DNA of 39,701 nt from Acidobacteriaceae bacterium (lineage in GTDB: Bacteria; Acidobacteriota; Terriglobia; Terriglobales; Acidobacteriaceae): the NCBI GenBank assembly GCA_025360645.1, contig JANYBT010000136.1, forward strand, positions 1 to 39,701, read 5' to 3'. Of the stretch, positions 1 through 39,701 are shown in pieces (position 1 is the stretch's first letter; each line of letters begins with the position of its first letter). Under the pieces are notes generated by a model. That model was not told the origin of the DNA, searched no databases, and saw nothing but the letters and a program-made list of their open reading frames with translations. Made by a program: the position numbers and the translations under genes.

Positions 1-51
1 CTTGTGTCCGCGCCACACCAGCAACATCGAGATTAGGAGAGGGAATGAGCC

Positions 52-204
52 ATGCCCCGAGAGATTGTGACTTTACAGTGCGGTGATTGCAAGAACCGGA
101 ATTATTCGACGACAAAAAACCGGAAGACGAAACCTGACCGGCTGGAGCTGAAGAAGTTCTGCCGGAAGTGTCGGAAACACACGCCGCACAAAGAAGTTAA
201 ATAA
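52..204 (+). CDS. rpmG: 50S ribosomal protein L33
   Basis: A 50-residue basic protein that is a structural component of the large ribosomal subunit. It begins [13 protein letters not shown] and ends with a second cysteine pair (CRKC) before KHTPHKEVK. The two CxxC pairs (CGDC near residues 10-13 and CRKC near 39-42) are the zinc-binding form of L33. Length is the usual 49-55 residues. The ATG follows AGGAGAGG at 35-42. It is the first gene of the rpmG-trnW-secE-nusG-rplK cluster, where it is commonly found just downstream of tuf; the 51 nt before it contain no other gene. Identification is by sequence recognition and is firm. Confidence 0.95.
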
Positions 205-205
205 G

Positions 206-327
206 AATTTTGTAATTGGGTAATCGGGTAATTTGGTAATTGAAAACCAAAACCGAAGGCCCAAAGCGCGAGTAACGTGGGTTGCATTTTAAATTACAAA
301 ATTACAAAATTACCCAATTACAAAATT
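206..327. repeat. Two 8-bp repeat arrays in inverted orientation
   Basis: The spacer between rpmG and tRNA-Trp holds an AT-rich array of 8-bp units close to GGTAATTG at 211-242 (TGTAATTG, GGTAATCG, GGTAATTT, GGTAATTG). A complementary array of units close to AAATTACA lies at 291-327. Within these, the 19-mer AATTTTGTAATTGGGTAAT at 206-224 is perfectly complementary to 309-327, separated by 84 nt. A transcript could fold into a long AT-rich stem ending near AATTGGGTTTTTT at 325-336, just before the tRNA 5' end. The composition contrasts sharply with the GC-rich genes around it. No function can be assigned; an RNA-processing or attenuation signal, or a dispersed intergenic repeat family, are possible. 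Confidence 0.8.
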
Positions 328-336
328 GGGTTTTTT

Positions 337-412
337 AGGGGCGTAAGCTCAACGGCTAAACTGTCGGTCTCCAAAACCGAACTTGGGGGTTCGAATCCCT
401 CCGCCCCTGCCA
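337..412 (+). tRNA. trnW: tRNA-Trp (anticodon CCA)
   Basis: A complete cloverleaf can be drawn. The acceptor stem AGGGGCG (337-343) pairs with CGCCCCT (402-408), followed by discriminator G409 and an encoded CCA at 410-412. The D arm carries GG at 354-355 and one C-A mismatch. The anticodon stem TCGGT/ACCGA (364-368/376-380) encloses loop CTCCAAA, placing anticodon CCA at 371-373. The T arm has stem 385-389/397-401 and loop TTCGAAT. Anticodon CCA reads UGG, tryptophan. A tRNA-Trp gene just upstream of secE is a widespread arrangement in bacteria, which supports the call. Confidence 0.95.
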
Positions 413-471
413 TATATTGAGGAGCGCCGGGTGAAAGCGCGACGTAGAAAGAAAGTGGAGAGCAGGACGCT

Positions 472-720
472 ATGCCAACAGCCGTAGAACAGAACGCATT
501 AACGACGACCATCAAGTCGTGGCCGGAGCAAACGAAGAATTTTTATAACGATGTGCGGACGGAGATGAAAAAAGTCACCTCGCCGCCGCTGAAGGAAGTG
601 CAAGCCACGACTGCGGTGGTGGTGATCACAGTATTTTTGTTCGCGGCCTATTTCTGGGCTGTGGATCTGGTGGTCAGTGCCAGCGTGGACAAGATGTTCC
701 GCTATTTTTCGCACAAATAG
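472..720 (+). CDS. secE: Preprotein translocase subunit SecE
   Basis: An 82-residue small membrane protein, the SecE clamp of the SecYEG protein-conducting channel. Residues 15-45 contain the family's amphipathic region (FYNDVRTEMKKVTSPPLKEV, matching the conserved E-x-K-K-V-x-W/P pattern). A single transmembrane helix follows at about 46-70. This is the short one-helix SecE of most bacteria, not the three-helix E. coli form. The ATG at 472 is preceded by GGAGAGCAGGA. Its position directly before nusG is the universal secE-nusG arrangement. Nothing odd was seen. Confidence 0.95.
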   Translation: MPTAVEQNALTTTIKSWPEQTKNFYNDVRTEMKKVTSPPLKEVQATTAVVVITVFLFAAYFWAVDLVVSASVDKMFRYFSHK

Positions 721-767
721 CGCGGTTGGGCTGAGCCAGAAAGAAGCCTTTTTTGAAGAAGCACACT

Positions 768-1430
768 ATGCCGGAAGATGAAAAGAACGAGGCCCTAGCC
801 AGCGAGGACACAACCCCGCCGGTGGCCGAACCGCCCTCCGAGGAAGCTGTACCGGCCTCTGAGGAAGCTGTACCGGCCTCTGAGCCGCCCAAGAACCCGA
901 ACATGAAGTGGTACATCATTCATGCCTACTCGGGCTTTGAGCGCAAGGTGAAGGAGTCTCTGGAGTCGCGAGTGCAGGCCTTCGGGCTGCAGGACCGCAT
1001 TGGCACGGTGCTGATTCCGACCGAGTCGGTCACCGAAGTCCGCGGTGGCAAGAAATACACCAGTGAGCGCATGTTCTATCCCGGCTACGTGCTGGTGGAA
1101 ATGAACATGGACGATCACGTTTGGCATGTGGTGAAGTCCACGCCTCGCGTGACCGGGTTTGTGGGCACCGGACAGCAGCCGACGCCGCTCTCCGAGGAAG
1201 AAGTCAGCCACATCGTGTATCGCGTGGCCGACAGCAAAGACAAGCCCAAGCTCAAGGTCAAGTTTGAGAAGAACGAACCGGTGCGAATCACCGAAGGGCC
1301 GTTTGCCACTTTTACCGGGGTGGTGGACGAAGTGAACGAAGACCGCGAGACCGTGAAAGTGATGGTCACCATCTTCGGTCGCTCCACTCCGGTCGAGTTG
1401 GAATTTGGGCAAGTAGAGAAAGTAGCGTAG
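768..1430 (+). CDS. nusG: Transcription termination/antitermination factor NusG
   Basis: NusG binds the RNA polymerase clamp through its NGN domain and couples it to Rho or the ribosome through its C-terminal KOW domain. The NGN domain starts at [16 protein letters not shown] (about residue 45 of the ATG form). The KOW segment includes [18 protein letters not shown] and ends near [18 protein letters not shown] at 753 in the same frame would add five residues. The ATG at 768 is preferred because it is the stronger codon and a purine-rich GAAGAAG lies just upstream. The protein is about 220 residues against about 180 in E. coli. The excess is an acidic, proline/alanine-rich N-terminal extension containing EEAVPAS twice in tandem. 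That extension is likely disordered (inference). Confidence 0.93.
840..881 (+). repeat. 21-bp perfect tandem duplication within nusG
   Basis: Positions 840-860 and 861-881 are identical 21-mers in frame. Each encodes EEAVPAS in the acidic N-terminal extension of NusG. The multiple-of-three length keeps the reading frame. It looks like a recent slippage-type duplication in a region under little structural constraint, and its copy number may differ between strains. Confidence 0.95.
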
Positions 1431-1510
1431 CGGTTTCGAGTTTCAAGAAAGTTAGTCCTGAGAGACTGGGCCGAAAATCCTAGACCTGGGCTGGGGACGG
1501 GAAAGAGATC

Positions 1511-1942
1511 ATGGCGAAGAAGGCAACAGGTTCGGTAAAGCTACAGATTGCGGCGGGCAAAGCGACGCCGGCGCCTCCAGTCGGCCCGGCATTGGGCCAG
1601 GCTCAAATCAACATCATGGAGTTCTGTAAACAGTTCAACGCCCGTACCGGCGCCAAGGAACTGGAAGGACTCATTATCCCGATCGTGATCACGGTCTACA
1701 GTGACCGCTCGTTCACTTTCATCACCAAGACGCCGCCAGCTTCGATTTTGTTGAAGCGGGCCGCGGGCATTGCCAAAGGCGCCGCCACTCCCAACAAAGA
1801 CAAAGTTGGCAAAGTGACCGCCCAGCAAGTCGAAGAGATCGCAAAGCAGAAGATGCCGGATTTGAACGCGGCCTCGGTGGATGCGGCCATCCGCAGCATC
1901 CGCGGCACGGCGCGCTCGATGGGCATTGAAGTCATTGGGTAA
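1511..1942 (+). CDS. rplK: 50S ribosomal protein L11
   Basis: A 143-residue L11, part of the GTPase-associated centre of the large subunit, where it binds 23S rRNA with L10-L7/L12. The N-terminal domain has the proline-rich [28 protein letters not shown] stretch (about residues 16-43). The C-terminal rRNA-binding domain ends with [15 protein letters not shown]. Length matches the family (about 141). It follows nusG by 80 nt with no terminator seen, so it is probably co-transcribed with nusG and rplA. The ATG at 1511 is preceded by a GGGAAAGAG purine run. Confidence 0.97.
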
Positions 1943-2017
1943 GCGGTAGATTTTGTAATCGGTCGAAAATACTACGGCTCATCGGATCAAGGATGCGCGG
2001 TGGGAGACGAGGAAAGC

Positions 2018-2725
2018 ATGAGAAAAACAGGCAAGAACATCACTCAGGCGCGGAAATCAGTGGAAGATCGTTCGTATACTCTCCAGGATGCGGTTCCGCT
2101 GCTCCAGAAAGTCAAGTACGCCAAGTTTGACGAGACCGTCGAAATCACGCTGCGTCTTGGCGTCGACCCCAAACACGCAGACCAGATGGTGCGAGGCACC
2201 GTCGTTCTGCCTCATGGACTGGGAAAATCTAAAAAAGTCCTGGTCATCGCCACTGGCGACAAGATTCGCGAAGCGGAAGCGGCGGGCGCTGATTTCGTGG
2301 GCGGAGAAGAAATGGTCGACAAGATCCAGAAGGAAAACTGGACCGACTTCGACGCATTGATCGCCACCCCCGACGTCATGAAGTCGGTGGGACGGCTGGG
2401 TAAGATTCTGGGTCCCAAGGGCCTGATGCCGAATCCCAAGACCGGCACCGTGACCTTCGACGTCGGCAAGGCCGTCCTGGAAGTGAAGGCCGGCAAAGTC
2501 GAGTTCCGTACCGATAAGACCGCGTTGGTGCACGTTCCGGTGGGCAAGATCTCGTTCCCGCCTGAGAAGCTGATTGACAACGCGACCACGGTGATCACTA
2601 GCGTGGTGAAGGCAAAGCCGACCGTGGCCAAAGGCAAATACATCAAGAGCTGCTACTTGAGTTCGACCATGGGTCCGGGGATCATGCTTGACACCTCCTC
2701 GATTGAGACCGCAGCCAAGGCGTAG
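2018..2725 (+). CDS. rplA: 50S ribosomal protein L1
   Basis: L1 forms the mobile L1 stalk near the ribosomal E site. In many bacteria it also represses its own L11-L1 mRNA. The sequence runs [42 protein letters not shown], then the signature region around [21 protein letters not shown] (about residues 125-145). It ends with the conserved [11 protein letters not shown] segment. A GTG at 2000 would add six residues. The ATG at 2018 is chosen because GAGGAAAG precedes it at good spacing and it gives 235 residues, the family's usual size. It is 75 nt after rplK and 59 nt before rplJ. Confidence 0.96.
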
Positions 2726-2784
2726 CGGATGGATTTTCCCGGTGGCCGAGGCTGCCGCTTAGCGATTTTTGAAAGGGACGGAAT

Positions 2785-3318
2785 ATGGCGGTTACCCGAG
2801 CAAGAAAAATTGAGCAGGCGGAGAATCTCAGCAGCGAGCTGAAGAATGTCTCCAATGTGATTATTGCCACCTACAGCAAGCTGACAGTGGCGAAGGACTT
2901 CGAGCTGCGCAAGGCCCTGCGTGGAGTGGGCGCCAAGTACCGGGTGGTGAAGAACACCATCGCGGAACGGGCGGGCGAAGGATCGAAGGTGGCCGACGCC
3001 CTCAAGGACTTGAAGGGCGTGACCTCCATCGCCTACACCGAGGGCGACCCAGTGGCGCTGGCCAAGGCCTTGGCGAAATATGCCAAAGACAACCCGGAAT
3101 TCAGCTTCAAGGCGGGCATGGTGGAAGGCCGCCTGATTACCGCCAAAGAGATCGCAGCCCTGGCCACCATGCCGTCCAAGCATGAGCTGATGGCCAAGCT
3201 GCTGTTCATGATGAACGCGCCGGCGCAGCGCTTGGTGACGGTGATGAATGCCGTCGGCCGCAACCTGGCCGTGGTGGTGGACCAGGGCGTCAAGGAAAAC
3301 AAGTTTAAAGAGGCTTAG
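2785..3318 (+). CDS. rplJ: 50S ribosomal protein L10
   Basis: L10 anchors L7/L12 dimers to the ribosome and in many bacteria autoregulates its mRNA as the L10-L12 complex. Residues 1-130 hold the rRNA-binding domain (RARKIEQAENLSSELKNVSNVIIATYSKLTV, FELRKALRGVGAKYRVVKNTI). The C-terminal helix (MMNAPAQRLVTVMNAVGRNLAVVVDQGVKENK) is the L12-binding spine. Length is 177 residues, usual for the family. The ATG at 2785 has AAGGGACGGA upstream. The rplA-rplJ gap is only 59 nt, so there is little room for a classical long L10-binding leader there; the long, structured spacer instead lies after rplJ. Confidence 0.96.
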   Translation: MAVTRARKIEQAENLSSELKNVSNVIIATYSKLTVAKDFELRKALRGVGAKYRVVKNTIAERAGEGSKVADALKDLKGVTSIAYTEGDPVALAKALAKYAKDNPEFSFKAGMVEGRLITAKEIAALATMPSKHELMAKLLFMMNAPAQRLVTVMNAVGRNLAVVVDQGVKENKFKEA

Positions 3319-3322
3319 GCCT

Positions 3323-3373
3323 CGACTTGGCGATTGCCAAGTCGCAACAGTTTTGGGGCGGTGAGAGCCGCCC
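3323..3373 (+). promoter_or_regulatory. Two hairpins in the rplJ-rplL spacer
   Basis: Five nucleotides after the rplJ stop, CGACTTGGC (3323-3331) pairs perfectly with GCCAAGTCG (3336-3344) across a GATT loop. It is followed by CAACAGTTTT, a weak terminator-like tail. A second stem GGGCGG/CCGCCC (3356-3361/3368-3373) follows at once. They sit in a 204-nt gap between two genes that are usually nearly adjacent. A partial terminator, an RNA-processing site, or an L10-L12 feedback element is possible; the sequence cannot distinguish them. Nothing else recognisable lies in 3374-3510. The rplL ribosome-binding site is GGAG at about 3512. Confidence 0.6.
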
Positions 3374-3522
3374 GAAAGAGTTGGTTATCAGCAAGTCAGG
3401 GGTGGCGCGGCGCGAAGTCTCCTGCGTTGTCTGGCGCGGAGAGGGAAGGCCTGGTCGCAATGGAAACCTGGCGGAGGGATAACAAAAATCAAACCTGATC
3501 ACAGGATTATTGGAGAACTCAC

Positions 3523-3900
3523 ATGGCAGATTTACAGCAGTTGGAAGAGTCAATCGTAGGGTTGTCGTTGCTTGAGGCGGCGGAACTGGTGAAGAAGCTG
3601 GAAGAGCGCCTCGGCGTCTCGGCGGCTGCGGCCGCTCCGGTGATGATGGCGGGTGGCGGAGCCGCGGCGGCAGCACCGGTGGAAGAGAAAACCGAGTTCA
3701 CCGTGGTGCTGACGGCTGTGGGCCCCAACAAGATCAACGTGATCAAAGCCGTCCGCGAGATCACTTCGCTCGGGTTGAAGGAAGCCAAGGACCTGGTCGA
3801 TGGCGCTCCCAAGCCGGTGAAGGAAGGCGTGTCGAAAGACGAGGCGGAGAACATCAAGAAGAAGTTCGTCGATGCCGGTGCCACTGTGGAAATCAAATAA
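3523..3900 (+). CDS. rplL: 50S ribosomal protein L7/L12
   Basis: A 125-residue stalk protein that recruits translational GTPases. It has an N-terminal dimerisation helix ([29 protein letters not shown], about 3-31). An alanine-rich flexible hinge (residues about 33-53, with [19 protein letters not shown]) follows. The C-terminal domain carries the GTPase contact helix ([55 protein letters not shown]). Length and domain order are standard. The ATG follows GGAGAACTCAC. Separation from rplJ by 204 nt is unusual and may permit independent expression, needed because L12 is present in multiple copies per ribosome (inference). Confidence 0.97.
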
Positions 3901-4381
3901 TACGGCTGGGACGGCTGAAAACCGCCGTCCTACCGCGTTTTTCCCCGGGGCTGCAAAAATTTGCGGCTGTCGCATTTTTGGGCAATTCGGGACTGGATGA
4001 ATCCAGCAGGGTAGTGTTATCATCAACATATCATTACGGGCAGGTAAACTTCGGGGCGGCATTGGCGAGGCATAGGCGGGCATAGCCAAAGGCCGTCGGC
4101 AGCAGAGCGGGATGTCTCGCGGGCGACGAGACTGGAACAGGCTTCAGAAAACTGGCGCACAGATATAAATTTTCAATGAATTGAGCGTCGCATTTGGCGC
4201 CTGGGGAAGCTCTTGCTCCCGGGAGCCTTTGCCTTTTTGCCTAGCGCCCTGTCCCAGTTGGCTCCCGCCAGCGTAGTGATCTAGCAGCCGTGTCCGACCA
4301 CCCATTGCGCCAGTCCGGCCGATGGTAAGAAGCGGTGAGCACATGTCGCGGTCAGCGCGACCGAAAGTTTGGAGTCTCACA
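3901..4381 (+). promoter_or_regulatory. rplL-rpoB spacer with attenuator-like hairpin
   Basis: The 481-nt spacer has no supported gene. Just after rplL, GGGACGGC (3908-3915) pairs with GCCGTCCT (3924-3931) around an 8-nt loop. It is followed after five bases by GTTTTTC, which would suit a partial terminator. Further on are two perfect palindromes: CTGGATGAATCCAG-like at 3993-4006 and GCTCCCGGGAGC at 4215-4226. E. coli has an attenuator and an RNase III site in the corresponding rplL-rpoB gap; a similar role here is an inference. An in-frame extension of rpoB to an ATG at 4322 is possible but not supported by homology. Confidence 0.55.
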
Positions 4382-7300
4382 ATGGCAAAGAGTATCACCC
4401 TCCGCAAGCGTTTTGATTTTTCCAAGATTCCCGCCACCATCCCGATTCCGAACCTGATCGAGGTTCAGAAGCGGTCCTATGAGCGCTTCCTGCAAATGGA
4501 CCGGCTGCCCAGCGAACGCGAGGACGGCGGCCTGCAGGCAGTGTTCCAGTCGGTATTCCCCATCACCGACTTCCGCAACGTATCACAACTCGAGTTTGTG
4601 GATTACGCCATCGGCAACTGGGAGTGTAAGTGCGGCCACTTGAAGGGCCTGCACCACTTGCGGACCACTTGCAAAAACTGCGGAAACACCGTCATTACGG
4701 ACCCCTTTCATCCCGGCGAAGTGCTCTGCACCAAGTGCGGCACCTACAACGCCAACACGCCCGATTTCTGCAACAAGTGCGGCGACCCGGTGGGCCTGCA
4801 GTTGAAGTATGACGTGGCGGAATGCGAAGAGCGTGGCATGACCTACTCCGCCCCCCTCAAGGTCACCATGCGGTTGACCATCTGGGACAAAGACGCGGCC
4901 ACAGGCAACCGTTCCATCCGCGACATCAAGGAACAGGAAGTGTTTTTTGGCGATGTCCCCCTGATGACGGAGAACGGCACGTTTATCATCAACGGCACCG
5001 AGCGCGTGATCGTGAGCCAGTTGCACCGCTCTCCGGGCGCGTTCTTCGAAACCGCCAGCAATCGGACTTACTTCCTGGGCAAGATCATTCCCTACCGCGG
5101 CTCCTGGGTCGAGTTCGAATACGACCACAAGAACATTCTGTACGTCCGCATTGACCGCAAGCGGAAATTTTTGGGAACCATTTTCCTGCGCGCGCTGGGG
5201 CTGCGTTCCAGCGAAGACATTCTGCGCACTTTCTACACCGTGGACCGGCTGACCATCCGCGACAAGAAGCTGCACTGGGTGGTGGCGGATGCCGACAAGA
5301 CCACCAGCCTGCTGGGCATGAAGCTGGCCCACAGCATCAAGAACAAGGCCGGAGAAGAAGTGGTGCACTCCGGACGCAAGATCAATGCCGCAGCCCTGAA
5401 AGACATTCACAAAGCCAAGATTGGCGAGATCGAAATCGATGTCACCGATCTGGAAGGCGCATGGGTGGCCGGCGACGTGGTGGACACCACCACCGGCGAA
5501 GTGCTGCTCGAAGCGAACTCGGAAGTCACCGCCGACAAGATCTCCAAGATTCTGGAGACGGGCGTGGTGGAGATGAGCGTGTTCTTCCCCGAACGCGACG
5601 ACGTGGGAACGGTCATCAAAGAGACCCTGCGCCGCGACTCGGTAGCCACTCCGCAGGAAGCGCTGATTGAAATTTACCGCAAGCTGCGACCGGGCGATCC
5701 GCCGACGCTGGACACCGCCACGGCGCTGTTCCAGGGCATGTTCTTTGATCCGCGAAAATATGACTTCTCGCGGGTGGGCCGCCTGAAATTCAACATCAAA
5801 TTGTTTGAAGACGAAAGCGCCACCAACCTGGAGCAGCGCACGTTGGACCCCAAGGACTTCTACGCGACCATCGGCTACCTGCTCAAGCTGCGCAAAAATA
5901 TCGGTACCGTGGACGACATCGACCATTTGGGCAACCGGCGTGTACGCGCGGTCGGCGAGTTGATGGAAAACCAGTTCCGCATCGGACTGGTGCGGATGGA
6001 ACGCGCCATCAAGGAAAAGATGAGCGTGTACCAGGAAATGTCGACCGCCATGCCGCATGACTTGGTCAACGCCAAGCCGGTGATGGCCGCGATCCGCGAG
6101 TTCTTTGGTTCCTCGCAGCTCTCGCAGTTCATGGACCAGACCAACTCGCTGTCGGAAATCACCCACAAGCGGCGCTTGTCCGCGCTGGGGCCGGGCGGTT
6201 TGTCACGCGAACGCGCCGGATTCGAAGTGCGCGACGTGCACCCCACTCACTATGGGCGAATTTGTCCGATTGAAACGCCGGAAGGCCCGAACATCGGCCT
6301 GATCTCGTCGCTGAGTTGCTATGCGCGGATCAATGACTACGGCTTCATCGAGTCGCCCTATCGCAAGGTGAAGAACGCGCGGGTGTTGGACTACATCAAC
6401 GTGGTCAACGCCGGCGACGGCGCCTGCAAGACCGGCGACCACATGGAAAAGAGCGAGGCGGAGAAGCTGAATGCCGACCTGCGCGAGCGCCATAAGAAGC
6501 CTATGGAGATCGAGCCCTTCTCCTTCTATCTGTCAGCGTGGGAAGAGGACCGGCACGTGGTGGCGCAGGCGAACGTGGAACTGGACGACAAAGGCCGGAT
6601 CGCCGCCGAATTGGTGAATGCCCGGAAAGCCGGCAACTTTGTGCTGGTCAACCGCGAAGATGTGGACTATATCGACGTCTCCCCGAAGCAGTTGGTTTCG
6701 GTGGCGGCGTCGCTGGTGCCGTTCCTGGAGCACGACGATGCCAACCGCGCCCTGATGGGCGCCAACATGCAGCGCCAGTCGGTGCCGTTGTTGCGGCCGC
6801 GGGCGCCCATCGTCGGCACCGGCATGGAAGGCGTGACCGCACGGGATTCCGGCGGCGTCGTGTTGGCCCGCCGTAACGGATTCATCGATTCCGTGGATTC
6901 CGAGCGCATTATTGTGCGCGTCGAAGGCGAACACCATCCCACTCAGCTTTCGCGCGAGGTGGGCAGCGACATTTACACCCTGACCAAGTTCAAACGTTCG
7001 AACCAGAACACCTGTATCAACCAGAAGCCGATTGTCCGCAAAGGGCAGCGCGTGGTCAAGGGGCAGGTGATTGCGGACGGGCCTTGCACCGAGTTTGGCG
7101 AGTTGGCGCTGGGACGCAACGTTCTGGTCGCCTTCATGCCGTGGCGCGGCTACAACTTCGAAGATGCCATCCTGGTCTCCGAGAAGATGGTGAAAGAGGA
7201 TTACTACACGTCGGTGCACATCGAGGAGTTTGAGCTTGAGGCGCGCGATACCAAGCTGGGGCCGGAAGAAGTGACGCGCGACATCCCTAACGTCAGCGAA

Positions 7301-8842
7301 ACGATGCTGCGCAACCTGGATGAAGCGGGCGTCATCCGCATCGGCGCAGGAATCAAGCAGGGCGACATTCTGGTGGGCAAAGTCACGCCCAAGGGCGAAA
7401 CTCAGCTCACCCCGGAAGAAAAACTGCTGCGAGCCATCTTCGGCGAAAAGGCCGGCGATGTGCGCGACGCTTCGCTGTATTGCCCTCCGGGGATCGAGGG
7501 CATTGTGGTCGACGTGAAGATCTTCTCGCGCAAGGGTCAGGAAAAAGACGAGCGCGCCAAGACCATTGAAGGCCAGCAGATCGCCAAGCTGGAAAAGAAC
7601 TTCTCCGACGAAATCCGGATTCTGACCGACGAACGCTTGAAGCGTCTGGAAGGCCTGCTAGGCAACAAGGAAGTTCAGGCCGACCTGCACGACGAGCGCA
7701 CCAACAAGCGCTTGCTGACCAAGGGCCTGTTGCTGGATCGCGATGCCATTGAGCGCATCTCGACCCGTAACTTGAAGCGCATCAAGTACGCCGACAAAGA
7801 CCCGCGGGTGAACGAGCAGATCGACGAGATCGAGGAAATGACCTCGCGCCAGATCGATGTGCTGAAGAAGATCCTGAACGAGAAAAAAGACAAGCTGACC
7901 AAGGGCGACGAGTTGCCGCCGGGCGTCATCAAGCTGGTCAAGGTCTATATCGCCATGAAGCGCAAACTGAGCGTTGGCGACAAGATGGCGGGCCGACACG
8001 GCAACAAGGGCGTGATCGCGCGCATTCTGCCCGAAGAGGACATGCCCTACCTCGACGATGGAACGCCGGTGGAAATCGTGCTGAACCCACTGGGCGTACC
8101 CAGCCGTATGAACGTTGGACAGATTCTGGAAACCCACCTGGGATGGGCCTGTCACGAAATCGGCGGCAAGATCACCGAGATTCTGGCCAACAACACCCGC
8201 ACCGACGCGATTCGCCGCGAACTGAAACTGTTGTTCAAAGACACCGCCTTGGCCGACGTCATCAACGACCTCAGCGAAGACGAATTGGAGTCGGTGGCGC
8301 CTACTTTGACCAAGGGTGTGTACATCGGATCGCCGGTATTTGACGGCGCCCGCGAGTCGGAAATCAAGGCCCTGCTGGAACGTTCCGGGCTGCCCACTTC
8401 CGGCAAGACCTACTTGCATGACGGCATGACCGGCGAACAGTTCGAACAGCCAATCACCGTCGGGTACATCTACATGCTGAAACTGTCGCACTTGGTGGAC
8501 GACAAGATCCACGCCCGTTCCATCGGACCGTACTCGCTGATTACTCAGCAACCGCTGGGCGGCAAAGCGCAGTTCGGCGGCCAGCGCTTCGGAGAAATGG
8601 AAGTCTGGGCGCTGGAAGCGTATGGGGCTGCGTTCATTCTGCAGGAGCTTTTGACTGCCAAATCGGATGACGTCTACGGCCGCACCAAGATCTATGAGGC
8701 CATCGTCAAGGGCGAGGCCGCCATGGAACCGGGCGTCCCCGAGTCGTTCAACGTTTTGATTCGCGAATTGCAGTCGCTCTGTCTGGACGTCGAGTTGATC
8801 AAGGCGGCGGAGAAGAAACCGGCTGCCGCCGCGGCGGACTAG
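4382..8842 (+). CDS. rpoB: DNA-directed RNA polymerase subunit beta
   Basis: The beta subunit of RNA polymerase, 1486 residues from ATG 4382. An upstream ATG at 4322 adds 20 residues unlike the family; GGAG lies 7 nt before 4382 and [16 protein letters not shown] is the expected start region. The rifampicin region is intact ([19 protein letters not shown], then [19 protein letters not shown]), with D, H and S at the key positions and NSL in place of the common NPL. Catalytic-core segments such as [13 protein letters not shown] and the C-terminal [18 protein letters not shown] are present. The oddity is residues about 80-140: eight cysteines (C82, C84, C97, C100, C116, C119, C130, C133) inserted between VDYAIG and LKYDVAEC, where E. 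coli RpoB has only a few residues. Confidence 0.97.
4619..4801 (+). other. Eight-cysteine zinc-ribbon-like insertion in RpoB
   Basis: This part of rpoB encodes about 60 residues with four paired cysteine motifs (CxC, CxxC, CxxC, CxxC, separated by 12, 15 and 10 residues). The pattern fits two zinc ribbons or one binuclear zinc module. The flanking sequence aligns with the beta N-terminal region: YAIG before, then [19 protein letters not shown] after, corresponding to E. coli SYRLGEPVFDVQEC. The insertion is in frame and its codon use is like the rest of the gene, so it is a genuine domain and not an assembly artefact. Metal binding is inferred from the motif. Confidence 0.8.
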
Positions 8843-8991
8843 CGACACCGACCCGGCAGGAAAAGTTCTGCCGCAAGAGTTTTTAGGACCGTTCCGGACG
8901 GTAGGCGCTCTCGACCGATACGGAACATACACACTGGCACTGGCCACTCATAACTGGCCGCTGCTTTGAGAGCAGGAAAGCGGAGGACCAC

Positions 8992-13179
<4,188 letters not shown>

Positions 13180-13198
13180 CAACAGGGGTCTATATTCC

Positions 13199-13226
13199 GG
13201 GGCGACCAAGTGTCGCCCCTTCTTTT
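13199..13226 (+). terminator. Intrinsic terminator after rpoC
   Basis: GGGGCGAC (13199-13206) pairs perfectly with GTCGCCCC (13212-13219) around a 5-nt loop and is followed by TTCTTTT. It lies 19 nt after the rpoC stop, where the end of the ribosomal/RNA-polymerase operon is expected. Confidence 0.88.
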
Positions 13227-13235
13227 ATCTAGCCC

Positions 13236-14219
13236 ATGCACGCTAATCCAGAACCCATCCCCCGCGAAAAAGCCAGTGCGCCGCCCCTGGTCCCTCTGCG
13301 CCGCGAACCCTGGCCCTCCACTCTGCGCTCCCAGGCGGTGCGGTTTTTACAACTCTGGGGACTCTCGTTCTGGCGCGCCTTCCAGCATGATGCCTTCGCC
13401 ACCGCCAAAGCATCTGCCTACTCTTCCATCCTCACTTTCTTTCCCACTCTGCTGGTGGTCGGCTCCGTGCTCGCCGCGTCACGCAAGACGGCCGCCTATC
13501 TGCGCGAAGTCTCTTATGCGCTGGGCAGCATTCTGCCGGCGGGCAGCGCCACCGTCGTGGATTATCTGAAACAGACGAACCGCCCCGTGGGCCTGATGGT
13601 CACCACTTCCCTGCTCACCCTGTGGACCGCCTCCGGCATCATGATTTCCTGGATGGACGGCTTCCGCAGGTGTTACGAGCTCCCCAAGAAATGGGGATTG
13701 GTCAAAGAGCGCCTGATTTCGCTCGCGCTGGTGATTCTGGCGGGCATCCCCATGACCTTCGCTACCGTGCTCGTCGCCTTCGGTAGCCGCATCGAAACCC
13801 GCGTGTTGTTTCTGATCGGTCACGAGTTCGATGTCTACATCGTGCTCATGTGGACGGCGATCCGCTGGCTCATCGCCACTCTCACCAGCATCGCGGTGTT
13901 GGCGCTGATCTATCACAATGCCGTCCCCCGCACCCAGCCTTGGCACTCTGTGTTGCCGGGCGCGACTTTGGCAACTGGCATGTGGTTTGGCGCCACCACT
14001 GCGTTCGGCTGGTATGTGCAGCGCTACGCAAATTACAGCGTGCTGTACGGTTCCCTTGGAGTAACCATCGCCTTGCTGGGGTGGATGTACCTGATTTCCG
14101 TAGTCGTGCTGGTGGGTGCGGAGCTGAATGCTCTCTTGTACCCGCGCCTGTTATTGGGCCGCGAACTCTCCAGTGCGGAAACCAGGCACTTGCTGCCCTC
14201 GCGGAAAGTGCTGAAATGA
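13236..14219 (+). CDS. YihY/BrkB-family membrane protein
   Basis: A 327-residue inner-membrane protein of the YihY/virulence factor BrkB family (once misnamed RNase BN). The conserved N-terminal portion FWRAFQHDAFATAKASAYSSILTFFPTLLVV (about 45-75) includes the first membrane segment. Five or six hydrophobic helices follow. The late region ends with a conserved YGSLGVTIALLGWMYLISVVVLVGAELNALL block. Molecular function is not established for the family. The ATG lies 10 nt past the rpoC terminator and shows no clear ribosome-binding site, so it may be read from a leaderless or short-leader transcript (inference). Its stop overlaps the start of pyk (ATGA). Confidence 0.85.
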   Translation: MHANPEPIPREKASAPPLVPLRREPWPSTLRSQAVRFLQLWGLSFWRAFQHDAFATAKASAYSSILTFFPTLLVVGSVLAASRKTAAYLREVSYALGSILPAGSATVVDYLKQTNRPVGLMVTTSLLTLWTASGIMISWMDGFRRCYELPKKWGLVKERLISLALVILAGIPMTFATVLVAFGSRIETRVLFLIGHEFDVYIVLMWTAIRWLIATLTSIAVLALIYHNAVPRTQPWHSVLPGATLATGMWFGATTAFGWYVQRYANYSVLYGSLGVTIALLGWMYLISVVVLVGAELNALLYPRLLLGRELSSAETRHLLPSRKVLK

Positions 14220-15724
14220 GCGGGCCGCAGATTCCTGTTCCCCCTGAACCCGCGCCGCTCCCGCCGCGCCGCCGCCGCGCAAAGATCATCTGCACCATCG
14301 GTCCGGCGTGCGACTCCGAGGATGCCATCCGCGACCTGATGCGATTGGGCATGGACGTAGCCCGCTTGAATTTCTCGCATGGCTCCCACCCCGAACACAA
14401 GCGGCGCATCGAACGTTTACGCCGCGTCGCCCAGAAAGAAAATCGCACCATTTGCATTCTGCAGGATTTACAAGGTCCCAAGATTCGCACCGGAAGCCTG
14501 CAAGGCCATAAGCCGGTGCTCCTCAAGCCAGGGACCCAGGTGACCATCACGCCGCGGAAGGTGGACGGAACCGCCACCCTCATCGCCACCGAGTTCCCCA
14601 TCCTGGCGCGCGAGGTCGAGCCCGGCTCGCGGATCCTGCTCAGCGATGGCAGGATTGAGCTGCGGGTCCGCAGGGTGCTCGACGCCGATGTGGAGTGCGA
14701 CGTCATCAACGGCGGGCTCCTCTCCGAGCATCAGGGAATCAACTTGCCGGGCGCGGCCGTTTCGATCCCAGCGCTCACTGAGAAAGACCGCAAAGACCTC
14801 AAATTTGGCCTTCTCCATGGCGTGGATATGGTCGCCATTTCATTCGTTCGCTCGGGCGCCGATGTCCGCGCGGTCAAGGAATTCCTGGCGGAATGCGGAC
14901 AGCAAGTCCCGGTCATCGCGAAACTCGAAAAGCCGCAGGCCATTGAGCAGTTGGAAGACGTGATCGAAGCGGCGGATGGCGTGATGGTGGCGCGTGGCGA
15001 TCTCGGTGTCGAACTCCCGCCCGAGCGTGTGCCTGTAATTCAGAAGCATGTCATCCGTCGCGCCGCCGAGTGGCGCAAGCCAGTGATTATCGCCACCCAA
15101 ATGCTGGAGTCCATGATCGAGAGCCCCCGGCCTACCCGCGCCGAAGCCAGCGACGTAGCCAACGCGATTTTCGACGGTACCGACGCCGTCATGCTGTCAG
15201 GCGAGACGGCTGCGGGAAAATATCCGCGCGAAGCAGTGGCGTTCATGGCCCGTATCGCGATCGAGGCCGAAGCCAACATGGTGGAGGCCGCCCCGGTTCG
15301 CCGCCGCCGCGAGAATGTCCCCTATTCCATCGCGGAGACCATTTGCGAGTCCATTGCCCACGCCGCGGAAGAACTCCCCATGGCGGCCATCGCGGTGTTT
15401 ACGGAATCCGGCAATACCGCGCGCATGTTGTCCAAGCATCGTCCGAAAACCGGCATCGTCGCCTTCAGTCAGTTTCCCGAAGTTTGCAACCGCATGAACA
15501 TTTTGTGGGGTGTGCGGCCGGTCCTCTATCCCCAGGTGCATACCGCGGAAGACATGGTGCTTAGCGCCGAAGCAGAATTGAAGAAGGACGCTGTGGTGAA
15601 AGCAGGAGATGTGATTGGAGTGGTGGCCGGCACGCGACAGGCCTCCGGCTCCACCAATTTCATGCGCCTCCATGTAGTGCGGGAATCGGTGCCCCGGAAA
15701 GCCCTGCGGAGACCAAAACGCTGA
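14216..15724 (+). CDS. pyk: Pyruvate kinase
   Basis: Converts phosphoenolpyruvate and ADP to pyruvate and ATP, the last glycolytic step; 502 residues. The barrel starts at RAKIICTIGPACDSE (about residue 21), with the substrate and metal region LGMDVARLNFSHGSHPEH. The B domain follows LQDLQGPKIRTG. The active-site signature is VIAKLEKPQAIEQLEDVI followed by ADGVMVARGDLGVE (catalytic lysine in AKLEKP). The SGETAAGKYP segment is present, then a C-terminal domain. The frame is open further upstream, but the ATG at 14216 overlapping the yihY stop gives the family's length. The 20-residue proline/arginine-rich leader is longer than usual. The stop overlaps the next start (TGATG), indicating coupling. 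Confidence 0.96.
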   Translation: MSGPQIPVPPEPAPLPPRRRRAKIICTIGPACDSEDAIRDLMRLGMDVARLNFSHGSHPEHKRRIERLRRVAQKENRTICILQDLQGPKIRTGSLQGHKPVLLKPGTQVTITPRKVDGTATLIATEFPILAREVEPGSRILLSDGRIELRVRRVLDADVECDVINGGLLSEHQGINLPGAAVSIPALTEKDRKDLKFGLLHGVDMVAISFVRSGADVRAVKEFLAECGQQVPVIAKLEKPQAIEQLEDVIEAADGVMVARGDLGVELPPERVPVIQKHVIRRAAEWRKPVIIATQMLESMIESPRPTRAEASDVANAIFDGTDAVMLSGETAAGKYPREAVAFMARIAIEAEANMVEAAPVRRRRENVPYSIAETICESIAHAAEELPMAAIAVFTESGNTARMLSKHRPKTGIVAFSQFPEVCNRMNILWGVRPVLYPQVHTAEDMVLSAEAELKKDAVVKAGDVIGVVAGTRQASGSTNFMRLHVVRESVPRKALRRPKR

Positions 15725-16050
15725 TGTCCCAGGAAGTCCTTTCCATCGCCATCTTCGAGCCGCTGCCAGGCATGGAGCAGGAAGCCCTCGCCGATGTGCG
15801 CGAGTTGATGACCGTCATGCAGTCGCGCGCCTACAGCCGCGATTGCCTCTACCGCAATGCAGCGCCGGGAAATGAATACGTGCTGTTGCGATACTGGAAA
15901 TCTCCGCAAGCCCGCCGCGACGCTCTGGAAGACTCTGACGCCCAGCGGCTGTGGGCCAAGCTGGCGCACGAAATTAACATGCTGAAGGTGCATGAGAGTC
16001 TGGAAGCGTTTCCAGACGGAGCTGCCCTCGATCATGTCAATCCTGCCTGA
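15724..16050 (+). CDS. ABM-domain (antibiotic biosynthesis monooxygenase-like) protein
   Basis: A 108-residue protein with the features of the dimeric alpha/beta-barrel ABM fold. It has a beta strand (EVLSIAIFEPLPGMEQEAL), a helix (ADVRELMTVMQSRAYSRDCLYRN), a strand (NEYVLLRYWKSPQARRDALEDS), and a helix with A-H-E. Many such proteins are small monooxygenases or of unknown role, so no substrate can be named. The start overlaps the pyk stop by one base and the end overlaps the following hydrolase start by 17 nt, so all three are probably translated from one mRNA. The pyk linkage does not suggest a specific function. Confidence 0.7.
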   Translation: MSQEVLSIAIFEPLPGMEQEALADVRELMTVMQSRAYSRDCLYRNAAPGNEYVLLRYWKSPQARRDALEDSDAQRLWAKLAHEINMLKVHESLEAFPDGAALDHVNPA

Positions 16051-16714
16051 AGCGTTCGATTGGCTCGGAAACCCGCCCGTGCGCGGGTTTCTGCATCGTC
16101 CTGAAAACGCAATCCACAAAACGTTGATCTTGACCCACGGAGCTGGCTCCAACTGTCAGGCCCCCCTGCTGGTGGCCCTCGCGGGAAAATTTGCCGAGGC
16201 GGGTTTCACCGTGCTGCGCTGTGATTTGCCCTTTCGCCAGGCGCGACCCTTAGGCCCGCCACGGCCCGGCGATGCTGCCCGCGACCGCGAGGGCCTGCGG
16301 CGGGCGGTGGAGGCGATGCTGGCCCTCGATCCCGGCGAGATCTATCTGGGAGGTCACTCCTACGGCGGGCGTCAGGCTACGATGCTGGCCGCAGACTCGC
16401 CCCTCCTGGTCCGCGGGTTGCTGCTACTTTCTTATCCGCTGCATCCGCCCCGCAAGCCTGAACAGTTGCGCACGCAGCATTTCCCCCGGCTCAACACGCC
16501 TGCTGTGTTCGTCCATGGCGCGCGCGATCCCTTCGCATCCATCCCCGAACTGGAAGACGCGCTGCGCCTTATTCCCGCGCTCGCCAAATTGTTTGCCATC
16601 GAAGGCGCCGGGCACGATCTCGGATTCAGCGGGAAAACGAAAAACAATGAGCTTCCCACGAAGATTTTGGGAGCGTTTCAAGAAGAATTTCCACGCCTCA
16701 CTCGCCTGCTCTAG
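16034..16714 (+). CDS. Alpha/beta hydrolase of the KANL3/Tex30 type
   Basis: A 226-residue alpha/beta hydrolase fold protein. The oxyanion region is ILTHGAGSN (about 32-40), the nucleophile elbow is GGHSYGG with S109, the acid is in HGARDPF (D165), and the histidine is in GAGHDLGF (H194). The catalytic triad is therefore complete. The short size and SYGGRQATMLAA fit the KANL3/Tex30 or dienelactone-hydrolase-like group. Substrate is unknown. An in-frame ATG at 15992 is less likely because it would overlap the preceding gene by 59 nt. The stop shares a CTAG with the stop of the convergent rhomboid gene. Confidence 0.8.
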   Translation: MSILPEAFDWLGNPPVRGFLHRPENAIHKTLILTHGAGSNCQAPLLVALAGKFAEAGFTVLRCDLPFRQARPLGPPRPGDAARDREGLRRAVEAMLALDPGEIYLGGHSYGGRQATMLAADSPLLVRGLLLLSYPLHPPRKPEQLRTQHFPRLNTPAVFVHGARDPFASIPELEDALRLIPALAKLFAIEGAGHDLGFSGKTKNNELPTKILGAFQEEFPRLTRLL

Positions 16715-17547
16715 TTCACCCATCCCGACTTGGATCCGCCATTCTTCTTGTCGTTCTCGTCGGGCGGAACGTAGTTCCCCTGTTCGTCGAAGCTGACGTT
16801 ACGGTCGTGCTTGCGCATGTACACCTGAAACTTCCGCGCCGCCCGCTTGCGTTTCCAGCGATAGTAAGCGTTTCGTGCACTGAAATATTTTTCTGAGACC
16901 CCAAATGCGGCACCGCGCCGCGGCATGAACTTGACATAAAGGAAGCCGAACAGCAGACCTCCCAGATGGGCGAAATTCGCAACTCCGCCGCGGGACGGCT
17001 CGATTGTCGCAACCAGCACGAAAAAAATCATGATGCCCACCATGTACTTCGCTTTCATGGTGAACGGCAGGGGGAACATGAAAATCGGCCGGTCGCCATA
17101 GAGCATGCCGAAGGCGATCAGCACGCCATAGACTCCGCCGGATGCGCCAATGGTGGGCGTGCTCATGGTCAGCCCGATTCCGAACAGCGCCACCAGGATG
17201 GTGACCAGTCCCGCCCCAACCACGCAGAACAAATAGAACTCGATGAACTTCTTCGGCCCCCAGTCGTCCTCGATCTGGGACCCGAACATCCACAACGGCA
17301 GCAGGTTGAAAACCAAGTGTCCCAATGTGCCGTGCAGCAGTGAGTACGTCACCAGTTGCCAGATGAAACCGTGCAGCACCCGCGCCGGGATCAGCCCGAA
17401 CCAGTCCAGAATGTAGCGATAGATCTCCGGCGAAATCGTATAGAACAGCAGGTTGTTGAGCAGGTATATGCCCGCGCAGGCGAGCACGATACGGCGGATC
17501 CATCCTTGGAACGATGGAATGCTCAGCGTGATAGCGCTAGAAGGCAT
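16711..17547 (-). CDS. Rhomboid-family intramembrane serine protease
   Basis: A 278-residue polytopic membrane protein that should cleave transmembrane substrates within the bilayer. It has the HGTLGHLVFN motif (H77, N81) and the catalytic serine in GASGGVYG (S136). The catalytic histidine is in ANFAHLGGLLFGFLYV (H194). Six hydrophobic segments are visible between about 17 and 205. A 70-residue basic, then acidic, soluble tail follows (ARNAYYRWKRKRAARKF to KKNGGSKSGWVN). The frame opens at 17652, but MPSSAITLSIPSFQGW at 17547 is the likely start. Substrates cannot be predicted. Confidence 0.92.
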   Translation of the reverse strand: MPSSAITLSIPSFQGWIRRIVLACAGIYLLNNLLFYTISPEIYRYILDWFGLIPARVLHGFIWQLVTYSLLHGTLGHLVFNLLPLWMFGSQIEDDWGPKKFIEFYLFCVVGAGLVTILVALFGIGLTMSTPTIGASGGVYGVLIAFGMLYGDRPIFMFPLPFTMKAKYMVGIMIFFVLVATIEPSRGGVANFAHLGGLLFGFLYVKFMPRRGAAFGVSEKYFSARNAYYRWKRKRAARKFQVYMRKHDRNVSFDEQGNYVPPDENDKKNGGSKSGWVN

Positions 17548-17575
17548 AATTGTGCATCGCCGGGGGTTCGCATCG

Positions 17576-18997
17576 CTAACGCTCCGGATCGGGCACCACC
17601 GGCAAACTGCGATGCCCCTGAGCGTCAACTGCCCGTACTGCAAAAATAACATTATCCTTGGAAAATTTCAGGGTTGCGCGATTCACTTGGCCAACCGCAG
17701 ACACGGATTCCCACGCGGGGCTGCTGGTCGCCCGTGAAACCACCTCGTACCCGGTGGCCAGTCCGCCCGTAGATGATTCCCAGGTCAGTGTGGAATCGTT
17801 CTCCAGTTTCTTGGTTACCAGACGTACCTTCACCGGCGGGGCTGGCCCTGACGCCAACGAGGCCAGGGTTGCCGCGTTCAGCCGCGCCACGCTCGCCACG
17901 TATTCAAAGTTCACAAACTTCGCCAAATCCCCATATTCCATGCCCTTTTCCGTGCGCACGTCCTGATGCTGGTGGTTGTAGTCCTCACGATATTCTGTGA
18001 AACGCACCGCCGCGAATCCCTGCTGGTTGAAGGCGGAGTGGTCGCCGCCGCGCAGGTAGCGATCCAGCCGGAATATCATCCGCGGCTCGACCCCAGTTCG
18101 ATAGATGCGCGCCACCTCGGTAATGTAGCGGGCCAGCTGGCGCGACGGCGAATCGTTCTCGCCACCCAGCGCACGAATCCTGCGCACTTGGGCCTCGGTC
18201 GCCGCCTGCGGCAAGCCTTCGGAAAATACGCGCACCACGGACGAATCCTGCAGCGCGCTCTGGTCGCCACCCACAATATCGTTGTTCAGCACCGCCTCGA
18301 TGTTCCAGCCTTGCTGTTTGGCCATTTGAGCGAAATGGCTGCTCCCGTTCAGTCCTTGCTCTTCTCCCGCCACGGCCAGGAAGAGGACGGTGGCGGGAAA
18401 CTTTTGTTGACTCAAAACTCGCGCACACTCCAGGCTGACTGCGGTTCCGCTGGCATCGTCATTGGCGCCCGGAGCGTCGCTGCTGGCGTCGAGTTCCCCG
18501 CTGTTGCGCGAATCGTAGTGCCCGGTCACCAGCACCATCCGCTTCGCACTCTGTGGATCGGTACCCTTCAAGACCGCATAAACATTGGTGATTTGCGTCG
18601 GCGTCGGGATGCGGTCCGCAGCTGTTTCGGTAAAGCTGTCGCTCTTGACCTCAAGACATCCGCCGCAGGCTTTGGAGTAGCGCTCGAACTCCGCCTTGAT
18701 CCACTCGCGCGCCGCGCCGATGCCGCGCCCCGCAGCAATGGCGGCATCATCTTGCGCCGACAATGTTTGCCGGGTGTGGAAAGAAACCAGCTTCTCAACG
18801 GTGGCGCGGATTCGTTCCGCGGAAATGTTCTGCAAAGCGCGGGCGATCCGCGCATTCGCAATTTCCGGAGGATTGTGTTCCCCCGCCGCGGCTTTGACGT
18901 TCTGGGCTAGCCCGGCGACATTCATCCCCAGGCCTGCCACCATCGCCAGAAAGAGGCTGGCCCAGGATTTTATCCACACCGGGGACGAAAGCGCCAT
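17576..18997 (-). CDS. Secreted M28-family zinc aminopeptidase with FN3-like C-terminus
   Basis: A 473-residue exported metallopeptidase. A signal peptide spans residues 1-31 (SWASLFLAMVAGLGMNVAGLAQ). The M28 domain shows all five expected ligands or catalytic residues: H160 in TGHYDS, D180 in GANDDASG, E212/E213 in GEEQG, D240 in LNNDIVGGD, and H320 in GGDHSAFNQQG. Residues about 386-470 form a fibronectin-III-like beta domain (PPVKVRLVTK to VRAVDAQGHRS). The start at 18997 is chosen because GGAGG precedes it at 7 nt and a signal peptide begins there; the longer open frame is not supported. Two cysteines (C111, C114) lie in CGGC. It probably degrades extracytoplasmic peptides. Confidence 0.92.
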   Translation of the reverse strand: MALSSPVWIKSWASLFLAMVAGLGMNVAGLAQNVKAAAGEHNPPEIANARIARALQNISAERIRATVEKLVSFHTRQTLSAQDDAAIAAGRGIGAAREWIKAEFERYSKACGGCLEVKSDSFTETAADRIPTPTQITNVYAVLKGTDPQSAKRMVLVTGHYDSRNSGELDASSDAPGANDDASGTAVSLECARVLSQQKFPATVLFLAVAGEEQGLNGSSHFAQMAKQQGWNIEAVLNNDIVGGDQSALQDSSVVRVFSEGLPQAATEAQVRRIRALGGENDSPSRQLARYITEVARIYRTGVEPRMIFRLDRYLRGGDHSAFNQQGFAAVRFTEYREDYNHQHQDVRTEKGMEYGDLAKFVNFEYVASVARLNAATLASLASGPAPPVKVRLVTKKLENDSTLTWESSTGGLATGYEVVSRATSSPAWESVSAVGQVNRATLKFSKDNVIFAVRAVDAQGHRSLPVVPDPER

Positions 18998-19090
18998 GGC
19001 AATCCTCCAAATAAAAATCTTGCTGGGTACTTGACCGCGATACCGCCGACACCTAAATATAACAACAGTACTCTTGCAGCGGAGGCAAAC

Positions 19091-19309
19091 ATGATTTTGT
19101 GTCCTGAATGTGAAACCGACCTCGACATCGACGAAGGCGAGATGGACGAGGGCGAAATCGTTTCTTGTGCGGAATGTGGCACCGACTTTGAAGTGATCAC
19201 CATCAACCCCATCGAACTGAAGGCCGTGGCCGATGATGATCTGATCGACGACGAGGAAGAGGACGATCAGGCAGACGCGAAGGGCTCGGGGAATGGCGAC
19301 TATTCCTGA
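19091..19309 (+). CDS. LysW-like acidic zinc-ribbon protein
   Basis: A 72-residue, very acidic protein. Two cysteine pairs (CPEC at 4-7, CAEC at 26-29), an EGEIVSCAECGTDFEVI core and an NPIEL segment match the LysW/ArgW amino-group-carrier family, where the ribbon presents a C-terminal glutamate on EDWGE. Here the tail is instead a run of D and E followed by ADAKGSGNGDYS, so the carrier terminus is absent. It therefore may not carry lysine or arginine intermediates, and no such biosynthesis genes lie nearby. GGAGG lies 7 nt before the ATG at 19091. It overlaps the next gene by 17 nt and is divergent from the M28 peptidase. The function is unknown. Confidence 0.75.
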   Translation: MILCPECETDLDIDEGEMDEGEIVSCAECGTDFEVITINPIELKAVADDDLIDDEEEDDQADAKGSGNGDYS

Positions 19310-19724
19310 CCGGCCGCACCCGCTCGCACTCCGCCTCCTGCTCCCTTCCTGGTCGCTCCTCCTCACTTTCCTCTGGGTGCTGTCCCTGGTCGGGGCCAGC
19401 TATGTCCCCGTCGCGGCGAAACCGCCGGAGCCTTATGCCCTCATCTTCGGGACCGTCTGGAGCCCGCAGAACCAGACTGTCTCCGGCGTGAAGATTAAGA
19501 TTCGCCGCGCCGGCGAAAAGAAGTTCCGCTGGGAGCTGGTTTCCAACAGCAGCGGTGAATTTGCCCAGCGAGTGCCGGCTGGCAAGGCCGACTATGAAAT
19601 CGTTCCCGACCTGAGGGGCTTCAAGTCCTTGCCTGGCCGCAAGTTCCAGCCTCTACAGCAACCGGTCGTCGTCCACATTGAAAACGACGAGCGCGTGGAC
19701 ACCGGCGTGCATCTAATGGAGTGA
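19293..19724 (+). CDS. Exported carboxypeptidase-regulatory-like protein
   Basis: A 143-residue protein with a hydrophobic N-terminal export segment at about residues 13-40 (LRLLLPSWSLLLTFLWVLSL). One compact beta-sandwich of the carboxypeptidase regulatory-like type follows (YALIFGTVWSPQNQTVSGVKIKIRRAG, SSGEFAQRVPAGKADYEI). Such domains are common in secreted and outer-membrane-associated proteins of Acidobacteriota and have no catalytic residues. The function is unknown. It overlaps the LysW-like gene by 17 nt in another frame and precedes a second protein of the same type, so the three probably form one transcript. Confidence 0.65.
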   Translation: MATIPDRPHPLALRLLLPSWSLLLTFLWVLSLVGASYVPVAAKPPEPYALIFGTVWSPQNQTVSGVKIKIRRAGEKKFRWELVSNSSGEFAQRVPAGKADYEIVPDLRGFKSLPGRKFQPLQQPVVVHIENDERVDTGVHLME

Positions 19725-19741
19725 CGAATCGGAAGGCCAAA

Positions 19742-20095
19742 ATGCTCATGCGAAAATTCGCAATTATCGCTGTCGCGCTGGGGCTGCTGATGGGTTTCGC
19801 AGGAGCACAGTCGCGTGACAAAAAAGACACCACCCGGGTGCTCACCGGCCGAGTTGTGGACAAGCAGGAAAATGGCCTGCCCAATGCAGTGGTGTACCTT
19901 ACCAACACCCAGACCCGAACCGTGAAGACCTACATCGTGGGTCCCGACGGCACGTATCACTTCCCGGCGCTGGCAGCCAATATCGACTACGAAGTCTATG
20001 CCCAGCTCAACGGAAAAAAGAGCGACAGCCGAACCGTCAGCCAATTTGAGAGCCGCCCCCAGATCAACCTGAACCTGCGTATTGATACCAGGTAA
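19742..20095 (+). CDS. Exported carboxypeptidase-regulatory-like protein
   Basis: A 117-residue protein with a signal peptide (MLMRKFAIIAVALGLLMGFAGAQ, cleavage near residue 22). A single carboxypeptidase-regulatory/TTR-like beta domain follows (VLTGRVVDKQENGLPNAVVYL, GPDGTYHFPALAANIDYEVYA). It is a paralogue in architecture of the preceding gene, 17 nt away. A GTG at 19721 is possible, but the ATG at 19742 has GGAAGG 5 nt upstream and gives a proper signal peptide. A periplasmic or envelope role is likely; no partner can be named. Confidence 0.7.
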   Translation: MLMRKFAIIAVALGLLMGFAGAQSRDKKDTTRVLTGRVVDKQENGLPNAVVYLTNTQTRTVKTYIVGPDGTYHFPALAANIDYEVYAQLNGKKSDSRTVSQFESRPQINLNLRIDTR

Positions 20096-20196
20096 ACGCC
20101 CTTCGCAGCCCCCACAGCCTGAGCAACCGGCCCCGGGGAAAGTTAATTTTTCAAACCTGCTCGATGCGCAGATCACGACCACTCAACAGCCAAATT

Positions 20197-20550
20197 TTAG
20201 GCGACATGTCCCCGTCTTGCCGGCTTTGGCCTCGGATCATCATCGGCAATGCCGGACAGAACAACCGGCGCACGGTCGGGAAACTCGGCTACCAGCGAAA
20301 GCTTTCCGCCCATGGCCACAACCGTTTTTCGGAGCGTGGACAGTAAGAGATCACTTCGCTTTTCCAGGCGCGAAATACTGTCCTGGGTTACCCCGAGCGT
20401 CTTGGCCATCTTGACCTGCGTGAGCTTGCGCGCGTGCCTCAGTTCGCGCAAGCTCATCTCCTCGGCGATCAGCTCGGCGGCGCGAGCCTCCACCTTCTTG
20501 CGTTGGGCGGGGCTCAGTTCCTTCATTTTGTCCTTCAACCTGATCGGCAT
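20197..20550 (-). CDS. HigA-type XRE-family antitoxin
   Basis: A 117-residue DNA-binding protein. A helix-turn-helix is at about residues 36-75 (LRELRHARKLTQVKMAKTLGVTQDSISRLEKR). It is followed by LLSTLRKTVVAMGGKLSLVAEF, typical of antitoxins paired with phage-derived Gp49-like/HigB toxins. It begins 2 nt after the toxin reading frame, so the order is toxin then antitoxin, as usual for HigBA. It should repress its own promoter and bind the toxin. The toxin copy here is interrupted, which leaves an antitoxin that may act only as a repressor. Confidence 0.85.
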   Translation of the reverse strand: MPIRLKDKMKELSPAQRKKVEARAAELIAEEMSLRELRHARKLTQVKMAKTLGVTQDSISRLEKRSDLLLSTLRKTVVAMGGKLSLVAEFPDRAPVVLSGIADDDPRPKPARRGHVA

Positions 20551-20552
20551 GG

Positions 20553-20921
20553 CTATGTCCTCTTCTTCTTCGTTCGTGACAGGTGCTCATCAAATCTTTC
20601 GTCGGCCTTTGCTATGAGCTGGCGGCAAAATCTCTTCTCGCCGCCGCCCGACTTGTTTCCCGCGATCAGAAGGACCGCGTTGCGTTTCGCGTCGAACGCG
20701 AAGGCTACACGCCAGACGCCGTCCGCCGCGTCAAAGCGCAACTCCTACATGTTCGCGTGGCGCGAACCTTTGAGCGTATCGACGCGGGGCCTGCCGAGCT
20801 GCGGGCCAAACTGCTCCAGCAACAGGGCACGCGCGAGTAATTCGCTCTGCACGTCATCCGGCAGCGCATCGAATTCGGGGCCGAAGTCACTGTGGAATTG
20901 AACTTCCCACTTCACCCTCAT
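20553..20921 (-). pseudogene. HigB/Gp49-like toxin interrupted by a TAG codon
   Basis: The frame starts MRVKWEVQFHSDFGPEFDAL and runs 58 codons to KGSRHANM. A TAG follows at 20745-20747 and the frame continues as ELRFDAADGVWRVAFAF to FDEHLSRTKKKRT before the proper stop at 20553. Both halves are recognisable parts of one RelE-superfamily Gp49-like toxin (PF05973), an mRNA interferase. A lysine or similar codon is usual at the interruption (NMKELRF), so a single A-to-T change would account for it. No frameshift is needed. The catalytic portion lies after the stop, so the product should be inactive unless the stop is suppressed. A sequencing error is possible but single-base substitutions are uncommon in assemblies. 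Confidence 0.82.
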
Positions 20922-20939
20922 AGTATGTCATCAAAGTAA

Positions 20940-20957
20940 TATGTTGTAAAGCACATA
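20940..20957. promoter_or_regulatory. Possible operator upstream of the HigBA-like operon
   Basis: TATGT (20940-20944) and ACATA (20953-20957) form an inverted repeat with an 8-nt spacer, 19 nt upstream of the toxin start. XRE antitoxins usually bind such repeats next to their promoter. The repeat is short and could be chance. Confidence 0.3.
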
Positions 20958-21015
20958 CCGCGGACAGCCGCAGGCATCGTGTTTCTCTGCGACAGTTCGC
21001 ATTCCCCAACGGACA

Positions 21016-21055
21016 AAACTCAAAAGGCCACCATTCCTGGCGGCCTTTTGAGTTT
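21016..21055. terminator. Bidirectional terminator between the S1 gene and the toxin-antitoxin pair
   Basis: AAACTCAAAAGGCC (21016-21029) pairs perfectly with GGCCTTTTGAGTTT (21042-21055), 14 bp with a 12-nt loop. A-rich on one side and T-rich on the other, it can act in both directions. On the minus strand it follows the S1 stop at 21084 by about 28 nt. Confidence 0.8.
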
Positions 21056-21083
21056 CCTCTAATCCGGGAGCGGGCGCTCCCAG

Positions 21084-23405
21084 CTAATTGTTTTCGTTCC
21101 CTGCGCGTTTCCACGACAGCAGCTCGCCAATCGTCGAACTGGTGCTCGAAACCGGCTGCTTGTAAGCCTCCACATCCGCGCGCGAGGCTTCTTCCCCCAC
21201 CGCTCGAATGCTCAGGCCCACTTTCTTTTCGTCCGGGTTCATTTTGATGATCTTGTACTCGTGCTCTGAGCCCGGCTCCAGATGCAGCGGTTGCCCGTTG
21301 CCGTCCACCGCCTCAGAGATGTGGCACAAGCCTTCAATGCCATCCGCAACTTCAACAAATGCTCCGAACGTCGCCACCCGCAGCACTTTGCCGTGGACTA
21401 CGTCGCCAATCCGGTGTTGGTCGAAGAAAGTGTCCCACACATCCGGCTGCAACTGTTTCACGCCCAGCGAAAGCCGGCGATTGTCTGGCTCGATCGCCAG
21501 CACCACCGCTTTCAAACGGTCGCCCTTCTTCAACACTTCCGAAGGATGCTTCACCCGCTTGGTCCAGCTCAAATTGCTGACGTGTACCAACCCGTCAATT
21601 CCGTCTTCAATCTCGATAAACGCGCCGAAGTCGGTCAGGTTGCGCACCCGCCCTTCCACGATCGCGCCCACCGGATACTTGTCGTGCAACGAATCCCAGG
21701 GGTTCGCCGCCAATTGCCGCATCCCCAGCGAAATCCGGCGTTCCGTCGGATTCACGTTGAGCACCACGCACGCCACCTGATCGCCCACGTTCACCAGCTT
21801 GGTGGGATGCTTCATGCGCTTGGACCAGGTCATTTCGCTGACGTGGACCAGGCCTTCAATCCCCTGCTCCAGTTCCACAAATGCTCCGTAATCGGTCACG
21901 CTGATCACCCGCCCCTCCACATGCGCGCCCACCGGATAGCGATGCTCCGCATCCAGCCAGGGGTCGGGAGTCAACTGCTTGAAGCCCAGCGATACCCGCT
22001 GCTTGTCTTTGTCGTACTTCAGGACCTTCACTTGAATCTGGTCGCCGACATTTACCAGATCGCGCGGATGCGTCAGGCGTCCCCACGACATGTCGGTGAT
22101 GTGCAACAGCCCGTCAATGCCGCCCATGTCCACGAACGCGCCGTATTCGGTCAGGTTCTTGACCACGCCGGTCAGGATGGAGCCCTCTTCCAGATGCTCC
22201 AGAGTCACGCCGCGCTTTTCCGACTGTTCTTCTTCCAAAAGCTGTTTGCGCGAAACCACAATGTTGCCGCGCTTCTTGTTCAGCTTGATGATGGCAACCT
22301 CAAACGTCTGGCCCTTCATGCCGTCCAGGTTGCGCAGCGGCCGCAAATCCACTTGGGAGCCGGGCAGAAACGCCCTCGCGCCCATAATGTCCACGGTCAA
22401 ACCGCCCTTGATGCGGTCCACCACCACGGCTTGGATGGGCTTCTTCTCGTTGTGCGCTTTCTCGATTTCGTCCCAGGCGCGCAGGCGCTGCGCTTTCTGG
22501 TGCGATAGATTGATGTACCCTTCTTCGGTGTGCCCCTTCTCCCGCATCACGTCGATGGGGTCGCCAGGCTGGAACCGCGGCTTGCCTTCGTGGTCGAGCA
22601 CCTGATTGATGGGCAACATGCCTTCCGACTTGGCGCCAATGTCCACCACCACATGGGTGGCAGTCAGCTTGAGCACCGTGCCTTTAATCACGTTGTCGTC
22701 GCCGGTGGCGTCTTCGCTCTCGCTGGTGAAATTCTCCAGAACCGACGCAAAATCATCGCCCGCCGGCGCTTTCTCCAGAATCGGCTCCGTGGCTTGCGGC
22801 CTCGCCGCCGCCGGAGCAGCGGGTTCGGGATGATGCTCCACCACCGCGCCCTGCGCCGGATGTTCGCGTTCGGCCGGGACGCCAGTGGAGTGGACGTCGG
22901 TGGCTTTGACGTCTGTGGACTGCACGTCTGCGATCTTGATCTCCGCGGTCTCGAGGTCTGCGGCGTGATCGTGAGCTCGCTGAGGTTCTACTGGCGGAAT
23001 CTCTGGCTCGCGAACGTCCGGAATGCGAACGTCAGGCTCATGAACCTCCGGCTCGCGAATGTCCGGCACGCGCACGTCAGGCTGGTGAACGTCTGGCTCA
23101 TGCACGTCCGGCAGGTGGACATCAGGCTCGTGAACGTCAGGGACTTGAACCTCGGGCTCGTGGACGCCCGGCTGGTGAACCTCGGGCTCGCGAATCTGGG
23201 GCGCCTGTGGTTCGGCGGGCTGAACATCAGCTGGCTGAACCTCGGCCGACTGAACGTCGGCTGGCTGAACATTACCCGGCTGAACATCGGACGCGTGAAG
23301 ATCATGCGGCTTTACATCCGCCGGCTGATCAGTGGTGGGGGTTTCGGAAGTGGGTACGGTTGTGTCGTCGAACAAGTTTAGATGCCTCTCCGATGTCTCT
23401 CGCAC
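21084..23405 (-). CDS. rpsA: 30S ribosomal protein S1 with a pentad-repeat N-terminal extension
   Basis: S1 brings mRNA to the 30S subunit through OB-fold S1 domains. Six are visible, starting at about residues 238, 322, 408, 495, 582 and 669; the last four carry the canonical GxVxxxxxxGAFV opening. The C-terminus after 740 is a short tail. The first 235 residues are not S1-like: residues about 28-177 repeat every five residues as x-(P/A)-(D/E)-V-(H/Q/R), for example ADVQP and PDVHE. The predicted GTG start at 23405 has no ribosome-binding site. A TTG at 23375 has GGAGAGG 9 nt before it and may be the true start. With six domains it would be 773 or 763 residues, against about 560-600 in most bacteria. 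Confidence 0.92.
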   Translation of the reverse strand: MRETSERHLNLFDDTTVPTSETPTTDQPADVKPHDLHASDVQPGNVQPADVQSAEVQPADVQPAEPQAPQIREPEVHQPGVHEPEVQVPDVHEPDVHLPDVHEPDVHQPDVRVPDIREPEVHEPDVRIPDVREPEIPPVEPQRAHDHAADLETAEIKIADVQSTDVKATDVHSTGVPAEREHPAQGAVVEHHPEPAAPAAARPQATEPILEKAPAGDDFASVLENFTSESEDATGDDNVIKGTVLKLTATHVVVDIGAKSEGMLPINQVLDHEGKPRFQPGDPIDVMREKGHTEEGYINLSHQKAQRLRAWDEIEKAHNEKKPIQAVVVDRIKGGLTVDIMGARAFLPGSQVDLRPLRNLDGMKGQTFEVAIIKLNKKRGNIVVSRKQLLEEEQSEKRGVTLEHLEEGSILTGVVKNLTEYGAFVDMGGIDGLLHITDMSWGRLTHPRDLVNVGDQIQVKVLKYDKDKQRVSLGFKQLTPDPWLDAEHRYPVGAHVEGRVISVTDYGAFVELEQGIEGLVHVSEMTWSKRMKHPTKLVNVGDQVACVVLNVNPTERRISLGMRQLAANPWDSLHDKYPVGAIVEGRVRNLTDFGAFIEIEDGIDGLVHVSNLSWTKRVKHPSEVLKKGDRLKAVVLAIEPDNRRLSLGVKQLQPDVWDTFFDQHRIGDVVHGKVLRVATFGAFVEVADGIEGLCHISEAVDGNGQPLHLEPGSEHEYKIIKMNPDEKKVGLSIRAVGEEASRADVEAYKQPVSSTSSTIGELLSWKRAGNENN
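22875..23324 (-). repeat. 15-bp/5-residue repeat array in the S1 gene
   Basis: About 30 degenerate 15-bp units encode a strict five-residue period across residues 28-177 of S1. D or E stands at every fifth position and V, I or L at the next. The units resemble the A(D/N)LxX consensus of pentapeptide-repeat proteins (ADVQS, ADLET, AEIKI, TDVKA, TDVHS), but many have proline at the small-residue position. The antisense strand also reads as an ANLxx-like ORF, a by-product of the repeat phase. Confidence 0.85.
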
Positions 23406-23712
23406 CGTGTGCGGGACGGAAGCGGGTTGCTTCAGGCGGACTGCTGGCTAGGGCTTCGGTTGTGGTGGGCTCATCCTGGCGGATGAGCTTGGACAATTCC
23501 AGCGGCCGGACGTTAAACACCCGCGTCCATTAGGGAACCCTTCGACTATAGCAACCGCGCGCAAACAGTGTCAAACGCCGGGAGTGGAGAATTCAGCGAA
23601 TTTACCAAAGCTTTACATGGCCCCGCTTTGGGCCGCCGGTTAGCCCGCCCGCCTTGGACCGCCGCCGAGGCCGTTTTAGCAATCCTGCGGGATTCTGATA
23701 CTCTGCGGCCAT
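23406..23712. other. Divergent intergenic region between the S1 and HIT genes
   Basis: These 307 nt separate two divergently transcribed genes and must hold both promoters. No strong promoter match, hairpin or small gene was recognised. Before the HIT gene, TTTAGC and GATACT spaced 16 nt apart (about 23674-23701) could be a weak promoter placing the transcript start close to the ATG. Confidence 0.35.
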
Positions 23713-24195
23713 ATGGATTACCTGTGGACTCCCTGGCGCTACGCCTACGTCAGCACCGCCGACAAGGCCCCCGGCTGCATTTTCTGCGCAGCCCAGAAAT
23801 CGGCCGATGACCGCGCCGTCCGCATCGTCTACCGCGGCCGCCACTGCTTCGTCATCCTCAACACCTACCCCTATACCCCAGGCCACGCCATGGTCGTCCC
23901 GTATGCCCATCTCGACGAATTGCAGAAGCTGCCCGCCGAAGCCGCCCAGGAAATGATGACCCTCTCGCAGCGCATGGAGGGCGCCCTGCGAGGCCTCTAC
24001 CATCCCGACGGCATCAACCTCGGCATGAACATTGGCAAGGCCGCCGGAGCGGGAGTGGCAGGACACATCCACATGCACGTGCTGCCGCGCTGGGTGGCCG
24101 ACGCCAACTTCGTTTCCGTAATCGGCGAAACCAGAATCTTGCCGGAAGAACTGGACGTAACCTGGGAGAAGATCCGCAATGCGTTAGCCGCCTAG
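23713..24195 (+). CDS. HIT-family nucleotide hydrolase/transferase
   Basis: A 160-residue histidine-triad protein. The signature HIHMH is at 118-122 (GHIHMHVLPRW), with the second histidine the likely nucleophile on the nucleotide alpha-phosphate. GCIFC at 21-25 and H97 could form the zinc site often seen in the family. NTYPYTPGHAMVVPYAH is the usual central segment. MDYLWTPWRYAYV at the N-terminus and overall length resemble bacterial AP4A-phosphorylase-like/HIT proteins, but the exact substrate is not determined. No ribosome-binding site precedes the ATG, suggesting a leaderless or short-leader mRNA. It is followed by a 212-nt gap with nothing recognisable. Confidence 0.9.
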   Translation: MDYLWTPWRYAYVSTADKAPGCIFCAAQKSADDRAVRIVYRGRHCFVILNTYPYTPGHAMVVPYAHLDELQKLPAEAAQEMMTLSQRMEGALRGLYHPDGINLGMNIGKAAGAGVAGHIHMHVLPRWVADANFVSVIGETRILPEELDVTWEKIRNALAA

Positions 24196-24407
24196 AACGA
24201 TCGCGAGTTCGGGGCTGAGAACGATCAGGCGAAGGAGTCGGTGGCTACCGGGAACACGCAGGCAACGGTTCTCCATCATCAGCAGAACGCACAGACCCAC
24301 CTCCGGCACTTGCAGCGCTACGGATGCTCGGACCAACCGGCAGTGAATCCGCATTGTGAACTTCCAGAATTTGTCTTACGCCTCGACGCAGATTCGACCC
24401 CGCGGGC

Positions 24408-25886
24408 CTATTTCTGTATGTAGAAGTAACCTGATCCCGTGTAGGCAAAATCGAGCAGACCATCGTTGTTGAAATCGGCGACCGCTATGCCATAGCTTGA
24501 AATGCCCGCCACCGGTAGCACCTGCGGGCTCTGAAAGGTTCCATCGCTGTTGCCCAACAGAATTGAGAAATTGGTGCTCGTATCATACTGTTGCACAATG
24601 ATGTCCGTCTTCCCGTCACTATTGAAATCGCCCAAGGCGAAGGAGAAGAAAAACTGGGTGGCTACCGTGTAGTAGACCGGCGCTTGAAACGTACCGTCTC
24701 CATTCCCCATCATGATGCCAATTCGGCCCAGGGAATCACCGAACGCCAAGTCCAGCTTGCCATCTTGGTTGAAGTCATTCACGAAGAACGTCGTAGTGAA
24801 CGGAAGCGGCTGACCAGAGACAGTGGCCGCGGTCTGCAGGGGTTGAAATGTGCCGTCCCCATTACCCAGGAGAATTCTGAACTGGAACTCGGTTCCGTAG
24901 TTGTTGGTAGCAAAGCCTATCAAGTCGAGCTTACCGTCTCCGTTGAAATCACCCGCCACTACCCCTGTCATGGGCGCGTAAATTTGGCCGCCCTGACTGA
25001 AGGTTCCATCGCCGTTGCCTAAGAACATCTCGATGTGATTAGCGACGTTGGCCGTGGCAATGTCCAAGACACCGTCTTGGTTGTAGTCGCCGACTACAAT
25101 GAAGGGTGGGACAACAGGGCCTGTCTTGCCCAGAAGGCCGAAGGTTGTGCCGGTGCGGAATGTACCGTCGCCGTTTCCGAAACTGATAGCGAAATGAAGC
25201 GGGGTGAACTGCCTCGAGTCCCCAAGCGCATACACGTAGTCTAAATTGCCATCCCCGTCGAAGTCGGCTAATTCGCTGTCCCCACCTATGGGATATTGCT
25301 TGGCGGTCAGAGATGAGCCAGCGTGAAATGTACCATCGCCATTGCCCATAAAACCGCCAATGACCGACGAGAATCCAGAACCCTGCGGAGTGAGTCCCGC
25401 CAAATCCAGATGCCCATCATTGTTGAGGTCTCCAACCAGATTGGTAGCGCCGTTAAATTTGGGGTAAATGTTTAGTTGCGTCGACCCCATCGTCGCTCTG
25501 GGCGTGTGCACTTCGACTTGGAAGTGTGTGGGGCTCGTAATCAGCCCCTTGGGAGTCGTCGTCGTGACCGTAATCATACCCGCCGTTGAAACCGCAATAT
25601 CAGACGCCAGAATCTGCGCTTGCAGCTCGCGGGCTGAAACATACACCGTGGTGCGAGGCTGCCTATTCCAATTGACCGTCGAAGCAGGAATGAAATTCGC
25701 TCCGTAGACGGTGAGAGTGAAGCCAGCACCTCCCGGAGCCACTGACTGGGGCTTCGTAGGTCCAACGACCTGCGGAACGGGATATCCCGGCTGCCGCACC
25801 GCCGCCAACAAAGTGGCACTCAAAACGATGAATGATGCTGTTCCGCGCACCGTCAATTTCAAAAAGCTGAACTGATTGTTCTTCAC
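24408..25886 (-). CDS. Secreted FG-GAP/VCBS repeat protein with a TIG-like domain
   Basis: A 492-residue exported protein. A signal segment at about 10-30 is followed by an IPT/TIG-like beta domain at about 36-125 (SVAPGGAGFTLTVYGANFIPASTV, then ITVTTTTPKG). Seven FG-GAP/VCBS units follow, each with a calcium-binding D-x-N/D-x-D-G motif: GDLNNDGHLD, ADFDGDGNLD, GDYNQDGVLD, GDFNGDGKLD, NDFNQDGKLD, GDFNSDGKTD, ADFNNDGLLD, alternating with LGNGDGTF. This predicts a calcium-stabilised beta-propeller at the cell surface or outside. The last unit ends at YFYIQK with no sorting tail. Such proteins are abundant in Acidobacteriota; the ligand is unknown. Base composition is a little lower in GC than its neighbours. 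Confidence 0.9.
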   Translation of the reverse strand: MKNNQFSFLKLTVRGTASFIVLSATLLAAVRQPGYPVPQVVGPTKPQSVAPGGAGFTLTVYGANFIPASTVNWNRQPRTTVYVSARELQAQILASDIAVSTAGMITVTTTTPKGLITSPTHFQVEVHTPRATMGSTQLNIYPKFNGATNLVGDLNNDGHLDLAGLTPQGSGFSSVIGGFMGNGDGTFHAGSSLTAKQYPIGGDSELADFDGDGNLDYVYALGDSRQFTPLHFAISFGNGDGTFRTGTTFGLLGKTGPVVPPFIVVGDYNQDGVLDIATANVANHIEMFLGNGDGTFSQGGQIYAPMTGVVAGDFNGDGKLDLIGFATNNYGTEFQFRILLGNGDGTFQPLQTAATVSGQPLPFTTTFFVNDFNQDGKLDLAFGDSLGRIGIMMGNGDGTFQAPVYYTVATQFFFSFALGDFNSDGKTDIIVQQYDTSTNFSILLGNSDGTFQSPQVLPVAGISSYGIAVADFNNDGLLDFAYTGSGYFYIQK

Positions 25887-26201
25887 TGCTGCCTCCCAAA
25901 TTCTTGACCGGGATTTCCGTTTTGGCTCTCAGAAGCCCCCACCATACACCCCTCCAGCGATTCCCGCGCATGAATATTTTCTTCGGCCGAGCCCAGCGCG
26001 CGGCACAGAGGTTCGCTTGTGCCAACCCGCGCCCCGAAGGTGCCGACCACGCCTTACTGCCCGGTTTTGGCTAAGACGCGAAACTGCCTGAAATCGCGGT
26101 CCGGGATGGTGAGAGTTGACGCACTGTCAACGAGGGAGGTTGCAGAGATCCTAGAGCGGCGGCGCGCCAAAGTAAATCGCGCTGCCTCCAATAACGGTCG
26201 C
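25887..26201. other. Intergenic region between ligA and the FG-GAP gene
   Basis: This 315-nt stretch lies between two minus-strand genes and upstream of the FG-GAP gene. GGGAGGCAGCAG near 25883-25896 on the minus strand would serve as its ribosome-binding region. No terminator, RNA gene or supported small ORF was seen. Confidence 0.5.
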
Positions 26202-28316
<2,115 letters not shown>

Positions 28317-28344
28317 TCATGGTGACAAGCTGAATGGGGGATCC

Positions 28345-29994
28345 TTACACCAAATCCTCCATCTTCAGCTTCGCCGCCCCGCCCTTCCACGACGCGTGGA
28401 ATTCTTTTTCCACAAAGCTGGCATCGTACCCTCGCTCCTGCGCCATCAAGGCCTCGTGCAGTCCGAACAGCGAGCGCGGGTTGCGCGGATTGCGCTGCAG
28501 GTCGTCGCGGAAAACCTGCTCGGCGCCTGCGGCATCGCCATTCATCAGCAGCGCCGCTCCCAGCGATTCGCGCACCGGGTAAAACCAGTCCGCCGGCTCG
28601 TCGTACTTCAGCGTATCCTGCACCGCCACCGCCTCGCGCAGCGTGGCAATCGCTCCCGCCTTGTCCTGCTTCGCCCAGGCAATCTGCGCCCCCAGTACTG
28701 CCTCGGCGATCTTCAAGATATCTTTGGCCTTGTTATCCACCGGCATGGCAAACGGCACGTCCGGCGGCGTTGCTTTTTCGGCAGCCGCCACGATCTCGCG
28801 TTCCTTCTCGGCGTCCGCCACTCTGCCTTTGCCGGCCAACGCCATTCCCCGCGCGAAATGCCAGAACCCGGTCGTGGTCTGCAACTCGGGACGCGGTTGC
28901 TTCATCGCGAGCAGCAGGTCCCATTTGTGAAAGCGGACATCCACTGCCATCGGCACGGTCAGAAAGCCTTCCAGCGGCGGCATCTGCTTCACCCCCGGTG
29001 CTACGTGCGCCGCCAGCAGGTCCGCGTTCTTCTTGGCTTCGGGATAGTCCCCGTTCATCGCCGCCGACATGGCGATGAAGTGCAGGTTGTGGCTGTAATA
29101 CATCATCGAGTAGATGCCCTGCGCCCCACTGCTCTTGATGTACGCCCGGTCCACCAGGGCGGCCGCCTGGTTGGTCTTCACCGCGGCTTCGTAGTCGCCA
29201 GTGCGAATGTAAACGTGCGCTGGCATGTGCACAATGTGGCCGGCCGCCGGAGCCAGCGCAGCCAGTTTGTTCGCTCCCGCCAGCGCCCGCTCAGGAGTGT
29301 TCGAAGCCTCCACCGCATGAATGTAATAGTGGATCGCCCCCAGATGGTTGGGGTCGCGCTTCATCACCGACTCCAGCGTCCTCACGATCTCTTCGGTTCC
29401 AGCTTCCGGCGTGCCATCCAGATGCCACAGCCCCCACGGATGCAGGTTCATGCCCGACTCGGCGAAAAGCGTGGCCGCGTCCAGGTCGTCAGGATATTTC
29501 TTCATCACTTCGCGCATGGCATTGTGATAGGCGTCCGCCGCCGCCCGCCGGTCGGCCTTGGGGTCGGCGGGAAACCGCAGCGCCATAGCCGCAATGTAGT
29601 CTTTCTCCACCGCGGAAGCATTGCCGGACAAGTCCACTGCTTTCTGAATTGCATCGTGCGCTGCGGCAAAGCGGTCGTCACTCGCCGGATCGTTGTAGTT
29701 CGGCCCAACCGCTTCGGCCACTCCCCAGTTGGCAATCGCCAGCTTGGGATCGAGCTTGGCCGCTTGCCGGAATGAGCGCGCGGCCTCGTCATGGTTGAAG
29801 GCGTAAATCAGCCGCAATCCCTGGTCGAAGAATTGTTGCGCCTGGGGGTTGGTGGTCGAAACCGGATGATGCGCATTGCCAACTCCGGTCATCAAAGTCG
29901 CGGGCTTAACTGCCGCCGAGTGCGCCATGTGGTGCTGCGCCATCAACACGCTGCTCGCGCTCAGCAGAACTAAACAGCAGGCTAAAGTTTTCAT
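28345..29994 (-). CDS. Secreted tetratricopeptide-repeat protein
   Basis: A 549-residue exported protein with a signal peptide (MKTLACCLVLLSASSVLMAQ, ending near 19, with a CC pair that could make it lipid-modified). A histidine-rich QHHMAHSAA stretch comes next. TPR-like helical repeats then run from about residue 50 (QFFDQGLRLIYAFNHDEAARSFRQAAKLDPKLAIANWGVAEA) through the C-terminus (GAALLMNGDAAGAEQVFRDDLQRNPRNPRSLFGLHEAL). The central region contains conserved HYYIHAVEASNTPERAL and HMPAHVYIRTGDYEAAV, seen in a family of periplasmic TPR proteins of unknown role. No catalytic motif was recognised. It lies 121 nt downstream (minus strand: upstream) of ligA and appears separately transcribed. 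Confidence 0.8.
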   Translation of the reverse strand: MKTLACCLVLLSASSVLMAQHHMAHSAAVKPATLMTGVGNAHHPVSTTNPQAQQFFDQGLRLIYAFNHDEAARSFRQAAKLDPKLAIANWGVAEAVGPNYNDPASDDRFAAAHDAIQKAVDLSGNASAVEKDYIAAMALRFPADPKADRRAAADAYHNAMREVMKKYPDDLDAATLFAESGMNLHPWGLWHLDGTPEAGTEEIVRTLESVMKRDPNHLGAIHYYIHAVEASNTPERALAGANKLAALAPAAGHIVHMPAHVYIRTGDYEAAVKTNQAAALVDRAYIKSSGAQGIYSMMYYSHNLHFIAMSAAMNGDYPEAKKNADLLAAHVAPGVKQMPPLEGFLTVPMAVDVRFHKWDLLLAMKQPRPELQTTTGFWHFARGMALAGKGRVADAEKEREIVAAAEKATPPDVPFAMPVDNKAKDILKIAEAVLGAQIAWAKQDKAGAIATLREAVAVQDTLKYDEPADWFYPVRESLGAALLMNGDAAGAEQVFRDDLQRNPRNPRSLFGLHEALMAQERGYDASFVEKEFHASWKGGAAKLKMEDLV

Positions 29995-30778
29995 CGAATC
30001 GCCTCCGTGATGGGATCGGCTCAGGGCCCGGAAAGCGCATGGACAAGCGAGGAAGATGCGCGGAACTCAGCTTAGCCAAAACGCCATGCCGACGCAACCC
30101 TCTCCTGCTAAGCGACTGCCGCGAACGCGAAGCCCAACCGGATTTATTTGGAAGCCGACGGCGAGATGCTGGGCAGGCTTCCGGCCAGGATCACGATGGT
30201 TTCCGACGCTCTAACTCTGCTGGCCCGGAACCGCCCCCGGGCGAGAATGAGAAACAGGCTGGGCCTTCGGCGTCTGTTTTTGTACCAAAAACAGGGCATT
30301 TTGTGAATATAGCGAACCACGGGCTAATAGATTCAATGACTTAGCTCCATAAATTGTGAGAAGAGCTAGGGCGGCGGAGGGCTGACGGGCATCCGCCGAG
30401 GCTGGCAACCTTCCGGGAGAATCACAAAAACGGTTTTGGTCGTCGCCTACAATGCCATTTGTTTGCGTTGTAAGGTACCTAGAATCGCGATCAGGGGGTC
30501 GAGTGGCACTTTGGGACGTCCGAAGAATTAGCGAGGCTTAAAACGCCGTTTAAGGGCCTACTCGGACTCTTTTGGTCGGATATTACTTTTTAGTCAATAG
30601 CTGATTGATATTAACTTCCATAGCGCGCCTTTCGACGGTCTTGCGATTTCGGACGGAGCTCGCGGGCCTTGGTCGCTGCCTTCGTCCCCCAGCTTGGTGA
30701 CGAATTGCGAATACAAACATCCAACCCGGGTTCGCGTACACTAATCGCGCGTACATTGAGCGCGGCAGAGGACTCTCC
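29995..30778. other. 784-nt region without a supported gene
   Basis: The stretch between the divergent TPR and YdjM-type genes has frequent stops in all frames. Structured elements seen: CTGTTTTTG (30274-30282) pairing perfectly with CAAAAACAG (30286-30294) over a 3-nt loop, which could terminate in either direction; and CGGCGGA/TCCGCCG (30372-30378/30392-30398). The part from about 30430 to 30620 is lower in GC than the flanks. A 12-residue reading MEVNINQLLTKK-like on the minus strand was not accepted as a gene. Confidence 0.5.
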
Positions 30779-31822
30779 TTGGAACCAGTCACTCATTTCC
30801 TGTTTGGCGCCTGCATGGGACGCGCCGGCCTGAATCGCAAGACCGCACTTGCCACCGCGACGCTGACTCTCGCCGCCGAAGCGCCTGACCTCGACGTGCT
30901 CGGCCGCTTCGGAGGCCCGGTCTTTGGATTCGCGCACCACCGCGGCTTCACCCATTCGTTTCTCGGCGTTCCTATCGTCGCGGCTGTGGTCGTAGTCTTC
31001 ATGTACGGAGTCTGGCGGGCGCGCGGCCGCAAAACCCGCAATCCCAAGCTTCCTCCTCGATGGGGGCTGCTGTTTCTCTACGCCTGCCTGGCCGGGGTCA
31101 GCCATCTTCTGCTCGACTTCACCAATAATTACGGCGTGCGTCCCTTCTGGCCGTTTTCTGAAAAGTGGTATTCGTGGGACATCGTGTTCATCATCGAGCC
31201 GGTGATTCTGCTGGTGCTGATTGGTGGGCTGCTGCTGCCTGCGCTCTTTTCGCTGGTGAATGACGAAATTGGCGCGCGCCCCAAAGGTCCGCAGGGACGC
31301 TTTCTGGCGACGCTGGCTCTGCTCGGAGTGGTGGCGCTGTTCGGCCTGCGCGATTACGAACACCGCCGCGCGGTCGCCGCACTGCAAGCTCGTTCGTATG
31401 AAGACGCGGCCGCGATTCGAGTCTCTGCCTACCCCTACCTGGTCAATCCGTTTCTGTGGCACGGGGTGGTGGAGACGCAGAATTTCTACGCCACCATGCA
31501 TGTGGATTCGCTCACTCCCGAAGTCGACGCCGAAGGCAAGATGCGGCTGCACTACAAGCCCGAGGAGACGGCTGCCTCGCTCGCCGGCAAGAGCTCATAT
31601 CTGGGACGCGTCTATCTGGACTGGGCGGCCTATCCCCTGACCGAAACCGAAGCGCTGGGCGAGACCCATCCGGGATACTGGGTACGGTTCCGCGACCTGC
31701 GTTTCGACTATCCCGAGCGCAGCGGTTCCGGCATGCTGGGAGCAAGAGTGCGGCTCGACCAGAAGCTGCGGGTGATCGACGAGTCGTTCAACAGTCCAGT
31801 GAAGTCTGCGACGGGAGACTGA
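30779..31822 (+). CDS. YdjM-type membrane metal-dependent hydrolase-like protein
   Basis: A 347-residue polytopic membrane protein of the LexA-binding inner-membrane/YdjM family (PF04307). The N-terminal T-H-F-L-F-G-A segment and HHRGFTHSFLGVP (about 59-71) carry the conserved metal-type histidines, with P-D-L-D-V near 36-41. Further membrane helices are at about 62-82, 96-112, 138-160 and 178-195. A soluble C-terminal domain follows (residues about 205-347). The start is TTG at 30779, supported by AGAGGA at 30767-30772; no ATG fits. Catalysis has not been shown for most members. Convergent with a degraded DUF3800 gene. Confidence 0.82.
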   Translation: MEPVTHFLFGACMGRAGLNRKTALATATLTLAAEAPDLDVLGRFGGPVFGFAHHRGFTHSFLGVPIVAAVVVVFMYGVWRARGRKTRNPKLPPRWGLLFLYACLAGVSHLLLDFTNNYGVRPFWPFSEKWYSWDIVFIIEPVILLVLIGGLLLPALFSLVNDEIGARPKGPQGRFLATLALLGVVALFGLRDYEHRRAVAALQARSYEDAAAIRVSAYPYLVNPFLWHGVVETQNFYATMHVDSLTPEVDAEGKMRLHYKPEETAASLAGKSSYLGRVYLDWAAYPLTETEALGETHPGYWVRFRDLRFDYPERSGSGMLGARVRLDQKLRVIDESFNSPVKSATGD

Positions 31823-31855
31823 AGGTAGCGGTGCAGTTTGAATTGTGGGGGCGGG

Positions 31856-32511
31856 CTAAAAATATAGCTGCTTCAGCAGAATCTTTCGAGACAGCAAGCT
31901 GAAGCAAGAAAAATCGTTGTCCTCGAATCGGCCTTGCACCAGTCCCGCCAGCATGTCGGCAACTTGAAGTGATCGGCAGTTCTTGCTGTCTAGCGGGGTG
32001 GTAACGAGATTTGTTGATGACTGTCGGTAAAACCACAAGCACGTCTGCAAATAGTCGTGGAGGCTGTTCCCGCTCTTTACCTTGATCGACGTGGGGTCTG
32101 GAACCAGCGTAACGACATCGTGGGTTTGCATCCGATCCAGCAGGGAAAGGCCGATCATGTAGTTGTAGAGCTTGTTTCCGTCATCGCGAATGTGGGACAT
32201 TACGTTCTGCTTCTTGACCACAATCGCGTGAAGGAAAATATCTGTATGGGCATCGCATAGGGCGGCAGCGGCGCGAGCAAACTCAATCCGCTGGTTTGCT
32301 GACATGCTTGACCACTTTATTTCTTGATCCGTAGGCCAGGAGAATTTGTTATAAAGACCACGGATGAGTCTCTTTGGGCAGATGCTTCTTTTCCGGGGGG
32401 ACGCATACTGCGGCAATGGTTAGATAGCGACTCGATCCCCCCGGTCCGATACGGGGCATCAAATTTCCAGCCGAGATCGCCACTTTCATCTATGTAGACG
32501 TTCACGGACAT
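31856..32511 (-). pseudogene. DUF3800 family gene with two frameshifts
   Basis: The start MSVNVYIDESGDLGWKFD carries the DUF3800 YIDESGD motif and the end carries DSKNCRSLQVADMLAGLVQGRF. They lie in different frames. The reading moves from frame 1 (to the G run at about 32437-32442) into a second frame reading SSRYLTIAAVCVPPEKKHLPK. It then moves near 32373-32378 into a third frame reading PKRLIRGLYNKFSWPTDQEIKWSSM to the end. One extra base in each short homopolymer (G6 and A3) explains both. DUF3800 proteins have an RNase-H-like fold and often sit in defence or mobile regions. Two indels argue for a decaying gene, although homopolymer errors in the assembly cannot be excluded. Confidence 0.8.
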
Positions 32512-32700
32512 GCTTGGATATTTCCGTAAAAAAAGAAGCCTCCGATAAGGGGGCCTAAAAGAGGAATGGCCCCTGAGTCCGACGCGCTTGCAGCGCGCTT
32601 ACGATACCCTATGGGCGTCGCGGTTTCCTCAGGATTTACCCATCCCTACAATTCCTAATAGAACATTCCACGCGACAAAGCACACTTTTTCTCGATCAAC

Positions 32701-32730
32701 TTGACTCCTCGCCGCCCCAAGCCCCACAAT
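32701..32730 (+). promoter_or_regulatory. Possible promoter of the DUF6580 gene
   Basis: TTGACT (32701-32706) and CACAAT (32725-32730), spaced 18 nt, match the sigma-70 consensus in five and four of six positions. Transcription would start near 32737, about 17 nt before the ATG at 32754. Confidence 0.4.
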
Positions 32731-32753
32731 CAAGAATCGTGGAAGAGGTGACC

Positions 32754-33272
32754 ATGTTGGCTTTTCTGTTTCTGATTTTTGCGGTTGCTGTCCGGTTTCT
32801 GCCGCATCCGCTGGCATTTACTCCGGTCGCGGCGGCGCTGCTGTTCTTTGGCGCTCGCGCGTCGCGCCGCTACATGTGGGCTCCGCTCGCATTGTTGGCG
32901 GTCTCTGACGTCGTTCTCACCAAATTTGTCTATGCCTACCCCTTCTCCTGGGACCACTTTGTGACCTGGGCGTGGTATGCGGCGATCCTGTGGCTGGGCA
33001 CCAATCTGCGCCAGAATGCCAGCGTGTTGCGGGTAGTGGCGGCGGCAATGGCCAGCTCGGTGTCGTTTTTCCTGCTCAGCAACTTCGCGGTCTGGGCGGC
33101 CTGGAACATGTACCCCAAGACGTTTGACGGCCTGATGACATCCTACGTGCTCGGCCTGCCCTTCTTCCGTCAGGGCGTGCAAGGCGACCTGCTCTTCACC
33201 GGCTTGTTTTTTGCGACACCCATCCTGATGCGGGCACTTTCAGGAAAGCCGGCCACCAGCGAAGCCATCTAG
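32754..33272 (+). CDS. DUF6580-type membrane protein
   Basis: A 172-residue integral membrane protein. The first helix is LAFLFLIFAVAVRFLPHP, followed by NFTPI-like LAFTPVAAALLFFGARASRRY. Later come VSDVVLTKFVYAYPFSWDHF and FLLSNFAVWAAWNMYPKTFDGLMTSYVLGLPFFRQGVQGDLLFTGLFF, which carry the family's conserved SNFxVW and MYPxT motifs. Five or six helices are visible. Function is unknown. An in-frame GTG at 32739 is possible, but AGAGG precedes the ATG at 32754 at suitable spacing. It is followed by its own terminator, so it is probably monocistronic. Confidence 0.78.
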   Translation: MLAFLFLIFAVAVRFLPHPLAFTPVAAALLFFGARASRRYMWAPLALLAVSDVVLTKFVYAYPFSWDHFVTWAWYAAILWLGTNLRQNASVLRVVAAAMASSVSFFLLSNFAVWAAWNMYPKTFDGLMTSYVLGLPFFRQGVQGDLLFTGLFFATPILMRALSGKPATSEAI

Positions 33273-33296
33273 TCGCGCAGATAGCAAAGATTCGGA

Positions 33297-33325
33297 ACGG
33301 GCGGGCTGGTCAGCTCGCCCGTTTT
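33297..33325 (+). terminator. Intrinsic terminator after the DUF6580 gene
   Basis: ACGGGCG with GCT (33297-33307) pairs with AGC and CGCCCGT (33312-33322), with one G-T position and a 4-nt loop GGTC, followed by TTTTGCTTTT. It lies 24 nt after the stop codon. Confidence 0.8.
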
Positions 33326-33468
33326 GCTTTTGTGGCGCGGCGTTTCGGATGTTTGATTCGGCTGGATGCGCCCATTTACACTCAAAATTCAAATCAAAAC
33401 ATGTAGAAAGACTGCCCGGCCTTCAGAGAAAGCGGCAGAAACCCTATCTGTAGAAGCAGGTTGGCATT

Positions 33469-35433
33469 ATGGCGGAAACGATAGACGCGGCGGAAATCAT
33501 TCATGTAAAGCTGCCCGACGGCAGCGTGAAGGACGTACCCAGAGGCACCACGGCGCTCGACGTGGCGCGGGGGATCAGTCCGCGGCTGGCGGATGCCGCG
33601 CTGGCGGCCAAGGCGGACGGAAACTTGATCGACCTGACGCGTCCGCTGGAGCAGGACACCGAACTGCGCATACTCACCGAGAAAGACGCCGAGTCGCTGG
33701 AAGTGTACCGGCACTCGTCGGCGCACCTGCTGGCGGCAGCGGTGCTGGAGCTATTTCCCGAAACCAAGCTGGGGCACGGGCCGGCGACCGAGAACGGCTT
33801 CTTCTACGATTTCTACCGTCCCACGCCGTTTACCCGCGAAGACCTGGAGAAGATCGAAAAGAAGATGCAGCAACTGGCGCAGCAGAATCTACCGTATGCG
33901 CGCGAATTTTTGCCGAGGGACCAGGGACTGGAGCGCTTCAAGGGGGAAGGCGACTTCATGAAGTGCCACTTCATTGAACAGTTCACCAAGCCCGACGAAA
34001 AGATTTCGATTTACAAGACGGGAAAGTTTTTGGACTTCTGCCGCGGGCCGCACCTGCCCTCGACCGGCAAGATCAAGGCGTTCAAGCTGCTGAGCATCGC
34101 GGGTGCGTATTGGCTGGGCGATGAGAAGAACCAACAGCTGCAGCGGATTTACGGCACGTCGTTCTATTCGAAGAAAGAAATGGACGCGTACCTGGCGGCG
34201 ATCGAAGAAGCCAAGAAGCGCGACCATCGCGTTCTGGGGCAGCAACTCGATTTGTTTTCCATTCAGGAGCTGGCGGGGCCGGGGCTGATCTTCTGGCATC
34301 CCAAGGGCGGAATCATCCGCAAAGAGATGGAAGACTGGATGCGCGAGGAATACGTGGCGCGCGGCTACTCGCTGGTCTATACGCCGCATGTGGCGCGGCG
34401 GCAGTTGTGGCAGACCTCAGGCCACGAAGGCTACTACGCCGAGAATATGTATGACGTGATGGAGCTGGACGATGCGGAATACCGCATGAAGCCGATGAAT
34501 TGTCCGTTCCACATTTTGATTTACAAAGACGCGCTGAAGTCGTACCGCGACCTGCCGCAGCGCTACGGCGAACTGGGCACGGTGTACCGCTACGAGCGCT
34601 CGGGCGTGATGCACGGGCTGCTGCGGGTGCGCGGCTTTACCCAGGACGACGCGCACATTTTCTGCACTCCCGAACAAATTGAAGACGAGATCGTGGGCTG
34701 CATGGATTTTGCTTTGGCGGTGCTCAAGGCCTTCGGCTTCGAGAAATACCAGGCGGAACTTTCCACCTGGAACCCGGACGACAAGAAGAGCTTCCAGGGC
34801 ACCGACGAACAATGGGAAACCGCGAACCACTCGCTGGAAAATGCGTTGAAGCGGCGGAACATTGAGTTCAAGACCATTCCTGGGGAAGCCGCGTTTTACG
34901 GTCCCAAGATCGACTTCAAACTGGTGGATGCAATTGGCCGGCTGTGGCAGCTCTCGACCATCCAATTCGATTTCACCCTGCCCCAGCGCTTCGATCTGGA
35001 ATACGTGGCCGAAGACGGCACCCGCAAGCAGCCGGTGATGGTGCATCGCGCGCTGTTTGGTTCGATCGAACGCTTTTTCGGGGTGCTAATTGAGCACTAT
35101 GCGGGAGCGTTCCCGGTGTGGCTGTCGCCGGTGCAGGTGGCAATGATTCCCATTGCCGAGCGCCATGTGGAGTACGCAGACAAAGTTGCGGCGCAGTTGA
35201 AAGCGGCGGGAGTGCGAGTGCATGTGGATGGGCGCAACGAAAAGATGAATGCGAAAATCCGCGAACACGCCATGCAGAAGGTGCCATTCCTGCTGGTGGT
35301 AGGCGACAAGGAAGCGGAGGCAGACAGGGTGAACGTCCGCACCCGCGGCCAGGAAAAGACTGAAGACATGGCAGCAGGAGATTTTGTGGAGAAGATCAAG
35401 AAGCTGATCGCGGAGAAGAGTGCGGGGGTGTAG
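33469..35433 (+). CDS. thrS: Threonyl-tRNA synthetase
   Basis: Charges tRNA-Thr; 654 residues. A TGS domain is at about 10-70. The editing domain follows with RHSSAHLL (H82 and H86) and a C-R-G-P-H segment near 189. The class II catalytic core contains NCPFHILIYK, VYRYERSGVMHGLLRVRGFTQDDAH and the C-terminal HRALFGSIERFFGVLIEHYAG. Zinc ligands C345, H396 and H526 are all present. The anticodon-binding domain starts near LSPVQVAMIPIAERH. The start ATG at 33469 has AGG/TTGG upstream and fits the family. The usual infC partner does not follow; an accessory stretch lies downstream instead. No T-box was recognised upstream. Confidence 0.97.
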   Translation: MAETIDAAEIIHVKLPDGSVKDVPRGTTALDVARGISPRLADAALAAKADGNLIDLTRPLEQDTELRILTEKDAESLEVYRHSSAHLLAAAVLELFPETKLGHGPATENGFFYDFYRPTPFTREDLEKIEKKMQQLAQQNLPYAREFLPRDQGLERFKGEGDFMKCHFIEQFTKPDEKISIYKTGKFLDFCRGPHLPSTGKIKAFKLLSIAGAYWLGDEKNQQLQRIYGTSFYSKKEMDAYLAAIEEAKKRDHRVLGQQLDLFSIQELAGPGLIFWHPKGGIIRKEMEDWMREEYVARGYSLVYTPHVARRQLWQTSGHEGYYAENMYDVMELDDAEYRMKPMNCPFHILIYKDALKSYRDLPQRYGELGTVYRYERSGVMHGLLRVRGFTQDDAHIFCTPEQIEDEIVGCMDFALAVLKAFGFEKYQAELSTWNPDDKKSFQGTDEQWETANHSLENALKRRNIEFKTIPGEAAFYGPKIDFKLVDAIGRLWQLSTIQFDFTLPQRFDLEYVAEDGTRKQPVMVHRALFGSIERFFGVLIEHYAGAFPVWLSPVQVAMIPIAERHVEYADKVAAQLKAAGVRVHVDGRNEKMNAKIREHAMQKVPFLLVVGDKEAEADRVNVRTRGQEKTEDMAAGDFVEKIKKLIAEKSAGV

Positions 35434-35619
35434 GGGGGCGGTGGCCACCAAATAGGTGTCGCGAGATTGGCCGTAGGCTCCGGCTACGCTGGCGGAGAGA
35501 TGCTCGGATGGACAGGGGCTCTGTGCTGCGCAAACACTGCGTGATGCGGGAGGGCGACCGAAGAAAAAAGGAGGGCGAGCCCCCGAAGTGGTCTTAGGAG
35601 GAAAAAGGTTGGACCTACC

Positions 35620-35781
35620 CTACCCGTTTACCAATTTCCACTTGCGACGAGCATCATCCTCAGTTTCGCGGGACGTGTGCCAGCTTACTGTAACCTTACC
35701 GCAACTTTTGCACCGCTCACCCTCTGATGTCTGTTGCTGTCGCCTGCACTTCCCGCAAAAGTAAACTTCATCTCCAGACAT
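35620..35781 (-). CDS. Small zinc-ribbon protein
   Basis: A 53-residue reading starts with ATG at 35781 (MSGDEVYFCGKCRRQQQ) and ends KWKLVNG before TAG at 35620-35622. It contains two cysteine pairs, CGKC at residues 9-12 and CKSC at 24-27, as in a zinc ribbon. GGAG lies about 9 nt upstream of the ATG. It is 58 nt downstream of the TPR/membrane protein gene on the same strand, so the two probably share a transcript. The rest of the sequence has no recognisable function. Its small size makes automated calling likely to miss it. The presence of the ribosome-binding site, paired cysteines and neighbouring gene support it as real. Confidence 0.62.
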   Translation of the reverse strand: MSGDEVYFCGKCRRQQQTSEGERCKSCGKVTVSWHTSRETEDDARRKWKLVNG

Positions 35782-35839
35782 TTATGATCTCCGCGGTCGA
35801 TAGCCCATTGGGGGGGACAAACAGTACTGACGCATCCCT

Positions 35840-36511
35840 CTATTTGCGCTTGGCGAAAAAATACAACACTCCCCCGACAAATGGCACAGGAAACATCAAA
35901 AGGATGATGAGAAGCAGCCAACTGCCTCGAAACTTCTTCTTGTAACCCCGCATCGCATTGACTTCGCGGAGTGCAGGGACGCTCAGTTCACCAGCGGGCT
36001 CCAATTCCAGACACCTCTCAAAATGTTGCAGTGCTTCCGCCGACTTGTACTCCGATTCGTAAAGCAGACCTAGCATGTAGTGAGCATCCGCAAACTCTGT
36101 CACTGCAAGCGAGCTATTGAAGAATTGCTTCGCCGATTCAGGGGATCCATAGACCATTTCGACCTCTCCCCGCCTGTACTGGATCATAGCCCGAAATTGG
36201 ACCACGCCAAAAACTCCATCCCGTGTCTCAATGCTCGCTTGCGGATCGAGCTTGGCCGCCTTCTCAGTCTCATCGCTGGCAAGATTCAGGTCATTTACTA
36301 GCACCCCTTTTTGTTGTTTCAGCTGTCGACCACCTCGGACTGTATTGACCATCCCTTGTAAAAAGGGCGCATCAGATTCATTAACCTGAGCGTTGTAAGC
36401 CAGCGCACGCTGTCGGAAGTCCTCGGTCGCCTTCTCGACATCGGCTAGAAAGCTATACGCTCTTTTACGATAAACTCCCGGTGTTGCAAGCCCGGCAGCC
36501 GCATCGTTCAT
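35840..36511 (-). CDS. TPR-like protein with C-terminal membrane anchor
   Basis: A 223-residue protein. The middle (about residues 95-175) has TPR-like helix pairs (FRAMIQYRRGEVEMVYGSPESAKQFFNSSLAVTEFADAHYMLGLLYESEYKSAEALQHFERCLELEP). The C-terminus is one transmembrane helix (SWLLLIILLMFPVPFVGGVLYFFAKRK, about 197-220) ending with a basic tail, so the soluble part is anchored to the membrane. GGAGG precedes the ATG at 36511. Function is unknown. GC content is lower than in housekeeping genes nearby, which may mean horizontal acquisition. Confidence 0.75.
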   Translation of the reverse strand: MNDAAAGLATPGVYRKRAYSFLADVEKATEDFRQRALAYNAQVNESDAPFLQGMVNTVRGGRQLKQQKGVLVNDLNLASDETEKAAKLDPQASIETRDGVFGVVQFRAMIQYRRGEVEMVYGSPESAKQFFNSSLAVTEFADAHYMLGLLYESEYKSAEALQHFERCLELEPAGELSVPALREVNAMRGYKKKFRGSWLLLIILLMFPVPFVGGVLYFFAKRK

Positions 36512-36922
36512 AGATAACCTCCTTCAAGCTACTGACTAGGAAATCAACCCGCTTCAAACAGCACATTTGCACGGGAGAATGAACTATCTTGCCTTCGTGA
36601 CCTCATCTCCCCTTGGACATTTCATTACGTTTACCAGCAAGCCCGCCTTCGCATGATCGATGCACACGTAGAACCCAACATCGACCGCACCAGAATGCCT
36701 TTTTAAGACCAATTTGGTGCCCGCCCGGTACGCATTGAACTCTTGTACTCACGTCGCCCGGCCCTTAGTAGCCGAAATCTCCTTAGCGTTTGAAAAACGC
36801 CACAGTCATACACCTGTTCGCTACAATTGAACCAACTTTTTTCAAGACTCTTCCGCCAGCCTGTCGCCCATACGGCCCCATCCGGAATTACACCGTTTCG
36901 CGTGCTCTTTGACGACTTCCGT
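36512..36922. other. 411-nt region without a supported gene
   Basis: This stretch lies between the TPR/membrane gene and the Abi_C fragment. GC content is lower than in the operon region. No complete ORF with a recognisable product, RNA gene, or terminator was found. A poly-T run at about 36837-36843 is present without a clear stem. It may be decayed accessory DNA. Confidence 0.4.
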
Positions 36923-37336
36923 TCAACTTGACCTTTCTGCCCACGCCTCAAGAACGAACGTAGCCAGCGTGCACACTGAAGCCGCAGCCAGTCGGGCGTG
37001 GCGGGGTTTGAGCTTGTAGTTCTTGTGGCCGTGCCCGTGAGCGGAACTCTTATGCGTGCGAAGGCCGCCCGTGCCGTCCACAATCGATGCCAGACCACCC
37101 AGAATCTTCCGCAGGTCTTCGTCCTGCACGGAGGAAGGGTCGAAATTGAGATGCTTACGCACGACATTCCACAGAGGATTTATACTTTCGTCTGCTGGCA
37201 AATCAAGTTGTTCGTCTGTAATGTAGATCTTAAATAGCGATTCGAGAAGGGCGCAGGATGCAGTGACGGCGGCTGGCGGATCGCTCTCGATGTTGTTGAA
37301 GATGCGGTCAAACTCTATTTGCGGCGTGATTGACAC
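36923..37336 (-). pseudogene. Abi_C (abortive infection) C-terminal fragment
   Basis: A 137-residue reading matches the Abi_C domain (PF14355-like). It has IEFDRIFNNIESDPPAAVTASCALLESLFKIYITDEQLDLP, LWNVVRKHLNFDPSSVQDEDLRKILGGLASIVDGTGGLRTH and KSSAHGHGHKNYKLKPRHARLAAASVCTLATF. Family members are usually about twice this size, with a separate N-terminal part that is missing. The only start is a GTG at 37334-37336 that lies within the first bases of a palindrome and has no properly spaced ribosome-binding site. The frame is closed just upstream by TAG. I read this as the 3' end of a larger phage-defence-type gene cut off at the palindrome. Confidence 0.72.
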
Positions 37337-37367
37337 ATCCTATACAATGTGACATTGTATAGGATGT
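37335..37367. promoter_or_regulatory. Perfect 16+16-bp palindrome at the Abi_C/PIN junction
   Basis: ACATCCTATACAATGT (37335-37350) is perfectly complementary to 37352-37367, with a single spacer G at 37351. It ends 3 nt before the PIN toxin ATG (37371) and contains TATACAAT and TATAGGAT, close to -10 hexamers. AGGA at 37361-37364 is the only candidate ribosome-binding site for the toxin. It is likely the operator bound by the toxin-antitoxin complex, and its transcript could hide the ribosome-binding site in a hairpin (inference). Confidence 0.7.
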
Positions 37368-37370
37368 CAC

Positions 37371-37796
37371 ATGATAAAGATCGTTCTAGACACCTCGGTC
37401 GTAGTCGCGGGATTGCGCACTCGGTTGGGAGCGGGAAACGCGGTTCTCCGGCTGGTGGCCCAGCGACGGCTGGTGGTCTTGGCAACTCCACCACTATTTT
37501 TGGAGTACGAGGAGGTGTTGAAGCGTCCGGAGCATCGCCTGGTTCATGGGCTTCCACTCGATGCGATCGACGAGTTTCTGGCGGAGTTGGCCGCACTAGT
37601 CGAGCCGGTCGACGTTCATTTTCAGTGGAGGCCGCAAACCCGCGATGCGAATGACGAGATGGTTCTGGAAGCGGCCATCAATGGCCATGCGGATGCGCTG
37701 GTAACATACAATGTCGCCGATTTTGCCGGGGCGGTGGAGCGTTTTGGAATTGCGGTGTTGCGTCCGGGGGACGTGCTAAGGAGGGTGAAACCATGA
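37371..37796 (+). CDS. PIN-domain toxin of a type II toxin-antitoxin pair
   Basis: A 141-residue PIN-domain protein, expected to be a metal-dependent ribonuclease. Acidic residues are in place: D7 (IVLDTSVVV), E45 or nearby (FLEYEEVL), D92/D95 (RDANDEMVLEAA) and D117 (YNVADF). It belongs to the COG1569-type putative PIN-family toxins. The gene starts 3 nt after a perfect palindrome, with AGGA as ribosome-binding site. Its stop overlaps the start of the antitoxin gene (ATGA, 37793-37796), so translation is probably coupled. The toxin-first order is typical of this PIN/RHH subgroup. No damage to the catalytic residues was seen. Confidence 0.88.
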   Translation: MIKIVLDTSVVVAGLRTRLGAGNAVLRLVAQRRLVVLATPPLFLEYEEVLKRPEHRLVHGLPLDAIDEFLAELAALVEPVDVHFQWRPQTRDANDEMVLEAAINGHADALVTYNVADFAGAVERFGIAVLRPGDVLRRVKP

Positions 37797-38056
37797 GTCG
37801 AGCTACGTATCCATTGAAGCTGCCCCTTTCCATCAAGAAAGCGGCGCAGCGGCTGGCGAAAGAAGATGGCGTGTCGTTGAACCAATGGATCGCGGTGGCG
37901 GTCGCTGAAAAAGTTGGCGTGGTGGAAACTGCAGCCGAGTTTTTCAAGAAGCGTGCCGGAGACGCCACTGGCGAGGGGCTGATGAAGTTTCTTCGCACCG
38001 CACCCAAACTCGCGCCCGAGCCAGGGGACGTATGTGACTCGGGGAAGTCGGCATGA
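37793..38056 (+). CDS. Ribbon-helix-helix antitoxin
   Basis: An 87-residue protein with a ribbon-helix-helix domain at about residues 5-45 (YPLKLPLSIKKAAQRLAKEDGVSLNQWIAVAVAEKVG). A probable toxin-binding tail follows (AAEFFKKRAGDATGEGLMKFLRTAP). It should bind the palindrome upstream of the PIN gene and neutralise the toxin. AAGGAGGGTG lies just upstream of the start at 37793 and the two genes overlap. No change in the fold-forming residues was seen. Confidence 0.83.
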   Translation: MSRATYPLKLPLSIKKAAQRLAKEDGVSLNQWIAVAVAEKVGVVETAAEFFKKRAGDATGEGLMKFLRTAPKLAPEPGDVCDSGKSA

Positions 38057-38371
38057 GGTTGCGCGTTGCAGGAGCACCCAGTTCCCCTCCTACTCGCTGC
38101 TAGAGGTATCTTGCAGTGGTCTGCGCCCCGAAACATCCGCGATGATGCTTTTAGTCTTGGCAGACAATCTGGGCAATGCTCGCTGCCGGCGACGCTAAGA
38201 GCGGTTGTGCAGAGGATGAGCGGTCAGGTTTTTGAAGAGCACATGCATCGCCGCCGAAGGTGCAGACGTCATTCCGATCGAAGCGGTGCTTCCTAAGGGC
38301 GTGTCAGAATCTCAAGCGGGGCCCGATCCAGCGGCTGGCCCAAGAGGTCTTGGACCAGCCGCTGGTTTGGT
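38057..38371. other. Intergenic region with a long hairpin
   Basis: This 315-nt stretch between the antitoxin and the convergent M23 gene contains no supported gene. At its right end, CCAGCGGCTGG (38328-38338) pairs with CCAGCCGCTGG (38355-38365). Inside, CCAAGA (38340-38345) pairs with TCTTGG (38348-38353). The combined hairpin has one mismatch. It is a strong structure between convergent genes without a clear T run, so it may be a bidirectional transcription end or an RNA-protecting structure. Confidence 0.6.
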
Positions 38372-39286
38372 CTAGTTGGAGGTGGTCAGTCCCGCCGCCC
38401 TGGCGACGGTGGTGCGCAAGAATTTGTAGGGATTGACCGGGGTGTCGTGGATGCGGACTTCGTAGTGCAAGTGGGGTCCGGTCGAGCGCCCGCTTTGGCC
38501 GACGAAACCAATCACGTCGCCGCGCTGCACCCGCTCCCCGGCTACGACGGAGAAGCTGGCCAAGTGGCCGTAACGCGTGCTGAGGCCGTTGGCGTGGTCA
38601 ATCATCACCAGGCGTCCATAGCCCGAGTACTGCTCGGCAAAGGTCACGATGCCATCCGCCGGGGCCACGACCTGGGTTCCCACGGCCGCGGAAATGTCCA
38701 CGCCGGCATGGAACGCGCCTTCTCCATTGAAGGGATCGGCCCGCTCTCCAAATGATCCGGTCACTGTTCCTTCCACCGGCCACAGGCTGGGCGCCGAATT
38801 CGCGCGGTACCAGTCCGCGGTGGACGAGTTGCTGGTGAGGCCAAGCGAGAGGCCCATAGTGGCTGCGCCACTGAGCGCCGTGGTTTTCAGGACGTAGAGC
38901 TGATCGAGGGAAGAACTGACCTGGGAGGGCTTCATCGCGGTATCGTTGGCGGCCACGATTGACGCCTGGGCGGGTTTCAATCCATAGAACGTGGAAACTT
39001 CGCTGGCGAGCGACCCCAACGAAGCCACTTGCACTTCGCGCTCCTGAGCCACTTGCTCCAGCCGCGAATACTGACCCTTCAGTTGATCTTTTTCGGTGCG
39101 CAGTTGATTAAAGCGCGCGACCTTCATTGCCATGCGAACGTACGAACCGGCCATCCCAGTGAGCCCCAGGAAGCCAAACGCGGTCCCGAGCACAAACACG
39201 TACAAATACTGAATGGGGATGGAAATTTTGTGCAGCCGGCCGTCTTCATCTCGTGCCACAAAAAAAATGTAGAAACGTTTGCGCAA
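38372..39286 (-). CDS. Membrane-anchored M23 peptidoglycan endopeptidase
   Basis: A 304-residue LytM-type peptidase. A short basic cytoplasmic part is followed by a single membrane helix at about 24-48 (IQYLYVFVLGTAFGFLGLTGM) and a coiled coil at 55-90 (FNQLRTEKDQLKGQYSRLEQVAQER). A periplasmic linker precedes the M23 domain (about 168-290), with zinc ligands H193 and D197 (FHAGVD), H241 (YGH), and H272/H274 (PHLHYE). All are present, so it may be an active crosslink hydrolase. The start is TTG at 39286 with AGGGTGG as a weak ribosome-binding site. It is probably involved in cell-wall growth or division. Confidence 0.92.
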   Translation of the reverse strand: MRKRFYIFFVARDEDGRLHKISIPIQYLYVFVLGTAFGFLGLTGMAGSYVRMAMKVARFNQLRTEKDQLKGQYSRLEQVAQEREVQVASLGSLASEVSTFYGLKPAQASIVAANDTAMKPSQVSSSLDQLYVLKTTALSGAATMGLSLGLTSNSSTADWYRANSAPSLWPVEGTVTGSFGERADPFNGEGAFHAGVDISAAVGTQVVAPADGIVTFAEQYSGYGRLVMIDHANGLSTRYGHLASFSVVAGERVQRGDVIGFVGQSGRSTGPHLHYEVRIHDTPVNPYKFLRTTVARAAGLTTSN

Positions 39287-39562
39287 CGGGGGACCACCCT
39301 TAGAGATTTATTTAGCGCCTCCACCGGAATCCCGCCCTTGCGTTGGCTCCGGCTAACGGCGCTTGTTGCCGGACGGCGCTCCGATTTGGATGGAGTTTGC
39401 GACCGTCCAGGTGGCCACACTCGGCCAAGAATTACAGAAAAAAACACAGCTCTGCTGAGGTGCGATGTCTCAGCCTTAACTGATTATGAACGATGTGTGA
39501 AAGTAGCAAACTCGGTTCCCCCCTGTCAACGGCGCCGGTCACAAATGTAGATGCTCCAAAAT
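39287..39562. other. Intergenic region upstream of the M23 gene
   Basis: This 276-nt stretch contains the M23 promoter region and separates it from the insertion-sequence-like end. No clear promoter, RNA gene or small ORF was recognised. Confidence 0.4.
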
Positions 39563-39599
39563 AATGTCACCCCCTAACTGCAACGATAAAATGTCACCC
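39563..39599. repeat. Paired AATGTCACCC repeats, possible insertion-sequence terminus
   Basis: AATGTCACCC occurs at 39563-39572 and again at 39590-39599, 27 bp apart in the same orientation, just before the transposase-like reading. Paired short repeats at one end are typical of transposase-binding termini. The element's other end is outside the window. Confidence 0.5.
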
Positions 39600-39606
39600 T
39601 CGCAGG

Positions 39607-39701
39607 ATGGGGAACTTGAGCCAGCAGGAAGTGCAGCGTTTGCTCGTCTACTGCAGCGCAGTGAACGGCAGGTGCAGCGCCTCAAGCAGCGTTGCCAAGC
39701 C
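39607..39701 (+). pseudogene. 5' fragment of a transposase-like gene, cut by the window end
   Basis: The reading from ATG 39607 begins MGNLSQQEVQRLLV, like the N-terminal helix-turn-helix of ISNCY-type transposases. Further on, a different frame reads LLQRSERQVQRLKQRCQA, like the next part of the same domain. That suggests a small deletion or shift near 39647-39651. Only 95 nt are visible, so the state of the gene cannot be decided. Confidence 0.4.

Follow-up and report, generated by a model that had tools for sequence, protein, structure and literature searches.

A 30-unit pentad array in the N-terminal extension of ribosomal protein bS1 from an Acidobacteriaceae bacterium, probably translated as an acidic, disordered arm

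Background

Ribosomal protein bS1 plays a key role in recruiting mRNA and is attached to the ribosome by its N-terminus. As described in the available part of PMC10123108, the N-terminal helix of Escherichia coli bS1 binds uS2 at a site between the head and the platform, close to the SD-aSD duplex, and RNA binding is the task of the domains OB3 to OB6. Another RNA-binding protein, Hfq, has an acidic, disordered C-terminal tail, which mimics nucleic acid according to the accessible text of PMC5606850. In the available parts of two surveys of S1 proteins (PMC6566611, PMC6705787), neither Acidobacteria nor an N-terminal extension is mentioned. A literature search, judged by titles and the beginnings of abstracts and with most subscription papers outside its coverage, likewise made no repeat-bearing N-terminal extension of bS1 apparent.

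Here, we analyse an S1 gene from an Acidobacteriaceae bacterium, whose N-terminal extension contains a long array of five-residue units. The window, i.e. the whole stretch of DNA under study, comprises 39,701 nucleotides (contig JANYBT010000136.1 of assembly GCA_025360645.1). Periods of five residues are known from several protein classes. Among these are the pentapeptide-repeat proteins (PF00805 and kin), whereas the elastin-like pentads VPGxG and the proline pentads of the periaxin type have the same period without adopting a globular fold. For repeat regions such as that of periaxin, a row of equal binding sites has been proposed.

Results and Discussion

The array belongs to a six-domain bS1

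The mechanically determined open reading frame of the S1 gene extends from 23405 to 21084 on the minus strand and has 773 codons, beginning with a GTG. Its product matched the NCBIfam equivalog of 30S S1 (NF004952) with 687.6 bits at a cut-off of 524 over residues 215-764, and TIGR00717 with 606.9 bits at a cut-off of 577; six S1 stretches (Pfam PF00575) lie C-terminal to the array. The protein resembles its orthologue, the six-domain E. coli bS1 (rpsA), with respect to domain number, equivalog assignment and a putative counterpart of the N-terminal helix. The latter is the segment DDFASVLENF, which occupies the place of the docking helix, is kept in relatives, and contains a short helix (218-224) in the AlphaFold2 prediction. 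We infer that this segment is equivalent to the uS2-docking helix of E. coli; docking itself is putative. The two proteins differ in what precedes the helix: according to the available part of PMC10123108, Phe5 and Phe9 of E. coli bS1 are already within it, whereas 206 residues lie ahead of its counterpart here. Counted from the most likely start, a TTG, these are composed of 16 residues, the array of 150 residues, and another 40 residues (Table 1).

The array is a real feature of the S1 frame. It consists of 30 consecutive units without an indel, the reading frame is kept over 450 bases, and it is in frame with the six-domain core. Position 1 of the units is Q, H, R or K in 28 of 30 cases (Q10 H10 R5 K3 P1 E1), and position 2 is filled by ten different residues. 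Position 3 is P, A or T in 26 units (P14 A9 T3 H1 S1 G1 V1), position 4 is acidic in 25 (D17 E8 G2 N1 Q1 H1), and position 5 is V, I or L in 27 (V21 I4 L2 P2 D1); units 8, 9, 23 and 24 deviate most. Over 145 residues, self-identity at lags 5, 10, 15 and 20 was 0.43, 0.43, 0.36 and 0.38, compared to about 0.10 after shuffling (z 11-13), and none of the other lags between 1 and 20 exceeded the shuffled mean. Tandem Repeats Finder reported periods of 15, 30 and 45 bases between 22997 and 23328. An earlier, sequence-only reading of this DNA had proposed about 30 five-residue units ahead of six S1 domains of the same protein, with an acidic residue and then V/I/L at fixed positions. The counts given above and the common frame with the core matching NF004952 bear out all of this. 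The span proposed there (22875-23324, residues 28-177, with no strand named) denotes the same array, but is one codon late.

Table 1. Positions of the features in the window
Feature	Position	Strand	Remarks
bS1 (rpsA) coding sequence, most likely	21084..23375	minus	763 codons from a TTG at 23375, a start assigned by comparing relatives
Conserved 5' leader element	23443..23503	minus	8-pair hairpin 23469-23488 and enclosing 5-pair helix 23499-23503/23443-23447
Shine-Dalgarno-like GAGAGG	23385..23390	minus	9 bases before the TTG (23375..23373)
First 16 residues of the extension, LFDDTTVPTSETPTTD	23328..23375	minus	with conserved start motif
Array of 30 pentads	22878..23327	minus	Q27 to V176 of the GTG frame; [QHRK]-x-[PAT]-[DE]-[VIL]
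Last 40 residues of the extension	22758..22877	minus	similar beyond shuffles to 15/19 sister-clade extensions
Putative counterpart of the E. coli bS1 N-terminal uS2-docking helix, DDFASVLENFTSESED	22710..22757	minus	equivalence inferred from position and sequence
Antisense open frame over the array	22530-23381	plus	283 codons; by-product of the repeat's codons

Besides this gene, the genome of the window encodes a second S1-domain protein (L031:1294-3003, minus strand, contig 125; an intact open reading frame of 569 amino acids). Its N-terminus is short, and the array was not found in it. A search of the same genome for further copies of the array gave none at E<=0.01.

The start of translation and the 5' leader

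In order to locate the start, the S1 loci of relatives were compared. Those from named genomes came from the best 80 out of 254 relatives, nearly all of these 80 being metagenome assemblies under the titles Acidobacteriaceae, Acidobacteria, Terriglobia or Candidatus Sulfotelmatobacter. After removal of duplicates, 122 upstream regions remained, 95 of which contain an L-F-D-D-T-T-like start motif; the counts of TTG and of Shine-Dalgarno-like sites are confined to these 95 and leave aside the 27 others. In 94 of these regions the leucine of the motif is encoded by TTG, and in the remaining one by CTG; in the first part of the S1 core, TTG accounts for 11% of the codons for leucine. A Shine-Dalgarno-like tetramer is located just upstream of the motif in 86 of the 95 regions and in 16 of 470 control windows. 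Note that the motif search may misassign single rows, L010 apparently being one. As this common TTG and the Shine-Dalgarno-like site lie upstream of the array, the array is probably translated; they point away from a start near residue 215, which the sequence-only reading had named as an objection.

Alternatively, S1 might start at an ancestral site next to the docking helix, which would make the array an open 5' untranslated region. The sister family starts in this way: in all 11 loci sampled (out of 13 genomes with an S1 match) the extension is absent, and an ATG precedes the core by one to four codons. Moreover, several of the more distant members of the window's own family, which lack the motif, have retained an ATG at a distance of one or two codons from the docking segment, which makes dual starts possible there. 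The window, however, lacks such an ATG; the start codons closest to the core are GTGs, located 28-29 codons ahead of it. Together with the conserved TTG, the Shine-Dalgarno-like site and the codon signature described below, this makes an untranslated array very improbable.

Upstream of the start, a leader element with a covarying hairpin is common to 75 relatives. Four of the eight hairpin pairs show changes on both sides among these 75 sequences, and the enclosing helix is nearly invariant. In both helices taken together, 97.8% of the cells pair; 77 cells changed on both sides, whereas shuffling gave 19.8 and sliding gave no more than 2. A search of Rfam around the window's copy of the leader gave no match at E<=1, and the leaders of five relatives gave a single chance-level match, which is located elsewhere. 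The available part of a paper on ribosomal leaders (PMC7247131) does not mention rpsA. We regard the leader as a candidate autoregulatory element of the S1 mRNA.

Codon signature between the units

Neighbouring units are 63% identical at the DNA level and are therefore well diverged. At unit positions 3, 4 and 5, the second codon positions are nearly fixed (0.63, 0.35 and 0.56 bits), whereas the third codon positions are near saturation (1.98, 1.71 and 1.52 bits). One-step codon differences at these unit positions are synonymous in 63, 28 and 64% of the cases, with 33, 13 and 31% expected, in a comparison of units which share ancestry and which is made without a formal probability. No synonymous excess was observed at unit positions 1 and 2 (13 and 22%, with 16 and 28% expected). 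Because third positions are near saturation and the small/proline, acidic and aliphatic positions are fixed, the protein pattern of the array looks as if it were under selection.

Predicted fold of the arm

The sequence-only reading had offered two structures, a beta-helix or a disordered acidic arm, and had pointed to the pentapeptide-repeat consensus A(D/N)LxX. The period of five and the order small-acidic-aliphatic are indeed common to the array and the pentapeptide-repeat proteins, and a beta-helix of this (Rfr) type fused to S1 might also account for weak phmmer matches to PDB entries (4yfo, E=4.8e-4). We take 4yfo to be a designed pentapeptide-repeat protein and ascribe this match to the common residue order. 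The array had no match to a pentapeptide family at E<=10, and neither PF00805 nor its kin matched the whole S1 protein at E<=1. The residues are also the wrong ones. In 147 genuine units from five genes of relatives, the central residue is L in 84% and F in 9% of the cases, whereas the array has V in 21 of 30 units, L in 2 and F in none; at position i-2, the genuine units have A in 81% and P in 1%, the array P in 14 of 30 and A in 9. Thus the likeness to the consensus stands for the residue order; it fails for the valine in place of leucine or phenylalanine, the proline where alanine is the rule, and the profile match.

In an AlphaFold2 run without alignment (272 residues, pTM 0.19), residues 1-217 were predicted as coil, the mean pLDDT being 54.0 in the best of five models. 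As a positive control, a viral pentapeptide-repeat stretch of 144 residues, treated in the same way, reached a pLDDT of 94.5 and a pTM of 0.86 with a bridge every five residues in its best model; this control is one very regular sequence, and its five models ranged from 42.6 to 94.5, two of them being poor (63.9 and 42.6). The beta-helix is rejected by profile, residue make-up and the prediction with this one control, and we consider it extremely improbable. The disordered acidic arm agrees with the predicted coil and a net charge of -32, and an arm without a stable fold is supported by prediction with one control. In the elastin-like and periaxin-type pentads, as in the array, a proline is followed by a valine two residues on, without a globular fold. 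Elastin, however, needs Pro-Gly, whereas the residue after unit position 3 of the array is Gly in 2 of 30 units and Asp or Glu in 25.

Extensions and repeats in relatives

The distance from the TTG to the core is 206 residues in the window and 45-109 residues in the other 94 regions with the start motif (median 60.5); outside this set, longer extensions were found in L173 (112 residues) and L276 (about 138). Several of the family's extensions have repeats of their own, namely five-residue units in L121, L107 and L196, and 15-residue units in L173. In nine loci from other families of the class, 19-74 residues precede the core, as judged by the most upstream ATG listed, and one of these nine, L215, contains a five-residue repeat. 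The sample of the phylum comprised 297 genomes, 151 of which matched the S1 query; among 20 loci examined, chosen for long open frames, some have extensions of their own with six-residue repeats in L284 and four-residue repeats in L292. The array of the window was not found in any S1 locus examined in the samples of family, sister family, class and phylum, the genus being represented by one genome, the window's own. The sequence-only reading had named absence from all relatives as a reason to abandon its proposal. Literally, this absence is what the loci examined show, but in most of the S1 loci examined from the family an extension precedes the putative docking-helix counterpart. Since this extension, which holds the array, is so common among family members and since several relatives have shorter, different repeats in it, the array is better seen as a lineage-specific expansion than as an error.

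A quick tree search with 105 S1 cores placed the window as sister of a clade of 19 rows (SH-aLRT 89); no starred set covering up to half of the rows included this placement. Similarity to the extensions of this clade beyond that of shuffles (p<=0.02) was detected for the last 40 residues in 15 of 19 cases, for the first 16 residues in 10 and for the array in 5. The simplest history suggested by these similarities is that of an ordinary extension of about 56 residues (16 + 40), inside which a 15-base unit expanded to 30 pentads. With respect to anatomy, the arm is very probably a translated, disordered, lineage-specific expansion of the family's extension.

For the extension tails of relatives, identity was raised at lags 5, 10 and 15 (z 3.3, 4.4 and 4.3), with no excess at lag 20 (z -0.4) and a value of 2.0 for the highest other lag. 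These values were determined for 67 cluster representatives of 117 tails, which still share ancestry and do not include the window. The best lags of single tails also include 3, 6, 16, 17, 18 and 20. For 196 disordered-like control segments, z was 0.5, 2.0 and 0.2 at lags 5, 10 and 15 and up to 4.3 at other lags; the controls originate from mechanically called open reading frames, some of which are surely wrong frames. Five-residue-spaced repeats may thus recur in the S1 extensions of the family, although these data are suggestive only.

The main rival of a functional arm is that of a tolerated minisatellite: the front end of S1 would be permissive, a 15-base unit would have multiplied through slippage or unequal exchange, and the resulting arm would merely be harmless. 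The lack of the array in the relatives examined keeps neutral drift alive as an explanation; length and sequence of the extension vary strongly in the 94 regions, and other repeats arose in the extensions of relatives with units of 15 (L173) and 5 residues (L121, L107), as they did with units of 5 (L215), 6 (L284) and 4 (L292) in other families of the Acidobacteriota. This explanation has to cope with the protein-level codon signature between the units, with a frame which no indel disturbs over 450 bases, and with raised lags in relatives which are 5, 10 and 15 rather than arbitrary. We consider it a serious possibility, if not a probable one.

Charge and possible action of the arm

The net charge of the arm, counted over its 206 residues, compares to a median of -10 and a range from -17 to -2 in relatives. 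The charge per residue (-0.155) is the same as the relatives' median (-0.160); hence, only the total charge is special. As the arm precedes the docking-helix counterpart, it should be tethered at the uS2 site, and as no fold is predicted, its likeliest action is electrostatic. The arm would then form a flexible polyanion, tethered beside the platform that receives the mRNA. It might transiently occupy or shield those faces of the protein's own OB domains which bind RNA, or repel RNA nearby. As a consequence, S1 would release non-specific RNA more readily, as with the acidic disordered tail of Hfq, and the number of repeats would tune the reach and the total charge of the arm. Like the Hfq tail, the arm is acidic, is predicted to be a coil, and belongs to an RNA-binding protein; it differs in being N-terminal instead of C-terminal, much longer and repetitive. 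No homology is claimed. This RNA-mimic mechanism is doubtful when taken by itself: none of the relatives examined has the array, and charge does not explain the aliphatic position.

The constant aliphatic position, which charge leaves unexplained, keeps another interpretation alive, in which regularly spaced proline and aliphatic residues would offer a partner protein a series of equivalent binding sites. The aliphatic position (27/30) is the most constant one after the acidic one, and unrelated proteins of the family (L035, L042, L043 and the NPDIT proteins) have similar x-P-x-(V/I)-x pentads. However, a partner protein is not known, the position preceding the small/proline one varies freely among ten residues, and the repeats of relatives lack the motif of the array; we therefore think such a docking lattice unlikely. 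As a point against the polyanionic arm, a co-evolved basic partner tail was looked for on uS2 and not found: the C-terminal tails of uS2 are acidic in 30 of 30 loci, the window genome included, these being the best 30 of 59 matching genomes.

Our best reading remains that of a translated, disordered and polyanionic arm, which lies beside the putative uS2-anchoring helix and acts as an RNA mimic; as a whole, we prefer it tentatively, without calling it probable. A more far-reaching proposal is quite improbable as a joint statement. According to it, S1 would repeatedly evolve acidic pentad arms in this family because the period itself has a role, the arm would be a repetitive RNA mimic along S1's own row of OB domains and be displaced by mRNA, S1 would become a self-competing mRNA loader with an affinity set by the number of pentads, and the covarying leader hairpin would be the autoregulatory target. 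An acidic extension is widespread in one family and has become, in this case, a repeat arm of 206 residues under apparent selection at the protein level. If the arm is functional, the RNA handling of S1 can be tuned by a disordered tail; if it is not, the locus illustrates cleanly that an essential ribosomal protein can tolerate a repeat.

Similar pentads and antisense frames in the family

Database matches to the array occurred in 52 of 398 family genomes, the window's own included, and 19 of the loci were inspected. In five of these 19 (L038, L040, L044, L047 and L052), the matching frame is antisense to a genuine pentapeptide-repeat gene, which presumably has a TIR domain downstream, as indicated by a FISYS motif. 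The window's antisense frame over the array scored 24.8 bits against PF01469, below the cut-off of 26.4, and no match to PF00805 was found in the window genome at E<=0.001. An inverted pentapeptide-repeat gene is rejected as the working frame, since the saturated third positions of the sense strand are the first positions of the antisense frame. As a remote DNA source of the array, such a gene is conceivable.

Long runs of NPDIT/NPSIT pentads, which are near the P-D-(V/I) of the array, occur in large proteins of family mates (L034, L036, L037, L039, L041 and L045). Pentads with proline and valine or isoleucine are also found in the unrelated proteins L035, L042 and L043 (RPGVN; EPDVK; IPEVK/VPQIR), the EPDVK pentads lying at the tail of a membrane protein; such pentads hence arise repeatedly in the genomes of the family. 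Two other tandem repeats of the window are located near the start of the contig, one with an 8-base unit (x4.6) at 291-327 and one with a 21-base unit (x2.6) at 830-884.
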